The translations under genes and the position numbers were made by a program. Shown in pieces: positions 1-64,000 of a DNA stretch of 64,000 nucleotides (position 1 is its first letter; each line of letters starts with the position of its first letter). The notes beneath the pieces were generated by a model. It did no database searches. It was not told where the DNA came from and worked only from the letters and a program-made list of their open reading frames with translations. Source of the DNA: Verrucomicrobiota bacterium (GTDB lineage Bacteria; Verrucomicrobiota; Verrucomicrobiia; Limisphaerales; Fontisphaeraceae); NCBI GenBank assembly GCA_037139415.1, contig JBAXGN010000012.1, positions 1-64,000 of the forward strand, written 5' to 3'.

Positions 1-31
1 TTGTGATCAAATTCATCGCAGGGAACATATA

Positions 32-178
32 AGGGAGAGGGTTAGGGTGAGGGGGTACGGAACTCTCAAATTCGGAATGCGGATTTCGGAATGCGGAACT
101 CCAAAAATGTCGGCGCGTGCATTTGCTCTGCGCCGCAGGTCGGTTGAGGGATGGTTCCCCGGTGAGCCTCCACAACCC
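32..178. repeat. REP-like dispersed repeat, copy 1
   Basis: Non-coding. Two modules lie side by side: one with a GGGTTAGGGTGAGGGGGTAC core followed by the AATGCGGATTTCGGAATGCGG motif, then one carrying ATGTCGGCGCGTGCATTTGC and GGTTCCCCGGTGAGCCTCC. Both recur inverted at 4599-4681 and 4777-4847 with roughly 90% identity by eye. Just downstream, at 191-228, is a short tandem of CCGCAATC units flanked by ATTCC/GAATTCC. The rest of 1-342 shows no gene and presumably holds the promoter of the gene at 343. Confidence 0.75.
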
Positions 179-342
179 TTAACGCGACGGCGGCAATTCC
201 GCAATCCGCAATCCGCAATCCGAATTCCAAAGCGGCTCCCGCGCTTCCTTGGGGCCAGGGCCAAAGTTCGGACAAAAACAATTCGCTTTATATTTTCACA
301 ATGCAGGATACATTAGTGGTATTGGCAGCTTGCCAACCTATT

Positions 343-2886
343 ATGAAATGTTTCATTCCGTTTCGATCCGTGTATTGGTTAACCTTGAGTCTGGGCGCGG
401 GAACGCTCCTGGCAGCCGAACGCTTTCCATTCGTGATTCCAGGGGACGATGCCTCGCCCACGATCACCGATCTGGCCGGGCTCTCCCCCAAGCCCGCCGG
501 AGCGGATGGTTTTGTGCGCATTCGGGACGGGCATTTCTACACCGATTCCAGCCGGCTCAAGCTCTGGGGCGTGAACACCTGTTTCAGCGCCAACTTTCCC
601 ACGCACGAGGAGGCGGAGAAGGTGGCCGCGCACTTTGCCAAGCTGGGCATTAACGCGGTGCGCATGCATCATCATGATACCGCCAACTCGCCGCGCGGCG
701 TGTGGGGGCCGATCGTCAACGGCCAGCGCACGCTGGACCCGCAGCAATTGGATCGCCAGGATTATTTCCTGGACCAATTGAATCAGCACGGCGTTTATGC
801 CAACTTGAACCTGCACGTGGGCCGCGCGTTCACGGAAGCGGAGGGCTTCACCGGCAAAGATTTGCCGTACGCGGTGCATTACGACAAATATCTGCTTTAT
901 TTCGAGCCCAGGATGCGCGCCCGCTTCAAGGAGTTCTGCCGGGATTACCTCACACATGTGAACCCTTACCGCAAACTGAAACGCTCGGAGGATCCCGGCG
1001 TGGCGGTGGTGGAAATCGTCAACGAAAACTCGTTCAGCCGGGATGGCGCGCGCACGGCGGCCAGTTTACCCGAGCCGTATCGCGGCGAATTTAAGAAACA
1101 ATGGAATGAGTGGCTCTCAAAACATTACGCCGACACCGCCGCCCTCACCAAAGCCTGGGGCAGTGAGAGCGAACCCCTCGGCCCCATGGTGGCGGATAGC
1201 TCGGCGTGGAAGACCAACCTGGGGGCCTGGCGCGCGCATCAGACGCAGGGTTTCCCATTTGAAACCCGCTTCAACCAAGCCGGGCCGGAACCCAAGACCC
1301 CGGCCATGCAGGTGCGCATCGTCAAGAAAGCGCTGGAGGTCATGCAACAGGAATTGATCCTCAGCAACCTTACCCTGGAAACCAACCAGCTCTACACCGT
1401 GTCCTTCTGGATCAAATCGGATACGCGATGCGCGGTCCATGCGGACATCTCGAATCAGGGGCCCGGCAACTGGAGCAGCGTCGGCTTCCGCGAGCAGGTG
1501 CAAGCGGTCGCGAAGTGGCAGCAAGTGCATCGTGTCTTCCGCACCACCGCCGACATTCCCGGCAAAGTCCGTTTCTGCCTCAAGTTCGGCGGGCAGGAGG
1601 GTAACTTTTACATCGGCGGCGTGCGCCTGCGCAAAGGCGGCGAATACATCGTCATCCCCATGGGCCAATCGTTGGAAGAGGATACGATTGAGATTCCCGT
1701 GGATGGCTGGAGCGAGGTAGCCGTGCGTGACGTGAAGCATTTCATGGAAGATACGGAAATCGGTTTCATTCGCGAACTCACCGAATACTTGAAGAAAGAC
1801 CTCGGCGTGCGGGTGCCCATCACCGCCTCGCAAATCACGTACCATGGCGCGGACATCGTCGCGCAGACCTGCGATTATACCGATATTCACGCCTATTGGC
1901 AGCATCCCCGCTTCCCTGGCAGGCCGTGGGATCCGCAAAACTGGACCATCAGCAACACCCCGATGGAAACCGTGCCCAACAGCGACCGCCTGCTGGCCTG
2001 CGCCCCGTGGCGTTTGCTGGATCGTCCGTTCACCATTTCCGAGTGGAATATCCCCGACCCGAATGATTACGCCGCAAGCGTTGTTCCGTTTGCCGCCATG
2101 GTGGCGGCGTTGCAGGATTGGGATGGCGTCTTTTTCTTCCAATACAGCAATGGGGGCGGCGAATGGTTTGGGGACCGCATGAATGGTTATTTCTCCTTCG
2201 GCGGACAACCCGTCAAGCTGGCCATGCTCACCGCGTGTGCCAATATGTATCGCCGGGGCGATCTCGCGCCCTTGCCCCAAGTGGCCGCCGGCTCCCTGAA
2301 AACCATGATGCCCGCCACGCTGGCCTTATCCCATCGTTTGGGCATGGACCCGAAGGCCGAAAAGGCGGCGGAACTCCCAGCGGTGGCCAATCCCAAGCTA
2401 CTCACCGGCCCCGGCGTGCTCTGGGATGCCACCGATACCAACCGCGCCGTGGTGCAAGTCAACACGCCCGCGACCCGCGCCATTTGGGGCTTGGTAGCCG
2501 AGGGCAGCTACAACCTCGGCGGCGTGCAACTCAAGTTTGGCCCGATTGAACGCAACTACGCCGCCCTGGTGCTCACCAGCCAGGATGGGCAGCCATTGGA
2601 AAAATCCAAACGCATTCTGCTAACCGTCGTGGGCTCAGCGCAGAATCAAGGGATGATCTGGAATGAGCAGCGCACGTCCGTGAACAAGAACTGGGGGACC
2701 GGCCCCACCATGGTCAACGGCATCCCAGTGGAGCTGACTTTGCCGTTCCGGGTGCAGAGCGTACACGCATTGAACCCCAAAGGGGAACGTCAGGGAACCG
2801 TGCCAGTGCAAGCGGACGGCGCGCAAAGCCGCCTTGCCATTGGGCCGGAATTCAAGACGCTGTGGTACGAATTGACGGCGGAGTAA
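343..2886 (+). CDS. Secreted clan GH-A-like glycoside hydrolase with internal CBM-like insert
   Basis: 847 residues. The start is placed at ATG 343 because it begins a clean signal peptide (MKCFIPFRSVYWLTLSLGAG..., cleavage near AAE); an in-frame ATG at 301 would only add residues before it. The N-terminal half reads like a cellulase-type TIM barrel: WGVNTCF, then GINAVRMHHHD, then an NEN motif whose Glu (about residue 228) would be the acid/base. An SEWN motif (Glu about 567) would supply the nucleophile. Between them, at about residues 320-435, lies a jelly-roll-like stretch (TNQLYTVSFWIKSD, then GNFYIGGVRLRKG) resembling CBM4/9 modules. The C-terminus looks like a beta domain. It is likely exported and acts on a polysaccharide; the substrate cannot be read from the sequence. 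The family assignment comes from motifs alone. Confidence 0.72.
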   Translation: MKCFIPFRSVYWLTLSLGAGTLLAAERFPFVIPGDDASPTITDLAGLSPKPAGADGFVRIRDGHFYTDSSRLKLWGVNTCFSANFPTHEEAEKVAAHFAKLGINAVRMHHHDTANSPRGVWGPIVNGQRTLDPQQLDRQDYFLDQLNQHGVYANLNLHVGRAFTEAEGFTGKDLPYAVHYDKYLLYFEPRMRARFKEFCRDYLTHVNPYRKLKRSEDPGVAVVEIVNENSFSRDGARTAASLPEPYRGEFKKQWNEWLSKHYADTAALTKAWGSESEPLGPMVADSSAWKTNLGAWRAHQTQGFPFETRFNQAGPEPKTPAMQVRIVKKALEVMQQELILSNLTLETNQLYTVSFWIKSDTRCAVHADISNQGPGNWSSVGFREQVQAVAKWQQVHRVFRTTADIPGKVRFCLKFGGQEGNFYIGGVRLRKGGEYIVIPMGQSLEEDTIEIPVDGWSEVAVRDVKHFMEDTEIGFIRELTEYLKKDLGVRVPITASQITYHGADIVAQTCDYTDIHAYWQHPRFPGRPWDPQNWTISNTPMETVPNSDRLLACAPWRLLDRPFTISEWNIPDPNDYAASVVPFAAMVAALQDWDGVFFFQYSNGGGEWFGDRMNGYFSFGGQPVKLAMLTACANMYRRGDLAPLPQVAAGSLKTMMPATLALSHRLGMDPKAEKAAELPAVANPKLLTGPGVLWDATDTNRAVVQVNTPATRAIWGLVAEGSYNLGGVQLKFGPIERNYAALVLTSQDGQPLEKSKRILLTVVGSAQNQGMIWNEQRTSVNKNWGTGPTMVNGIPVELTLPFRVQSVHALNPKGERQGTVPVQADGAQSRLAIGPEFKTLWYELTAE

Positions 2887-2898
2887 TCCGCAACCGGA

Positions 2899-3243
2899 TC
2901 AGCCCGGCGGCCAGGCCATCGGGCGTCCGCCGAGTAAATGCACGTGCAGATGCGGCACGGACTCCCCGGCATGTGGTCCCTGGTTAATCACCAGCCGGTA
3001 CCCGGTCTTATCCACGCCCAAATGCACGGCCACCGCCGCCGCCTTGAGCAGCAGATGCCCCAACAACGCCTGATCCTCCGCGCTCGCCGCCCCAATCCGC
3101 GAAATGGCCTTGCGCGGCACGATCAAGACATGCGTCGGCGCCTGCGGCGTGATGTCCCGAAACGCCACGACCAGCTCATCTTCATAAACGATCTGGGCCG
3201 CGATATCCTTGTCGCAAATTTTTTGGAAGAGGGTCTTGCTCAT
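2899..3243 (-). CDS. HIT family (histidine triad) nucleotide-binding hydrolase
   Basis: 114 residues, the normal length for a HinT-like protein. The histidine triad HLHVHLL near residue 100 is intact, and the N-terminal pattern (LFQKICDKDIAAQIVYED, then APTHVLIVPRK) is typical of Hint/PKCI phosphoramidases, which cleave AMP-lysine or other nucleoside phosphoramidates in the cytoplasm. It is convergent with the glycosidase-like gene (12 bp apart) and lies downstream of the unknown gene at 3284, with about 40 bp between. The physiological substrate is not known for most family members. Confidence 0.92.
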   Translation of the reverse strand: MSKTLFQKICDKDIAAQIVYEDELVVAFRDITPQAPTHVLIVPRKAISRIGAASAEDQALLGHLLLKAAAVAVHLGVDKTGYRLVINQGPHAGESVPHLHVHLLGGRPMAWPPG

Positions 3244-3283
3244 AAATATTCAGTCGTTGAACCTCAGGTTAAATCCCGCCGGG

Positions 3284-3838
3284 TCAAGTCACCATCAACC
3301 CGCAATCCGTCGAGCCTTCGCGCTGCTTGAGGCAATCGCGCAAAAACTCCACGATCTGATCCTGCAACCGCTGGCATTGATTGTTCCAGCGGCGGGTGCC
3401 CAGCAATTGTTTGACGCAACCGCGCAACCCGCGAAACCGCACCAGCGCGGGTGCGATCGCCAGTTGCCGTTGCATCTCCTCGCGCAACAGGCGGAAGAAC
3501 ATCAATTCAAAACCTTCCCCCGAAGCGGACGCCAGGCGTTCCAAATCCGAATCCGCCACGGACGCAGCCGGCGATTCGCCGGCGTTCACCAACGAGACGC
3601 CCAGCCCGCGCAACACCGTTTCAAACACCCGCGTGAATTCTGCCACCGTGATGCTGTCCCGTCCCTGCTCCTGACGAAAGAAATACACCACCGCCTCCAA
3701 GGCGTTATCCACCAACTCCCGGTCCACGCGGCCCGGAAACTCCGCGAGCAGCTTGCCGGCCAAGTCGGCGGCGCTCATCGGCAGCAGTTCGCCCGCCTCG
3801 GTCTCAAACACCAGGCAATCGCAGCGTAGTTGTATCAT
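3284..3838 (-). CDS. Conserved hypothetical protein encoded with nrdR
   Basis: 184 residues, no signal peptide or membrane segment. I do not recognise the family. The protein is probably alpha-helical, with a Cys pair near the start (CDC) and a C-terminal helical stretch rich in Gln, Arg and Leu. Its start lies 35 bp inside the 3' end of nrdR, so the two are probably co-transcribed and translationally coupled. That makes a link to ribonucleotide reductase control or nucleotide metabolism possible, but only from context. The coding frame is supported by the overlap arrangement and the absence of a better frame on either strand. Confidence 0.7.
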   Translation of the reverse strand: MIQLRCDCLVFETEAGELLPMSAADLAGKLLAEFPGRVDRELVDNALEAVVYFFRQEQGRDSITVAEFTRVFETVLRGLGVSLVNAGESPAASVADSDLERLASASGEGFELMFFRLLREEMQRQLAIAPALVRFRGLRGCVKQLLGTRRWNNQCQRLQDQIVEFLRDCLKQREGSTDCGLMVT

Positions 3839-4289
3839 TTCTCACCTCCAGCTTCTTGACCGCATGCACAAAATCGGTCGCCTCCTGAAAACGCCGATAC
3901 ACGCTGGCATACCGCACGTACGCCACCTCATCCACCTCCCGCAACCCATTCATCACCTTCTCGCCAAGCACCGGACCGGGCACTTCCGAATCGAATTCCG
4001 CCGCCGCCTGGTCGGCGATGCGGTTGACCAGTTCCTGGATGACCTCATTGCTGACCGGGCGCTTTTGGCACGCCTTTTGAATGCCATTGAGAAGTTTATC
4101 CCGGTTAAACGCCTCGCGCCGGCCGTCGCGCTTCACAATCATCAGCGTGCCACGCTCGATCTGCTCGTACGTAGTGAAGCGATGCTGGCACTGGAGACAT
4201 TCGCGGCGCCGGCGAATGGTCGAGCCCTCACTGGAAGTCCGTGAGTCAATCACTTTATCATCCTGGCCACCGCATTTAGGACAGCGCAT
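3804..4289 (-). CDS. nrdR: Transcriptional repressor NrdR
   Basis: 161 residues, matching the family length of about 150. The N-terminus is the canonical zinc ribbon: MRCPKCGG, then RRRRECLQCQHRFTTYE, giving two CxxC pairs. The ATP-cone follows (VKRDGRREAFNRDKLLNGI... to VRYASVYRRFQEATDF). In the family NrdR senses ATP/dATP and represses ribonucleotide reductase operons by binding paired NrdR boxes. It overlaps the next gene by 35 bp. Two box-like elements sit just upstream of its own start at 4297-4346, suggesting autoregulation. No nrd structural gene is in the window. Confidence 0.96.
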   Translation of the reverse strand: MRCPKCGGQDDKVIDSRTSSEGSTIRRRRECLQCQHRFTTYEQIERGTLMIVKRDGRREAFNRDKLLNGIQKACQKRPVSNEVIQELVNRIADQAAAEFDSEVPGPVLGEKVMNGLREVDEVAYVRYASVYRRFQEATDFVHAVKKLEVRNDTTTLRLPGV

Positions 4290-4296
4290 AAGTTAA

Positions 4297-4346
4297 TACC
4301 ACAAAGTATAGTATGCGCGATTTAGTACCACACTGCATATAGGTAA
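4297..4346 (-). promoter_or_regulatory. Candidate NrdR boxes and -10 element in front of nrdR
   Basis: Two similar AT-rich elements, TACCACAAAGTATAGTATGC (from 4297) and TACCACACTGCATATAGGTA (from 4326), lie 29 bp apart. Both loosely match the known ACACwATATATwGTGT pattern. Read on the minus strand, the proximal one contains a TATACT -10-like hexamer a short distance before the nrdR ATG. This fits an autoregulatory operator overlapping the promoter. The spacing is slightly less than the usual 31-32 bp, so the call is tentative. Confidence 0.4.
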
Positions 4347-4539
4347 GTCAACACGGTATTCTGCGTTTTTTCGAATTCCCGCCCCTTGCTCCTTGAAATA
4401 CGCGCCACCAGAGCGTAAGCCCCATCCATGTTCGCCGATAATCTGGAAATAACGGGCGGGACGCTGGGGAAAAGGGAAAGTGCCGGGGGGGTTGTCATCA
4501 ATCTTATTAAATACGCCCGTTTTGCGCCGCGCAGGGCCA

Positions 4540-4600
4540 GATTTGTCCGTTGCAAAACGCAATTTGCGGTCCGCACAAAGCGTTATGCAAAGGACAAATC
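4540..4600. repeat. 61-bp imperfect palindrome
   Basis: Arms GATTTGTCCGTTGCAAAACG (4540-4559) and CGTTATGCAAAGGACAAATC (4581-4600) are reverse complements at 17 of 20 positions. The intervening 21 bases also fold back (TTTGCGG with CCGCACA), giving an almost continuous 61-nt palindrome centred near 4570. It directly abuts the inverted copy of the REP-like repeat. It could be a small transposon end pair, a MITE, or an RNA hairpin; nothing in the sequence decides between these. Confidence 0.6.
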
Positions 4601-4847
4601 GAGGGTTGCGGAGGCTCACCGGGGAACCACCCCTCACCCGGCCTGCCGCGCAGAGCAAATGCACGCGCCGACATTTTTGGAGTACGGCGGCAAGGTGGGA
4701 CAAAGGGGCCGCGACACCGTTTTGGATTTCAACCCGCCAACCATGATTTACCGCCCGAATAGTCGTCGGCCCTCCATTCCGCATTCCGAAATCCGCATTC
4801 CGAATTTGAGAGTTCCGTCCCCCCTCACCCTAACCCTCTCCCTTGAG
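4599..4847. repeat. REP-like dispersed repeat, copy 2 (inverted and split)
   Basis: Bases 4599-4681 are the reverse complement of about 100-178, and bases 4777-4847 of about 32-100. In copy 2 the two modules are separated by about 95 bp of unrelated sequence. A third partial copy of the GAGGTGAGGGGGTAC module occurs near 5009-5024. Two diverged copies of an AATTCCCCGCGCC motif lie near 5048 and 5172. The whole 4290-5277 stretch has no convincing gene. Confidence 0.7.
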
Positions 4848-5195
4848 GAGAGGGAATGACGCTCGCCGCGTTTTGATATTCCAAAGGCCATGCGTGCGCT
4901 CCCGCCGTGGACGGATTCTGCGCCGGACGCCAAAGACTCACCAGCAACCCATCATTCGCTCCCTCAGCCGCAGAACGGACCTCCTCTCCCCGAGGGAGAG
5001 GAAAGAGGTGAGGGGGTACGAAACTCTGGGAATTCCCCCGCTGTCAAATTTCCCCGCGCCACTCCATTTAGGTCTCCTCAGGTACACCCGCGTTCACTCC
5101 AATGGACGGGGCAAATCCAAAGCGGTGTCGCCCGCCGCCCCTTTTTCCCCCTTCGGTTGCCACCGCACTCCAAAATTCCCCGCGCCTTCATATTT

Positions 5196-5311
5196 GAGAC
5201 TCCTTACGTCGTCACCTACGTTTGTTTTTGTGCGTTTTTGATGGCCAACGGGGCGATTCCGGGGCAGAATGCCGCTCATGAAAACCACGACGAAAGTATG
5301 GCTGGGCGCAA
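5196..5311 (+). repeat. 116-bp direct repeat, copy 1 (leader and start of HEAT lipoprotein gene)
   Basis: This block runs from GAGAC upstream of the lipoprotein gene into its first 11 codons (KTTTKVWLGA). A second copy of the same length lies at 6204-6319. Identity is highest from TTTTTGATGG through GCTGGGCGCAA and lower in the upstream 40 bases. Confidence 0.8.
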
Positions 5312-6162
5312 TGGTGGCGATTGTCCTTATAGTGTCATGCTCTACTCCGCCGACGGGTCTGTTTAGCCCCCGTTACAATGGAAAGTCATTACTCACTTGG
5401 GTAAACAAAATATCTCCTTCTTCAAGCGAGGCGGGCATCGGTGAAATAAGGCCTGATGAAAAGGAAATTGCCACTGCATTACAGGCCATGGGCACCAATT
5501 GTCTGCCGTATTTGATCGCCAGAATTAAGTTAAAAGAATCGATGTCTGAAAAAATGGGATTCGATTTCAATCCAAGACTGCCTTTTGATGAATCTTCAAG
5601 AGAAATAGAACTAGAGCAGAAGCGTCGGCAGGCAGCGAAGGGTTTCTGTATGCTGGGGCCGATTGCCACACCGGCCATTCCACAACTGGTTCCACTATTA
5701 AATGATGAAACCGTAGTAGTCTCCGTTACTTGTGCTTTGGTGGGCATCGGAACCGCAGCATACCCCGCGCTATTTCAGGCTCTGCAACATACGAATACTA
5801 ATATTCGACGCTCCGCAGCTTTAGGTATCTCCCAGCACAGGGGAAAAGGAGAATTTGCCATACCCGCACTGCTCGCAATGTTAAATGATCCAGATGGAAA
5901 AGTCCGTTCTGCGGCTGCCTATACGTTAGGCAAAATAAACAAACAGCCGGAAATTGTCGTTCCCGCGCTTATTAAAGGATTATCAGACCCGGATCCTTCC
6001 AAGGGTGCGAGTATGGCGTTTGGGTTATATGGATATGGAAAGGCTGCCGTCCCAGCGCTGCCTTTGCTAAGGGAACTTCTCACCAAAACCAACCTGACGT
6101 ATTTTCAAGTAGAAGAGATTCATAGGGTAATCGGGAGTCTTTCCGGCCCTTTTCTACCATGA
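5278..6162 (+). CDS. HEAT-repeat lipoprotein
   Basis: 294 residues from ATG 5278; an in-frame ATG at 5269 is also possible. The N-terminus MKTTTKVWLGAMVAIVLIVS followed by Cys is a lipoprotein signal with a lipobox-like LIVSC, so the mature protein is probably anchored at Cys 21. From about residue 55 on there are repeated helical units of HEAT type: LGPIATPAIPQLVPLL, then IGTAAYPALFQAL, GEFAIPALLAMLNDPDGKVRSAAAYTLG, IVVPALIKGL and KAAVPALPLLRELL. Such proteins act as protein-binding scaffolds, and a specific partner cannot be inferred. Base composition is more AT-rich than the neighbours, hinting at a different history. The leader and first codons are duplicated at 6204-6319. Confidence 0.8.
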   Translation: MKTTTKVWLGAMVAIVLIVSCSTPPTGLFSPRYNGKSLLTWVNKISPSSSEAGIGEIRPDEKEIATALQAMGTNCLPYLIARIKLKESMSEKMGFDFNPRLPFDESSREIELEQKRRQAAKGFCMLGPIATPAIPQLVPLLNDETVVVSVTCALVGIGTAAYPALFQALQHTNTNIRRSAALGISQHRGKGEFAIPALLAMLNDPDGKVRSAAAYTLGKINKQPEIVVPALIKGLSDPDPSKGASMAFGLYGYGKAAVPALPLLRELLTKTNLTYFQVEEIHRVIGSLSGPFLP

Positions 6163-6203
6163 TGCCAGCAGAGGGTGCCAGGCGCGTCCATTTCTGAAAG
6201 AGT

Positions 6204-6319
6204 GAGACTCGTTACCTCATCGCCTACCTTTATCGGGGCGCTTTTTTGATGGTCAACGGGGCGATTCCGAGGCAGAATGCCGCCCATGAAAACCACGACG
6301 AAAGTATGGCTGGGCGCAA
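6204..6319 (+). repeat. 116-bp direct repeat, copy 2
   Basis: Second copy of the block at 5196-5311, again ending inside the codons for KTTTKVWLGA. Beyond this point the two sequences diverge completely. Confidence 0.8.
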
Positions 6320-6390
6320 GCGCGCTGCTCGCCCTCGTCGTGGCGTTGTACTGCTCCCCGCCACTACCCCCGCCGTCCAAAACCCCGTAA
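6286..6390 (+). pseudogene. Truncated lipoprotein: signal peptide with lipobox, then stop
   Basis: 34 codons read MKTTTKVWLGASALLALVVA, then LYCSPPLPPPSKTP and TAA. The first ten residues match the HEAT lipoprotein exactly, and LYC can serve as a lipobox, but there is no mature domain. Either the gene lost its body by deletion or it encodes a very small lipopeptide. The intact signal, and different but still sensible hydrophobic residues after position 10, leave the second reading open. Confidence 0.55.
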
Positions 6391-6428
6391 TTCTGCCCTG
6401 CGCCGCTGGAGTTCTGCCGCATAATACT

Positions 6429-6683
6429 ATGAAAGATTTAACGAATCCGCGTTGGATGTGGCTCAAGGCCGGGTTGCTGCTGTTGATCGGCGTGGTGGCC
6501 GCGCTGTTGTTGCTGTTGGAGGCCGCCACGGTGAAGACGGCGGTGCTGCTCGGCATTGTGATCTGGAGTTTTTGCCGCGCTTACTACTTCGCCTTCTATG
6601 TCATCGAGCATTATGTGGACCCCGGCTACCGGTTTTCCGGGTTGCTCGCGTTTCTGCGCTACGCGCTGCGGCGGAAGGTGTGA
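6429..6683 (+). CDS. Small integral membrane protein of unknown function
   Basis: 84 residues from ATG 6429. Two hydrophobic segments are evident, about residues 12-30 (LKAGLLLLIGVVAALLLLLE) and 34-55 (VKTAVLLGIVIWSFCRAYYF), followed by a basic tail (RYALRRKV). This suggests a two-pass inner membrane protein with the tail in the cytoplasm. I do not recognise a family. It begins 38 bp after the truncated lipoprotein reading frame and is convergent with the sulfatase gene. Coding is supported by the start, the membrane topology and the stop. Confidence 0.6.
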   Translation: MKDLTNPRWMWLKAGLLLLIGVVAALLLLLEAATVKTAVLLGIVIWSFCRAYYFAFYVIEHYVDPGYRFSGLLAFLRYALRRKV

Positions 6684-6698
6684 GCGCCGCCCCCCGCC

Positions 6699-8354
6699 CT
6701 ACTGCGGGGCTTTCTGCTTTTTATTCTTGCCGCCCGCTTTCTGGTTGCCCCCGCCGGCGTCGGTGAAGGGCGGGTTCTCAAAGATGCAGGTTTCGCCGAG
6801 GACGCGCGGGTCCTTGGCCTCGGTGAGGACTTGGAGGAGGCGCGCGGAGAGTTCGTCTTTCACTTTGGCGTAGGCGGGATCGCCCGCGAGGTTCTTGGTT
6901 TGGTCCGGGTCGTTGCGGACGTCGTAAAGTTCTTCGCCGGGGCGCTTGCCAAAGGCCCAATTGTAGTGCCACTTCCATTCGGGGGTCAGGCGCTGGCCGA
7001 TGAGCCAGGCTTTGGTGGGGCTGGCGTCCATATCGGCAAAGGCGGCAAAGGTGTTGTGTTCGAGGACGCTCGCGGGCGGGGCCTCGGTGTCCGTAACCAG
7101 GCCGGGGCTGCCCATTGGCCAGCGGTCCGGCATGAAATTGCGGACGTAGAGGAAGTCCGGGGTGCGAATGGCGCGGTGGGGATAGGGTAAATTCCCCGGA
7201 CGCGCGGCGGCGACGTGGCGCTCGCGGCCGGTGACAACCCAAGTGCGGGCGGGATCCACCTGGCCGGATTTATTGGTTTGGAGGACGTCCCAAAAGCTTT
7301 TGGCAATCATGGTGGCGGGAGGCTTGACACCGCCGATTTCCAGGAACGTGGGGGCGAGGTCCATCAGGTTGACGAAATCTTCCAGCACGCGCCCGCCCTG
7401 GACGCCCGGCACGCGGGCGATGAGGGCCACGCCGACGCCGAAGTCGTACAGGTTGCATTTGCCGCCGGGCACACCGGGCATGCCGTGGTCGCCGCTGATG
7501 ACGATGATGGTGTTATCGAGTTCGCCGGCGTCCGCAACCATTTTGACGAGCAGCCCGACGCTGGCATCCCAAGCCTGGATTTCGCCCATGTAATCGGTGT
7601 AATCCTCGCGGACTTCCGGCACGTCGGGCATGAACTTGGGGAGTTTGCCTTGGACGGACTCCGGCTCGATCCCCCAAAGGGCTTTGCCGGAACCTTTCTC
7701 AAATTCGCGATGGGTGAGCGTGGGGCCGAACCAGAAGCAGAACGGCTGGCCGGGCTTGCGGTCGTCGAGGAAAGCTTTGAAGTTGTCGCGGACTTGGCCG
7801 AGCATCTTGCCCTTGGCGGCCTCGAAGGTCATGCCCTCGCGGACCATCCGGGTGGCGTTGGCGGAAAAGCGGTTGAACTCGCGCCCGGCCTTTTCATAGG
7901 CGTGCTGGGCGCCGCCGTACGGGGCATCCGCCGGCGTGCCGGGGCTCCAGACTTTGTAGCTCTTGCCGATGTGGTAGCCGGCGTCGCGCAGCAGCAGCGG
8001 GTAGCTGGGAATCTTCTCATCCCACATCGCGCCTTGCAGAATCGCGCCGCGCCCGGTGCGGAAGAAGTATTGGCCGGAGAGCAGTGAGCTGCGGCAGGGT
8101 GTGCAACTGGGGGCGGTGACGTACGCGTTCTTGAACAGCGCCCCCTCGCGGGCGATGCGGTCAATATTCGGGGTCTTGATGACCTGGTTGATGGAGGGGC
8201 GGGTCTCCGTGGCGGCATAGACGCCCGCATAGCGGCCCCAATCATCCGCAAAGAGGAAAAGAATATTGGGCCGCGCGGGTTTCACCGCCGCAACGGCGCT
8301 GCCGCCAATGAGCACCAGACCGATCAGCCAGCCAAGACTTGCAATGCGCTTCAT
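6699..8354 (-). CDS. Secreted type I sulfatase
   Basis: 551 residues. The start at 8354 gives a signal peptide (MKRIASLGWLIGLVLIGGSA, cleavage near AVAA). The mature part opens with PNILFLFADDWG, whose Asp pair binds calcium. The sulfatase signature CTPCR begins at about residue 84; its first Cys is the one converted to formylglycine. PNIDRIAREGALF and GDHGMPGVPGGK are further family motifs. The sequence is nearest in feel to heparan N-sulfatase-like members of family S1, which remove sulfate from glycans outside the cytoplasm. The substrate is unassigned. The only FGE-like domain in the window (in the protein at 18415) lacks the catalytic Cys pair, so maturation must rely on an enzyme encoded elsewhere. 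Confidence 0.93.
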   Translation of the reverse strand: MKRIASLGWLIGLVLIGGSAVAAVKPARPNILFLFADDWGRYAGVYAATETRPSINQVIKTPNIDRIAREGALFKNAYVTAPSCTPCRSSLLSGQYFFRTGRGAILQGAMWDEKIPSYPLLLRDAGYHIGKSYKVWSPGTPADAPYGGAQHAYEKAGREFNRFSANATRMVREGMTFEAAKGKMLGQVRDNFKAFLDDRKPGQPFCFWFGPTLTHREFEKGSGKALWGIEPESVQGKLPKFMPDVPEVREDYTDYMGEIQAWDASVGLLVKMVADAGELDNTIIVISGDHGMPGVPGGKCNLYDFGVGVALIARVPGVQGGRVLEDFVNLMDLAPTFLEIGGVKPPATMIAKSFWDVLQTNKSGQVDPARTWVVTGRERHVAAARPGNLPYPHRAIRTPDFLYVRNFMPDRWPMGSPGLVTDTEAPPASVLEHNTFAAFADMDASPTKAWLIGQRLTPEWKWHYNWAFGKRPGEELYDVRNDPDQTKNLAGDPAYAKVKDELSARLLQVLTEAKDPRVLGETCIFENPPFTDAGGGNQKAGGKNKKQKAPQ

Positions 8355-8513
8355 CGGGGCATGAAGCCACTCCGCCGCGGAAAATACAAGCCTGCAAGCG
8401 GCGGCCATGCGGCCCGCGCCCGCGCTGCGGCCCCGCTTACGCGCTTGACTCACGCCCGGTAAGGCGTATGAAACGTGTGGCCGATTGCGAGGCCGGATGA
8501 TCGCGGCTCCCTC

Positions 8514-9434
8514 ATGACACGTACATACGATTTGGTAATGACTCACCACTTGGACGCGGATGATTATTTCATCCAGCGCGTCCAGTGGCATTGCGCTGCC
8601 GCCGGGCTGAACTTCTTTCTCATCGAGCCGCTGTGGGTGCGGGAATTCCAGGAAGCATTGCGGGCCAACCGCGTCTGGGCGCGGGCGCTGATTAACATGC
8701 ATAGCGAGCATCATCAGCCCGAGGACATTTATCATCAGTTGATTCTGCTCGCCGCGGAACGCAATATCCTGCTCGTGGACCCGCCGGCGGTGGCGCTGGC
8801 GGCATTTGACAAGGCGCGGCTGCATCCCCAGTTGGAGGCGGCGGGCATTCCGGTGCCGCCCACAGTGATTGTGCCAGCCGAGGCCGCGGCGGCCTTCCAA
8901 CTTTCCGCGGCGGACCGGGAGCGATTGGGCAGCCCGTTTGTCATCAAGCCGTGCCGGGGTTACGGGCGGCGCGGCGTCCTCCTCAAGGCGGAGAGTGAAG
9001 CGGATTTAGCCGCCTCGATGGCGCAATGGCCCGACTCGCATTACCTCCTGCAAAAGCGGATCGTCCCCGCCCTGGTCGGCGAAGAGCCCGCCTACTTCCG
9101 CGTCTTTTACGTCTTCGGCGCGGTGTGGAGTTGTTGGTGGAATTGCCACAACGACCGCTACCGCCTGATGTCCACCGCCGATCATGGGGCCTGGCAACTG
9201 GACCGCGCGGAAGCCAAAGTGCGCCGGATCGCCGCGCTGACCGGCATGAACTTTTTCTCCACCGAATTTGCGTTCACGGAGGACCGGAAATTTGTCGCCA
9301 TTGATTATGTGAACGACCAGTGCCACCTGCTCAGCCAATCCATCAGCCCCGCGAACGGAGTCCCGGATTCCCTGGTGGCCGCCATCGCCAAACAATTGGT
9401 GGAGGGCGTGCGCAGCCGGATTCAGAAGAGCTGA
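8514..9434 (+). CDS. ATP-grasp domain protein
   Basis: 306 residues from ATG 8514. The N-terminal third looks like a pre-ATP-grasp domain (MTHHLDADDYFIQR, then INMHSEHH). The middle carries the ATP-binding lysine and glycine-rich loop (FVIKPCRGYGRRGVLL), and the C-terminal third has the metal/ATP site region ending FVAIDYVNDQCHL. The overall pattern is RimK/glutathione-synthetase-like, so it probably ligates a carboxylate to an amine or thiol using ATP. The substrate is unknown. It is divergent from the sulfatase, and its stop is immediately followed by the frame of the barrel protein, so the two are likely co-transcribed. Confidence 0.75.
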   Translation: MTRTYDLVMTHHLDADDYFIQRVQWHCAAAGLNFFLIEPLWVREFQEALRANRVWARALINMHSEHHQPEDIYHQLILLAAERNILLVDPPAVALAAFDKARLHPQLEAAGIPVPPTVIVPAEAAAAFQLSAADRERLGSPFVIKPCRGYGRRGVLLKAESEADLAASMAQWPDSHYLLQKRIVPALVGEEPAYFRVFYVFGAVWSCWWNCHNDRYRLMSTADHGAWQLDRAEAKVRRIAALTGMNFFSTEFAFTEDRKFVAIDYVNDQCHLLSQSISPANGVPDSLVAAIAKQLVEGVRSRIQKS

Positions 9435-9476
9435 GTGGCGGATATATTGGGCTTGCGCCAGCGGCTGTTTTTGACT

Positions 9477-10712
9477 ATGAACAGGGCCATGCAAACATGG
9501 CGGGTAATCCGGGCTCTCGTGATGGTCGCGTGGTTCCTCAACCACTGGCAGGCCAGCGCACAATTGGACCCCACCACCAGGAATTTGATCCAGCTTGGCT
9601 ACAATCAACCCCTGCGCGGCTCCGCGCCGATGGCCGGCTACGCCTTTTATTATTGGAACAAGCCGGGCTTCCTCCGCACCAACCTGACGATGCGCGTGGC
9701 CATTGCGCCGGTTTACCTGGATGCGGAACTGGGCATCCGCGAGGCCCTCGGGGCGAACACCGATGTGGGGATTGGCGTCGCCGGGGGCGGTTTTGCCGAA
9801 ACGTACTCCGAAATGCGCAACGGCAACTATATCCACGAGGAATCGTTCACCGGCCACGAGATAGACGGCAGCCTGAGTGTCTATCACCTCTTTAATCCGG
9901 CACAACAAATTCCGCTCTACGGCTTGCTGCGCGCCAGCGTCCACCGCGCCTTCTACGGGCGGGATAACGCGACCGCCCCCGGGTTTAAGATTCCCACCGA
10001 CCGCGACACGCTGGTGACCCGCGCCGGGCTGCGCTGGGGCGGCAATGAGCCCGTGCTGGTGCCTAACGCGGGCCTGGAGTTGAGCGTCTGGCATGAGGGG
10101 TACTTCCGGGATCACGGCCAGAACTACGGGTACAACCAGGACCGCCGCATTGAAGCGAACAGCCACCGCTTTTGGGGGCGCGCCCTGCTGGCCAACACCT
10201 TCGATGACGGCCTGCACTTTAACGTCCACGTCACCGTGGGCACCTGCCTGAACCCGGATCGTTTCAGCGCCTACCGGCTGGGCAGCTATCTCCCGTTTAC
10301 CTCGGAATTTCCGCTCTCGATTCCCGGCTACAACTTCCAGGAACTGAGCGCCCGCAACTTTGCAAACCTGGGGGCGATGGTGATGGTGCCCTTATGCGAA
10401 TCCCGGCGCTGGAGCGTGCTGGGCTCGGTGGATAGCGCCGTCATTGACTACGCGCCCGGCCAGGCGCAGAACGGTCATTGGAACTCGGGCGTCGGCGGCG
10501 GTCTGGCCTACGAATCCGCCTCCCACGGTTTCCAAGTCATTGTCAGTTATGGCTACGGCATCAACGCCATCCGGCACGGCCAGCACGGCGGGCACAGTGT
10601 CTGCGTGCTCGCGCAGTGGGATCTGGAAAAGGCCCGGCCCGCGCTCCTCGACCCCGCCAATAATCCCCTGCGCTCGCGCTTCCTGAACAACTTCCTGCAA
10701 CGCATGTTTTAA
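9477..10712 (+). CDS. Putative outer-membrane beta-barrel protein
   Basis: 411 residues from ATG 9477; the frame is open from GTG 9435, which directly abuts the preceding stop, and ATG 9489 is a third option. The first 30 residues form a signal peptide ending ASA. The rest alternates polar and hydrophobic residues with many aromatic and Gly residues (for example AGYAFYYWNKPGF, VGIGVAGGGFAETY, VGGGLAYESASHGFQVIVSYGYG). It ends in a Phe (RMF), as many outer-membrane barrels do. No named family is recognised. It may export or display the product of the adjacent ATP-grasp protein, but that is only neighbourhood inference. Confidence 0.62.
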   Translation: MNRAMQTWRVIRALVMVAWFLNHWQASAQLDPTTRNLIQLGYNQPLRGSAPMAGYAFYYWNKPGFLRTNLTMRVAIAPVYLDAELGIREALGANTDVGIGVAGGGFAETYSEMRNGNYIHEESFTGHEIDGSLSVYHLFNPAQQIPLYGLLRASVHRAFYGRDNATAPGFKIPTDRDTLVTRAGLRWGGNEPVLVPNAGLELSVWHEGYFRDHGQNYGYNQDRRIEANSHRFWGRALLANTFDDGLHFNVHVTVGTCLNPDRFSAYRLGSYLPFTSEFPLSIPGYNFQELSARNFANLGAMVMVPLCESRRWSVLGSVDSAVIDYAPGQAQNGHWNSGVGGGLAYESASHGFQVIVSYGYGINAIRHGQHGGHSVCVLAQWDLEKARPALLDPANNPLRSRFLNNFLQRMF

Positions 10713-10769
10713 CCCAGTGATTCCCCTTTCGCGGCGGAACAATACGGGTTACGTTGTCTCCCAGTTACG

Positions 10770-11909
10770 ATGACTGCATCGAAAATAAATTCAAGCAACG
10801 CGCTCGACCGCCGTCACTTGCAAACGGCGCTGCGGTTGGCCCGGCGCGCTTACGGACAGACCGCGCCCAACCCCATGGTCGGCGCGGTGCTGGTCAACGG
10901 CGGTCAAATCATCGGGCGCGGCTGGCATCATCAGGCCGGCCAACCCCATGCGGAAATCGAGGCCTTGCGTGACGCCGCCAAGCGTGGCCGCGATCCCCGG
11001 GGCGCAACGCTGTACATTACCCTTGAACCTTGTTGCACACAGGGGCGCACCCCGCCTTGCACCACCGCCATCATCGAAGCGGGCATCCGGCGCGTCGTCG
11101 TGGCCGCCACCGACCCCAACCCGCAACATGCCGGGCGCGGATTTGCGCTGCTGGAAAAGGCGGGCGTACAGGTACAGCATGGCGAACTGGCCACCGAGGC
11201 AGAGCTTCTGAATGAAGCCTTTAACCATTGGATCGTCCACCGTACTCCCTGGATCACGGTCAAAGCCGCCATGACCCTGGACGGAAAAATCGCCACCGCC
11301 TCCGGCGAATCCAAATGGATCACCGGTGAAGCCGCCCGCGCTGAGGGCATGAACCTGCGCCTGGGCGCGGACGCCATCCTGACCGGCATCAACACCATCC
11401 TGGCGGACGATCCCTCCCTGACCCTTCGCTTGCCGGATGGCGTTACCAAAGCGCGCCCCCTGCGCCGCATCATCCTGGATAGCCGCGCCCGCACCCCGCT
11501 TGCCGCCCGCGTCATAACGGATGCCTGTGCCGCACAAACCACCCTGGTGACCACGGCAGCGGCTCCGGCAACACGCCGCAAAGCCCTCGCCCGCCACTGC
11601 CAAGTCTGGGTGGCCCCGACGCGCAATGGCAGAGTGGACCTGCGCTGGCTCTTGCGCCGGCTTGGCAAAGAAGAAATCACCAACCTGCTCGTCGAGGGCG
11701 GCGGAGAGGTGAACGCCGCCTTCCTGCTGAATTCGCTAGCACACCGGGTGGCATTCTTTTATGCCCCAAAAGTGTTGGGGGGGCGCAATTCCAAACCGGC
11801 GGTCGCCGGCTTGGGCGCGCGTTCCCTGAAAGAAACCCTGCGCCTGCGCGACCTGGTCTGGCGGCAACTCGGCGAAGACCTTTTCCTCACTGCGCGAATT
11901 GCCCGGTAA
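10770..11909 (+). CDS. ribD: Bifunctional riboflavin biosynthesis deaminase/reductase RibD
   Basis: 379 residues, normal for the fused enzyme. The N-terminal deaminase domain has the zinc site HAE (PHAEIEAL) and PCCTQGRTPPC. The C-terminal reductase domain begins at about residue 155 (PWITVKAAMTLDGKIAT) and carries GADAILTGINTILADDPSL and the NADPH-binding LLVEGGGEVNAAFL. Known role: deamination of the GTP-derived pyrimidine, then reduction of the ribosyl side chain in riboflavin synthesis. No other rib gene adjoins. I saw no FMN riboswitch in the short upstream gap. Confidence 0.96.
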   Translation: MTASKINSSNALDRRHLQTALRLARRAYGQTAPNPMVGAVLVNGGQIIGRGWHHQAGQPHAEIEALRDAAKRGRDPRGATLYITLEPCCTQGRTPPCTTAIIEAGIRRVVVAATDPNPQHAGRGFALLEKAGVQVQHGELATEAELLNEAFNHWIVHRTPWITVKAAMTLDGKIATASGESKWITGEAARAEGMNLRLGADAILTGINTILADDPSLTLRLPDGVTKARPLRRIILDSRARTPLAARVITDACAAQTTLVTTAAAPATRRKALARHCQVWVAPTRNGRVDLRWLLRRLGKEEITNLLVEGGGEVNAAFLLNSLAHRVAFFYAPKVLGGRNSKPAVAGLGARSLKETLRLRDLVWRQLGEDLFLTARIAR

Positions 11910-12122
11910 CGGCGGGTAAACTGCTTGCGGGACGACGGAGAAAATGCAATCTTGACGAGCGGGCTGCATCGAACAAAGCTGGCTTCAATAAGCCCAGCCC
12001 GGTAAATTAACAACACTGTGGTGAACCATTCAATTCAGGCGCGGCGGCAGTGGCAGCGGAGCGAAGTTCTGCAGGCCTTCACGTGGTTTGAGTTGCTGGT
12101 CATTGCCAACCGATAACGGCCC

Positions 12123-12797
12123 ATGCGCATCCTGGTCATCGAAGATGATAAGAAGATCGCCTCGTTCATCGTCAAGGGGCTCCGGCAAAACGGTTTTGCC
12201 GTGGACCACGCGCCTGATGGCGACACCGGACTGGACCTGGCGTTGACCACTCCGTACGACACCATCGTCGCGGACATCATGCTGCCCAAACGGGACGGCC
12301 TCAGCGTGGTGCAGGAATTACGCCGCCAGAAGATCCGGGTGCCGGTACTCTTCCTCAGCGCGCGCTCCTCCGTGGATGATCGGATCAAAGGCTTGCAGAT
12401 GGGCGGGGATGATTATCTGGTGAAACCGTTTTCATTCAGCGAATTGCTGGCCCGCGTGCAGGCGCTGATCCGGCGCTCCACCCAGAGCGTCGAGGCGACC
12501 ACGCTGACCGTGGGCGACTTGTCGGTGAACCTGGTAAATCGCGAAGTGCGGCGCGCCGGTCAGTTGATCGAGTTGCAGGCCAAAGAATTTTCCCTGCTGG
12601 AGTTCCTGATGCGCAACGTGGGGAAAGTGGTGACCAAAGCGGTGATTCTGGAGCACGTTTGGGATTATAGTTTCGATCCCCAGACCAACGTGGTGGACGT
12701 CGTCGTCTGCCGATTGCGCAACAAAGTGGACCGCGATTTCGAACCCAAGCGCATCCAAACCCTCCGCGGCGTCGGCTATGTTCTCAAACCCGATTAA
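12123..12797 (+). CDS. OmpR/PhoB-family response regulator
   Basis: 224 residues. The receiver domain has the acidic pair EDD (8-9), phospho-acceptor Asp 51 in [11 protein letters not shown], and the conserved Lys in VKPFSF. The C-terminal winged helix (residues about 125-222) ends in [11 protein letters not shown], typical of CusR/QseB-like regulators. The kinase gene starts 20 bp inside its 3' end, so the pair is translationally coupled. The stimulus is not evident. A possible TTGAGT-18 bp-GATAAC promoter (12088-12117) would give an almost leaderless transcript. Confidence 0.95.
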
Positions 12798-14178
12798 ACC
12801 CGCGCGCGGCAGCTTCGGCTTGCGCTTGAACCTGTGGTATTCGGCGGCGTTCATCGCCACCGCCTGCGGCATCTTCCTGCTGGCCTATTTTCTGCTCGCC
12901 TCCGCCATTCAACAGAAGGACCGGGAATTGTTGCAAGCGCGCTTGGAAGAATACCGCGCGTGGTATGAAGGCGGCGGCATCAACATCTTGAAGGCAAAAT
13001 TCCTGAACGATCCCACCAGCGCACGGAACGCGTTCTTCGTGCGGGTGGTCAGCCCCTTCAACCAGGTATTATTCCTGAACGTGCCGGAAACATGGCAGGG
13101 CTTTGACCAACGGAAGATCGAAGTGGTGGCCCCCTCCCAGGCGCAACCCTGGCTCACTCTCTCCGGCGACACTTCCCGGCAAACCTGGTTGATCGCCACG
13201 GCGCCCTTGCGCGGCGGGCTGCTCTTGCAGGTCGGCAAAAACACCGAGCAAACAGAGGCGCTGCTGAACCAGTTCCGCCTGATCTTCGGCTTCTCGATGG
13301 CCGGAGTCGTCGTGCTGGGATTCATCGGCGGCGCGCTTTTCACAGGACGGGCGTTGCGTCCCATCCGGGATCTGATCAGCGCCGTGCGCAACATCATTGA
13401 CACCGGCAACATGAGCGCACGCGTCCCGTCCCGCACGCCCAGCCGGGATGAATTGGACGAATTGGTCAGCCTGTTCAACCGGATGATCGAGAAAAACGAG
13501 GGCCTGATCCGCGGGATGCGCGAGGCGTTGGATAATGTGGCGCATGACCTGCGGACGCCCATGACCCGGTTGCGCGCGGAAATTGAAGTGGCGCTGCAAT
13601 CCGGCAACCCGGAAACGATGCGGGCCGCGCTGGCTGAAAACATGGAAGAATCCGAGCGCGTGCTGACCATGCTCAAGGCTCTGATGGATATTTCGGAGGC
13701 GGAAACCGGCACGATGCGGCTGGAACTCTCCGAGGTGGAAGTGGGCTCACTCATCCGCCAGGTGCATGAGCTTTACGAAATCATCGCGGAGGAAAAAGGC
13801 ATCCAACTCACCGTGTCCAACCTGCCTGCGACGCTCACCGTCAAAGCCGACCGCACCCGCATCCAGCAATGCCTAGCCAACCTGGTGGATAACGCCATCA
13901 AATACACCTCAAAAGGCGGTAAGGTGGATATCACCGCCGCCCCGACCAGCGACGGTGGCGTTTCCCTGCGCGTCCAGGACACCGGCATGGGTATTCCCGC
14001 TGAGGAGATGCCACGCATCTGGGACCGGCTGTATCGCGGCGACAAGAGCCGGCACGAAAAAGGACTGGGCCTGGGCTTGAGCCTCGTCCGTGCCATCGTG
14101 CAGGCGCACCATGGCCAGACGGAAGTCCGCAGCCAGGTGGGCCAAGGCTCCGAGTTTGTCATTATTCTGCCCGCTTAG
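12778..14178 (+). CDS. Sensor histidine kinase (HAMP, HisKA, HATPase)
   Basis: 466 residues. Membrane segments at about 21-43 and 170-190 flank a periplasmic domain of about 125 residues. Next come a HAMP linker (about 190-245), the H-box [14 protein letters not shown] with His 256, and an ATPase domain with N-box [15 protein letters not shown]1 VQDTGMGIP and G2 [13 protein letters not shown]. The layout matches CusS-like heavy-metal or envelope sensors. No metal-binding signature is obvious in the periplasmic part, so the signal is unknown. It overlaps its response regulator by 20 bp. Confidence 0.95.
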
Positions 14179-14264
14179 CGCGAATACCAGATTGCCGCGC
14201 GCATCCTGGGATTTCTGGTTCAAAAGTCATTGCAAGATTGAGGAAGGCGAGTAGTTTAGCTTAC

Positions 14265-15074
14265 ATGATTTTAGAGTTCACGAAAATGAACGGAGCGGGC
14301 AATGACTTTGTCCTGTTGGATAACCGGCCGGGTCAGTTGTCCTTGACACCCGCACAAGTCACCCGCCTGTGCCACCGCCAGCGCGGCGTTGGTGCCGATG
14401 GGGTGATGTTGCTCGTGCCCTGCCAGAGCGGGAAAGCAGATTGGGCCTGGACGTTTTATAATAGCGATGGCAGTTCGGCGGAAATGTGCGGCAATGGCGC
14501 GCGCTGTTTTGCCCGTTATATCCAAAAGCTTACGGGCGTGGAAAGCCAGGTCACCTTTGAAACGATCGCCGGCGTGATCACTGCCCGGTTTGCCGGGGAA
14601 CGGGTGACCGTGAATCTCACCCAGCCCAAGGACTTGCGAATGAACGAAACGGTACCCTTGGCTAGCGGTCCGTTGACCTGCCATTCCCTGAATACCGGAG
14701 TCCCACACGCCGTCATCATCGTGTCGGATGCCGACCAGGCCATGGTGCAGAAGATCGGCGCTGAAGTGCGCTATCACCCACACTTTTCGCCCAAAGGGAC
14801 CAACGTCAATTTCGTGCAGAAACTCGGCCCGAACGCCATCCGCGTACGCACGTACGAGCGCGGGGTGGAAGGCGAGACCCTGGCCTGCGGCACAGGAGTG
14901 ACGGCGTCGGCCTTGATCGCCGCGCGTGTCTTTAATTTCCCCTCCCCCATCCAGGTCACCGTACTCGGTGGCGATACCATGGAAGTCAGCTTCAAGGAAC
15001 TGAACAGCCAATTCACCGACGTGCAATTGACCGGCCCGGCTGACTTTGCTTTCACGGGGAGGATTGAGGTTTGA
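14265..15074 (+). CDS. dapF: Diaminopimelate epimerase
   Basis: 269 residues from ATG 14265; a TTG start 27 bp upstream is less likely. The N-terminal TKMNGAGNDFVLLDN is diagnostic. Both active-site cysteines are present in their motifs: Cys 75 in SAEMCGNGARC and Cys 208 in ETLACGTGVTAS. The enzyme interconverts LL- and meso-diaminopimelate for lysine and peptidoglycan synthesis in the cytoplasm. It stands alone here, downstream of the two-component pair and without other lysine genes. Confidence 0.97.
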   Translation: MILEFTKMNGAGNDFVLLDNRPGQLSLTPAQVTRLCHRQRGVGADGVMLLVPCQSGKADWAWTFYNSDGSSAEMCGNGARCFARYIQKLTGVESQVTFETIAGVITARFAGERVTVNLTQPKDLRMNETVPLASGPLTCHSLNTGVPHAVIIVSDADQAMVQKIGAEVRYHPHFSPKGTNVNFVQKLGPNAIRVRTYERGVEGETLACGTGVTASALIAARVFNFPSPIQVTVLGGDTMEVSFKELNSQFTDVQLTGPADFAFTGRIEV

Positions 15075-15136
15075 CCAATCCGATGGAACCGTTGGTAATT
15101 TGAATAGGTAAAGACTTTGTGGCGTCACACCTATAG

Positions 15137-15877
15137 ATGCCCGAGTCGTTTTTAACTTTGGAATCCAGCCCGGCTGGAAACACCCTGTGCCGTCGCGGCC
15201 AAGTGCCATCCCCCTTGGCGTTTACCTTGATTGAACTGCTGGTGGTGATTGCCATAATTGCCATCCTGGCGGGCATGCTCTTGCCAGCCTTGGCCAAGGC
15301 CAAAGCGAAAGCGCAGCGGATTGCCTGTGTCAACAATCTGCACCAAATCGGGATCGCCTTTCGCGTCTGGGGCATGGATCACGACGAACATTTTCCATGG
15401 TTGACGGACCAAGCTGATGGAGGCGCCCTTCATCTGGATCAGGCATGGCAACACTATGTGGTCGTCTCCAACGAATTCAGTACTCCAAAAATCCTGGTCT
15501 GCCCGAGCGATAACAGAGTCAAGGTGGCTTCCAATTTTTCCACCGATCCCACCTACGGGTTTGCCGGCATCGGCAACCTGGCGTTGAGTTATTTTTTGGG
15601 GGCGGAAGCCAGTGATGATCTGCCGAGATACCACCTGGCTGGCGACCGCAATGTGTATGGCAAGGACGGTGGCACCTGTGGCGTGGCACAAATCAGCAAC
15701 AACATCACCACCTTGTATCCTGACACCTGCGACTGGGGTGCCACCAATTTGCATCTCGGAGCGGGTAACATCGTCGGCGTGGACGGTAGCGTGGTCCAAC
15801 TGAACTACCCCAAGTTGGTGGATTTCATGTGGAACACGGGTGATTCCAATCTGAGCAATTGCATCTTGCGCCCATAA
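15137..15877 (+). CDS. H-X9-DG type pseudopilin
   Basis: 246 residues. The prepilin-like segment is [20 protein letters not shown] with the conserved Glu at position 5 after cleavage, followed by [25 protein letters not shown]. The leader is unusually long (about 28 residues), and Ala rather than Gly precedes the cleavage-site Phe. The C-terminal signature H-X9-DG ([12 protein letters not shown]) is present. Large paralogous families of these occur in Verrucomicrobia, Planctomycetes and Lentisphaerae and are assumed to be exported or surface pseudopilins of a type II secretion-like machine. It shares this design with the gene at 17393. Confidence 0.88.
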
Positions 15878-15918
15878 ATTAACTACCAACACAACAACGC
15901 ATCCAATCCTCACCTGCT

Positions 15919-17265
15919 ATGAAACACATAATTTCCCGACGTCATTTTCTGCGTGGCACCGCCGTCAGCCTGGCGACCGTTTCAATTGTGCCCGGCCACC
16001 TATTGGGTCTGAATGGCGCCACACCCCCCAGTGAAAAACTGAATCTGGCCTTCATCGGCGTAGGAGGACGTGGCCGCACCAACCTGGATGAGTTGGCCAA
16101 GACCTGCAACGTGGTAGCACTTTGCGATCTGGATGACCGGCGCTGCGCCGACACCTTGAAGCATTATGCCTCCACCAAGCGCTTTCGCGATTTCCGGAAA
16201 ATGCTGGATGAAATCGAAAAGCAGATTGACGGCGTGGTGGTGGCCATTCCCGACCACGCACATTCCGTGGCAGCCATGCACGCCATCAAGCTGAAAAAGC
16301 ATGTCTATTGCGAAAAGCCCCTCGCGCATTCGATTTATGAAGTGCGCAGCCTGATGGCTGCCGCGCAGGAAAACAAAGTCATCACCCAACTCGGCAACCA
16401 AGGGCATTCCTTTGCGTCCGTCCGGCGATTCTGCGAGATGATCTGGAGCGGTGCCATTGGCAATGTCCAGGAAATCCACACCCGCATGGAGCGGGTACAC
16501 AGCGGTATCAGCCTGCTGGAAAAAGCGCATCAAGGCGAACCCGTTCCACCCGGCTTGGATTGGGACCTCTGGTTGGGACCCGCCCAAAACCGTCCTTATA
16601 GTTCCTGTTATGTGCCCGGCAATTGGCGCAACTGGCGGGCGTTTGGCGGCGGCGGCCTGGGGGACTGGATTTGTCATCTGGTTGACCCGGTGTACTGGGC
16701 TTTGGATTTGGGCGCACCCTCCTCGGTGGTCGCCGGACCGGTGGATTACGACCCGGTGGCGCACGCGGATACCTTTGCCACCGCCAACACGTACCGGTTT
16801 GAATTTCCCGCCAAAGGCAAACGCCCCGCTTTGAAATTGATCTGGAATGACGGCAAGAAACCCGCGCCCGAAGTGCCGGAGCTGGAAGGCGAGGAATTTC
16901 CGCGCATCGGCGTGGTCGTCGTCGGGGATCAAGGCAAGATCATCTACGGTTCCCACGGCGCGACCAGTTGCCGCATCATCCCGGATGCAAAAATGCTGCA
17001 ATACCGGAAGGTCGAAAAGCAATCCACCGTCATGACATCGGATGGGCATTATCAGGATTGGGTGGATTCCTGCAAGACCGGCAAACCAGCGGGCTCAAAC
17101 TTCAACTACAGCGGCCCCCTGACGGAGATCGCGTTATTGGGGATTATCGCGCTAAATTTCCCGGGCCAGAAACTGGAATGGGACGGCCAAGCCGGCCAGT
17201 TCAAAAACATGGCTGCCGCCAACCAATACCTCAAGCCAGAGTTCCGTTCTGGATGGAGTTTGTAA
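15919..17265 (+). CDS. Tat-exported Gfo/Idh/MocA family oxidoreductase
   Basis: 448 residues. A twin-arginine signal (SRRHFLRGTAV) directs export. The Rossmann fold starts LNLAFIGVGGRGRTNLDELA, and the sugar-dehydrogenase motif is CEKPLAHSIYEVR. The C-terminal domain has the features of the large PVC-specific secreted group (GGGGLGDWICHLVDPVYWAL). Family members oxidise or epimerise sugars and polyols with bound NAD(P); those carrying Tat signals fold before export. It lies between two H-X9-DG pseudopilins, and all three may serve uptake or breakdown of a sugar polymer. The substrate is unknown. Confidence 0.92.
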   Translation: MKHIISRRHFLRGTAVSLATVSIVPGHLLGLNGATPPSEKLNLAFIGVGGRGRTNLDELAKTCNVVALCDLDDRRCADTLKHYASTKRFRDFRKMLDEIEKQIDGVVVAIPDHAHSVAAMHAIKLKKHVYCEKPLAHSIYEVRSLMAAAQENKVITQLGNQGHSFASVRRFCEMIWSGAIGNVQEIHTRMERVHSGISLLEKAHQGEPVPPGLDWDLWLGPAQNRPYSSCYVPGNWRNWRAFGGGGLGDWICHLVDPVYWALDLGAPSSVVAGPVDYDPVAHADTFATANTYRFEFPAKGKRPALKLIWNDGKKPAPEVPELEGEEFPRIGVVVVGDQGKIIYGSHGATSCRIIPDAKMLQYRKVEKQSTVMTSDGHYQDWVDSCKTGKPAGSNFNYSGPLTEIALLGIIALNFPGQKLEWDGQAGQFKNMAAANQYLKPEFRSGWSL

Positions 17266-17392
17266 CTGGGGAGCATTCAAAATTTACGCATTTCTGGGAT
17301 TGACGGGGCAAAGGTAACGGGCGATGGTGTGGTTATGGTACGACGTAAAATAATCGAACCAACTTGAAACACTCGCATTCAACGTGTGACTT

Positions 17393-18163
17393 ATGAAAGC
17401 GCGAAAAACTCACGGTTTTACCCTGATCGAACTACTGGTTGTCATCGCCATCATCGCCATCCTGGCCGGGTTACTGTTGCCGGCGCTGGCCAAGGCCAAA
17501 CAGAAAGCCCAAGGCACGATGTGCATGAACAACGGCAAGCAACTGGGCTTGGCTTGGTTGATGTACGCTGATGATAATGACGGCCGATTGGTCTCGAATT
17601 GGGGGACCACCCTCACCAACCTGGCTTGGGCGGCGGGCGACATGCAGAATACGAGTGATCGCACCAATGCGAACATGATAATCAATGCATTATTGTTTCG
17701 CTACGTGAACTCCATCGCGGTTTACAAGTGCCCCGGCAACACTTTAAATATGGTGCGCGGCATCTCCATGAACTACCGCATGGGTGACGGCACCAAAACG
17801 GGTACGGATACGGTCAACTTTTACGTTTTCACCAAGAACACCACCATCACCAAACCATCGGATTTCTTTGTCTTTATTGATGAATCGGAAACTGGCATCA
17901 ATGACGCCGTATTCCGCATCAACCCCACCCTCACTTATGGCAGCAGCACTTGGGGAGGAGGCGTCCCCGACTGGCCGGCCTCCTATCATGGCGGCTCGGC
18001 GGGTATGACCTTTGCCGATGGCCATGCTGGCATGCACCGGTGGAAGGACGACCGCACGATCAAGCTCACCACCGGGGGTGCCCTAAACCTCGACTGGCTC
18101 TGGACCATGCAGCACTCCACCGAACCCGTGAACCAGACCTGGCCAGCGCCCTATCAAAATTAG
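17393..18163 (+). CDS. H-X9-DG type pseudopilin
   Basis: 256 residues. The leader is the classic KTHG before the Phe, then [20 protein letters not shown] and [27 protein letters not shown]. The C-terminal H-X9-DG motif is [12 protein letters not shown]. The size and organisation match the paralogue at 15137. The role is inferred as an exported pilin-like protein; nothing shows the ligand or assembly partner. It ends just before the T-rich repeat region. Confidence 0.9.
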
Positions 18164-18224
18164 CTTGGCTGGCTGCACGGTCGCGTCAATTACAGTGCCG
18201 GACTGGCTTCGCAGCGGTGCTCCA

Positions 18225-18360
18225 TTTTTCTGCCGGTTTATTTTTCTGCTAAATCCGGTTCTTGTCACTTCTGTCTTCCGTTCTTGATTTTTTTGCCAGC
18301 TTATTTTTTTGCCATGTCAGTTTCCTGTTTTTCTGCAACCGTCCGTCCTCTATTTTTCTG
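18225..18360 (+). repeat. T-rich irregular tandem of TTTTTYTG-headed units
   Basis: Six TTTTTCTG or TTTTTTTG heads begin at 18225, 18241, 18288, 18304, 18328 and 18353. The spacings (16, 47, 16, 24, 25) are close to multiples of eight. Two pairs of near-16-mers stand out: TTTTTCTGCCGGTTTA at 18225 and TTTTTTTGCCAGCTTA at 18288, each followed by a related unit. The strand is strongly pyrimidine-biased, and the tract lies 54 bp before the next gene. Confidence 0.65.
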
Positions 18361-18414
18361 AAATATCTCAGTGACGTATTACGTCTAAATGCATAGCTTT
18401 GCGGAAGTCATATT

Positions 18415-21400
18415 ATGCGGACCTGTTTATTGCCATTTGTTCTGGCCGGATTGACACTGGTTGGCGGCGCGGTTTTTGCGAGCGCACAATCCAGCAGTAA
18501 CTCATTTCTGATCCCCGCCACCGAGTTTGATCGCGGCAACGTCAAGATCCACACGTCCGGCTGGGGAAAAGACGTGCCGATGGTAGCCTACGGCGGGCAA
18601 TCACCCATCGTGGTCGAATATGACCTCGAGTTTCCAGTCGCCGCCGAATACACGCTCTTCCTGCAATTCGCCGCCCTACAATCACGTCCCGCTGAACTGG
18701 CCGTGGATGGCAAAGAGTTGGGCCAATGCTGCCGCGTGGTGACCGGCTCATGGAACACCTCCGGAGCGCAATGGGAACGCGCCGTCGCCATCAAGCTGAC
18801 GGCGGGCAAACACACCATCAAACTGGAACGGGAAGGCTCGTTTCCCCATGTGACTGCGTTGCGGTTCGAGTCGGACCAACCTTTTCCCAGCGGTTGGACG
18901 CTGAAGCGCCAAGTCACCCCCAAAACCATCGTCGCCGCCAAGACCAAGCGCAGCGCGCCACCGGAAAAGCCGTTCACGCCGGAGGTCAGTCCAGCGTCCT
19001 TGCGGCTGGCCATCCACGATTTGATTAACACCTACGGTAGCCGCTATGCGCAGGGGCAAAACTACCTGGATCGCCTAGATCAATTGGAAGCCAAATTGCA
19101 ACAGACCAACTCGCCGCCTGCCGCCGCCGATGCCAGCCAGATCAAAGCGCAACTGGTCGCCTTGCAGCGGGAAGCGTTGCTGGCGAATCCCCTGCTCGAC
19201 TTCAACCGTCTGCTCTTCATCAAGCGCCGCGCCAACGCACCTTCGCTGGGCCTCCCCGCCAACTGGCAAAGCAACTCTTCCCTGCCCCTCACCGGCTACG
19301 ACGACGTGTTATGTATGCTGGCACTGGATAATCTGGAAGCTGGGGAAACGAACCTGTTCGCACCGGGCGATGGGCGTTTCATCGGCGATGTGGATTTGCA
19401 TTTCGACGCGAACCGGTTGCTGCTCTCCATGCCCGGCACCAACAAGCACTGGCAGGTGTTTGAAGCGTCACTGAACACCCCGAAGACGTCCACCTCCAGG
19501 AAATCCAAAGCCGTCAGGCCATCTGCCATCCCCACGGTTCGCTCTCTGCGCCAGCTTACCGGGGAACAGCCGGATGTGGATTACTACGACGCCTGCTATC
19601 TGCCCGATGGCCGGATCATCTTCGGCTCTACCGCTTGCTTTGTTGGGGTGCCGTGCGTCTATGGCAGTTCGCACGTCGCCAACCTGTACCTCATGAACGC
19701 GGATGGCAAAAACATCCGGCAGTTGTGCTTTGACCAAGAACACGACTGGTGCCCCACCGTGCTGAACAACGGGCGCATCCTTTACACCCGCTGGGAATAC
19801 ACGGATACCCCGCACTCCAACACCCGCCTGTTGTTCCACATGAATCCCGATGGCACCGAGCAAATGGAATTCATGGGCAGCAATTCCTATTGGCCCAACT
19901 CGTTCTTCTATGCGCGCCCGATTCCGGGGCATCCCACCAAAGTGGTCGCCGTCATCAGCGGCCATCATGGTGATCGCCGCATGGGAGAACTGGTCATCTT
20001 CGATCCGGCCAAAGGCCGCTTTGAAGCCGAAGGCGCGGTGCAGAAAATCCCCGGCTATGGCAAAAAGGTGGAGATGGTATTCAAGGATCAGCTCACCGTC
20101 GGCGTCTGGCCAAAGTTCCTTCACCCCTATCCGCTCAGTGAAAAACATTTCCTGGTGTCATGCAAACCAGCCGCTGATGCGTTATGGGGACTCTACCTGG
20201 TGGATATTTACGACAACATGGTTCCCCTGAAGCAACTGCCCGGGTTCGCCTTGCTGGAACCAGTGCCCTTCCGCGCCACCACGCGCCCCCCGGTCATCCC
20301 CGACAAGGTGAATCCCAACACCAAGGACGCCGTGGTGTACATTCAGGATATCTATGCCGGCAGCGGCACCAAAGGATTGCCCCGGGGAACCATCAAAAGC
20401 CTGCGCGTGTTCACCTACCACTTTGCCTATCACGGCATGGGCGGCCTTCTGGGCGTGTTGGGCTTGGACGGCCCTTGGGACATTCGCCGCGTGCTGGGCA
20501 CCGTGCCGGTACAGGCGGATGGTTCCGTTCAATTCCGCGTGCCGGCTAATACGCCAATTTCAGTTCAGCCGCTGGATGCCGAAGGCAAGGCCGTCCAATT
20601 GATGCGCAGTTGGATGACCGCCATGCCCGGCGAAGTGCTGCAATGCGCGGGTTGCCATGAAAAACAAAGCACCGCGCCAATGCAACAGCGCACCCTGGCC
20701 CTGAGCCAGCCGCCCGTGGACATCCAGCCGTGGCACGGCCCGGTGCGCGGCTTCAGCTACCCGCGTGAAGTTCAGCCGGTCATGGATAAATACTGCGTGA
20801 GCTGTCACGACGGTCAGGCCCGCGCCGATGGGAAGCAGGTTCCTGACCTGCGCGGCACTGTCAAAATTACGGATTACCGCTCCGTCACTCCCGGCAATGG
20901 CGGTACACACGCGGGCAAGTTTTCCGTGGGCTACGCCGAACTGCATCGCTATGTCCGCCGTCCGGGCATTGAGAGCGATTATCATGTGCTTGAACCGATG
21001 GAATTCCACGCCGACACCACCGACCTCGTTCAACTGCTCAAAGCCGGGCATTACAACGTCAAACTGGACAGCGAAGCCTGGGATCGGCTGATCACTTGGA
21101 TTGACATGAATTGCCCGTACCACGCCACCTGGAGCGAAGAACTGGCCAAACCCGGCACCCAAGTGGATCGCCGCCACGACCTGTTGCTGCTCTACGGCGG
21201 CGTGGATAGCCACCCCGAAGCCGTGCCGACCATGGACGCCAAACCGGTGCCACCGGTCATTCCCGAGCCGATGCCTGCCGTCGTGCCTGCTCCCAAAGTG
21301 GCTGGCTGGCCCTTCGATGCCAAAGAGGCGGTACAACGCCAGCAAACCGCCGGAGCCCAAACCCGTAAAACCATTGACCTGGGCGATGGCATCACCTTTG

Positions 21401-22221
21401 AACTCGCATTGATTCCCGCTGGCGACTTTGTCATGGGCGATCCCTCCGGCGAACTGGACCAACGCCCCGCTTTCCGCGCCCGCATTGATCAACCGTTCTG
21501 GATGGCCACCTGCGAGATCAACAACCGCACCTACGCCAAATTTGATTCTTCGCACGACAGCCGCATCGAAGACAAAAACACCTACCAGTTCGGCGTGCAT
21601 GGGTATCCCGCCAATAAACCGGAACAACCCGTGGTGCGTGTCTCCTGGCAGGAGGCCATGGCCTTTTGCCGCTGGCTCTCCGGTCACACCGGTCTGCGTT
21701 TCAACCTCCCCACCGAAGCGCAATGGGAATACGCCTGCCGCGCCGGTTCCGCCGACCCGTTTTATTATGGCGGCTTCGATACCGATTTTTCCAAATACGC
21801 CAACCTGGCGGATAAAAAACTATCCGAGTTCGCCAGCGATCCTTACACGGTGGATGTACCATTAAAGAATCCCACCAAATATGACGACTGGCTGCCCAAG
21901 GATTCCCGCTTCAACGACGGCGCGTTGATCACCGTGGCCTCGGGTCAATACCAACCGAACGCCTGGGGTCTCCACGACATGCACGGCAACGCCGCCGAAT
22001 GGACCCGCTCCACCTACCTCCCCTACCCGGCCGCCAACGATGACCGTGACCGCGAAGAAACCCAAGGCCGCAAAGTCGCCCGGGGCGGTTCCTGGCACGA
22101 CGTTCCCAAACGCGCCACTTCCAGTTTCCGAGCAAGCTATCTCCCCCACCAACGCGTCTATAACGTCGGCTTCCGCGTCATCTGCGAAACCGGCGACCGC
22201 GCCGTGGCTCTGGGACGGTAA
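18415..22221 (+). CDS. Secreted multidomain protein: HzsA-like middle domain, two c-heme motifs, FGE-like domain
   Basis: 1268 residues with a signal peptide ending ASA (about residue 24). Domains in order: a beta module, about 27-165; a helical linker, about 190-230; a region, about 375-735, resembling the hydrazine-synthase alpha middle domain/beta-propeller proteins of PVC bacteria (GRIIFGSTACFVGVP, then EHDWCPTVLNNGRILYTRWEY); heme-c motifs CAGCH (744-748) and CVSCH (794-798); and from about 985 a formylglycine-generating-enzyme/SUMF1-like domain (IPAGDFVMG, LPTEAQWEYACRAG, RGGSW at 1223, GFRVICE). The usual catalytic Cys pair after RGGS is missing, so that domain is probably structural or has another role. 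Likely periplasmic or surface and possibly redox active. There is no sign that it makes hydrazine. Confidence 0.85.
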   Translation: MRTCLLPFVLAGLTLVGGAVFASAQSSSNSFLIPATEFDRGNVKIHTSGWGKDVPMVAYGGQSPIVVEYDLEFPVAAEYTLFLQFAALQSRPAELAVDGKELGQCCRVVTGSWNTSGAQWERAVAIKLTAGKHTIKLEREGSFPHVTALRFESDQPFPSGWTLKRQVTPKTIVAAKTKRSAPPEKPFTPEVSPASLRLAIHDLINTYGSRYAQGQNYLDRLDQLEAKLQQTNSPPAAADASQIKAQLVALQREALLANPLLDFNRLLFIKRRANAPSLGLPANWQSNSSLPLTGYDDVLCMLALDNLEAGETNLFAPGDGRFIGDVDLHFDANRLLLSMPGTNKHWQVFEASLNTPKTSTSRKSKAVRPSAIPTVRSLRQLTGEQPDVDYYDACYLPDGRIIFGSTACFVGVPCVYGSSHVANLYLMNADGKNIRQLCFDQEHDWCPTVLNNGRILYTRWEYTDTPHSNTRLLFHMNPDGTEQMEFMGSNSYWPNSFFYARPIPGHPTKVVAVISGHHGDRRMGELVIFDPAKGRFEAEGAVQKIPGYGKKVEMVFKDQLTVGVWPKFLHPYPLSEKHFLVSCKPAADALWGLYLVDIYDNMVPLKQLPGFALLEPVPFRATTRPPVIPDKVNPNTKDAVVYIQDIYAGSGTKGLPRGTIKSLRVFTYHFAYHGMGGLLGVLGLDGPWDIRRVLGTVPVQADGSVQFRVPANTPISVQPLDAEGKAVQLMRSWMTAMPGEVLQCAGCHEKQSTAPMQQRTLALSQPPVDIQPWHGPVRGFSYPREVQPVMDKYCVSCHDGQARADGKQVPDLRGTVKITDYRSVTPGNGGTHAGKFSVGYAELHRYVRRPGIESDYHVLEPMEFHADTTDLVQLLKAGHYNVKLDSEAWDRLITWIDMNCPYHATWSEELAKPGTQVDRRHDLLLLYGGVDSHPEAVPTMDAKPVPPVIPEPMPAVVPAPKVAGWPFDAKEAVQRQQTAGAQTRKTIDLGDGITFELALIPAGDFVMGDPSGELDQRPAFRARIDQPFWMATCEINNRTYAKFDSSHDSRIEDKNTYQFGVHGYPANKPEQPVVRVSWQEAMAFCRWLSGHTGLRFNLPTEAQWEYACRAGSADPFYYGGFDTDFSKYANLADKKLSEFASDPYTVDVPLKNPTKYDDWLPKDSRFNDGALITVASGQYQPNAWGLHDMHGNAAEWTRSTYLPYPAANDDRDREETQGRKVARGGSWHDVPKRATSSFRASYLPHQRVYNVGFRVICETGDRAVALGR

Positions 22222-22289
22222 ACCGGACTCATGGGACTGTAACAATCCATTCATTGACTTTTCACGCAGGGCTGCGGAACATTCCGTGT

Positions 22290-24455
22290 ATGCGGATTTC
22301 ATCACGATCGATTTACCAGCTATTGGTAGCATGCATACTGTGTTTATGCCTACTGACTTGGGACGCCCGTGGCCAGTTCACGCTTTATGCCAGCCCGCCA
22401 GTTCTGACTCGCGGTTGTGATGCTGGAGCTGCGGAATATGTCACCAACGTTGCTTTGGTTCGGATATTCTCAGCTATAATATTCGTGCCTAAATCGGGTA
22501 ATAATTATGCAACTCCGCTGAGTTTTACCAACATCACAGCCACGGGCTGCACCATCTTGTCCTCGCATATTTCCCCATCCGTCGTCCCGTCACCTGGGGC
22601 ATTAGTGATATTCGACTATGTGGTATTGCAAACACCAGGGGCCACAAATGGGGAAATAATTATCGAAACCACTGACCCCAGTACTACCGTTCAAGTAGGT
22701 TTTGATTTTCCAGAATTGCCGCCCCCTACCATCTCTTCAAATCCCGACAATCAGCAGGTCGCCTTTGGCCTTGAGGCAAATTTCGCAGTTACTGCCTGTT
22801 GCGTGCAGGCGTATCAATGGCAAAAAGATGGCGTGACCCTTCAGAATAATGAACGCATTACCGGCGCAACCGGGCCACAACTCAAACTCAGCGGCATCAA
22901 ATTCAGCGATGCTGGTAATTACCAGGTGGTGATCACCAACAGCGCTGGCACGGTAACAAGTACAGTGGCAAATTTGACGGTATTAGATAACCAAGGACCG
23001 GCCATCATTGTCAGCAACAGCACCCGACAGACGGTCACTCAACGCCGCTATACACTCAACGGAATGGTAACCGATGCCGGGCAGGGAAATCATGGGGTGC
23101 AAAATGTCTGGGTGAACGGCCTATTGCTTACCAATGTGAGTGGTGCCGGAGATGAGAGTGTACCGTGGAGCCAGATTGTAACCTTGCAACCAGGGATGAA
23201 TCCAATCTTCATCAGTGCAGCAGATGCCGTCGGTAATTGCACTACCAATCTTTTCCAAGTCAATTTCCTGCCCACGGGGCCTGGAATACCCTCGTTGACG
23301 ATCACCCCACCGCGCAGCCCCACCTATTCAAACTTGGTGATGGTCACCGGCACGGCAGCGGATGCCAAAGGCGTGTCCGAAGTGTGGTGTCGGCTTAACT
23401 TCGACGCCTGGGTACTGGCCAATGGCACCAAAAAATGGAACATCCAACTTGTGCCTCCGATGGGTACAAACATCCTGACCGCCTATGCGGTGGATACCGA
23501 GGGTAATTACTCGAAAGCCGCCAGCGTTAAGATCGTGAAACTGGCGACCGACACCTTGAATATAATCCACTTGGGCAATGGTACTTTTACACCGAATTGG
23601 AGTGGCAAGGCGCTGGATGTTAACAAGAGTTACATGATGAAGGCAGTACCAGTTGCAGGGAATCTCTTCTCGAACTGCATCGCCACCCGTGGTCTCAACG
23701 GCCCGGTGCTCTGGACCACGAACCGGCCGGACCTTAAATTTACCATGGAATCCAACCTGGTATTGACGGTGAACTTCGTCACCAATGCGTTTCTATCGCG
23801 AAAAGGGGATTATGTCGGGCTGTTCTGTCCAAGCAATGACGTATTCCTGGCGGACTGGACCAATAGCGGAGCTGTGAAACTGACGGTAACGGATAAAGGC
23901 ACCTTTACGGGACAACTGACGCATCAAGGCAAGGTGTACCCGTTTACGGCAGGTGCGTTTAACCTTGGTGGATTTTACTCCAATTCAATCGCTCGCGGTA
24001 AAGACCCGGCGTTACAGGTATTGGTGAACCTGGACCTGAGCGGAGGAGGCGGAGTGACCGGAACGGTCAAGCAAGGCACGAATTGGTTGTCCAATCTGTG
24101 GGCGGATCTGGCTTTGAAAAAGGCGGCGAAGACAAATTATTTGGTCGCGGTGGTGATCGAGCCAGATGGTACCAATATTGGCAAGTGTACGTTGTCAGTT
24201 CAGCTTTCAGGAATCGCAACCTTAATCGGAACGTTATCCGATAAAACCAAACTGACCGGATCGTTTCCACTCACCACGCAGAACGAAGTTATTCTGTACC
24301 AGACGTTGTATGGCGGCAAGGGGATGTGGATGGGTTACGTGAGTCTGGTAAGCACAAGCCGAGGCGGAGAGGCACATTGGCAGAAACTGCCAAATCCGGT
24401 GGATAAATTGAACCCGCAAGGTTCCTCGGTGAATGCGGTGTTGCTCTTGCCATAA
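22290..24455 (+). CDS. Secreted protein with Ig-like domains
   Basis: 721 residues from ATG 22290, chosen because it starts a signal peptide (SIYQLLVACILCLCLLTWDA, cleavage near ARG). Residues about 150-235 form an immunoglobulin I-set-like domain (AYQWQKDGVTLQ, then FSDAGNYQVVITNSAGTVTS). Two further beta domains with PKD/Ig-like patterns follow (GMNPIFISAADAVGN and MGTNILTAYAVDTEGN). The C-terminal 270 residues are beta-rich, with repeated GTFTGQLTH and GGGGVTGTVKQGTN motifs common in large PVC surface proteins. No sorting signal is evident at the C-terminus. It is probably an extracellular adhesion or binding protein. Confidence 0.8.
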   Translation: MRISSRSIYQLLVACILCLCLLTWDARGQFTLYASPPVLTRGCDAGAAEYVTNVALVRIFSAIIFVPKSGNNYATPLSFTNITATGCTILSSHISPSVVPSPGALVIFDYVVLQTPGATNGEIIIETTDPSTTVQVGFDFPELPPPTISSNPDNQQVAFGLEANFAVTACCVQAYQWQKDGVTLQNNERITGATGPQLKLSGIKFSDAGNYQVVITNSAGTVTSTVANLTVLDNQGPAIIVSNSTRQTVTQRRYTLNGMVTDAGQGNHGVQNVWVNGLLLTNVSGAGDESVPWSQIVTLQPGMNPIFISAADAVGNCTTNLFQVNFLPTGPGIPSLTITPPRSPTYSNLVMVTGTAADAKGVSEVWCRLNFDAWVLANGTKKWNIQLVPPMGTNILTAYAVDTEGNYSKAASVKIVKLATDTLNIIHLGNGTFTPNWSGKALDVNKSYMMKAVPVAGNLFSNCIATRGLNGPVLWTTNRPDLKFTMESNLVLTVNFVTNAFLSRKGDYVGLFCPSNDVFLADWTNSGAVKLTVTDKGTFTGQLTHQGKVYPFTAGAFNLGGFYSNSIARGKDPALQVLVNLDLSGGGGVTGTVKQGTNWLSNLWADLALKKAAKTNYLVAVVIEPDGTNIGKCTLSVQLSGIATLIGTLSDKTKLTGSFPLTTQNEVILYQTLYGGKGMWMGYVSLVSTSRGGEAHWQKLPNPVDKLNPQGSSVNAVLLLP

Positions 24456-24597
24456 GGCGTAGCGGGTGAACATGAGGTATCCACCCCACGCTGGCTGCCT
24501 GTGCCGAGAATAACCATTTTGCTGACGTCGCTTGGTGCGTTACGAATAGTACGAGATGGGAAAGAACCGTTCTGCGCCATACTGACGTCAGTCTCGA
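24456..24597. other. Gap with GACGTC-centred palindrome
   Basis: Non-coding on both strands as far as I can see. It contains the perfect 12-bp palindrome ACTGACGTCAGT at 24581-24592, ending 5 bp before the 89-bp duplicated block, and a second GACGTC near 24524. Confidence 0.45.
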
Positions 24598-24686
24598 TTT
24601 GAACTACTGAATCATCTGAGTTTGAGTTGTTTTTCAATGGAGGCGAGGGTTTCCGGGGTGATGCCAAGGTTGCGGTTGGGTGGATG
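24598..24686 (-). repeat. 89-bp copy of the 3' end of the gene at 27427
   Basis: Identical to 27413-27501 except for about eight positions by eye, over exactly 89 bp. It covers the last 24 codons or so (HPPNRNLGITPETLASIEKQ) plus the bases after the stop. Outside this block the two loci are unrelated. Confidence 0.85.
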
Positions 24687-24803
24687 AGAATGCGACAGGC
24701 CGAATCTTTCCTCCAACGCCGACACCGTGCTCCAGCCAAACTCCGCGAACAACCCGATGGCGGGCTGCTCAACAGGCTGGTCTTCGGTGCAGGCGCAGAA
24801 CAT
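24612..24803 (-). pseudogene. Chimeric remnant: HsdR-like N-terminus joined to another gene's 3' end
   Basis: A 63-codon frame. The first 35 residues (MFCACTEDQPVEQPAIGLFA, then EFGWSTVSALEERFG) read like the N-terminus of a type I restriction endonuclease R subunit, where an E-D-Q-L-VEQPAI-FAELGW-type motif opens the nuclease domain. At about residue 38 the sequence switches to the C-terminus of the unknown protein at 27427. This is the signature of a deletion or recombination that removed the body of hsdR. It sits beside Fic and RhuM genes, both frequent companions of type I restriction loci. The HsdR identification rests on a short stretch. Confidence 0.55.
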
Positions 24804-24884
24804 GGATGGTCAAACTTGTTTGCTACGTAGTTTAACACCTGATTTCGAGTTAATACCTAATTCATTACCCATTGAATTGGGTTG

Positions 24885-25931
24885 TTACCCATTTGCCAAC
24901 TTTCGCCATTGCGCGTTCTGACCGCGTCCGAGGCACTCGACCTTTGAACCGCGAAGGTTCTTCAAGACCTGACGGATCATGTCGAGGCTGACACCCGGAC
25001 ACGCGTGCTGAATGTCGCTGACGCGGAACGGACCGGATTGCGCCTCAATCGCAGCCTGAACCAGACCCGTCTTCGCGCCGCGTGGCGCTTTGACCTGCCC
25101 GGCGCGCTGCTCGAACTCGGCGTAGCCACGGCGGATGACGGCGAGCAGCAAGTTCATCCACGGCGTCAACTCGTGTTTGCCTTCATGCCAGCGATGGGAA
25201 CTGCGGTTGAGGACTTCGTAGTAATCCTCTTTGGACTGCTCGACGAGACGTTCGAGGCTGATGTAACGCCCGACTTCGTAGCCGTGCTGGTAAAGCGCCA
25301 GCAGCGTGAGCAGACGCGAGACGCGACCGTTGCCGTCGCGAAATGGGTGAATGCAGAGAAAGTCGAGAATCAGCGCGGTGATGGCAATGAGCGGCGGAAT
25401 GTTGTCCTGGTCCAGCGCGTGGCGATAGAGCAGGCAGAGTTCATCCACGGCGGCGGGCGTTTGCTTCGCCGAAACGCATTTGAAACGGATGACCGGCGCA
25501 GCGCCAGCCCGGAGTTCGACCACCTCGTTATCAATGCGTTTGAACTGTCCGGCGTCGCCGCTGGCAGACTGGCAAAGTGCGTGGAGGCGTTTAAGGGTTT
25601 CCGGGGTAATGGACATTCTCTCGTGCCGGGTGTGGATTTCGTTCAACGCCAGTCGGTAGCCCTGCACTTCCTGTTCCGAGCGGTCACGCGGCTTGGTGTT
25701 GCCCAGAACCAGCGGACGCAGGCGGTCGGCGGCAACCGTGACACCCTCGATGCGGTTGGAGGATTCGGTGCTTTGGATGAGCGCCATCTCGCGCAGTGCC
25801 TTCAACACTTGCGGCGACTGGCGGGTGTAAAGCTCCTGCCTACCCTTCGCCTCGGCGATGTCATTGAGCAGCCAGGCGGTGCTCATCGGCACGGCGAGGT
25901 CACGCAGACGATGGTTGCGAAAAGAGTTCAT
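24885..25931 (-). CDS. Fic family protein, class II architecture
   Basis: 348 residues. The Fic active site HPFRDGNGR is intact at 195-203, with catalytic His 195. An inhibitory helix motif SNRIEG (58-63) sits N-terminal to the Fic core, placing it in class II, in which a Glu blocks ATP binding until relieved. The C-terminal 60 residues look like a winged helix (FRVSDIQHACPGVSLDMIRQVLKNL). Fic proteins transfer AMP or related groups to target hydroxyls; the target here is unknown. The neighbouring HsdR remnant and RhuM-like gene suggest an accessory or defence locus. Confidence 0.93.
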   Translation of the reverse strand: MNSFRNHRLRDLAVPMSTAWLLNDIAEAKGRQELYTRQSPQVLKALREMALIQSTESSNRIEGVTVAADRLRPLVLGNTKPRDRSEQEVQGYRLALNEIHTRHERMSITPETLKRLHALCQSASGDAGQFKRIDNEVVELRAGAAPVIRFKCVSAKQTPAAVDELCLLYRHALDQDNIPPLIAITALILDFLCIHPFRDGNGRVSRLLTLLALYQHGYEVGRYISLERLVEQSKEDYYEVLNRSSHRWHEGKHELTPWMNLLLAVIRRGYAEFEQRAGQVKAPRGAKTGLVQAAIEAQSGPFRVSDIQHACPGVSLDMIRQVLKNLRGSKVECLGRGQNAQWRKLANG

Positions 25932-26121
25932 GGCTTCGGTTTAATTCGTTTGCCTATACCTCTCCCCTCTGGGGGACATCTGAGGGTGCGTTGCGCTTGT
26001 CCCCACCAAGGTTGACCGGCCTCGACAGCAGACGCGGCAGCAGAAGGTCTCGCGTCCGGAGGAAGAAATGGATTTGGTGTAGAACAGACATTTCAGGTTA
26101 TTTGGTTTAGTGTGGCGGCTT

Positions 26122-27177
26122 TCATCTCATTTCCTTCTTACCGCCCTTGTTCCGTTTGGGTGGCGGCGGGAGTTGTTTGATGGCTTTTTCAAATTCCCCG
26201 TCGGCCGCATCGGCCTGCTGGATGCGCTGGCGGTTGAATTTATCATATTCCGCCTCGGCCAGTTCCCTGGCCATCTCATGGGAGATTTTGCCAGCGTGGG
26301 TGAGTATATTACGGTCGTTGATGGTGAGGAAGCCGTGGAGCTTGGTGATCCAGTCCTTCATGTGCATGGGCACACGGCGCATGGCCTGGCCTTCGGCAAA
26401 GACAAGGTATTGCTCGACGAGGTTGTTCAGGGCGGCCAATTCCGGCTCATTGAGGTAGTTTTTGGCGATGACCACGTCTTCCTTGCGCACCTTCGCGCCG
26501 CGCCAGTTGGTCAGGCCCATGTTGGGCTTGGCGCTGTCGGCGCGGGTATGGATAATCTCCGCCGCTGTCTGGCCAGTGATGGCCCAGTGCATCTTGTTTT
26601 GCACCGTCTGGAAGAACGCAATGCTCTCTGGCTGGGTGGGATCGTAATCAATGCTGGTGGCGTAAATATCGGTAATCTTTTGGTAAAACCGCCGCTCGGA
26701 GGTGCGGATGTCCTGGATGCGCCGGAGCAGTTCGTCGAAGTAATCGAACGGCTGATTGGGATTTTTCAGGCGTTCGTCGTCGAGCACAAAGCCTTTGACA
26801 ATGAATTCTTTGAGCTTTTGCGTAGCCCAGATGCGAAAGCGGGTGGCCACCGCGCTTTTCACCCGGTACCCGACTGAGATAATGGCGTCGAGATTGTAGA
26901 ATTCCACCCGCCGCTGGACGTCCCGGCTCCCTTCCCGGCGAACTAACAAGAAATCCTTGTGAGTTGCGGCGAAATGCAATTCGCCCTCCGCATAGATGTT
27001 CTGCAGGTGCAGGCTGACGTTCTGCTGGGTGGTCTGGAAGAGATCGGCCATGTGGGCTTGGGTCAGCCACGCGGTCTCCCCTTCCAGCCGGACGTCAATT
27101 TTCACCTGTCCGTCTTCCGTGGCATAGACGAGGAACTGTCCCTTTGCCGGTGGGGTGGGTTGTTCCGAATTGCTCAT
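26122..27177 (-). CDS. RhuM-like protein
   Basis: 351 residues. The sequence follows the RhuM family: FLVYATEDGQVKIDVRLEGE, then TAWLTQAHMADLFQTTQQNVSLHLQNIY, a helix-turn-helix-like segment, then RRVEFYNLDAIISVGYRVKS and FRIWATQKLKEFIVKGFVLD. RhuM is named from a Salmonella pathogenicity island gene and is common in restriction and mobile islands across bacteria; its biochemical role is not established. The tail is Pro- and Lys-rich. About 190 bp separate it from the Fic gene. It appears intact. Confidence 0.9.
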   Translation of the reverse strand: MSNSEQPTPPAKGQFLVYATEDGQVKIDVRLEGETAWLTQAHMADLFQTTQQNVSLHLQNIYAEGELHFAATHKDFLLVRREGSRDVQRRVEFYNLDAIISVGYRVKSAVATRFRIWATQKLKEFIVKGFVLDDERLKNPNQPFDYFDELLRRIQDIRTSERRFYQKITDIYATSIDYDPTQPESIAFFQTVQNKMHWAITGQTAAEIIHTRADSAKPNMGLTNWRGAKVRKEDVVIAKNYLNEPELAALNNLVEQYLVFAEGQAMRRVPMHMKDWITKLHGFLTINDRNILTHAGKISHEMARELAEAEYDKFNRQRIQQADAADGEFEKAIKQLPPPPKRNKGGKKEMR

Positions 27178-27426
27178 CGGGTGACCTTTTCAGATGGGGC
27201 GATCCATTGCATGAGTAATATTATTCCCTTTCGGGCGGTGTGATCTTCCGGACAATCCCACTGCCGATGCCTTAACCGTTAACCAATATATTTGCATACC
27301 ATTTCACCCTCCAGCCACCAACCAACGAACGATCTGCGCTGGGTGGGTTTACTTGCCAGTGACTTTAGCGATTGGTGTCGAAATGGGAAGGATAAAGTGT
27401 TGTCAGGCTTCATTTGAGCAACTGAA

Positions 27427-27894
27427 TCATCTGAGTTTGAGTTGTTTTTCAATGGCGGCGAGGGTTGCCGGAGGGATGCCCAGGTTGTGGTTGGGTGGAT
27501 GGCCGGAGGGATTGAAGGCACGACGGCCCGCTTTGGCGCGCTCGATTTCGAGGGTCTGAAGTTTGACATGCCAGGCAACGAGCAGAGCGATCTGTTCCGG
27601 GCTGAGCGCGGGACGGGCGACCAATTCAAAGAGATGCAATTTGAGGAGTTTCACGAACACGGCGTCAAAAGCGGGAGGTAACGGTTTTCCGGCGAGGGTC
27701 TCGACGGTGGCAGCGAGGTGGTCCAAACGCATTGCGAGATACCGGGTGATTTCATCGGCCAGGCATTGGGAAAAGAAAGGGAGTTCGAGTTCCAAGCCGA
27801 ACTGTTGGCGGGCGTTTTCCTGGATAGCCGGCCAGCTCAGGTCGGCCAGGAGCCAGGTGATGAGTTGTTGACGAATTTGGGGTGAGAGTTGCAT
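27427..27894 (-). CDS. Unknown helical protein, last gene of a three-gene module
   Basis: 155 residues from ATG 27894 (MQLSPQIRQQLITWLLADLS). The frame is open further upstream through the iteron-like repeats, but those codons look non-coding. It is probably all helical with no membrane segment, and the C-terminus ends PATLAAIEKQLKLR. I do not recognise a family. An 89-bp copy of its 3' end lies at 24598-24686 next to an HsdR remnant, so this module has recombined locally or is mobile. It probably forms a unit with the small frame at 28077 and the HTH gene at 28314. Confidence 0.6.
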   Translation of the reverse strand: MQLSPQIRQQLITWLLADLSWPAIQENARQQFGLELELPFFSQCLADEITRYLAMRLDHLAATVETLAGKPLPPAFDAVFVKLLKLHLFELVARPALSPEQIALLVAWHVKLQTLEIERAKAGRRAFNPSGHPPNHNLGIPPATLAAIEKQLKLR

Positions 27895-27961
27895 GGCGCA
27901 AACACGGTGATTTGGCATCAAGATGGAATCGGCGATGGCACAAAAATCAAAACCAATTTTT

Positions 27962-28077
27962 ATCAAAACCAGTACAAAAGTAGTACGGGGTGAAATTTTT
28001 GGAAAAGGCGGGGCGTATTCATTGGCATCGTTGATCGGGATCAAAACCAGTACAAAACCAGTACGCCCCGCAATTTT
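27962..28077. repeat. Pair of about 38-bp direct repeats (iteron-like)
   Basis: ATCAAAACCAGTACAAAA occurs at 27962-27979 and again at 28040-28057, each followed by a related ..AGTACG..... AATTTT segment (to 27999 and 28077). The start-to-start distance is 78 bp. In the second copy, AAAACCAGTAC is itself doubled in tandem. The pair lies between the two frames of the unknown module, upstream of the ATG at 27894. Confidence 0.7.
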
Positions 28078-28289
28078 CATGGGCCAGTTGGGGTGCCGAG
28101 CAGGCGGGCGGCAACCTGCATGGGGTCATCGTGGGGAATCAGCAGGCGGAGTATGGCGCGCTGCCGGGCGAGCGGATCGGGCGACCGCAGGGAGGAAGGC
28201 GATGAGGGTGTGCCCCGAGCGGGCCGGGAGAGGCCGCTACGCACAAGGGTGCGGGAGGCACACCGGACAAGGTTACGGAGGCGATACAT
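28077..28289 (-). CDS. Possible small protein of the unknown module
   Basis: 70 residues. The C-terminal half (DPLARQRAILRLLIPHDDPM, then QVAARLLGT) looks like a genuine amphipathic helical segment, while the first 30 residues are Arg- and Ser-rich and could be spurious. It lies 24 bp after the HTH gene on the same strand, and its 3' end touches the second direct repeat. No family recognised. Confidence 0.35.
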   Translation of the reverse strand: MYRLRNLVRCASRTLVRSGLSRPARGTPSSPSSLRSPDPLARQRAILRLLIPHDDPMQVAARLLGTPTGP

Positions 28290-28313
28290 AATCCTGGAGG
28301 TGGATGAACGGGT

Positions 28314-28724
28314 TCAAGGAGTCCAATCCAGCGCTTTGTCCTGGAGTTCCCCGGGGGGAATCTCCGTGACAGGCGTGGAAAATTGCGAGAGGGAAGTTTC
28401 GCGTTTGATTTCGGCGCGGAGAGCGGCTTCGAGGGTGAAGAGCCGCTGGGTGGAAAGTTCGCTGAGGTCGCGTTTTTCGAGTTCGGCTTGAACACCACGC
28501 AAGCGGGCGGCCAGGGTTTCCCAGCGGGCCTCGGCGGCGGCAAAACATTTTTCCTGGAAAGCCTCGGCTTCGATGGTCTTGAGGTTTTGAATCTGGAAGT
28601 GGAGTTTGCGGCTCCAGACGACGAGGGTATTTTTATCCACGTTGAGTTCGGCGGCGATGCGGGCAAAGCTCCAGCCTTTGGCGCGGAGTTCGACGAACCG
28701 GTATTGAGTTTCCTGATCTTTCAT
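28314..28724 (-). CDS. Helix-turn-helix protein, phage/mobile-element type
   Basis: 136 residues. The N-terminus has a clear helix-turn-helix (FVELRAKGWSFARIAAELNV, then DKNTLVVWSRK), similar to homeodomain-like domains in terminase small subunits and transposition accessory proteins. The middle is coiled-coil-like (ETLAARLRGVQAELEKRDLS) and the tail acidic. It is the first gene of the module running down to 27427. Function unknown; binding to the iteron-like repeats at 27962-28077 is a natural hypothesis. Confidence 0.65.
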   Translation of the reverse strand: MKDQETQYRFVELRAKGWSFARIAAELNVDKNTLVVWSRKLHFQIQNLKTIEAEAFQEKCFAAAEARWETLAARLRGVQAELEKRDLSELSTQRLFTLEAALRAEIKRETSLSQFSTPVTEIPPGELQDKALDWTP

Positions 28725-29193
28725 AGTTATTCAATGGCTAACGATTATCGGTTAATGTTTCATGGCGGTTCACAACCAACCATGGTGCGGAGCCGAACCA
28801 CACGGTCCGGCCAACCGTCACGAGGGAGAGGATAACCGGTGTTTTGGAAAGGTGGTTCCCTCCGGGAGGAGAATTATTCAAATGCGGAATGCGGAACAAT
28901 GGCAAAAACAACGGGAACCGACAGGCAAAGAGGATCGTGACAAGACAGGATTTACAAAATGGAAAAACACTGATTTTTCAGAAAAATGAAGGGGGCGAAA
29001 AAATTACGAAGAGAGCACAGGGAATGAGACCAATGAAGAGACTGAAACTATTTTGGGAGCCCGCGCCATTCCATCACCTGCCTGGAAAACCCAAAGGAAT
29101 TAAAACCACAGTGAATATTCGGGCTTGCCGGTAGCGAGAATTACTATCCGACAAGCCCGTGCAAAATGGCCACCGTGAATCAGCGGCACCGGA
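28725..29193. other. Non-coding gap with a small hairpin and a REP fragment
   Basis: No convincing gene in 469 bp. It holds an AATGCGGAATGCGGAAC fragment (28881-28897) related to the dispersed repeat at 32-178. A hairpin with 8-bp arms CGGGCTTG (29120-29127) and CAAGCCCG (29152-29159) lies just beyond the icd stop. No T-run follows the hairpin in the icd direction, so it is at best a weak terminator. Confidence 0.5.
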
Positions 29194-30546
29194 TTACATG
29201 TGGGCAATGATGTTATCGCCGAATTGGGAGCACTTGATTTCGGAAGCGCCTTGCATCTGGCGGGCGAAATCATAGGTCACCTTTTTGCTGACAATCGCGC
29301 CATTGAGGCCCTTGAGAATCAAGTCGGCGGCTTCGTTCCAGCCCAGGTGGCGGAACATCATTTCGCCGGAGAGAATCACCGAACCGGGATTGACGAGGTC
29401 TTTGTTGGCGTACTTGGGAGCGGTGCCGTGCGTGGCTTCAAAGATGGCGTGGCCGGTGACGTAATTAATATTGCCGCCAGGGGCGATGCCAATGCCACCC
29501 ACCTGGGCCGCCAAGGCGTCACTGAGGTAATCACCATTGAGGTTCAGCGTGGCAATCACATCGAAATCATCGGGACGGGTGAGGACCTGCTGCAAGGTGA
29601 TGTCTGCGATGGCGTCCTTGACCAACAGCCGGCCCGAGGCCAACGCCTGCTTTTGCTCTTCGTTGGCGGCGGCTTCACCCTTTTCCTTTTTGGTAATGTC
29701 ATACTGAGCCCAGGTATAAACCCGGTTGCCAAAGAGTTTTTCCGCGGCGGCATACCCCCAATCACGGAAGGCCCCTTCCGTGTATTTCATGATGTTGCCT
29801 TTGTGAACAAAGGTCACACTGCGGCGTTTTTCGCGCAGGGCATATTCGATGGCGGCTTTGACGAGGCGCACGGTGCCCAACTGGGAAACGGCCTTGATGC
29901 CAATGCCGACGCACACTTTGGCATCTCCGCCCGCACCTTCCAGCTTGATGTATTCCTCCGCCTTGGCGGCGGTGCCGAAACGAATCTTGTTGAAATCCTT
30001 CGGAAATTCCTTGGCGATGAAGTCCAGCATCTTCTGGGCTTCCGGCGAACCGCCGACGAATTCAATGCCGGCATAAATATCCTCGGTGTTTTCGCGGAAG
30101 ATGACCATGTTGACCTTCTCCGGATGTTTCACCGGGCTGGGCACGCCGGAAAAATACTGCACGGGGCGCAAACAGACGTAGAGATCGAGCATTTGCCGCA
30201 GCGCGACATTCAGCGAGCGGATGCCGCCGCCCACCGGGGTGGTCAGCGGACCCTTGATCCCGACGAGGTATTCCCGGAACGCCGCAACGGTGTCATCGGG
30301 AAGCCAGTTGTTAAAGCGTTTAAAGGATTCCTCGCCGGCAAAGACTTCAAACCAAGCGATCTTGCGTTTGCCGCCATAGGCCTTTTCCACGGCGGCGTCG
30401 AACACGCGCACGCTGGCCGCCCAAATATCGGCCCCCGTGCCGTCACCGCGAATGAACGGAATGACGGGTTGATCGGGCACGTTGAGTTGTCCGTTAATGA
30501 TACTGATTTTTCCACCCGCAGGCGGAGTAATGTCTTTGTATGCCAT
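29194..30546 (-). CDS. icd: NADP-dependent isocitrate dehydrogenase
   Basis: 450 residues. The dimeric bacterial type is recognised from [32 protein letters not shown] with the substrate/regulatory Ser, [14 protein letters not shown], and the NADP-side [20 protein letters not shown]. The enzyme oxidatively decarboxylates isocitrate to 2-oxoglutarate in the TCA cycle. It is the last gene of the long minus-strand run, 40 bp after dxs. A somewhat longer than usual chain (E. coli 416) is not unusual in this phylum. The Ser of RSLN suggests possible phospho-control, but no kinase/phosphatase gene is nearby. Confidence 0.96.
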
Positions 30547-30586
30547 AAAGTCAAATTAAGTTCGCGGTAAGGTGTACTACTAATGC

Positions 30587-32575
30587 TCAAACTGCAACAG
30601 TTATTCGCGTTTTATGATTTTGGGCCAGGGCTTCCTTGACCCGGGCCACGGTTTGGAGCGCGGTCAGGCCGTATTTCTCGCGCAGGTACTCCACCGTGCT
30701 GGCATGTTCCACAAAAACATCCGGCCAACCAATGCGCACCACAGGCGTCGGGACGCCTTTCTCCGAGAGTGCCTCCAGCACCGCGCTGCCGTACCCACCC
30801 ACGATGGTGTGATCCTCCAAGGTGACGACCACCTCGGCGGCACGGCCAAAGAACTCGGTGATCCCGGCATCGAGCGGCTTGGTGAAACGGGGATTGATGA
30901 TGGCACAGTCATACCCCTCCCGAGCCAGTAGTTGAGCCGCCTGCCGCGCCATGCTCAAGAGGTTCCCCAAACCAAACAAGGCGACCTTGCGCCCGCCGTT
31001 GTTGGCATAGTTTTGAATGACTTCCGCCTTGCCGATCTCCAACAATTTCGGCTGATTTTTGATTGGGACTCCCTCGCCCGCCCCGCGCGGATAGCGGATA
31101 AAGGTGGGGTGCTTCTCGTGGGAGGCGGTGAACAGCATATCGGCGAATTCATCCTCATCCTTCGGCGCCATGGCGATGACATTGGGCAGACAGCGCAAAT
31201 ACGCAATATCAAACAGCCCGTGATGGGTTGGGCCATCGTTGCAAGAGAGCCCGGCGCGGTCCATGCAAAAGGTGACCGGCAAATCCTGGAGGCAGACATC
31301 GTGATGAATGCAATCAAAGGCGCGCTGCAAGAAGGTGGAATAAATGGCGACAAAGGGATGAAAACCCATGGTGGCCATGCCCGCCGCAAAAATCACGGCG
31401 TGCTCTTCGGCGATGCCGACATCGTAATACCGATCGGGCATGACCTTTTCGAGCATCTTGAGCCCGGTGCCGCTGGGCATGGCCGCCGTGATGCCCACCA
31501 GGGTGTTATCCTTCTGGCACATTTTGACGAGCGACTGCCCGAACACCTCGTGATAATTGAGTGGGCCGCCCGTCTTGCCGCCCACCGCATTGCCGGTGGC
31601 GACATCGTACGGGCCCGTGCCGTGAAATTTTTCCGGGAACTTGATGGCCGCTTCGTATCCCCTGCCCTTTTGGGTCAGGACATGCAACACAATCGGGTGA
31701 TCACACGTCTTGGCAAACTCCAGGGTGCTGATCAACAACGGCAGATTATGCCCGTCAATCGGGCCCAGGTACCGGATACCCAGCTCTTCAAAAATCAGGC
31801 TGCTGCCGAAACCGCCGCGACCATCCGAATCGGCGATCAATAAACTCGTATTCTTATCCAACGTCACCCCGCTCACCACGCCCTTCAAGGCTTCCTCGGC
31901 CTTTTGGCCGATCTTCAGGGCGATTTGCCCTTTGGGCAACCGCTTGACCCAAGCCGCAAAGTCACGCTGCAACTGGTTGTAGCGCGGATGCGTGATCAAG
32001 GTGTTCAAGTAGCCGGCGATGGCACCGACATTCTTGGCAATGCTCCATTCATTATCATTGAGAATGCCGATGAAGCGCTTGGTGGTGTGGGCGATGTTGT
32101 TCAACGCCTCATAGGAGACGCCGTTGGTCAACGCCGCGTCGCCAAACACGCAGACCACATGCTCGTCACTGCCGCGTTTATCCCGCGCCGCGCACATGCC
32201 CAACCCCGCAGAGAGCGCGGTGCCGGCATGACCCGCACCGTAACAATCGTGTTCACTCTCCGCCCGGCTGGCAAACCCGCACAGCCCATTGGTGGTGCGA
32301 ATGGTGTCAAACCGGTCGCGGCGGCCGGTGAGCAATTTATGGACATAGACCTGGTGGCTGACATCCCAGAGAAACTTATCCTTGGGTGTGGAAAAGACGG
32401 TATGCATGGCCACGGTCAACTCGACCACGCCCAGGTTGGGTCCCAAATGGCCGCCATGCTTGGCCAGGCCGTTGATTAATTCCTGCCGAATTTCATCGGC
32501 CAGTTGCAGCCGTTGTTCCGGCGTCAACTTTTTCACGTGGGCAGGGCTGTTCACCATTTCAAGATAACGGCTCAT
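30587..32575 (-). CDS. dxs: 1-deoxy-D-xylulose-5-phosphate synthase
   Basis: 662 residues, close to family length. Thiamine diphosphate motif: VFGDAALTNGVSYEALNNIA and IGILNDNEWSI. Other family segments are GHLGPNLGVVELTVAMH, the catalytic His region DVSHQVYVHKLLTGR, PIDGHNLPLLI and GIAEEHAVIFAAGMA. It makes DXP from pyruvate and glyceraldehyde-3-phosphate, the first step of the MEP isoprenoid pathway. The second residue of the metal motif is GDA rather than the commoner GDG, which is tolerated in some subfamilies. It is preceded by xseB, a frequent pairing. Confidence 0.95.
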   Translation of the reverse strand: MSRYLEMVNSPAHVKKLTPEQRLQLADEIRQELINGLAKHGGHLGPNLGVVELTVAMHTVFSTPKDKFLWDVSHQVYVHKLLTGRRDRFDTIRTTNGLCGFASRAESEHDCYGAGHAGTALSAGLGMCAARDKRGSDEHVVCVFGDAALTNGVSYEALNNIAHTTKRFIGILNDNEWSIAKNVGAIAGYLNTLITHPRYNQLQRDFAAWVKRLPKGQIALKIGQKAEEALKGVVSGVTLDKNTSLLIADSDGRGGFGSSLIFEELGIRYLGPIDGHNLPLLISTLEFAKTCDHPIVLHVLTQKGRGYEAAIKFPEKFHGTGPYDVATGNAVGGKTGGPLNYHEVFGQSLVKMCQKDNTLVGITAAMPSGTGLKMLEKVMPDRYYDVGIAEEHAVIFAAGMATMGFHPFVAIYSTFLQRAFDCIHHDVCLQDLPVTFCMDRAGLSCNDGPTHHGLFDIAYLRCLPNVIAMAPKDEDEFADMLFTASHEKHPTFIRYPRGAGEGVPIKNQPKLLEIGKAEVIQNYANNGGRKVALFGLGNLLSMARQAAQLLAREGYDCAIINPRFTKPLDAGITEFFGRAAEVVVTLEDHTIVGGYGSAVLEALSEKGVPTPVVRIGWPDVFVEHASTVEYLREKYGLTALQTVARVKEALAQNHKTRITVAV

Positions 32576-32599
32576 AGGTTGACAAACGAGTTATTCAAC

Positions 32600-32884
32600 T
32601 CAGTCCCCCGAGGGGTTTTCCGCCAGCACGACCGGCTTGAGCTGCAATTCTCCGGCGGCATTCTGCTCCAGTTGTTTGATTTTCAACTCCGCGTCGGCCA
32701 GCGTGCGCTGGCACGATTGCGCCAGGCGCACCCCTTCCTCGTAGCGGGCGACCAAACTCTCCAACGGCAAATCTTCCGCTTCCATCGCCTCAACGATGGT
32801 CTCCAGACGCCGCAGCGCCTCTTCATACGGAAGTTGATCCGGAGCCAACTTCGCGGTGTCGTTGTTTTTAGCAGGTTTCGACAT
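32600..32884 (-). CDS. xseB: Exodeoxyribonuclease VII small subunit
   Basis: 94 residues. Typical XseB sequence: LPYEEALRRLETIVEAMEAE followed by DLPLESLVARYEEGVRLAQS, a two-helix protein that binds the large subunit XseA. Together they degrade single-stranded DNA. xseA is not in the window. It lies 24 bp upstream of dxs, as in many bacteria, and 54 bp after the FAD oxidoreductase. Confidence 0.93.
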   Translation of the reverse strand: MSKPAKNNDTAKLAPDQLPYEEALRRLETIVEAMEAEDLPLESLVARYEEGVRLAQSCQRTLADAELKIKQLEQNAAGELQLKPVVLAENPSGD

Positions 32885-32938
32885 TTGCAGAAGACTAATG
32901 GAAGTTGCCCGGAACGTCCAGTCAGGTTTTTTTGAGGG

Positions 32939-35200
32939 TTATTCCCCGATCCAAACCCAACGCACCCCATCAATGGCCACCCGTCCGTCGGTGTTGCCAT
33001 TGGTGACTTCCACAAAGCCGCTGTCGCCCGCCTGCCACTGAAACTCGCCCAAGGAGTTGAAATTGAATGGCGTGGTTTCCTTGCGTTGATCCACCGTTAA
33101 TTTTTTGGAGCCACTGCCGCAACGAACCAGAACGGGCACATTGGTGGCCTGATTGCGTGCCGTACGAAAGCCGAGGCAGACTTCATAGCGTCCGGAGCGA
33201 GGTATTGCCGGTTGGAACCGTGCGCGTGCCGGAGCCTTTTTCCCTTTGTAAACCACGTCGTAATTGACGCCCGGGCCGAAGAAAACATCCGGCAGACGTT
33301 GGCCGGGCCCGAGGATGATTTCCGGGTACGCCGCATTCCAGCGGCCAAACAGTTCCGCGTCAAAGTCGTCCATCGTCAGGTCACGCGCAGTGGCCAACCC
33401 CACCGGCACCTCTGCTGGGATCAGGCGGCGGTTGCCAGCAGCGTCTTCCACCAGCAGGCTCACACTATACACTTTATCGAGGGTGAACCGGTGTTCCACC
33501 TGGTTCCCTTGAGCAGAGACGGTTCCATTGCCGGCGAAATCCCACCAGACGCGCTTGAGCGCTTCTTTCAGCACTCCCGTCTGCACGGAAAATTTCACCA
33601 ATTCACCCACTTTGGGATGAGCCGGGGTCCACACGATGGTTACGGGTGGCTGATAGTTGGAATCCAGGATCGCCTGTTCTTGGCGCAACAGTTCGCGCAA
33701 TTGTTCCACGGGCACAGCTTGCACGGTGGTTTTTCCAACGATGGACAGGTGGGCCGCGTCACCGGCAGCATGGCCGAGCATCATGAACACCGGCTCCATC
33801 CGCAATGAACAATAGGCCACATGGGTGGCGGAGAGGCATACCGGCACCAACAGGTTGCCTGGTTCAAACGGGGTGAGACTCGCATAAGGGATGGCGTAAT
33901 TATGCACCGCCACATGGCGAGTATGGTCCAGATCGAGCTTCCCGTCATGCATCAGGTATTGGATCGTGTGGCAATCCACCCCGTAACTGCCGGCGCAGAT
34001 GCCGTCCGGCTTGAAGCGGTCCTGAGTGAGATCGTTCTCGCGCAGCACATACCGACCGACCATGCGACGCGCCTCGCGCACATATAGCTGAAACGGAAAG
34101 TGACCGTTATCGGCAAACTCATCTTTGGACAATCCCCAGGTGCGGGTTGCCGTGCGAAAGGCTTCCGGCAAATCCTCGCCATTTTGCAGATAATAAAGCC
34201 GACTGAGAAAATAGTCCCGCTCGCGTGCGGCGAGGCGCGCGCGGGTTTCCCAACTGCCCTCGGCATAGCCCTCGCTGTTGCCGGGAAAATCACACCAATT
34301 GGCGTCATAGGTTCCATTGGGCCCGGCTTTTTCGACGGTCGTGAAGAAACTGCCAAAACCGGTGGCGGTGCCTTTCCGGGCGCGCTCGCCGTCAGTTCGG
34401 CGAAACGGCTCTGGATCGTAATTCTCCGGTTTCGGAAACAATACGCGGTTGGCGGTGTTGGAGGTGACACAGACGCGATAATTGTAGGCCATCGTGCGAT
34501 GATCCCCCAAGCCGCGCAACTCCCTGGGGCCGGCGCTAATACCGGCAAGGTATTCGCCAAACTCCGCGCGGCTCTCGCGCCCGACCCGGCACGGCACATG
34601 CGCGCCAGCCATCAGATCCCCCTCATAACTGGCATCTACAAACACATCCCCATTGAACGTGCGCGTGACATTGGAGCCGGTCTGGCCGGGAATTTCTGCC
34701 ACCAATGCAGTAATGCGCCCTGCGTCATGTTCGACGGCCCGGTACCGGTGATTCCGCCAGAGCGTCACTTTGCCTGTTTCCTTGAGCATCTGTTCAAACA
34801 CCAGTTCGGCCACATGCGGTTCAAAGATGATTCCATCCCGGCAGGCCTTGAACTGCGGGGAAGTGGTGCCGTACTTGTCTCCGTAGTACTTCCCCACTCG
34901 CTTGAAGAATTCATCCGCCAAGCCGCCGACCGTTTTGCGGTCGCCAATGTCCGTGGACACCAAGCCGCCGCTGACGACGCCGCCGACGTGCTGGTTGATA
35001 TCCACCAGCGCGACCGTATGCCCGTGCCGGGCGGCGGCCACAGCGGTCATCACCCCACCAGGGGTGCCGCCATACACGATTACTTCCGCGCGCACCGCAG
35101 CACCATCAATCTGGTTGGAGGCAGCCGGAAACACCGGACGACCCGCAAATAAAAATGCGGCAGCAACTATTCCATGAAAATGGATAACTTTGAGTTTCAT
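32939..35200 (-). CDS. Exported FAD-dependent oxidoreductase with PKD-like and golvesin-like C-terminal domains
   Basis: 753 residues. A signal peptide precedes the nucleotide-binding fold VIVYGGTPGGVMTAVAAARH. The FAD-dependent domain runs to about residue 530 (including GGVVSGGLVSTDIGD and GDVFVDASYEGDLMAGA). Then come a PKD-like beta domain (VWWDFAGNGTVSAQGN, then VYSVSLLVEDAAGN) and a C-terminal golvesin-like domain (SGRYEVCLGFRTARNQATN, then AIDGVRWVWIG). Many PVC genomes hold this family, usually taken to act on carbohydrates; the substrate is unknown. The ATG overlaps the jetD stop as ATGA, so translation is coupled to the Wadjet operon. Confidence 0.88.
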   Translation of the reverse strand: MKLKVIHFHGIVAAAFLFAGRPVFPAASNQIDGAAVRAEVIVYGGTPGGVMTAVAAARHGHTVALVDINQHVGGVVSGGLVSTDIGDRKTVGGLADEFFKRVGKYYGDKYGTTSPQFKACRDGIIFEPHVAELVFEQMLKETGKVTLWRNHRYRAVEHDAGRITALVAEIPGQTGSNVTRTFNGDVFVDASYEGDLMAGAHVPCRVGRESRAEFGEYLAGISAGPRELRGLGDHRTMAYNYRVCVTSNTANRVLFPKPENYDPEPFRRTDGERARKGTATGFGSFFTTVEKAGPNGTYDANWCDFPGNSEGYAEGSWETRARLAARERDYFLSRLYYLQNGEDLPEAFRTATRTWGLSKDEFADNGHFPFQLYVREARRMVGRYVLRENDLTQDRFKPDGICAGSYGVDCHTIQYLMHDGKLDLDHTRHVAVHNYAIPYASLTPFEPGNLLVPVCLSATHVAYCSLRMEPVFMMLGHAAGDAAHLSIVGKTTVQAVPVEQLRELLRQEQAILDSNYQPPVTIVWTPAHPKVGELVKFSVQTGVLKEALKRVWWDFAGNGTVSAQGNQVEHRFTLDKVYSVSLLVEDAAGNRRLIPAEVPVGLATARDLTMDDFDAELFGRWNAAYPEIILGPGQRLPDVFFGPGVNYDVVYKGKKAPARARFQPAIPRSGRYEVCLGFRTARNQATNVPVLVRCGSGSKKLTVDQRKETTPFNFNSLGEFQWQAGDSGFVEVTNGNTDGRVAIDGVRWVWIGE

Positions 35201-36432
35201 ATCAATTCACGAAGGTGGACTTCGGCGACCGCGTAAAACGGAAACTGCGCCAATACTGGCCGGCCTAAACTTTCCTGTTCAAAAGCGCCCTTGTGTCCGG
35301 CAGCGAGCATGGCTTCAAGTTCCACCCGCTCTGGACCAAGGGAATCACTTTTTATCATCTTTTGGAGCTTGCGAAGATCGTCCGGCAGCAACTTTGGTCC
35401 ACACGGTTCAGCGCGGAAACGCATGTGCAGACTGCGAAACGGTTTCCCCGTGATGGTCCGCAACTGATTCAAGATGGCAAACCCATCGGCATCGGCATCA
35501 CCAAAGTGCCAATATTCCAAGACGTCCGGCAGACGTTGCAGCAAGGCCCGGGTGCCGGAACCCGGATAGCTGGTTTGAATGAGCAGGTCGCCACACTGCA
35601 ACTTGGCCAATTCGTGGAAGGACGTTTCGTTTTCGATGGTGATGCATCGGCGAGCGTTGATTTCGACGAGTGCCGCCGCTTCAATGTCCATCTGCGAAAT
35701 CCGGGACGCGCCACGCAACCGGCCCAAGTCCAGCCACTGCCCACGCAAATCCAGACGCAAGGGGCCATGCAATAAAACAGTCCGGGGATTTTCGACCAAG
35801 CCCAAATCATCCAGGGAAGCGATCTCCCCGTGACTTAGTTGCTGCAAGGCCGCGGCCAAACGTCCGGATAATTGTTCAAGGCGTTTCGAGTCCTGGCACA
35901 ACACACAACTGGCAAACCGCAGTAACGATTCTCCCGGCCATGCCAGAAGTTTGGGCAGCAACTCCAATAACTCGGCATTGCCGGCAGGGTCATCGCAGGA
36001 AAACGGGGTAGTGACCGTTCCTTGCAACGCAGCGAGTTCGTATTCCCGGCAAAAGGTCTGCCAGCGCTCACGCCACGGCTCCGGCACAGCGGCATACCGG
36101 GCCAGCGCAAATTGCCGGGAAAATTCCTGGCGGCGATGGGTCGGCGATAGCAGGCCAAGCAACGTGAACAAGGCCGCCTCCTGAGCCAGCGGCAGGCGAA
36201 TGCGTTCGATCAACTCACGGTCGCGTCGATGCCGTTCCACCTGGATCACCCCCTTGCGCTCGGCCATTTCAAGATCGCACACCGCTTGAACCCGCGCCTC
36301 GCCATCCTCACATCCCGCCAAGCGCAACAGCGCGCGAAAGTCCATCAGCCAATCGCGATCCACTGCCCCGGTGCGTCCGGCTTTGGAGCGGGTATATTGA
36401 GCAACCAGGGTCTGCAATACCGGAGAGTACAT
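35197..36432 (-). CDS. jetD: Wadjet nuclease subunit JetD (Toprim)
   Basis: 411 residues. The C-terminal Toprim fold shows the catalytic Glu in ITIENETSF (about 267) and the acidic DADAD (312-316), matching the DUF2220-type JetD/MksG subunit that cuts DNA in Wadjet. The N-terminal half corresponds to the DUF3322-like arm and hinge part. In the family JetD is recruited by the JetABC loop extruder to cleave circular plasmid DNA. It lies 21 bp downstream of jetC, and its stop overlaps the start of the FAD oxidoreductase. Confidence 0.9.
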   Translation of the reverse strand: MYSPVLQTLVAQYTRSKAGRTGAVDRDWLMDFRALLRLAGCEDGEARVQAVCDLEMAERKGVIQVERHRRDRELIERIRLPLAQEAALFTLLGLLSPTHRRQEFSRQFALARYAAVPEPWRERWQTFCREYELAALQGTVTTPFSCDDPAGNAELLELLPKLLAWPGESLLRFASCVLCQDSKRLEQLSGRLAAALQQLSHGEIASLDDLGLVENPRTVLLHGPLRLDLRGQWLDLGRLRGASRISQMDIEAAALVEINARRCITIENETSFHELAKLQCGDLLIQTSYPGSGTRALLQRLPDVLEYWHFGDADADGFAILNQLRTITGKPFRSLHMRFRAEPCGPKLLPDDLRKLQKMIKSDSLGPERVELEAMLAAGHKGAFEQESLGRPVLAQFPFYAVAEVHLRELI

Positions 36433-36453
36433 GGGGCGGAATCCTCGCTGGGG

Positions 36454-39400
36454 TTATCCGTGTTTCTCCATCCATTCGCGGCCCTCGGGCGTGCTTCGCA
36501 GGATGCTGACCGGCACATTGCGAATGCGCGTCTTTGCGCCGATCCGCTCCTCATGTTTGGAGACGATGATCAATTGGTCGCACTGACTGAACGCAAACGG
36601 AATGTTGCCCGCCGACATGGATAACACGCCTTGCAGGTCCAACTGTTTGAGGGCACGCACGCAATCCTCGATCCGCTCCGGGGAGAGTTTGGAGAAGGCT
36701 TCGTCAATGGGCACCACCGCCAGCGCCGGATCATGCCAACGCGTCTCATGCCGGTGGTACGCGCGCAGGTAGCTGGCTAGAATGGCGACGAAGTACGGCG
36801 ATTGATTCTCGCCACCGCTGAACTTGCCGCTCTGCCGGTCCACGCTGACCGCGCGTGCTTGTGGGTCGCGCGCATCCCAGACCAGTAGGTCGTAATCCAA
36901 GTAATGCCGATAATCAAGCAGCCTCGCCGCCTCCTCGCTATCCGGATGCTCAACCAGCACGGAGAGGAAATGGTCCAGCGCCGCCCGAAGCTCCCCGTTC
37001 ACCGATGCATAAAACAGATCATCCTCGCGGCAGGTGGCGTTCAAGCTGATCAAGTCACGATACATCTTGAAATCCGGATTGGGCTGAGAATCAATTTCAT
37101 AACGATCATTACCAATTGGAGATTTCAGGTGACTATTGAGTAGCCGAATATGATCGCGCACATCCCGCAAGGCGCGATCCAACTTGGATAACACCTGCGT
37201 GCGGAAAAGATTCTCCCACTGTATGCGTGCTGCCTCGGATTTAGCCTGATAATCCGGGATATTGGCGGCGGCAATTTGTTCCCTTAACTTCTCCCAGGGT
37301 TGGTTGACTGGATTCTCCGGCACCAGTTCCTCGTATTTGCGATAGGCGTGAGCTAGTTCATGGCGGGTGGCCACTACTTTTTGCCATTCCTCGGCAATGG
37401 TAACGCGCGCGTCGTTCTCCATAGTGACCAAACGCTTTGCTGCGGCATCCAGCGCCGGTATCTCCGTCAGCACCTGCTGCCGCAGCTCATGGATGCGGGA
37501 GGCGTAGATGGAAATATCCCCCGAGTCCGCCTTAATGCGGTCGAACGCGCGGATGGAGAATTCCAGGTCCGCGCGTAGCTCTGCCAGCGACTGTTCGCCA
37601 TCTTCGATTTTGCCCTTCTTCTGACTCTGCAACAGTATGCGCCGTTCCTGCTCCCATTGGCGCGATTCTTCTTCCTTGCGGGAGAGGTCCCGCTCCCGCT
37701 CCTCAAAGCTGGCGCGGTTGATGCGGTTTAACTGCTCCAGGTTCCCCTTGAGTTCCGCTTCCAGCTTGGGCAACTGCTGTGCTTCGATGAGATCGCGGGT
37801 AAGCGAGTTGTGCTCGGGAATCAACTCAGCAGCGCGCCGACTGATGCGCTCTGTTTCCTCCACCCGCGGGCGCAACTGGCGCTCCTCGGCCTCCAGTGGT
37901 GCTAGCAGCATGCGTTTAACCTCAAGCTGCTTTTGCAGCCCCGTGCGGCCAATGAACGGAAGATTATCGTAATGGCGGCGGCGCTCGACAAACGAACCCA
38001 CGGACATAAAACCATCCGGCAGGATGGCCTTGTCGTGCTTAGCCATATCCTCGGGACGCTCCACACAGATCACCTCGCCAAAAAGCTGGCTGATAATCGC
38101 CCGTGCCACCGGGTGTTCCGTCTTGATTTTCTCCGCCAGAGAACCCGGCTGGATGGTCCGCGCTTTGGCCTTGCGCGAATTAATGAGGGATTCCTGCGGT
38201 GAATCGGCCCGCAATTCCTGATACAGCTTCAGCGCCCGCTCGAAATTCCCCTCGCTCACCACCACCGCAAATTTGCGCGTGAAGACCACTTCGATGGCGG
38301 GCCGCCATTTCTCATCCGTGATCTCGCACAATTTGCACAGCGGCTGCGCGGCGGGCGCGCGCCCCTCCGGGGGCAACGCTTCGTTCAACGCGGATAACAA
38401 TTTGGCGGGATACGGCAAATGCCCAAGCTGCAAGGCGGCGACCTCATCCCGCAAAGCGCCCGCTTCCGCGCGCACTTCCTCCAGCCGTCCGCGCAAGGGG
38501 CGGATGCCGCTACTGAGCGCAATTTTTAACCGTTCCACTTCCACCGCCAAGTCCGCGAGTGCGATTTCACTGCGGCTGGACTCACAGCTTTCCAGATTCT
38601 TGATGGCAGTCTCAAAGGCGGTGATGTCCAACGCCTCCGGCAGCGGAGCGCCTTCAACTTCTTCCAGCCACGCCCGGGCATTCCGCACCCGCTGGCGCAA
38701 GGCTTCATCCAGGCGATTCCCCACGCCACGCAACTGATCGATCTTACTGACTAAACCCGGATTCTTTGACTTCAAGTAAAGATAGAGTTGGCCTTCGCTA
38801 GTCTGGGAAATCATAGCCTGGAGCTGTGTCAATTGCTCTTTACGTTTCCCAATAAAATCATCCAACTCGCCTATGCGTGCCTCGTCTTTGGCAAACGCAT
38901 CTTTGAGTTCGGCGAGTTGCTTTTCACCCTCCCTCACCAGATTAGCAGAATGGGTCTGCGATACTTCTCCAGAAAGCCAGCGGCATACCGCCCGATCGCG
39001 TACTGCTGCCTGGTGTTTCAAAAAATGATTACCGATCGCGGTGAGCCGATCCAACTGATCACGCAACTCCCGTAGATCCCGCTCGTAGGCCTGGAAGTTC
39101 CTATAACTGGCAATGACGTCGGAAACATTCAGCTTATCCCCCGGCAGGATGAAGCGGCGGCAGAATTCATCGAAACTCTTGAGGTTGTTGAAGGACATTG
39201 CCGACGGCAGTAGAACAGAAAGCACGCCGCGATTAAAATTCAAATGCGCCGGATTGGACATGTCGCGCAGGTACTGCTCCTGCGTTTCAAAGACGTGGCC
39301 GTCATGCTGCTTCTCGATCAAATGCCGGAAGGCCGACATTTCCAGCGGCCGCCGCTCCGCATCCAGAAAGTCCTTGCGCTCCAGCGCGCTATCACAAAAG

Positions 39401-39795
39401 AACGGGGCGATGCGTCCCTGATTTTCAGCGGCGTTACGAAACTCCAGGCGCAGTCCCCAGGTTTCGACGCGGTTGCCATCCGGCCAGGTGAATTCAAGCG
39501 CCACATAGGTGATGGCACCCCGTTCACGGACGTATTGCGGCTGCCCGTTCTCCTCGCGCTTGGTATCGCAGAGCGCATAGCTTTTCAGCGTGCGGCTTCC
39601 GGGGGCTCCAGTGGCAGAACGGTTAAATAAAGCGCGATCACTCCCAACCAGCACGAGCTGGATCAGGTCCATCAAGACGCTCTTGCCCGAACCGGTGACG
39701 CCAGCCAGCAGGAGATGGCCATCCACGGCGAGCGAGTCATTGTATCCATACCAGTTGATGGCGTGAATATGGGTCAATTTAATGGCGCGACTCAT
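36454..39795 (-). CDS. jetC: Wadjet SMC-like ATPase JetC
   Basis: 1113 residues. ABC/SMC-type ATPase with Walker A GVTGSGKS at 32-39, long coiled coils (about 250-900), the signature SGGEN at 993-997 and Walker B VVPIDEAF with catalytic Glu at about 1032. The length and arrangement match the MksB/JetC motor that extrudes DNA loops. The start overlaps the stop of jetB by 4 bp. All ATPase residues are present, so the system looks active. It resembles MukB/MksB but is assigned to Wadjet because jetD follows. Confidence 0.93.
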   Translation of the reverse strand: MSRAIKLTHIHAINWYGYNDSLAVDGHLLLAGVTGSGKSVLMDLIQLVLVGSDRALFNRSATGAPGSRTLKSYALCDTKREENGQPQYVRERGAITYVALEFTWPDGNRVETWGLRLEFRNAAENQGRIAPFFCDSALERKDFLDAERRPLEMSAFRHLIEKQHDGHVFETQEQYLRDMSNPAHLNFNRGVLSVLLPSAMSFNNLKSFDEFCRRFILPGDKLNVSDVIASYRNFQAYERDLRELRDQLDRLTAIGNHFLKHQAAVRDRAVCRWLSGEVSQTHSANLVREGEKQLAELKDAFAKDEARIGELDDFIGKRKEQLTQLQAMISQTSEGQLYLYLKSKNPGLVSKIDQLRGVGNRLDEALRQRVRNARAWLEEVEGAPLPEALDITAFETAIKNLESCESSRSEIALADLAVEVERLKIALSSGIRPLRGRLEEVRAEAGALRDEVAALQLGHLPYPAKLLSALNEALPPEGRAPAAQPLCKLCEITDEKWRPAIEVVFTRKFAVVVSEGNFERALKLYQELRADSPQESLINSRKAKARTIQPGSLAEKIKTEHPVARAIISQLFGEVICVERPEDMAKHDKAILPDGFMSVGSFVERRRHYDNLPFIGRTGLQKQLEVKRMLLAPLEAEERQLRPRVEETERISRRAAELIPEHNSLTRDLIEAQQLPKLEAELKGNLEQLNRINRASFEERERDLSRKEEESRQWEQERRILLQSQKKGKIEDGEQSLAELRADLEFSIRAFDRIKADSGDISIYASRIHELRQQVLTEIPALDAAAKRLVTMENDARVTIAEEWQKVVATRHELAHAYRKYEELVPENPVNQPWEKLREQIAAANIPDYQAKSEAARIQWENLFRTQVLSKLDRALRDVRDHIRLLNSHLKSPIGNDRYEIDSQPNPDFKMYRDLISLNATCREDDLFYASVNGELRAALDHFLSVLVEHPDSEEAARLLDYRHYLDYDLLVWDARDPQARAVSVDRQSGKFSGGENQSPYFVAILASYLRAYHRHETRWHDPALAVVPIDEAFSKLSPERIEDCVRALKQLDLQGVLSMSAGNIPFAFSQCDQLIIVSKHEERIGAKTRIRNVPVSILRSTPEGREWMEKHG

Positions 39796-40460
39796 ACGGT
39801 TTGACCTCCCAGCTCAGGGGCTGCCGGCTCATTGGAGACCTCCTCGGCCTCGGCATTTGGGCGTTTGTGCAAATCTGCCGTACGAGTCCAATCCGCAAAA
39901 TTCTGGAAGGGAATAATCCGCTTGAGGGTGGGCAACACTTCAATGCGCGATTGCTCAAACGGAGCGGCGACTTCAAAACGAATGAGGTTGAAGCGTTGCG
40001 CCTGCCGCAAAATCTCCACCAACCGGCCACGGCTGGGCGGCTCCTTGAGGTCAGGCAACAATTTTTCCTGCAACAACTGGTTCAATTGCTCGACGGTCAA
40101 AAAAACTTCGGTGGCGCCCTGCTCGCGGATCTGCGTGTCACACTCATACCACAGCGCCAGCAAAACGATGGTGGCATCCTGGCGCAGCCGCAGGGTCAAC
40201 GCCGGCTTTTGCGGCACCGCCTGAATCAACCGATTTTCGTGTTCATTCACCACCTGCAAACCGGAGAGCGCGGCCAGTTCACGCAGCCATTCGAGGTTTT
40301 GCCGGCACCAGTTGTAAAGTTCGGATTGGCCCGGTTCCAGCCCGAGAATGGAGCCACGGGCCAGCAAGGCCTGCAACGCCTCGCCCATGCGCACGCGATC
40401 CGGTTCATTGAGACGGGCCAGCAGTGGCGTCGGGGCGGGTTGATTCAAATCAGCACTCAT
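39792..40460 (-). CDS. jetB: Wadjet kite subunit JetB
   Basis: 222 residues. A winged-helix protein of DUF4194/MksE type: LTLRLRQDATIVLLALWYEC, then TVEQLNQLLQEKLLPDLKEP and GRLVEILRQAQRFNLIRFE. In the complex it pairs with JetA to bridge the motor heads and DNA. It overlaps both jetA (4 bp) and jetC (4 bp), typical of fixed-stoichiometry complexes. Confidence 0.88.
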   Translation of the reverse strand: MSADLNQPAPTPLLARLNEPDRVRMGEALQALLARGSILGLEPGQSELYNWCRQNLEWLRELAALSGLQVVNEHENRLIQAVPQKPALTLRLRQDATIVLLALWYECDTQIREQGATEVFLTVEQLNQLLQEKLLPDLKEPPSRGRLVEILRQAQRFNLIRFEVAAPFEQSRIEVLPTLKRIIPFQNFADWTRTADLHKRPNAEAEEVSNEPAAPELGGQTV

Positions 40461-41944
40461 TTCTTAATGACAAAAAATCGTTCAATCGCGCACGCGGCAT
40501 GGCGGTCGTGTTCCGCCTGCTCAGCGTCATTCACAACGCGCGGCACTTCCACCCGATAGCGCGCCTCGGCGGATTCCGCGTGCAACAACAGCGCGATGAC
40601 GTCCGCCAGGTCGTCCTCATTGCCCATCGGGAAATCCAAGCTGGCGATGCGCGCCCCCTTGCCACCTGGCAAACGGGAAACGAAATGATTTGCCCGCGCC
40701 ACATTCAGGGAATCACGCAACGCATTCTCCATCTGGCGGCGGGTGCGCTCGCGCAGCGATTCATCCACGTCTCCCTCCACCGGCGCGTTTTCTTCCAGAG
40801 TACGACGGCGGGGCGGTTCATACAGGGAGTCGCGACCAGCGAGCAGCCGCGCCTCGGGCAGCAGCAATTGTGGCAACGCGGGCGAGTCCTCCAGTTCGTT
40901 GTAGCGATGACCGGCAAAGGCCTGATTGAGTTTCTCGAACAATTCCTTGATCTGGCCGCGCCGTTCGCCCACAACCTCCTGTAAATACCGGAACCGGGCG
41001 AGCGACCGCCGCGTAAATTCCGCGGTGCGCGCGTCAATGCGATCCGCCATCGGCGCAACGCTATCCAAGGCGCGCTCCAAATCGTCCAACTGATTGCGCA
41101 CCCGTGCCATGGCGGCGCTGGCATCCAGACTGGGATTGCGGCGCATCACTTCGGCCTGCATTTTGTGCAGCAGATCAGCGTCTTCCAACAGCGCCTCCAG
41201 GCGATCCCGCGCATCACTCAACCGATTGTGCAATTGTGAGCGCACCAATTCCGCGTAACAGGTATGCCCGAATTGTTCGGCGTATTGATCAAAGACAATA
41301 TTCAGGTTGTCGCCAAGCGTTTGCGCCTCGAGTTGCCGACGGATGAACCGCTCGACGCTCTTGCGCATGGCTCGCAGTTCCGCGAGGCCTTGCTGGGCGC
41401 TGTCGCGCGAGGCCTGAATATGTTCCCACGGTTGTTTGACCAGTTCAGCCTGGTTCGCTAACGCCGCACACACGCCAACCAATTTATCCGTGAACACGGC
41501 CGCGTCCGGATACGCGATCTTGCGAATGCCCGCCAATAAGGTAGCGCCATGGGGATCGAAATACACCGTGCGCCGCCAGTCAGCGGCGGTTTCCATCTCC
41601 AACCAGCCAGCGCGGATCAGATGGTCCAAAACGTAGCGAGCCTTTTCCCGGACCGGTAGCGAAACCGTCGCCTCCGGTGGCAATTCGGCGGTGGCTTCAA
41701 TTTGGAAATCCGGGTGATTCGCCAGCACGCGCATGACCATCGCCAAGGCTTCTTCCCGGGCCATGCCCTCATTGCAGCACGACGCCTCCGTCTCCAACGC
41801 ATTCAGAATATCCAGATACACTCCCGCATTCGCCCCGCTCAGCACCCGGAAGAAATCCGGGCGCACCTCGCGGAACAGTTCTGCGGCAAGCGATGCTGTC
41901 CGGCCCTGCCCACCATCCTGGGTAACGAGTGCCATGGAATCCAA
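40457..41944 (-). CDS. jetA: Wadjet kleisin subunit JetA
   Basis: 495 residues. N-terminal winged-helix-like region (SLAAELFREVRPDFFRVLSG, then YLDILNALETEA), followed by helical bundles and a C-terminal segment resembling MksF/JetA kleisins. The recognisable parts suggest the DUF5716-like JetA group rather than DUF3375; the exact Wadjet type would need a profile search. It starts 19 bp after the sugar isomerase-like gene and overlaps jetB by 4 bp. The identification is strengthened by the conserved jetABCD order. Confidence 0.85.
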   Translation of the reverse strand: MDSMALVTQDGGQGRTASLAAELFREVRPDFFRVLSGANAGVYLDILNALETEASCCNEGMAREEALAMVMRVLANHPDFQIEATAELPPEATVSLPVREKARYVLDHLIRAGWLEMETAADWRRTVYFDPHGATLLAGIRKIAYPDAAVFTDKLVGVCAALANQAELVKQPWEHIQASRDSAQQGLAELRAMRKSVERFIRRQLEAQTLGDNLNIVFDQYAEQFGHTCYAELVRSQLHNRLSDARDRLEALLEDADLLHKMQAEVMRRNPSLDASAAMARVRNQLDDLERALDSVAPMADRIDARTAEFTRRSLARFRYLQEVVGERRGQIKELFEKLNQAFAGHRYNELEDSPALPQLLLPEARLLAGRDSLYEPPRRRTLEENAPVEGDVDESLRERTRRQMENALRDSLNVARANHFVSRLPGGKGARIASLDFPMGNEDDLADVIALLLHAESAEARYRVEVPRVVNDAEQAEHDRHAACAIERFFVIKK

Positions 41945-41963
41945 TTATGAATGCGCGTCCGAA

Positions 41964-42848
41964 TCAAGCGGCATGCAGACCATCGTACCGGATATCCAAA
42001 TCCGCCAGCGTCAAACGCAACCAAGCCAGTGAATCCTCAATCATAGGGCCACCCATGCCTTCGCACTCGATGCTCAGATTACCATTAAACTTATGGTCGC
42101 GCAGCAATTTGAGGCATTCCCGGATGTTATCCGCATTGACCCCACCGCCCAACGGACATTGGCTGACCGCGATGCCCGTTTGCCCACCCCGCACGGCACG
42201 CGCCAAAGACTCTGAGACATCTTTGACATGCACGTGGCTCACCTTGGTGATGAACCGCTTCAAGAACGCCACCGGATCCTGTCCGGCGATAAACGTGTTG
42301 CCGGTATCCATATTCAGGCGCAGCAGCGAACTATCCACAAACGCCAGCATCTCCGCCATGCGCTCGGGTTTGGTGGTGAAATAGCCGTGCGGCTCGATGT
42401 TGACAATGATATTATGCGCCTCCGCCACCCGCAGAATCAACTGATAGCTTTTCTTCATCTGGGCCATGGCGTCCACTTCGCTGATGCCATCCGGTTTGTG
42501 CAACCCATCCGTGGTGTCCACGCAGGGGCACCCAATCTGCGCCGCCCAAGCGATGGATTTCATCACGTACGGCACGCCGCGCAACGGACCGTCCTCGTTG
42601 GAAAGCGGATAGGCGGCATCCACCTGGGAGAACCGCACCCCAAACGTCTCCATTTTTTGCCGGAGCAAAGCTGGATCCTCATACAGGGCGACGTGCGGTT
42701 GGTACCCCAGCCCGTGAATCCAGCTCACCCCGTCAATCAAACCACATTCGATCTGATGCACCCCGTTGCGTTGCGCCCATTGCAGGCATTTCTCAAACGA
42801 CCAGTATGCGGAGTTAAACGCATCTGTATGGAAACCAATCGTCATCAT
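41964..42848 (-). CDS. Sugar phosphate isomerase/epimerase family TIM barrel
   Basis: 294 residues, xylose-isomerase-like TIM barrel (AP endonuclease 2 superfamily). Metal-binding residues are suggested by NIEPHGYFTTKPERM (Glu), LNMDTGNTFIAG (Asp), VSHVHVKDV (His) and the final SIECEGMGG (Glu). Family members isomerise or epimerise sugars or inositol derivatives. The substrate is unknown. It sits 19 bp from both the Rieske gene upstream and jetA downstream, so it appears to be in the same transcript. Confidence 0.88.
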   Translation of the reverse strand: MMTIGFHTDAFNSAYWSFEKCLQWAQRNGVHQIECGLIDGVSWIHGLGYQPHVALYEDPALLRQKMETFGVRFSQVDAAYPLSNEDGPLRGVPYVMKSIAWAAQIGCPCVDTTDGLHKPDGISEVDAMAQMKKSYQLILRVAEAHNIIVNIEPHGYFTTKPERMAEMLAFVDSSLLRLNMDTGNTFIAGQDPVAFLKRFITKVSHVHVKDVSESLARAVRGGQTGIAVSQCPLGGGVNADNIRECLKLLRDHKFNGNLSIECEGMGGPMIEDSLAWLRLTLADLDIRYDGLHAA

Positions 42849-42867
42849 AATAGTTGCTCCCTCTTCG

Positions 42868-43398
42868 TTACTGAACCGCGAGATAACTGCGTTTGTCGTT
42901 CCACTCGTTCTGCGGAAATTCCTGGTTGGGATTCACCAACACATGCCCCTGATCGTTCAGCGCGATGGCGAAACGCGGCAAGCCGCGCTTTACCGGGCCG
43001 CCCGTCGGCACGCCACCAGGCGTGAACACCGCATCGTGACCAGTGCATACAATCCGGTTGGCATTGCGCGAATCGCGCACGAGAAAGTTGCCCTTGTGGG
43101 GACAGGTGGCAATCGTGGCAAAGAGACGTCCTTGATACCGGATGACAAAAAAGTTGCGATCCACAAACTTCTCCGAAATACCATCCTTGGCGTACTCTTT
43201 GAGAAGTCCGACATCTACCGGCTTGCCAATGCCGGCAAAGGCGCGGGAAGCGCCGCCGGTGCCACAAAACAGACAACCGGAAGTGACGACCACAAACTTC
43301 CGCCGACTCATCGCCGGTTTGGCATCGCGTAGCTGCGGTGTCAGCCCCCCGGCTTGAATGGGGCCAGAACTTTCAGAGTTGTTATCCATACTGGTCAT
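42868..43398 (-). CDS. Tat-exported Rieske [2Fe-2S] protein
   Basis: 176 residues. A twin-arginine motif (SRRKFVVVTSG) starts at about residue 31; a shorter start near it is possible. The cluster ligands are CPHKG (C-x-H) and CTGHDA (C-x2-H), the standard Rieske pattern. The protein is likely periplasmic and passes electrons to an unidentified partner. It begins the tight run that continues into the sugar isomerase-like gene and the Wadjet genes. Confidence 0.9.
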   Translation of the reverse strand: MTSMDNNSESSGPIQAGGLTPQLRDAKPAMSRRKFVVVTSGCLFCGTGGASRAFAGIGKPVDVGLLKEYAKDGISEKFVDRNFFVIRYQGRLFATIATCPHKGNFLVRDSRNANRIVCTGHDAVFTPGGVPTGGPVKRGLPRFAIALNDQGHVLVNPNQEFPQNEWNDKRSYLAVQ

Positions 43399-43453
43399 AC
43401 GAAAAGACTATGCCGACCAACAGTGATGTCAAACGGGAATTCAAGCTCATGGC

Positions 43454-43918
43454 TTACACCTCACGTTGGAAACTGTGCTGCCGAAGCGCCTCAAACAAGA
43501 CCAAGGCCACGCAATTGGAAAGGTTCAACGACCGGGCTTCTGGATTGAACATGGGAATCCGCAGCCAATTATCGCGATTCGTTTCCAGAATGGATTTGGG
43601 CAAACCAGCGGTTTCCCGCCCGAACACCAGAAAATCGTCAGGCGCATACTGCACTTCCGCGTAGTGGTGCGGCCCCCCGGACTCAATGAACCAGAGTCGG
43701 GCCTGAGCGGGGAGCGCGGCGTGAAACGCCGACCAGTTTTTCCAGCGATGCCAGGTCACGTGCTGCCAATAGTCCATGCCGGCGCGCTTAAGATTGCGAT
43801 CCTCCAATTTAAATCCGAACGGTTCCACCAAGTGCAGGCAGGAACGGGTGGCGGCGCAGAGCCGCGCCACGTTGCCGGTGTTCGGCGGGATTTCTGGTTC
43901 AAGCAGCACGACATTCAT
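43454..43918 (-). CDS. trmL: tRNA (cytidine/uridine-34-2'-O)-methyltransferase TrmL
   Basis: 154 residues from ATG 43918, which gives the canonical start MNVVLLEPEIPPNTGNVARL; the upstream extension overlaps truA. SPOUT motifs are FGRETAGLP and the knot region RSLNLSNCVALVLFE. The enzyme methylates the wobble-base ribose of leucine tRNAs using SAM. The length matches E. coli TrmL (157). It begins 4 bp after the truA stop, so the two RNA-modification genes are probably coupled. Confidence 0.95.
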   Translation of the reverse strand: MNVVLLEPEIPPNTGNVARLCAATRSCLHLVEPFGFKLEDRNLKRAGMDYWQHVTWHRWKNWSAFHAALPAQARLWFIESGGPHHYAEVQYAPDDFLVFGRETAGLPKSILETNRDNWLRIPMFNPEARSLNLSNCVALVLFEALRQHSFQREV

Positions 43919-43922
43919 GGGG

Positions 43923-44714
43923 TCATTCCTCGGATTCCGGGGCGGGCGCCGCCAAGCCGGGTTCATAAAAAACCTTCCACAAAACCAACCCATGCGCCGG
44001 GGCAGTCATGCCCGCCACCCGCCGATCACGCGTGGTCAGGATGGCCTGCAAATCCTCCGCGCGCAGCTTCCCCTGCCCCACCTGCACCAGCGTCCCGACC
44101 AACCCGCGACACATCTTATAGAGAAACCCATCCCCCTCCACAATAAAGGTGAGCAGCGGACCACTGCGGCGGATATCCAGACGCCGGAGCGTTCGCACCG
44201 TGTTGGGGGCCGCGTAATTACGACTGGCGGCGAACGACTTAAAATCATGGGTGCCCAGCAAGGCATGGGCGGCGGCACGCATCGCTGTCAGGTCCAATTT
44301 TTGCGGCACATGCCACACGATCAGACGCAACAGCGGGTTATGCGCCGGCTGATTCCAGACCAGATACCGGTATTGCTTGCCAGAGGCGTTAAATCGGGCG
44401 TGAAAATCCCCCGGACAACGCGTGGCAGCCATCACCCGCACGTCCTCCGGCAAATGCGCGTTGATGGCCAACCTTAATTTGGTCGCCGGCATGCGAAGTT
44501 CGGCGAGGGGAATATCCACGTGGGCCACCATGCCAAGGGCGTGGACCCCGGTATCCGTGCGGCTGGAACTGTGAATGCGCTGGACGCTGGGAAACAATTT
44601 GACCAGCGCCTCCTCGACCTTCTGCTGCACGCCCAAACCAACCTTCTGCACCTGCCACCCTTGGTAACAAGTGCCATCATAAGCAATGGTCAATTTAAAA
44701 CGTACGGCATCCAC
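43923..44714 (-). CDS. truA: tRNA pseudouridine synthase A
   Basis: 263 residues from GTG 44714. No ATG fits the expected N-terminus FKLTIAYDGTCYQGWQVQ, and longer starts run over the neighbouring gene. The catalytic Asp is in SSRTDTGVHALGMVAH. The rest (LNASGKQYRYLVWN-like FNASGKQYRY and FIVEGDGFLYKMCRGLVGTL) is canonical. TruA modifies positions 38-40 of tRNA anticodon arms. The tail APAPESEE is slightly acidic. Confidence 0.93.
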   Translation of the reverse strand: MDAVRFKLTIAYDGTCYQGWQVQKVGLGVQQKVEEALVKLFPSVQRIHSSSRTDTGVHALGMVAHVDIPLAELRMPATKLRLAINAHLPEDVRVMAATRCPGDFHARFNASGKQYRYLVWNQPAHNPLLRLIVWHVPQKLDLTAMRAAAHALLGTHDFKSFAASRNYAAPNTVRTLRRLDIRRSGPLLTFIVEGDGFLYKMCRGLVGTLVQVGQGKLRAEDLQAILTTRDRRVAGMTAPAHGLVLWKVFYEPGLAAPAPESEE

Positions 44715-44893
44715 CGCCGCAGCATGAACGCGGCCGCCCACAGCGGTCAAGCCGCGACTTTCCGGCGAGCGCGGAACAGGTGCCGCTCGTCCATGGCAAA
44801 ACTCCGCCACGCAACCCAAGGGATGGAAAGCAAAAGGAGAGTCCCGCGCTTCCAAATATTTTCCCGCCCGATTTCTGCCAGACAGCGGGGAGG

Positions 44894-45541
44894 CTACGCC
44901 TTGGTTTCCTGGGGTTCCTTTTCGCCATCGGCCACGGGCGATTCTTCCTCGGCTTCCTCGGGTTCCTCCGCCTCGCTTTCGGCGGCTTCGCTCAGTTTCA
45001 TCGCGCCGGCAAACAGCCCGGTGAATAATCCGCCGCTGGTGAGCGTGTTGATGAAAAACTCCCAAGTGGGTGGGTAGCCGGGCGTGCCGCGCGAGAGCGC
45101 CTGGATCCAGCCCGCGAGGGTTTTCGGATAGGCCGGATCAAAGAGCCAGGAAGCGGTATTGGTGACCAGGTAGAACAGAATGGCCCCCAGAATGCCGCCC
45201 CCCAGGAGGGCATGAAAGGCGGTTTTCCGGGAAAATCGTTTACCCAGCCAGATGAGCACGGGATACGCGAGGTAATTGGCCAGCAGGAAAATCAGCGTGG
45301 CCGGGTTGAAGGTGTCAATGCCCTGAACGTACTTATAATAGAGGTTGAGCAGGAGGTCCGTGGCGGCAAAGGTGACGAACGGGAGCCACCAGGCCATGCG
45401 ACCGGGGAAATAGACCCCCGCGCAGAACGCCAGCGCGTAAACAGCGCTGAAGTTCGGCGGTAACAAGCCGGGAATGCGGGTGATCGCGGCCACCAGCATG
45501 AGGCAAATCACGGGCCACCAATGGTTCTGCTTTTCTTTCAA
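44894..45541 (-). CDS. DUF6580-like multispanning membrane protein
   Basis: 215 residues. About five to six hydrophobic segments (for example WPVICLMLVAAITRIPG, WWLPFVTFAATDLLLNLYY, PATLIFLLANYLAYPVLIWL and LLGGGILGAILFYLVTNTAS). The pattern GLLPPNFSAVYALAFCAGVYF and FAATDLL resembles ECF-transporter substrate-binding-like DUF6580 proteins. The tail from about residue 183 is strongly acidic (SEAAESEAEEPEEAEEES). It may move a small molecule; the ligand is not known. A 179-bp gap separates it from truA. Confidence 0.75.
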   Translation of the reverse strand: MKEKQNHWWPVICLMLVAAITRIPGLLPPNFSAVYALAFCAGVYFPGRMAWWLPFVTFAATDLLLNLYYKYVQGIDTFNPATLIFLLANYLAYPVLIWLGKRFSRKTAFHALLGGGILGAILFYLVTNTASWLFDPAYPKTLAGWIQALSRGTPGYPPTWEFFINTLTSGGLFTGLFAGAMKLSEAAESEAEEPEEAEEESPVADGEKEPQETKA

Positions 45542-45610
45542 CGCCGGCTATGGTAAGGAATCGGCCGCCAAAATACAAGTGTACAAGCGTACAAGAATTT
45601 ATCCGCCCTG

Positions 45611-46372
45611 ATGGACCCGATGCTGGATGTCATTTATGAAGATGCCGAGTTGTTGGTGGTCAACAAACCGGCGGATTTGGTATGTCATCCCACCAAAGGG
45701 GACGTGTATTCCAGCCTGATCAGCCGTGTGCGCCTGCATTTGGGGGCGGCGAGCCATCCGCAGTTGGTGAACCGGCTGGATCGCGAAACGACCGGGTTGA
45801 CCTTGGTCGCCAAGACGCCCGAGGCCGCCCGCGAATTGCGCCAGTTATGGGAGGGGCGGGAGGTTGCCAAGGAATACCTGGCGATCGTTCACGGGCAGGT
45901 GGCCCATGACCACGGCATCTTGGATGCCCCGCTGGGGCGCGACCTGGAGAGCATGGTGGCGATCAAGGATGGAGTGCGCCCCGACGGCGCCCCCGCCCTT
46001 ACGGAGTATTGGGTGGAAAAGCGGTTTCTCCGCGCGGTGCCGGTGCCCGAGGATGCGGCGCAGCAGGGCCGCCGGCCGTTCACGCTGGTGCGGATCCGGC
46101 TGCATACCGGGCGCAAACATCAAATCCGCATTCACTTTGCCCATGCTGGGCATCCCATTGTGGGCGATAAAATCTACGGCGGCGACGAACAGTTGTACCT
46201 GGATTTTGTGGTGGGCCGGTTGAGCGCGGCGCAATGGCGCAAACTGATCCTGCCCAACCACGCCTTGCACTCCGGGCGTCTGCGTTTTACGTGGCGGGGT
46301 AAGGACTGGGAGTTTGCGGCCTCCCCCGAGGCCTGGTTTGGACAATTTTTGGCGGAGCCGGCAGGGGAATAG
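45611..46372 (+). CDS. RluA-family pseudouridine synthase
   Basis: 253 residues. The catalytic motif is LVNRLDRETTGLTLVAKT (Asp in RLDRE), with VIYEDAELLVVNKPADLVCH before it and TGRKHQIRIHFAHAGHPIVG after. No N-terminal S4 domain is present. Family members convert uridine to pseudouridine in rRNA or tRNA. Which RluA subtype and target site cannot be read from the sequence. Confidence 0.93.
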   Translation: MDPMLDVIYEDAELLVVNKPADLVCHPTKGDVYSSLISRVRLHLGAASHPQLVNRLDRETTGLTLVAKTPEAARELRQLWEGREVAKEYLAIVHGQVAHDHGILDAPLGRDLESMVAIKDGVRPDGAPALTEYWVEKRFLRAVPVPEDAAQQGRRPFTLVRIRLHTGRKHQIRIHFAHAGHPIVGDKIYGGDEQLYLDFVVGRLSAAQWRKLILPNHALHSGRLRFTWRGKDWEFAASPEAWFGQFLAEPAGE

Positions 46373-46450
46373 GCCGTCCGGCCAATAAAACGATGCATTC
46401 GGACGTTGCAGTTCGCCGTCGCGGCCTTTAAAACATCCCCACGTGCATTT

Positions 46451-47515
46451 ATGAAACGTACATCCGTTAAAGTTGCTATTGTCGGCGCCTCCGGTTATTC
46501 CGGCGAGGAACTGGTTCATCTGTTGCTGTCGCATCCGCAGGCAGAACTTACCGCCGTGACGTCGCGGCAATATGCCGGGCAGACGCTGGCGCAGGTGTTT
46601 CCCAAATATGCGAGTCATCCCAAGGCGCGGGCGTTGCGGTTTACCGAACCTAACGCGGCGCTATTGGCCAAACAGGCGGAGGTGGTGTTCCTGGCGCTGC
46701 CGCACGGAGTGGCGGCGGAGTTCGCGGTGCCTTTATTGCAGGCGGGATGCCAGGTGATTGATCTCAGCGCTGACTTCCGCCTGCGCAGCGCCGCCGTGTA
46801 CCAGGAGTTTTACGCGCATGAACATCCCGCTCCCGACTTGCTCGACAAGGCGGTTTACGGGTTGCCGGAGGTGTATCGCGAGGCGATTCACGGCGCGATG
46901 CTGGTGGCGTGCGCCGGGTGTTATCCCACGAGCATTCTGCTGCCGCTGATCCCGCTGTTGCGCGCGAAGTTGATTGATCCGGGCAGTCTCATTGCGAATT
47001 CATTGAGCGGCGTCAGCGGCGCGGGACGCAAGGCGGAATTGGATTATCTTTTCTGCGAGTGCAACGAAAGTGTGCGGGCGTATGGCGTGCCCAAGCACCG
47101 GCATCTCTCGGAGATTGAGCAGGAACTGTCGTTGGCGGCGAACCGCAAGGTCGTGCTGCAATTCACCCCCCACTTGATCCCGGTGAACCGCGGGATTTGC
47201 ACCACCATCTGCGCCACTCCAGTGGCCGGTGGCACGGCCAGCGAGCTTAAAACGCTTGGTGAACAGGTGGCGGCCAGCTATCAGGCAGCCTATGCCCAGG
47301 AGCCGTTTGTGCGCCTGCTCGAAGGCAAGGCGCTGCCGGACACCAAGAATGTCGTGGGCACCAATGTGATCGAAATCGCGTGGCGGCTCGATCCGCGCAC
47401 CGGGCGGCTCCTACTGTTCAGCGCCGAGGATAATCTGGTGAAAGGCGCGAGCGGACAGGCGGTGCAATGCCTGAATATCCTGTGTGGCTTCCCCGAAACG
47501 GCGGGGCTGCTGTAG
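46451..47515 (+). CDS. argC: N-acetyl-gamma-glutamyl-phosphate reductase
   Basis: 354 residues from ATG 46451. NADP fold VAIVGASGYSGEELVHLLL. The active-site Cys is Cys 157 in VACAGCYPTS, with the surrounding GKAELDYLFCE-like GRKAELDYLFCE and HRHLSEIEQELSL. The enzyme reduces N-acetylglutamyl phosphate to the semialdehyde in arginine synthesis. It stands alone without other arg genes in view. Confidence 0.96.
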   Translation: MKRTSVKVAIVGASGYSGEELVHLLLSHPQAELTAVTSRQYAGQTLAQVFPKYASHPKARALRFTEPNAALLAKQAEVVFLALPHGVAAEFAVPLLQAGCQVIDLSADFRLRSAAVYQEFYAHEHPAPDLLDKAVYGLPEVYREAIHGAMLVACAGCYPTSILLPLIPLLRAKLIDPGSLIANSLSGVSGAGRKAELDYLFCECNESVRAYGVPKHRHLSEIEQELSLAANRKVVLQFTPHLIPVNRGICTTICATPVAGGTASELKTLGEQVAASYQAAYAQEPFVRLLEGKALPDTKNVVGTNVIEIAWRLDPRTGRLLLFSAEDNLVKGASGQAVQCLNILCGFPETAGLL

Positions 47516-47572
47516 CGTGAAACTGGAACCGGCGGCGACAGGTTCCGGATGAGAATGTCAGGTGTCACTACC

Positions 47573-48583
47573 ATGCCGTTGGTATCGGTGGTGTTGCCCG
47601 TGTTCAATGCGGCGGGGACGCTGCCGGCCGCCGTCGCCAGCATCCAGCGGCAGACGCTGGCGGACTGGGAGTTGTTGGTGGTGGAGGATGGTTCCGTAGA
47701 TGGCACCCTGGGAATTGCCATGGGCTTGGCGCGCTGCGATTCGCGGATTCGGGTCCTGCCACAGGCGCATGGGGGCATTGTCGCGGCGCTGCAGCGCGGC
47801 ATGAGCGAAGCGCGCGGAACATTCATCGCGCGCATGGATGCGGACGATGTCTCGCATCCGAACCGGTTGCAAACGCAGGCGGCCTTTCTCCAGGCCCATG
47901 CCGAGATCGGCCTGGTGAGTTGCCTGGTGGCGTATGGTGGGGAACGGGCGGCGAACGAGGGATACGCGTTGCATGTGGATTGGCTCAACACGGTTTGTAC
48001 TCCGGCGGCGATTCGCCTGAACCGCTTTGTGGAATCCCCGCTGGCGCATCCTTCGGTCATGTTTCGTCGCGACCTGCTCGCGCAGCACGGCGGTTATGCC
48101 GCAGGAGATTTCCCCGAGGATTACGAGTTGTGGCTCCGCTGGCTGGAGGCGGGGGTGGGTATGGCCAAGGTGCCGGAAATACTGCTGACTTGGCAGGATG
48201 GCGCACAGCGGCTTTCACGCACGGATGCGCGTTATGGTTACGAGGCGTTTTACGCGCTTAAAGCCCATTACCTGGCCCGGGAAGTCCAGCGTTTGCTATC
48301 CGGGCGGGATCTGTGGATTTGGGGGGCGGGGCGTCCCACGCGGGTGCGGGCGGAACAACTGACGGGACACGGGATGCGGATTAGCGGATATATTGATATT
48401 GACCCCAGGAAGGCGGGGCGAAGATTTCAAGGTCGCGTGACGGTGTTGCCGCCGGACATTCCCGCGCGGGAAACGGCGTTTGTGGCCGGCTATGTCGCCA
48501 AACGTGGCGCGCGGGAATTGATTCGCGCACAGTTGTGCGCGCGCGGTTTTGTGGAAGGCCGGGATTTTTTGATGGCGGCGTAG
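47573..48583 (+). CDS. Family 2 glycosyltransferase with C-terminal Rossmann-like extension
   Basis: 336 residues from ATG 47573, which has an AGGTG about eight bases upstream; ATG 47549 is in frame. GT-A fold: LVSVVLPVFNAAGTLPAAVA, DGSVDGT, and the nucleotide-sugar/metal DADD in MDADDVSH. The acceptor-site region PEDYELWLRWLEAG follows. From about residue 250, LWIWGAGRPTRVRAEQL begins a small nucleotide-binding-like module seen in some polysaccharide transferases. Product unknown. Confidence 0.87.
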   Translation: MPLVSVVLPVFNAAGTLPAAVASIQRQTLADWELLVVEDGSVDGTLGIAMGLARCDSRIRVLPQAHGGIVAALQRGMSEARGTFIARMDADDVSHPNRLQTQAAFLQAHAEIGLVSCLVAYGGERAANEGYALHVDWLNTVCTPAAIRLNRFVESPLAHPSVMFRRDLLAQHGGYAAGDFPEDYELWLRWLEAGVGMAKVPEILLTWQDGAQRLSRTDARYGYEAFYALKAHYLAREVQRLLSGRDLWIWGAGRPTRVRAEQLTGHGMRISGYIDIDPRKAGRRFQGRVTVLPPDIPARETAFVAGYVAKRGARELIRAQLCARGFVEGRDFLMAA

Positions 48584-48672
48584 TTGGCAGGAACGCTAAT
48601 GGGGCGAAAAAGATTTTCTTTCTTGGTTTGACACTCGGGCGGTTTGGGTTTTGGATTAACCAACCCATTGGC

Positions 48673-49803
48673 ATGAAACGGGAAAATTTATTAATGGTGG
48701 CCGATAGCGAACGCGATGCGAACATGCTCTACGCGGTGGACATGTTCGTGCCGGACCCGTTTATTTACATGCGTCTGAAGGATCAGGGGTACGTGGTGAT
48801 GAACGACCTAGAAATTGAGCGCGCGCGGAAAGAATCGCGCCAGAACCGCGTGTTATCACTCAGCCGCTATCAGCAGGCAGCGTTGCGTAATGGGGACGGA
48901 CGCCCCAGCCTGGCCCAGGTCATTTGCATGGTTATGCGGGAGCGCCGCATCAAGAAGGTGTTTGTGCCCGAGAGCTTCCCATTTGGGTTGGCACGCGAGT
49001 TGCGGCGGCTTGGGGTGAAGGTGAAAATCAAGGATGGACTGTGTTTCCCCGAGCGCGCGTTTAAACGGGCCGATGAGGTGAAGAAAATCAGCGCCGCCCT
49101 GGTCATGGCGGAAGTGGGGTTGGCCGAGGCGATGCAGGCGTTGCGCAATAGCAAGATTGGGCGCAACCGTCAATTGATGTATCGCCATGCGCCCCTGACT
49201 GCGGAGCGGCTGCGCGCCATCATTCATACTGCCGTGTTTCAGGCGGGCGGTACGCCCTGTCACACAATTGTGGCGGGCGGGCGTCAGGGGTGCGATCCGC
49301 ATGAGGAGGGGCATGGAACACTCCGCGCCCACGAACCGATCGTGGTGGATGTGTTTCCGCGCTCGCAGAAAACCGGTTACTTTGGAGATATCACCCGCAC
49401 GGTGGTCAAGGGGCGGGCCAGTGAGAGAATCCGGGGTATGTACCAATCAGTGGCGGCCGCCCAAGAACTCGCCTTCAAACACTTGCGCAATAAAACGGTC
49501 TGCGCGACGGCACACGAGGCGGTGGTGTCCTTTTTTGACAACCAGGGTTACAAGACCGGGCGAAAAAATGGCATGATGCATGGATTTTTTCACGCCACCG
49601 GGCATGGGGTGGGATTGGAAATACACGAAGCCCCGCGGATTGGCGTGCAGAGCCGAGATGTTTTGCGGCCCGGCCATGTGGTCACAGTCGAACCGGGGCT
49701 TTATTATCCGGAACTGGGCGGTGTCCGGTTGGAGGATGTTGCTTTGGTCACGGGCAACGGCCCAAAAAACCTGACGAAATTTGAAAAAGTATTGGAAATT
49801 TGA
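48673..49803 (+). CDS. M24 family metallopeptidase (Xaa-Pro aminopeptidase-like)
   Basis: 376 residues from ATG 48673. Creatinase-like N-terminal domain (about 1-150) and pita-bread catalytic domain. Metal ligands appear in order: Asp in VVDVFPRSQ, Asp in FGDITRTVV, His in HATGHGVGLEIHE, Glu in TVEPGLYYP and Glu in VRLEDVALVT. Probably cleaves peptides with Pro at position two, in the cytoplasm. It is followed by the promoter for rpmI. Confidence 0.92.
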   Translation: MKRENLLMVADSERDANMLYAVDMFVPDPFIYMRLKDQGYVVMNDLEIERARKESRQNRVLSLSRYQQAALRNGDGRPSLAQVICMVMRERRIKKVFVPESFPFGLARELRRLGVKVKIKDGLCFPERAFKRADEVKKISAALVMAEVGLAEAMQALRNSKIGRNRQLMYRHAPLTAERLRAIIHTAVFQAGGTPCHTIVAGGRQGCDPHEEGHGTLRAHEPIVVDVFPRSQKTGYFGDITRTVVKGRASERIRGMYQSVAAAQELAFKHLRNKTVCATAHEAVVSFFDNQGYKTGRKNGMMHGFFHATGHGVGLEIHEAPRIGVQSRDVLRPGHVVTVEPGLYYPELGGVRLEDVALVTGNGPKNLTKFEKVLEI

Positions 49804-49890
49804 GGCGGATTAGGGCGCATGGCGCGGGGGGACGGTGACCGTTTCAGGGCCTCGGACGGCCAGGGTATCAAAAAAAAGTTCAAATACCGC

Positions 49891-49919
49891 TTGATTCAAT
49901 CCGGTTATCACCCTATATT
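49891..49919 (+). promoter_or_regulatory. Sigma-70-type promoter of rpmI-rplT
   Basis: TTGATT (49891-49896) and TATATT (49914-49919) are separated by 17 bp, close to the consensus. Transcription would start near 49926, leaving only about 25 nt before rpmI. No long L20 leader seems possible. Confidence 0.6.
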
Positions 49920-49951
49920 TCGCGCTCTTTTAAGAGAAACTGTATTATTAT

Positions 49952-50167
49952 ATGCGTCGTCCGAAAGGAATCAAAACGAATAAGTCAGTGGCCAAGCGTT
50001 TTAAAATAACGGCCACGGGTAAAGTGCTGCGTACGCGTGCCGGACGTCGTCACTTACTGCAGACCAAAGGCCCAGGCCGTCGCCGGAATTTAGGCAAGCG
50101 AGCGGTGGTGGACTCGACGGATACTCAACGTATCCTGAAGGCGCTGCCGTTTAGTCACCGAGGCTAG
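49952..50167 (+). CDS. rpmI: Ribosomal protein bL35
   Basis: 71 residues with the standard bL35 pattern: NKSVAKRFKITATGKVLRTRAGRRH and GPGRRRNLGKRA. Highly basic and small, part of the 50S subunit. It precedes rplT by 44 bp. infC, normally the first gene of this operon, is absent; the gene upstream is an M24 peptidase. Confidence 0.96.
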   Translation: MRRPKGIKTNKSVAKRFKITATGKVLRTRAGRRHLLQTKGPGRRRNLGKRAVVDSTDTQRILKALPFSHRG

Positions 50168-50211
50168 GCTCACTGTCATACTTCATTTTACTTAACCGAG
50201 AATAACACACC

Positions 50212-50583
50212 ATGCGAGTTACCAACGCACCCGCCTCTCGTAAACGCCGTATCCGGATGATTAAGGCCGCCAAAGGCTTCCGGATGCGCCGCTCCAAACT
50301 GTATCGTTACGCCTCAGATGCCGTGGATCATGGCCGCCAGTACGCGTATCGGGATCGCCGCCGTAAAAAACGCGAATTCCGTTATCTCTGGCAGGCCCGC
50401 ATCAATGCGGCTGCCCGTGCCGCTGGCATCACCTATAGCCGTTTCATCGAGGGGCTGAAGGCCGCCAAGGTGGCGCTGGACCGCAAGATCATTTCCGACC
50501 TTGCCGCCACGGATGCCGGGGCGTTTGGCGAACTGGTTAAGATCGCTCAGAATGCGCTCAAGACCAAGGGCGTCAAGGCCTAG
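50212..50583 (+). CDS. rplT: Ribosomal protein bL20
   Basis: 123 residues. MRVTNAPASRKRRIRMIKAA, then KGFRMRRSKLYRYASDAVDHG and RFIEGLKAAKVALDRKIISD are typical of bL20, which binds 23S rRNA and, in many bacteria, represses its own operon. A strong hairpin terminator follows at 50606. Confidence 0.96.
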   Translation: MRVTNAPASRKRRIRMIKAAKGFRMRRSKLYRYASDAVDHGRQYAYRDRRRKKREFRYLWQARINAAARAAGITYSRFIEGLKAAKVALDRKIISDLAATDAGAFGELVKIAQNALKTKGVKA

Positions 50584-50605
50584 GACAGTCTTCATTTTAT
50601 TGCCA

Positions 50606-50637
50606 ACGGGCGGCCAGCAATGGACGCCCGTTTTTTT
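50606..50637 (+). terminator. Rho-independent terminator after rplT
   Basis: Arms ACGGGCG (50606-50612) and CGCCCGT (50625-50631), 12-nt loop, followed by a run of Ts (50631-50637). Confidence 0.8.
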
Positions 50638-50698
50638 GGTTTAAAACGTGGTGTTTGGGATTGCCAAGCTTGAATCGTAAATGGACACTTGCCCCCCT

Positions 50699-51703
50699 AT
50701 GAGTTTTCTGGATCAAATTGAACCGGTTAAACAGGCGGCCATGGCGGAATTCGCAAACGCCACTGACCTTGCGCTGCTCGAACAAATCAAAGGCGCCTAT
50801 CTGGGCGGTGGCGGAAAGTTCACGGCACTAATGAAACTTCTGGGCGCGTTGCCCAAGGAGGAAAAGCCTGCCGCCGGAAAAGCTGTCAATCTGGCCAAGA
50901 CGGAATTGGAAGCTGCGCTGGCCGCGCGTCGCAGTGAACTTGAATTAAAGGCCGCCCTGCCCAAGGAACCGACGGATTTCACCCTGCCGGGGCGCCGTCG
51001 CGCTTTTGGACGTTTGCATCCGCTGACCCAGGTCACCGAGGATATTGTCAAAAGCTTTCGCAAAATCGGCTTTGTCGTTGCTGATGGGCCGGAGGTTGAG
51101 GGCGAGTATCATTGCTTTGACGCGCTGAACACCCCGGCGGATCACCCGGCCCGCGATTCACAGGACACCTTCTACCTGGAGGCGGCAAATCGCCCTTTGT
51201 TGCGCACGCACACTTCCTCGGTCCAGATTCGCGTGATGGAGAAAATGCCGCCGCCGATTCGCATTGTGGTGCCCGGACGCGTGTATCGGCGGGACAACGC
51301 GGATGCCACGCACAATCCAACGTTCCATCAGATTGAAGGCTTGTATGTGGATAAAAACGTCACGGTGGGGGATCTCAAAGGGACGGTGGAATTTGTCTTC
51401 AAGGAACTGTTAGGGCAGGATGTGAAGATTCGATTCCGTCCGCATTATTTCAGCTATACCGAGCCGAGTTTCGAGATTGATTTTAGCAGCGCGCTAGTCA
51501 AAAAGATGGGCAAGGAATGGCTGGAGATTGCCGGCTGTGGTATGGTGCATCCACAGGTGTTCACCAATGTGGGTTACGATCCGGAACAGTGGACCGGCTG
51601 GGCGTTTGGCTTCGGCATCGAACGCATTGCCATGATTCGTTACGGCATCAACGACATCCGTCTCTTTTACGAAAACGACACCCGTTTTCTACGGCAGTTC
51701 TAG
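50699..51703 (+). CDS. pheS: Phenylalanyl-tRNA synthetase alpha subunit
   Basis: 334 residues from ATG 50699; ATG 50681 is in frame. The coiled-coil N-terminus (about 1-90) precedes the catalytic core: LHPLTQVTEDIVKSFRKIGF, DSQDTFYLEA, RTHTSSVQIR, GRVYRRDNADATHNPTFHQIEG and the motif 3 region GFGIERIAMIRYGI. It charges tRNA-Phe together with the beta subunit. pheT does not follow; the next gene is convergent. Confidence 0.97.
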   Translation: MSFLDQIEPVKQAAMAEFANATDLALLEQIKGAYLGGGGKFTALMKLLGALPKEEKPAAGKAVNLAKTELEAALAARRSELELKAALPKEPTDFTLPGRRRAFGRLHPLTQVTEDIVKSFRKIGFVVADGPEVEGEYHCFDALNTPADHPARDSQDTFYLEAANRPLLRTHTSSVQIRVMEKMPPPIRIVVPGRVYRRDNADATHNPTFHQIEGLYVDKNVTVGDLKGTVEFVFKELLGQDVKIRFRPHYFSYTEPSFEIDFSSALVKKMGKEWLEIAGCGMVHPQVFTNVGYDPEQWTGWAFGFGIERIAMIRYGINDIRLFYENDTRFLRQF

Positions 51704-51832
51704 CTCGTATTTTTCGCCAACGTTGGTAAACCGTCAGGCACAGAGGCGAATTTGGCAAGAATCGTTTGATCCGCCTCCTTCCGCGACAGAAACGCGGTGA
51801 TAACGTGGCAAGCCGGGACTGGAAAATGCCCG

Positions 51833-53185
51833 CTACCTTCCATGTGGTTCCAGCCTTGCCTCATCACTAACGGGATTATTCTGAGGTCGCGGTTTTGGAA
51901 CGGCCATAGCCAGCCGGGAAAGCGTAAGATAGTATGGGATAATGAGGAGCAAAAGAAAGAAGTTGGGTGCCCACCTGGTATGGCCAGTCAGCTGTGGTAA
52001 CCAGCAAAGCAGAACGTGACAACCCAAGAGCATGATCACATCGCTTCGGCTCAGCTTCCAGCCAGCCCTGCAAATGAGATACGGCAGGGCAATCCAGAAT
52101 ACTGGCCAACCGTAGCCAATGAGTCGTTCGACCCAATTTCCCAAGACTGGCCCCAGAAGCCAGGATACCAGTCCATATAGAAATGCCAATTGAATCGCAA
52201 GTGGCAGTTCAACGAACAACTCCCGCCAGCGTCGCAAAAATCGAATCAGCAGGAGCGGACCGATACCGAACAATGTTAACAGGAGAACAAACGTATTCAA
52301 AGGCATTTGCCATCGCAGAAGAACTCCAACTTCCTTGTCAGCCCCGATTCTCAGATAAGTTGGCAGGAGCCACTTTATGATCGGCTCGCCAACATCCGTG
52401 CGCACATCCGACCAGACCACAATGCCCAAAACATTACCTAGGAAGTTATAAGGCACTTTGGCGGCCAGATAGAGAAAATCGGGGATTTTATGGATATTCG
52501 GCTGCCCCAGCTTCGCAAACAGTGAAGTACTCACTACCCCAAGGAACAACACGCCCAAGCAGCCCCAGAATAAGAGTTTATGGCGACGCAAATATCCAAC
52601 GCCTGCTCCTAAGAGGCACAGCACCAGTGTGTTTTCGCGCGCCAGGAAGGCGATGAGGAGCACTATGAGACTCCAACCAATCCGTTCTTTCAGGAGCAAA
52701 AGGAAAAAGAGCGAAATTAAAGCGACGTGAAACAGGTCCGGGATATAGCCCATTTCAAGCCCCTCCATCGAAAACGGCGTGATCAGGAGTGGGATTGCCA
52801 ACAGTGGATGCCCGACCGTGATTTCCAAGCAGTTCGCCAGACAATACGAAAGCACTGCGAGTGAAAGGATGCTTAAGATGAGAAACGCGGTCGGCAACTC
52901 AATGTGAGCTGCGTCAGCCAGACCCTTTGCCAGCAAAGGATAGAGCAAACGTTTGGAAAACGGTGAAGCAACCTCGGCAATTCTTCCCGAGGCCATGGCA
53001 AGGTATGACTCGCTATCAATCGCCGCCGGAAAAGGCAGGTCCAAGTGCCTATAGTCAAGGGCCACGGGCATGACCTTGTGCCAGCGAATTACCACCAAAC
53101 CCGCTAATACCACCAGAAACACCACCAGCATCCTTTGCCAGGCAAAGCTTTTGGAAAGTGAGATTAATAATGGATGATGTCTCAT
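51833..53185 (-). CDS. Multispanning membrane protein, possibly a lipid-linked sugar transferase
   Basis: 450 residues from ATG 53185. About 11 hydrophobic segments are visible. The early loop AAIDSESYLAMASGRIAEVA and FSKRLLYPLLAKGLA recalls membrane glycosyltransferases of the GT-C class, and LIAFLARENTLVLCLLG resembles the conserved ARE-type segment in several of them. No acidic motif proves the activity. The gene directly follows the remains of a GT2 gene (2-bp gap), so both probably belonged to one glycan-synthesis unit. Base composition is slightly less GC-rich than the flanks. Confidence 0.65.
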   Translation of the reverse strand: MRHHPLLISLSKSFAWQRMLVVFLVVLAGLVVIRWHKVMPVALDYRHLDLPFPAAIDSESYLAMASGRIAEVASPFSKRLLYPLLAKGLADAAHIELPTAFLILSILSLAVLSYCLANCLEITVGHPLLAIPLLITPFSMEGLEMGYIPDLFHVALISLFFLLLLKERIGWSLIVLLIAFLARENTLVLCLLGAGVGYLRRHKLLFWGCLGVLFLGVVSTSLFAKLGQPNIHKIPDFLYLAAKVPYNFLGNVLGIVVWSDVRTDVGEPIIKWLLPTYLRIGADKEVGVLLRWQMPLNTFVLLLTLFGIGPLLLIRFLRRWRELFVELPLAIQLAFLYGLVSWLLGPVLGNWVERLIGYGWPVFWIALPYLICRAGWKLSRSDVIMLLGCHVLLCWLPQLTGHTRWAPNFFLLLLIIPYYLTLSRLAMAVPKPRPQNNPVSDEARLEPHGR

Positions 53186-53186
53186 A

Positions 53187-53433
53187 CTAAACAGATTTGG
53201 TCTCGCGACGTCGCATAACGCAGCGGAAAAGGCACATAATGCCGACCAACACAAAACCAAAGCCTGAAAAAAGGAAGTGAACGAGGAGCAAATTGTAACA
53301 AGAAATGAACCAACACGCGCTGGAGCAAGTCGCGGATGGTCCTTTCCTCGTTGGCCAACGGCATCACCACACCAAACTTGGGTCGTCTGGTTTGCTCTGT
53401 AACGCTTGGGGTGGTGAGTATTTTTTCGTTCAC
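53187..53433 (-). pseudogene. Decayed family 2 glycosyltransferase
   Basis: From ATG 53433 the frame gives MNEKILTTPSVTEQTRRPKF followed by GVVMPLANEERTIRDLLQRV, a GT2 N-terminus. The typical C-terminus of such proteins, NLLLVHFLFSGFGFVLVGIM then CLFRCVMRRRETKSV and a TAG stop at 53187-53189, is in another frame. The catalytic middle is missing, so an internal deletion with frameshift is the simplest explanation. The remaining 53434-53697 has no gene that I can support. Confidence 0.6.
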
Positions 53434-53697
53434 TGGCGCATCAACTCTCGGTCAAACTGATGGTAAACAGGCCCTTGCCGACACCCATCGCCAATTGGCA
53501 CCGGGCGGCTCCACCTGCTTAACACTCTTCACGCCGGTAATATTCTATGGGCCGTAGTGACTTTCAAGCCTTTTTTTGTTTTTTGGCGCAGGTGAAGCAA
53601 GTGTGTGAGCGACCGGTATTTATCCACCTTCAACCTTGCAATGGACTGATTATTCTGCTTTTCAACTGCGGGCGGGATAGTATGCTCGCGTTGCTAA

Positions 53698-54603
53698 ATG
53701 GAAATCGAAATAACAAAACCATTGTCGTTGAACATCAATCAGTTGGCGTGGCTTGATACGCATAGCTTTCTGAATTTGCTGAATGTTTTTTACGCGGAAT
53801 TGGATTTCATTTCGGCGCTGGTAAAGGAACCGATGGCCTTGCCGCTGACCAAAGGGCATTTGAAACAAATTGCCTGTGGATTGGAGGATCCCAATTCACA
53901 GGGGAAACTCACCACAGAAATTGAACGGCTTGAATTCGAGTTCAAGACTGAATTGGCCAGGTTGGAAGCTCGCTACCTGGGGATGGACAAACATCCGGAC
54001 ATGGTCGCATCCCTAGCCAATATTACTTCCTTGATTCGCGTGATTTGGTGTCGCGTGGCTGAATTTGAACATCGAAAGCAGGCTGCGGAGATATGGGAAT
54101 CGCCAACCATTGAGGAGGTTCGACGGAGCCTAGTGGAATTTCTGGATGCCATGCAGCGTAATGCCAAAGGACGTTATCGCGTTGTTCTTGAAAGTGAGAA
54201 TAAACTGGCTGGGGATTATCGGGTGGCTTTGGAAATTCGCAGCACACATGGTTCCCGCATCACCTTGCCTCCGATTATGCAGGACGTAACCCGTGATCTG
54301 CTGGCGAATGCCCGCAAGTACACTCCGCCAGGTGGTACAATTCAGGTTCATTTGATTCAGGATGATCCAGCATTGCGCTTGGTCGTGAGTGACAATGGAC
54401 GCGGAATACCCGAAACAGAATTGGATAAAGTGGTGGATTTTGGCTATCGTGCTTCAAATGTCAGGGACATCCCGACCAAAGGTGGCGGTTTTGGACTGAC
54501 CAAGGCATATTGGGTTACCAAACGGTTGGGCGGCAGATTCTGGATTCAATCCATTTTGGGTCAAGGTACGCAAATTACGATCCATATTCCCATGCCAAGT
54601 TAA
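53698..54603 (+). CDS. HATPase-domain protein, probable histidine kinase-like regulator
   Basis: 301 residues, soluble, with no input domain or membrane segment. The C-terminal ATPase domain is complete: N-box DVTRDLLANARKYTPPGG, G1 VVSDNGRGIPE and G2 KGGGFGLTKAYWVTKRLGG. A His in LDTHSFLNLLNVFYAELDFI near the N-terminus could be a phospho-acceptor, but the flanks do not match the standard H-box. It may act with a regulator encoded elsewhere. It is the first plus-strand gene before the pseudopilin and exosortase genes. Confidence 0.75.
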   Translation: MEIEITKPLSLNINQLAWLDTHSFLNLLNVFYAELDFISALVKEPMALPLTKGHLKQIACGLEDPNSQGKLTTEIERLEFEFKTELARLEARYLGMDKHPDMVASLANITSLIRVIWCRVAEFEHRKQAAEIWESPTIEEVRRSLVEFLDAMQRNAKGRYRVVLESENKLAGDYRVALEIRSTHGSRITLPPIMQDVTRDLLANARKYTPPGGTIQVHLIQDDPALRLVVSDNGRGIPETELDKVVDFGYRASNVRDIPTKGGGFGLTKAYWVTKRLGGRFWIQSILGQGTQITIHIPMPS

Positions 54604-54870
54604 AACATGGGTTAACTGGCACTCACTTTTTTTCCAGTATGGCATATAACATGCTACATTGGAACCTGTGATTAAACCGGTTGGGCAGCATTACACTGCG
54701 GCTGAATGAAATAGTCTCATTGATCCGTTGCGTTTTACAGCAATTATGGTAGGTTAATCATAACGGTTGGCATACGGTAATCAGTGAACGAAGATTGTAC
54801 TAATAATTGGACTGTATGCCTTGTTCACGCCGTGTACGGTAAAACAAAAAACATAGAAAGAACAAAGCAC

Positions 54871-55221
54871 ATGAAACTGCAAACCTCGCGCCAGAGCGCC
54901 TTCACATTGGTAGAAATCATGATCGTTGTGGCGATCATCGGCTTATTGGCCGCCATCGCCATTCCGAACTTCGTGAAAGCCCGCACCACGGCCCAGAAGA
55001 ATGCCTGCATCAACAACTTGCGGCAGATTGATGGTGCCAAGGAACAGTGGGCGCTCGAAAACAAGAAAACCTCGTCCGACACCCCTGTGGACAGCGATCT
55101 GATCGGGGCCACCACGTATATCAAACAGGCACCGTCCTGCCCGGGTGCCGGCACGTATTCGTTCAATGCCGTCGGGACCAAGCCGACCTGCAGTGCCGCA
55201 ACCAGCGATCATACCCTGTAA
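54871..55221 (+). CDS. Type IV pilin/GspG-like small pseudopilin
   Basis: 116 residues from ATG 54871. Prepilin segment SAFTLVEIMIVVAIIGLLAA with Glu at position 5 after the cleavage site, then AIPNFVKARTTAQKNACINN. Cleavage follows Ala rather than Gly. The C-terminal half (LIGATTYIKQAPSCPGAGTY, FNAVGTKPTC) contains a Cys pair probably forming a disulfide. A terminator follows directly, so this may be the more abundant of the tandem pair. Confidence 0.9.
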   Translation: MKLQTSRQSAFTLVEIMIVVAIIGLLAAIAIPNFVKARTTAQKNACINNLRQIDGAKEQWALENKKTSSDTPVDSDLIGATTYIKQAPSCPGAGTYSFNAVGTKPTCSAATSDHTL

Positions 55222-55240
55222 TTGTAGGGTTGACTTCAAA

Positions 55241-55278
55241 GCTTGGAGGGGGGGCTTCCTCCTCCCTCCAAGCCTTTT
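55241..55278 (+). terminator. Hairpin terminator after first pseudopilin
   Basis: Ten-bp arms GCTTGGAGGG (55241-55250) and CCCTCCAAGC (55264-55273), extendable by a few pairs, followed by CTTTTCC. Confidence 0.65.
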
Positions 55279-55299
55279 CCAGTTCAACCGCGATGACTT

Positions 55300-55653
55300 A
55301 TGATCGCTAAGCGTTATTGGTCCAGTCAAGCGTTCACTTTGATTGAGATAATGATCGTCGTGGCCATTATCGGCGTGCTGGTGACGACCGCCTTGCCGTC
55401 CTTTATGCATGCGCGTGTTAGCGCGCAAACCCGTGCGTGCGGGAATAACTTGAAACAAATGGATGCCGCGAAACAGATGTGGGGAATGGAAAATGGGAAA
55501 AGCTCGGCGGACGTGCCGACTGAAAGTGATCTGATTGGCGCTACGCTCTATTTGCGGAAGTGGCCTAGTTGTCCGGCAGGAGGGACGTACCAGTTTAACG
55601 CTGTAGGGGTGCCTTCGACGTGTACAGAAATTGGACATACTTTGACTCCCTGA
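55300..55653 (+). CDS. Small pseudopilin, tandem paralogue
   Basis: 117 residues. Prepilin segment QAFTLIEIMIVVAIIGVLVT. The rest closely follows the first copy: NNLKQMDAAKQMWGMENGKS, SDLIGATLYLRKWPSCPAGG and TYQFNAVGVPSTC. Divergence is concentrated after the Cys and in the leader. Probably a minor pilin of the same assembly. A perfect terminator lies 50 bp downstream. Confidence 0.9.
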   Translation: MIAKRYWSSQAFTLIEIMIVVAIIGVLVTTALPSFMHARVSAQTRACGNNLKQMDAAKQMWGMENGKSSADVPTESDLIGATLYLRKWPSCPAGGTYQFNAVGVPSTCTEIGHTLTP

Positions 55654-55703
55654 CCATGGCATTGGCTGGGTAGATCATAAATAGCTTTGATAGTCGTTGT
55701 TTT

Positions 55704-55731
55704 GTCTGGTTCATAGCAACCAGACTTTTTT
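55704..55731 (+). terminator. Perfect-hairpin terminator after second pseudopilin
   Basis: Arms GTCTGGTT (55704-55711) and AACCAGAC (55718-55725) with a 6-nt loop, followed by TTTTTT. Confidence 0.85.
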
Positions 55732-55854
55732 ATTTGGCAGCGATCATGACCGGTGCGTTCTGATGAGGCACCGGCTTCATTATTTACAGAGTGAGGCAAA
55801 GAGATACGCATTTTCGTTGTTTTCTTTGGAGAAATATCTGATAAGTTCCTGTTG

Positions 55855-57579
55855 ATGGCTGTTTTACCAAAAAGTGTGGTCGCAAACGGGGATGAAGATG
55901 GGCCAACTGGTGAGGGGGGGGCGCACCAGTACCGTTGGGTACTGCTGAACGGGCTGCTTTTATTGCTGGCTTTTGGGCCAGCATTGATGACCTATGGCCG
56001 TGACTTGTGGAATCGCAGCCATTATCAGTTTTTTCCCGCTGCCATCGCTGGTGCGTTGCTATTGGCACGCCGCCAATTGATTGAAATGGAGGATAAGCCG
56101 GCGCTGCAGCCAACTTCACCCGGCATGGCGAAAACATTTTTTGCCGGTGCATTGTTGCTATTGGTGGTGGGGACGGTTTGGTGGTCGCCCTGGCTTGGAT
56201 ACATAGCGGCCTTGGTCACAAGCGCCGCGATCCTGATCATGGTGGGTGGTGGTGCTTTGCTGAGGAAACTCATGCCGCCTTTGTTGCTGCTGGCCATCTT
56301 GATTCACCCACCGCTCAACTTGGATCGGGAATTTGCACTTTGGTTGCGGGGTGTGGCGATCCGCTTCAGCAGTTGCCTGCTGGATACCATGCAGGTGTCG
56401 CACTATGTTTCGGGCACGGTTATTGAAATTCCTGGATTCAGCATGTTGGTCGAGGAAGCGTGCAGTGGCATCACTTCGATTTTCACGGTCATGGCCATGG
56501 CGTTATTCCATGGTTTGTGGAAGAAACGGCATCCCGTGCATATCGCCCTCGTGGTGATAACGGCAATGAGCCTGGTGGTGTTGGGTAATGTTTTTCGGAT
56601 CAGTTTGGGTGCGTATTTGACGCTGCGTTGCGATGTGAATTTGCTTTCAGGATGGGCGCATGAAATTCTCGGGCTGCTTATGTTTGGGTTTTACCTGGCC
56701 GCGATTCTTAGTGTGGACCGCCTATTGCTTTGCGGGCAGCGCGACACGCGCCAGGAGACGGAGAAAGCCATGGACGCCTGGGAATCGCAATTCAACATGC
56801 ACCAAATATCTCACCAGTTGTCACAAGCCGCCATTCACGCGTTTTCGGAGCGATGGTTTTTCAGAATGATGCTGGTTTATGCGGGAGTAGGGCTGATTCA
56901 ATTTGCTTTGTTGGTGACGGACGCGTGGCCACGCTACGCCACCCCGCTGGCGGTATTTGGCCCCAGTCTGAAACCGGATGCGCCTTTGGTGTTGCCGGTA
57001 ACCCTTGCTGGTTGGAAACAATTAACCGATGACCCGGAGACACAGTCGCGTCCGGGCTTGATGGAAATCGCGGCGATGAACTCCAAGTTGTGGACTTTTT
57101 ACAAAGATCGGATGGTATGTGTGGTGGCATTGAGTTATCCCTACCCGGGTTTTCATGATTTGGGCGTTTGTTATGCGGGCCGCGGATGGGAACTTAGCGA
57201 ACCGGTATATCGAACCGAAGGAACGTCCGCTGAAAAAACGATCATCGAATTCGATATGACCAAAAAGCCGGTTACCAGCGCCTTTTTGCTCTATGGAGCC
57301 TTTTCCGAGGATGGCCACTGGCATCCCCCTGATCTGACCCAACGCTTGCTGACCAGGTTGGGAATCTCGTTGAGCGGACATGCCCAAGCGATGACGTATC
57401 AGGTGCAACTTTTATGCATCAACTATCATACGCTTAGTCCCTCCGAGAAGGCGCAGGCGCTCAAGCTCTTTTTGGGAACGCGACAACTCCTGCTTCAGCA
57501 AGTGCTGACTCAGTTGAGGCGGCCACCGGCGGCCAAGTCCAGCGTGCTCCCCGAACCATCCACCGCGCGCCGCCCATGA
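55855..57579 (+). CDS. Exosortase fused to EpsI-like C-terminal domain
   Basis: 574 residues from ATG 55855. The N-terminal 290 residues hold about eight membrane segments and the exosortase triad: Cys 203 in VEEACSGITS, Arg 248 in GNVFRIS and His 269 in GWAHEILG. The remaining part, after another membrane segment near 340, is a soluble domain of EpsI/DUF3485 type. Exosortases cleave C-terminal sorting tags and attach the protein to surface glycans. The arrangement matches the exosortase group common in Verrucomicrobia and Planctomycetes. The next gene starts inside its stop (ATGA). Confidence 0.9.
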   Translation: MAVLPKSVVANGDEDGPTGEGGAHQYRWVLLNGLLLLLAFGPALMTYGRDLWNRSHYQFFPAAIAGALLLARRQLIEMEDKPALQPTSPGMAKTFFAGALLLLVVGTVWWSPWLGYIAALVTSAAILIMVGGGALLRKLMPPLLLLAILIHPPLNLDREFALWLRGVAIRFSSCLLDTMQVSHYVSGTVIEIPGFSMLVEEACSGITSIFTVMAMALFHGLWKKRHPVHIALVVITAMSLVVLGNVFRISLGAYLTLRCDVNLLSGWAHEILGLLMFGFYLAAILSVDRLLLCGQRDTRQETEKAMDAWESQFNMHQISHQLSQAAIHAFSERWFFRMMLVYAGVGLIQFALLVTDAWPRYATPLAVFGPSLKPDAPLVLPVTLAGWKQLTDDPETQSRPGLMEIAAMNSKLWTFYKDRMVCVVALSYPYPGFHDLGVCYAGRGWELSEPVYRTEGTSAEKTIIEFDMTKKPVTSAFLLYGAFSEDGHWHPPDLTQRLLTRLGISLSGHAQAMTYQVQLLCINYHTLSPSEKAQALKLFLGTRQLLLQQVLTQLRRPPAAKSSVLPEPSTARRP

Positions 57580-59024
57580 TTCTATTTTTCACCGATGAGT
57601 TCATGGAACGGCTAACGGCTTGGTGCCGAACCTGGCGGGTGGGTTTTTGGTTGCAACTATTTCCAGCGATGGCCGCCGGGATTGGCTGGCTGTTGGTCGC
57701 CGTAATCATGGCGCTCCATTCGCCAGCGCGGGTGGAAGCGCGTTACATCAGAATGGCAGATGAAGCCCTGGCCGGCGAGGATTACGTGAACGCCCGCATG
57801 GCCAGCGAGCGGCTGTTGAAATTGGACAGCCGGGAACGCGAGGCGCACGTGCTGCGATTGGCAAAAAGTCTGGCCGGACAGGGGAATGTGGAAATGGCTT
57901 TGGCGGTGGCGACCCAAGTGGCGCCGGAGGGGAAGCCTGGTTTTCTGCCCGCCCGCTTGTTCATCGCCCGGACCATCCTGGGCATCCACGATGCGAATCC
58001 CAAATATTTGGCGCTGGCTGAAAAGCATCTCAAGCAGGTGTTAGCCGTTGTCCCTGATTCCGATGAAGCGCAGTTGTTGTTGGGACAATTCTATTGGCGG
58101 GTGCGCGACTGGAACCAAGCGCTGACGCAATTACAGCTTGTGTATCCCAAACGCCCCGAGGCTGCCTTGAAGTTATGCTCGGTTTACCTCGCCTTGAACA
58201 ATCCGGAAGAAGCCCGGCGGTGGGCGGTCCTGGCGGCCGCGCATTTTCAGGGCGAGGCGCAAAAGCAACCCAAGGAGTGGCTGCCGCGGTTGCAATGGTC
58301 GGAAGCGGAGCTGATGCAAACTCAGTACGTCAAGGCACTGAAAATACTGGACGAGGGTCTGCAATTGGCCGAGCACAAAGCATACCATCAGTTTGCCGTG
58401 AGAATTTACTCCGAAATGGTGTTAAACCAGCTTAACCAATCGCCCACCAACCTGGTGGAACGCTTGCAATTGCTTCAGCAAGGGCTGGCCCATGACCCGC
58501 AAAACGAATTTCTGCTCATGCAACTGATCCGGCTGACCCTTGAAGAAGGGGGAAAAGAGGGGCCAGCCCAGATGTATTTAAAGCAGCTATACCAGAATGC
58601 ACAAAACAAGGCGGTGATCAACTATTGTTGCGGCATGGATGCCTGGCGGAGGAATGATTTGCAAGACGCGCGCGTCTATCTGATTGGCGCCTATAACCGG
58701 GATCCGGATAATCCGATTGTGGCCAATAATCTCGCCTACCTCTACGGTTTTGGCAATCCACCCGATCCCGCGCGTGGTTTGGACATGATCCAACGGGTAG
58801 TGGGCGCGCATCCGGAATCACCGGTCTTTCGCGAAACGCGGGGACAACTGCTGGTCAAGCTTCAGAAATGGCCGGAGGCCGTCAGTGACCTGGAGTTTGC
58901 CCGCCGCTATTTTACCAATAGCCCCGCGTTGTTCTCCTCGTTGGCGGAGGTATATCAACAACTGGGAAAAACCGAATTGAGCCGCCAATATCAGCGCCTG
59001 GCCGAATCCATGAAGCAGCCGTAG
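57576..59024 (+). CDS. Membrane-anchored TPR protein
   Basis: 482 residues. One membrane segment at about 25-47 (WLQLFPAMAAGIGWLLVAVI), then TPR-like helical hairpins through the rest, for example DEALAGEDYVNARMASERLL, LAEKHLKQVLAVVPDSDEAQ, CSVYLALNNPEEARRWAVLA and NLAYLYGFGNPPDPARGLDM. Such proteins assist exosortase-dependent export and polysaccharide assembly (PEP-CTERM/EpsH-type loci). The start overlaps the exosortase stop by 4 bp. Confidence 0.85.
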   Translation: MILFFTDEFMERLTAWCRTWRVGFWLQLFPAMAAGIGWLLVAVIMALHSPARVEARYIRMADEALAGEDYVNARMASERLLKLDSREREAHVLRLAKSLAGQGNVEMALAVATQVAPEGKPGFLPARLFIARTILGIHDANPKYLALAEKHLKQVLAVVPDSDEAQLLLGQFYWRVRDWNQALTQLQLVYPKRPEAALKLCSVYLALNNPEEARRWAVLAAAHFQGEAQKQPKEWLPRLQWSEAELMQTQYVKALKILDEGLQLAEHKAYHQFAVRIYSEMVLNQLNQSPTNLVERLQLLQQGLAHDPQNEFLLMQLIRLTLEEGGKEGPAQMYLKQLYQNAQNKAVINYCCGMDAWRRNDLQDARVYLIGAYNRDPDNPIVANNLAYLYGFGNPPDPARGLDMIQRVVGAHPESPVFRETRGQLLVKLQKWPEAVSDLEFARRYFTNSPALFSSLAEVYQQLGKTELSRQYQRLAESMKQP

Positions 59025-59090
59025 CCCGCATGGAAATGCCTTTGAATATGCTTGAAGCGCCTCCGGAAATGCTCTACTAGATTCATCGCG

Positions 59091-59831
59091 ATGAGCATTA
59101 ATCATCAGGCGCTGGATATCCACTCCAACACGGAGATTGCTCCGTGTCTTGCAGTCGTGGTGCCAGTTTATAATGAAGCCCAGACCGTGGTTTCCCTTTT
59201 GGAAGCCGTGCTGGAACAGCGTCCGGTTCTGGAAGTGGTGGTGGTGGATGATGGCTCGCAGGACGGCACCTGGCAGGTATTGCAGCCGCTGGCCCAAAAA
59301 GAACCGCGGATCAAACTGTTTCAACACGCCAGAAATCAAGGCAAAGGAGCGGCGTTGCGCACCGGCTTTTCCAAGGCCACTGCACCCTTTGTCATCGTGC
59401 AGGATGCCGACCTCGAGTATGATCCTGCCGAGTATTATCTGCTGTTGAAACCCATTCTGGCAGGCAAGGCGGATGTGGTTTTTGGCTCGCGTTTTCTGGG
59501 TTTTGGCGCACATCGCGTGCTGTATTTCTGGCACTCCCTCGGCAATTGGCTTCTGACCCTGTGTTCCAACATGGCCACCAATCTGAACCTGACCGATATG
59601 GAAACCTGCTACAAGGTGTTTCGACGGGAGATCATTCAGAAGATTACCATTGAGGAAAACCGGTTTGGGTTTGAACCGGAAATCACCGCCAAGGTCAGCA
59701 AGCTGGAGGTGCGTATTTACGAGACGCCCATCTCTTATTATGGCCGCACGTATGCGGAAGGCAAAAAAATCGGCTGGAAGGATGGCTGCCGTGCCATGTG
59801 GTGCATCTTTAAGTACAACTTTTTTCGCTAG
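59091..59831 (+). CDS. Family 2 glycosyltransferase, dolichol-phosphate-mannose-synthase-like
   Basis: 246 residues from ATG 59091. GT-A motifs: LAVVVPVYNEAQTVVSLLEA, VVDDGSQDGTW and the metal site QDADLEYDP. Then FGSRFLGFGAHR and LTDMETCYKVFRREI, the pattern of DPM1/PglC-like enzymes that charge polyprenyl phosphate. It ends sharing its last base with the GTG of the methyltransferase gene. Confidence 0.92.
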   Translation: MSINHQALDIHSNTEIAPCLAVVVPVYNEAQTVVSLLEAVLEQRPVLEVVVVDDGSQDGTWQVLQPLAQKEPRIKLFQHARNQGKGAALRTGFSKATAPFVIVQDADLEYDPAEYYLLLKPILAGKADVVFGSRFLGFGAHRVLYFWHSLGNWLLTLCSNMATNLNLTDMETCYKVFRREIIQKITIEENRFGFEPEITAKVSKLEVRIYETPISYYGRTYAEGKKIGWKDGCRAMWCIFKYNFFR

Positions 59832-59839
59832 TGCGATCC

Positions 59840-60559
59840 ATGGCATCCAATCCGCCCAGGGTGGTACCGAGTTCCGAATTTGAATTCGATGCGTTGGGGG
59901 AAGCCCATAATTATCGGCGAGCATTAATCCAGGAGTTTGGGGCGTTCCTGAAGGGGAGGGTGATTGATGCCGGGGCGGGGATAGGCCAGGTGACCGAGTT
60001 GCTTCAGCGGCAGGCTGGCGTATGCGAGGTGCTGGCAGTGGAACCAGAACTGACTTTTTGTCAGGCGATTGAACAACATCTGCCAGGCGTTAAAGTGTTT
60101 CATGGCACAGTCGCAAACCTACCGCCCACGACTTCCTGCAACGTCCTGGTTTGCATCAACGTGCTGGAGCATATTCAAGATGATGCAGGCGCATTGCGGG
60201 AGTTCAACCGTATTCTGGCCAAGGAGCGGGGCGTACTGTGTCTGTTTGTACCCGCCGGCCCGGAAATTTTTACGCCCCTAGATCGTAAATATGGGCATTA
60301 CCGCCGCTATTCCAAATCGGAGTTAAAGCGAAAATTGGAAGTGGCGGGCTTTGAACTCTTGCGCTTGGATTATTACAATTTTCCCGGATACCTCGCTTGG
60401 TGGCTGTTATTTCGGGTGTTTCGCCTGCGACGACTGAGGGCCGGCGGAGTGAAGTTGTTTGACCGCTATTTATTTCCCGTGATACATTGGTTTGAACGAA
60501 GGATTGCACGACCGCCCTGCGGACAAAGTCTGATCGGTGTTGCGCGTCCGAAGCCATGA
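59840..60559 (+). CDS. Class I SAM-dependent methyltransferase
   Basis: About 239 residues; GTG 59831 or ATG 59840 are possible starts. SAM-binding motifs: GRVIDAGAGIGQVTELLQRQ, then LAVEPELTFCQAIE and VLVCINVLEHIQDD. The C-terminal half has a long amphipathic stretch (FPGYLAWWLLFRVFRLRRLR) likely to contact membrane. It sits between a polyprenyl-type transferase and a YfhO-like protein, so a glycan or lipid acceptor is plausible. Confidence 0.85.
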   Translation: MASNPPRVVPSSEFEFDALGEAHNYRRALIQEFGAFLKGRVIDAGAGIGQVTELLQRQAGVCEVLAVEPELTFCQAIEQHLPGVKVFHGTVANLPPTTSCNVLVCINVLEHIQDDAGALREFNRILAKERGVLCLFVPAGPEIFTPLDRKYGHYRRYSKSELKRKLEVAGFELLRLDYYNFPGYLAWWLLFRVFRLRRLRAGGVKLFDRYLFPVIHWFERRIARPPCGQSLIGVARPKP

Positions 60560-62778
60560 AGAATCGGCTTTCCATATTATTGTTTGTATTGGTCAGTATA
60601 ATGGCCGCCCTGTTTGTTTACCGGGATGCCATTTGGGGGAGTTCGTTGCTGGCACCGCTGGATATTCCGGGCACAATTTTTGATAAGTTCCGACACATGC
60701 CACGGAACGCCTCCGGTATTCCCAACAACCATTACATCATTGATCAAGTCACGTTTGATCTGCCCGTGCAGACCACCGTCTATGAGGCCTGGCGCAACGG
60801 GGAGATACCATGGTGGGATCCTTATACCTACGCCGGGCGTCCGTTGTTGGCGGATGCGCATATCAATGGCACCGACCCGGTGCGGATTTTGTTATACCTG
60901 ACGCTGCCGTTTGAATACGCGTATAATTGGACGTTGATTCTGCATTCCTTCATTTGCGGGCTGGGATTGTTTGTTTTGCTGCGCCATTTCCGCTTCGCAA
61001 ACTGGATCTGTATTTTTTTGGCACTCGCCTGGCAGTATGGCGGCGGATTTGCCCTCTGGTTTGGGCATCCTTGGATTCAGGCTGCTTTTTCTTATTACCC
61101 ATGGCTCTGGTTGGTTTGGGATAAAGGAGTTCAGGGGGAGTGGCGGCGGCAACTTATACCGGCTGCGCTGCTGATTGCGGTGATTTTTTATGCGGGCAAT
61201 TTGCAATCGCACACCTACGAAGGGTTGTTTGCCATGGCTTTCCTCTTCGGCTATGCGGGATTGAACTTGGAAACCTGGCGGAAAACATTTCCCCTGGTGT
61301 TCTTCTCCAACGTTGCCGGAGCTTGTCTGGCCGCGCCGGTGTTGGCCAATCAGGTCGAGGTGTTTCTGATCGGCTTGCGTACCATCAACGTAGATGTGGC
61401 CACGGTGCATTCGGGCGGTCTGATGTCCCTCACGGGGGTGCTTCCCTGGATGATGGGCACCTATCGCACGCTTGATCTTTCAAAGCTGGTTGGTTCTACC
61501 TCCCTGGCCTTCGGTTTTATGGTTTTCATTGGTTCGGCGGCGTTCTTGCTGGCCGGGTGGGCGGTTTGGAAAAATCGGGATGCCACTCGCACCCCATTGC
61601 GGCGTACCGCCATGTGGCTGGTTTGCATCTACTTTGTGATTGTTTCAACCCGGCTATACAACGTTTTTTACAGCCGCAGCACCGGTTTGCCCTTGCTGGG
61701 ATTCGCGGTCCTTGCCGCCCTTGGCGCTGAAGCTTTGTGCGCCGCTAAAATTAATCGCCGAGCCGGCACGGTGATGTTGGTGTTGACACTGGCGCTGGCC
61801 GCCGGACCGAATATCGTTGGATTCGTGATTTATCCCCACTATCAGGAGAAAGTCCGCCAACAGTTGTTGGAACAGCAGGCCCGCCAGGCGTCGCTGGACT
61901 CATTGCCGGCCTTGCGTCATTTCCAGGTGGATAATTGGAACCGGGAATCTACGTTCAGGAATCCAGAGATGATGGTGGCTTGGTTGGGCGTGCTGTTGCT
62001 GGGCGTGTTGTTCTGGCGTCCCGCTTGGTTGGGCCAGCCATGGAGTATTCCCGTGCTGCTGCTCTTGAATCTGCTGCCGGTATTAATGTTTTACCAACGA
62101 TTTATGCCGCGCTACCCGATGGCGCAATGGGAGCAGTTAAAGGCGGGCGGACCGGAGCAGCAACGTGTCCTGCCGCTGTTGGCTCGTCAGCCGCTGCGGC
62201 TTTATGAGAAATCCCCGGCCATTTCCAGCATGTTGTTTCCCAATGCCATGTCGCACTTGTACCATATTCATACAGTTCACGGATATTCCGCCATGCAACC
62301 GCGCAGCCTGTACTTGATGGAGAATGACGCGCGTGCCGCACTCGGCAAACCGATAGCGGACTACGATTATGAAACGCTGGCGGGTGGACGGCCAACCGGG
62401 ATTTTGCACACCAATTTTCCGGGCAAACTGGCGCGGTTTCAATGGAGCGGGTTGCTGGAGCGTCCGATCCAAGTTTCTGCGGAGAGCCTGAATCATATTG
62501 AATTGGCGATTGGCCCGGGCCCCATCGCCACGCTGCTCTGGACCGATACTTATTATCCAGGGTGGCACGCTGAATTGGATGGAAAACCGTGGGACATCGC
62601 ATTGAAAAAGCCTTGTTTTAGCCGTTTGGAAATCCCCTCGGGCTCGCATCGTCTGGCTTTGCATTATCGTCCGCATTACCTGCCGTTCAGCCTGTGGCTG
62701 GTGGCGTTCGCTGTCTCGGGCCTCATTGCCGCTCTGCCGATGAAACGTGAGACCAAGGCTCCAATGGCAACGCCCTGA
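60556..62778 (+). CDS. YfhO-like membrane glycosyltransferase
   Basis: 740 residues. About 11-12 membrane segments; the large first loop includes IPWWDPYTYAGRPLLADAHI, typical of GT-C-type YfhO proteins, which use polyprenyl-phosphate sugars. The C-terminal soluble beta domain (IATLLWTDTYYPGWHAELDG, then SRLEIPSGSHRLALHYRPHY) is also standard for the family. It overlaps the methyltransferase by 4 bp and is the last gene of the surface-glycan run. Confidence 0.9.
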   Translation: MKNRLSILLFVLVSIMAALFVYRDAIWGSSLLAPLDIPGTIFDKFRHMPRNASGIPNNHYIIDQVTFDLPVQTTVYEAWRNGEIPWWDPYTYAGRPLLADAHINGTDPVRILLYLTLPFEYAYNWTLILHSFICGLGLFVLLRHFRFANWICIFLALAWQYGGGFALWFGHPWIQAAFSYYPWLWLVWDKGVQGEWRRQLIPAALLIAVIFYAGNLQSHTYEGLFAMAFLFGYAGLNLETWRKTFPLVFFSNVAGACLAAPVLANQVEVFLIGLRTINVDVATVHSGGLMSLTGVLPWMMGTYRTLDLSKLVGSTSLAFGFMVFIGSAAFLLAGWAVWKNRDATRTPLRRTAMWLVCIYFVIVSTRLYNVFYSRSTGLPLLGFAVLAALGAEALCAAKINRRAGTVMLVLTLALAAGPNIVGFVIYPHYQEKVRQQLLEQQARQASLDSLPALRHFQVDNWNRESTFRNPEMMVAWLGVLLLGVLFWRPAWLGQPWSIPVLLLLNLLPVLMFYQRFMPRYPMAQWEQLKAGGPEQQRVLPLLARQPLRLYEKSPAISSMLFPNAMSHLYHIHTVHGYSAMQPRSLYLMENDARAALGKPIADYDYETLAGGRPTGILHTNFPGKLARFQWSGLLERPIQVSAESLNHIELAIGPGPIATLLWTDTYYPGWHAELDGKPWDIALKKPCFSRLEIPSGSHRLALHYRPHYLPFSLWLVAFAVSGLIAALPMKRETKAPMATP

Positions 62779-62838
62779 CGGTGTTTTTCTGCAACTAATC
62801 GCAGGGCGACTCCTGCCAATCCGCAATCAATACCCGGC

Positions 62839-64000
62839 TTAAGTTGGCGTTGCGGTCTTGATTTCCACCACATCGTGCGGAGCAGATTCCCGCATCCCGG
62901 CGGTTGTGATTTGAGTAAACCGGGCTTTCTCGCGCAACAGCGCGAGGTTGGCCGCTCCGAGATAGCCCATGCCGGATTGAATGCCGCCAATGAGTTGGGT
63001 CAGCACCCGGTTGACCGAGCCACTGGATTCCTTGAGCGCCTCGATCCCCTCGGCCGCAACTTTGCGCGTGGCATCCGTCGAGTGACCATACCGGGCGGCG
63101 GAACCCGCTTTCATGGCGGCCAGACTGCCCATGCCACGGTATTTCTTATAATACTTGCCGCCGATTTCGATGACTTCCCCGGGCGCTTCATCGCAGCCGC
63201 CAAAGATGCCGCCGCACACGACCGCGTGGGATAACGTCAACGCTTTCACGATGTCACCGGATTTCGTAATGCCGCCATCCGCAAGAATGGTGACGCCCTT
63301 TTTCTGCGCCGCGCGCGCACACACATACAGCGCGGTAAGCTGGGGAATGCCCACGCCGGCCACCAGGCGCGTGGTACAGATGGATCCGGGACCCTGGCCG
63401 ATTTTGATAATGTTCGCCCCGCAATCGGCGAGATACTCCACCCCGGCGGCACTCGTGACGTTGCCGGCGATGATCGGGAGTTTGGGAAAGGCACAGCGCA
63501 ACATGCGCACGGATTCCCCCACGCCTTTGCTAAAGCCATGCGCGGTGGATACGGCCACCACATCCACGCCGCGCTCGACCAACCCGGTGACATGCGCCAG
63601 GATGCGGTCGCGATCCAGCTCGCCAAACGCGTTGCGCGTGGCGGAGACCGCCGCGCCGCACAGCAGACGCATTTTCGGGTCACGGGACGGCTTGAATTGC
63701 GCGTTTTTTTCCTGAGTGATGCGCTCCAAGTCGCTCATGGTGAACAGCCCGCAAAGACGGTCCTGCTCATCCACCACCATTAACTTGTGGATGCCGGGAT
63801 GGTCGGTAAAAAATTTATCAGCGCGCGCAATCGGGTCGCGGCCCAGTTCCTTCTTGCTGATGGTCTGCACCTGGTTGCGTGGCGTCAGCGTTTCCGCCAC
63901 CTTGCGCATGGCGTAGCGGGGTTTGACTACATGACCCGGCAGCAGACCCAGCAATTGGCCGGCGGCATCCACCACCGGAAACGTGCGGAATTGGAATTTA
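62839..64000 (-). CDS. guaB: Inosine-5'-monophosphate dehydrogenase (5' end outside window)
   Basis: At least 387 codons; the gene continues past the window edge and the start is not seen. The visible part begins in the CBS region ([20 protein letters not shown], then [20 protein letters not shown]). The catalytic core shows the loop [11 protein letters not shown] with the active Cys, [17 protein letters not shown] and [15 protein letters not shown]. It oxidises IMP to XMP in guanine nucleotide synthesis. The C-terminus ends [14 protein letters not shown]. It is convergent with the YfhO gene. Confidence 0.96.

What the first reader, a model, noticed from the sequence alone, without database searches (positions are those of the whole stretch)
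35197..41944. Complete Wadjet system locked into a housekeeping transcript
jetA, jetB, jetC and jetD are intact and all overlap or lie 21 bp apart. What is unusual is the neighbourhood. A Rieske protein and a TIM-barrel isomerase precede jetA with 19-bp gaps. The FAD oxidoreductase after jetD starts inside the jetD stop (ATGA), and xseB, dxs and icd then follow on the same strand with gaps of 24-54 bp. Defence operons usually sit in islands with their own promoters; here ten codirectional genes could be one transcription unit.
Basis: partly seen in the sequence, partly recalled or inferred. Interest (0 to 1): 0.65.

Follow-up and report, generated by a model that had tools for sequence, protein, structure and literature searches.

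The report
Anti-plasmid Wadjet genes in crowded operon
A complete and ordinary type I Wadjet anti-plasmid system sits, with almost no gaps, inside a long same-direction gene run that ends in core metabolic genes; this order occurs in no relative examined, so it looks like a one-off insertion that may now be read from a neighbour's promoter rather than a new kind of system.

Summary
jetA-jetB-jetC-jetD (minus strand, 41944-35197) are intact and match PADLOC type I models. Rieske and TIM-barrel genes precede them with 19-28 bp gaps; the FAD gene starts in the jetD stop (ATGA); xseB, dxs and icd follow. In ~0.5 Mb of this genome the run is the longest with gaps of 55 bp or less. Only xseB-dxs-icd are housekeeping (xseB-dxs adjacent in 22/22 loci fetched); Rieske, TIM and FAD are patchy accessory genes. 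No other jet locus shares any flanking gene of the window. Both same-family relatives lack jetC and have an ExbB-ExbD-TonB-like cluster before xseB, which here lies on another contig. The JetC tree crosses families and includes an Acidobacteria MAG, so the module moves horizontally; composition is now host-like. jetA elsewhere usually has a 100-500 bp leader; the window is one of three tight cases in 28. The only promoter-like site above background at the head of the run is before Rieske. Co-transcription is plausible but untested. By-product: in another Verrucomicrobiota genus, Wadjet lies right behind gyrA in 7 genomes, from two Wadjet lineages in opposite orientations.

The parts
40457..41944 (-). 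jetA, kleisin-like subunit (495 aa; start TTG 41944 or ATG 41935)
   Evidence: PF18982 E 1.5e-47; PADLOC JetA1 E 6e-39
39792..40460 (-). jetB, KITE/MukE-like subunit (222 aa), 4-bp overlaps on both sides
   Evidence: PF13835 E 4.6e-17; PADLOC JetB1
36454..39795 (-). jetC, SMC-like ATPase (1113 aa) with Walker A GVTGSGKS, signature FSGGENQ, Walker B VVPIDEAF intact
   Evidence: PADLOC JetC1 E 1.4e-157; motifs; profile hits solved JetC 8dk1_C E 9.9e-18
35197..36432 (-). jetD, Toprim nuclease (411 aa); E267 and D312/D314 invariant in 17 JetDs
   Evidence: PF09983; PADLOC JetD1 E 3.4e-41; profile aligns these residues to the Toprim of Topo VI A, 2zbk, E 5e-4
42868..43398 (-). Rieske [2Fe-2S] protein, accessory, first gene of the presumed unit
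   Evidence: PF00355; patchy, at most 35% identity in the order
41964..42848 (-). AP_endonuc_2 / xylose-isomerase-like TIM barrel, accessory
   Evidence: PF01261 E 9e-28; close copies in scattered genomes; none of the 20 loci fetched has jet, Rieske or FAD beside it
32939..35200 (-). FAD-dependent oxidoreductase with PKD and Golvesin_C domains, probably secreted, accessory; ATG overlaps the jetD stop
   Evidence: PF12831, PF18911, PF25275; closest relatives in other families and other settings; homologues share an N-terminal signal-peptide-like stretch
32600..32884 (-). xseB, exonuclease VII small subunit
   Evidence: TIGR01280
30587..32575 (-). dxs
   Evidence: TIGR00204; adjacent to xseB in 22/22 dxs loci
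29194..30546 (-). icd, NADP isocitrate dehydrogenase
   Evidence: TIGR00183 / NF005425; downstream of dxs in 10 of 22 fetched dxs loci, including both same-family genomes
43405..43432 (-). candidate sigma-70-like promoter TTGACA-16-TAGTCT, 6 bp before the Rieske ATG
   Evidence: 98.5th percentile of the sense-coding null; the only junction from Rieske to FAD above the 95th. Consensus match only.

Best explanation
A standard type I Wadjet (JetABC loop-extruding SMC complex plus JetD Toprim nuclease, expected to cut small circular DNA such as plasmids) was acquired horizontally as a compact four-gene cassette. Together with other accessory genes (Rieske, TIM, FAD) it accumulated upstream of the conserved xseB-dxs(-icd) unit in this lineage. 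Having no leader of its own here, it is probably transcribed by read-through from an upstream promoter, most likely the one ahead of Rieske, which could make its expression constitutive. No functional link to isoprenoid synthesis or the TCA cycle is implied. Shown: gene content, type, intact catalytic motifs, uniqueness of the order among loci examined, patchy distribution. Inferred: horizontal gain, read-through, plasmid restriction.
For: Type I models for all four genes and intact motifs. jetABCD is the only constant block in 29 other jet loci; the flanks are unrelated to the window's. JetC is present in 39/196 genomes of the order (this one included) and absent from the only two other same-family genomes held. 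In the JetC tree members of families f35 and f9 fall in different clades, an Acidobacteria MAG falls inside the window's larger clade, and very similar copies occur in different families (L043 and L044); three loci carry a tyrosine-integrase-family gene about 225 bp upstream of jetA. In the same-family genomes xseB-dxs-icd is preceded by an ExbB-ExbD-TonB-like-zinc-ribbon cluster, which in this genome sits on contig C160. GC and codon usage of all run genes are host-like. Gaps are tight at both ends, against a median 227-bp leader elsewhere; the only strong promoter-like site at the run's head precedes Rieske.
Against: No empty site (Rieske-TIM-FAD-xseB without jet) was found, so insertion as one event is not shown. 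The promoter model is generic sigma-70 with low power in this genome, and Shine-Dalgarno sites are rare, so start sites are uncertain. No terminator is seen even after icd, so lack of terminators says little. Host-like composition would also fit long vertical residence.
Confidence: 0.65

Rival explanations
1. jetABCD has its own promoter inside the 3' end of TIM and is regulated on its own; close packing is incidental, as in other compact genomes.
For: 31% of codirectional gaps in this genome are 30 bp or less, so tightness alone does not prove an operon. A TTGATT-18-CATAAT match lies within TIM at 42440-42411. Most jet loci elsewhere have a leader of 100-500 bp, 8 of 27 with promoter-like scores at or above the 95th percentile.
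Against: The 120 bp before jetA score at the 85.5th percentile of coding background; promoter-like sites in the region are fewer than in shuffles (3 against 6.9).
Confidence: 0.27
2. A selected functional link: Wadjet tied to a metabolic or redox operon (Rieske, TIM, FAD, dxs, icd) so that defence follows growth state.
For: Translational-coupling-style overlap jetD-FAD and the longest close-packed codirectional run in the sampled genome.
Against: The order is in none of the 29 other jet, 22 dxs, 20 TIM and 3 outside FAD loci examined; selected links are usually conserved.
Confidence: 0.05
3. Assembly artefact: chimeric contig joining a jet island to the xseB-dxs locus.
For: Draft genome of 378 contigs.
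Against: Reading frames overlap across the jetD-FAD joint; composition is uniform over all genes; the genome has a single jetD/jetC locus and one full-length dxs.
Confidence: 0.03

Closest known systems
Wadjet type I (JetABCD / MksBEFG / EptABCD)
   Same: All four genes, order A-B-C-D, 4-bp overlaps, SMC ATPase motifs, Toprim E and DxD; hits type I models and, by profile, the solved JetC 8dk1 and the Topo VI A Toprim. PMC10586767 describes the same composition.
   Different: Only the genomic setting: tightly flanked on both sides by codirectional non-defence genes.
Wadjet behind gyrA in G411, G599, G607 (found here)
   Same: Type I-like jetABCD downstream of a core gene on the same strand; 20 bp after gyrA in L111
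   Different: There a recurrent site within one genus; here a single case with no recurrence found.
Integrase-linked jet loci L042, L043, L101
   Same: Same jetABCD block, related JetC
   Different: Island-like: integrase-family gene about 225 bp upstream, so a leader before jetA.

Membership tests
Wadjet type I | JetA, JetB, JetC, JetD together in one operon in that order | tested here: met
Wadjet type I | best models are type I rather than II or III | tested here: met
   best hits JetA1, JetB1, JetC1 (E 1e-157 against 2e-10 for JetC2), JetD1
Wadjet type I | JetC SMC-like ATPase with Walker A, signature and Walker B | tested here: met
   one search hit to JetC 8dk1_C
Wadjet type I | JetD Toprim nuclease with catalytic acidic residues | tested here: met
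   E267, D312, D314 invariant, aligned to the Topo VI A Toprim
Wadjet type I | restriction of small circular plasmids in vivo | not testable with these tools
   needs a transformation assay
Operon with housekeeping genes | codirectional genes with short gaps | tested here: met
Operon with housekeeping genes | single transcript across all junctions | not testable with these tools
   no RNA data; promoter scan suggestive only
Operon with housekeeping genes | conserved linkage in relatives | tested here: not met
   only xseB-dxs (and partly icd) conserved
Defence island | other defence or mobile genes adjacent | tested here: not met
   direct neighbours are metabolic or RNA-modification genes; Fic and RhuM-family genes lie only beyond icd, at 24.9-27.2 kb

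The most novel reading that the evidence does not exclude
In Verrucomicrobiota, Wadjet cassettes repeatedly settle without a leader right behind core or metabolic genes (gyrA in one genus; the Rieske-TIM head of an xseB-dxs-icd run here) and use their promoters, giving always-on plasmid defence. The gyrA 3' side would be a preferred site.
Probability: 0.25. Interest if true: 0.55.

Novelty: new member of a known kind. Interest (0 to 1): 0.32.

Why it matters
It gives a concrete, testable case of a defence system that may be driven by a neighbouring gene's promoter instead of sitting in an island. The comparison also turned up a recurrent Wadjet site behind gyrA, used by two Wadjet lineages in opposite orientations, which bears on how plasmid defence is kept and expressed.

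Tried and rejected
Conserved Rieske-TIM-jet-FAD synteny: searched in 196 genomes of the order for jetC, FAD, dxs, TIM and Rieske, and in 388 of the phylum for jetC; not found in the loci fetched (with 23, 26, 38). Recent foreign DNA by composition: rejected, all run genes within 1 sd in GC and GC3. Leaderless -10 motif TAGTCT shared by Rieske and xseB: tested over about 320 starts, not enriched. Flanking direct repeats as insertion scars: only weak matches of chance type. Single-sequence searches of the PDB with JetD or JetC gave nothing useful; profiles were needed. One gene-caller script and one Pfam call failed on errors of mine and were redone.

Full report
Observation. Pfam, PADLOC and NCBIfam identify them, with all four Jet proteins best matched by type I models. 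JetC has intact Walker A, signature and Walker B motifs, and a profile of 11 relatives hits the solved JetC 8dk1. JetD has invariant E267, D312 and D314, which a profile aligns to the Toprim of topoisomerase VI A. jetA may start at TTG 41944 or ATG 41935; Shine-Dalgarno sites are rare in this genome (7-16% of genes), so this stays open.

Is the packing unusual? I called genes with a simple codon-usage caller over about 0.5 Mb of the same genome (346 genes). Thirty per cent of adjacent pairs are codirectional with gaps of 55 bp or less. The truA-to-icd run in the window is the longest; the next longest has five genes. The caller printed it as 8 + 4 genes because it placed the FAD start at GTG 35134. 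I take ATG 35200, which adds a signal-peptide-like stretch as in the FAD relatives and makes one run of 12. All run genes have host-like GC and GC3, within 1 sd, so the jet genes are not recent foreign DNA by composition.

Relatives. JetC occurs in 39 of 196 genomes of the order (this one included), about half of the others at 44-69% identity and the rest near 30%, and not in the two other genomes of the same family. In 29 further jet loci taken with flanks, jetABCD is the only constant block, and none of the window's flanking genes recurs. The gap upstream of jetA has a median of 227 bp, and only two of 27 loci have a codirectional gene within 30 bp. xseB lies next to dxs in all 22 dxs loci fetched, with icd downstream in 10 of them. 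TIM relatives at 63-80% identity lie in 20 fetched loci without jet, Rieske or FAD. The nearest FAD relatives lie in other families. The Rieske protein has nothing above 35% in the order. Thus three of the six non-jet genes are accessory.

History. The same-family genomes carry a four-gene cluster, by sequence reading ExbB-ExbD-TonB-like-zinc ribbon, right before xseB-dxs-icd. This genome has the same four genes (69, 43, 35 and 64% identity) on contig C160, followed by a gene that reads as MtnA. The stretch before xseB has therefore been rearranged between these lineages; which state is older is not settled, because the more distant dxs loci show yet other genes there. The JetC tree groups the window with families f35 and f12, puts other f35 and f9 members elsewhere, and places an Acidobacteria MAG within the larger clade: horizontal movement. 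Three related loci have a tyrosine-integrase-family gene about 225 bp before jetA.

Expression. A sigma-70 weight-matrix scan, calibrated on sense-coding stretches, puts one junction from Rieske through FAD above the 95th percentile: the 55-bp gap before Rieske, TTGACA-16-TAGTCT (98.5th). jetA is at 85.5, FAD 70, xseB 61. A site before dxs, inside xseB, reaches 97. Only 31% of genes with gaps over 120 bp pass the same cut-off, so the test is weak; the matrix frequencies are approximate E. coli values from my own knowledge. Elsewhere 8 of 27 jetA leaders pass, and neither of the two tight ones does. No minus-strand terminator-like site falls in a junction of the run, but none falls after icd either. 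Read-through from the Rieske promoter is the most likely reading and remains unproven.

By-product. In genus g144 of another family of the class, a Wadjet lies right behind gyrA: codirectional in G411 (20 bp after gyrA), G599 and G607; convergent and from the distant Wadjet lineage in G590, G602, G615 and G601. Relatives G616 and G439 have gyrA followed at once by the gene (ThiF-like by sequence reading) that lies beyond the jet block of G411, so the block looks like a clean insertion there. That is 7 of the 21 jet-bearing genomes of the genus for which both gyrA and jetC positions were in hand, not all independent: the JetC tree allows as few as two or three arrivals. A paper search for Wadjet with gyrase, gyrA and operon gave five papers; only titles and abstract openings were seen, and none of those describes this.

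Verdict. A true but ordinary type I Wadjet in an unusually crowded, unconserved place. The claim of one housekeeping transcript is reasonable only for the tail and needs RNA evidence. The score reflects a known system with a mildly surprising setting, and a better lead at gyrA.

Noticed in passing
L111, L135, L147 (codirectional); L143, L148, L149, L150 (convergent): In genus g144 Wadjet operons of two lineages lie directly downstream of gyrA in 7 genomes; G616 (L140) and G439 (L144) show the jet-less junction gyrA-ThiF-like. Apparent Wadjet hotspot.
   Followed up: partly
window 24885-27177, minus strand: Fic/DOC family gene next to a Virulence_RhuM family gene (PF13310, E 1e-114), beyond icd on the same strand.
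   Followed up: no
L042, L043, L101: A conserved 358-aa gene (PF00589 integrase in L042, homologues in the others) about 225 bp upstream of jetA in three genomes.
   Followed up: partly
L037:9964-11229 and L051:14933-16225: A 421-430 aa protein family (no Pfam match for the L037 copy) near jetA in two distant jet loci; 25 bp upstream and codirectional in L037.
   Followed up: no
L106:6467-9901 (G000 contig C160): ExbB-ExbD-TonB-like-zinc ribbon cluster followed 6 bp later by an MtnA-like gene; in same-family genomes the cluster is followed by xseB-dxs-icd instead.
   Followed up: yes
window 32939-35200: Probably secreted FAD oxidoreductase with PKD and Golvesin_C domains; relatives at 67-68% in two other families, once as a tandem pair (L054).
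   Followed up: partly
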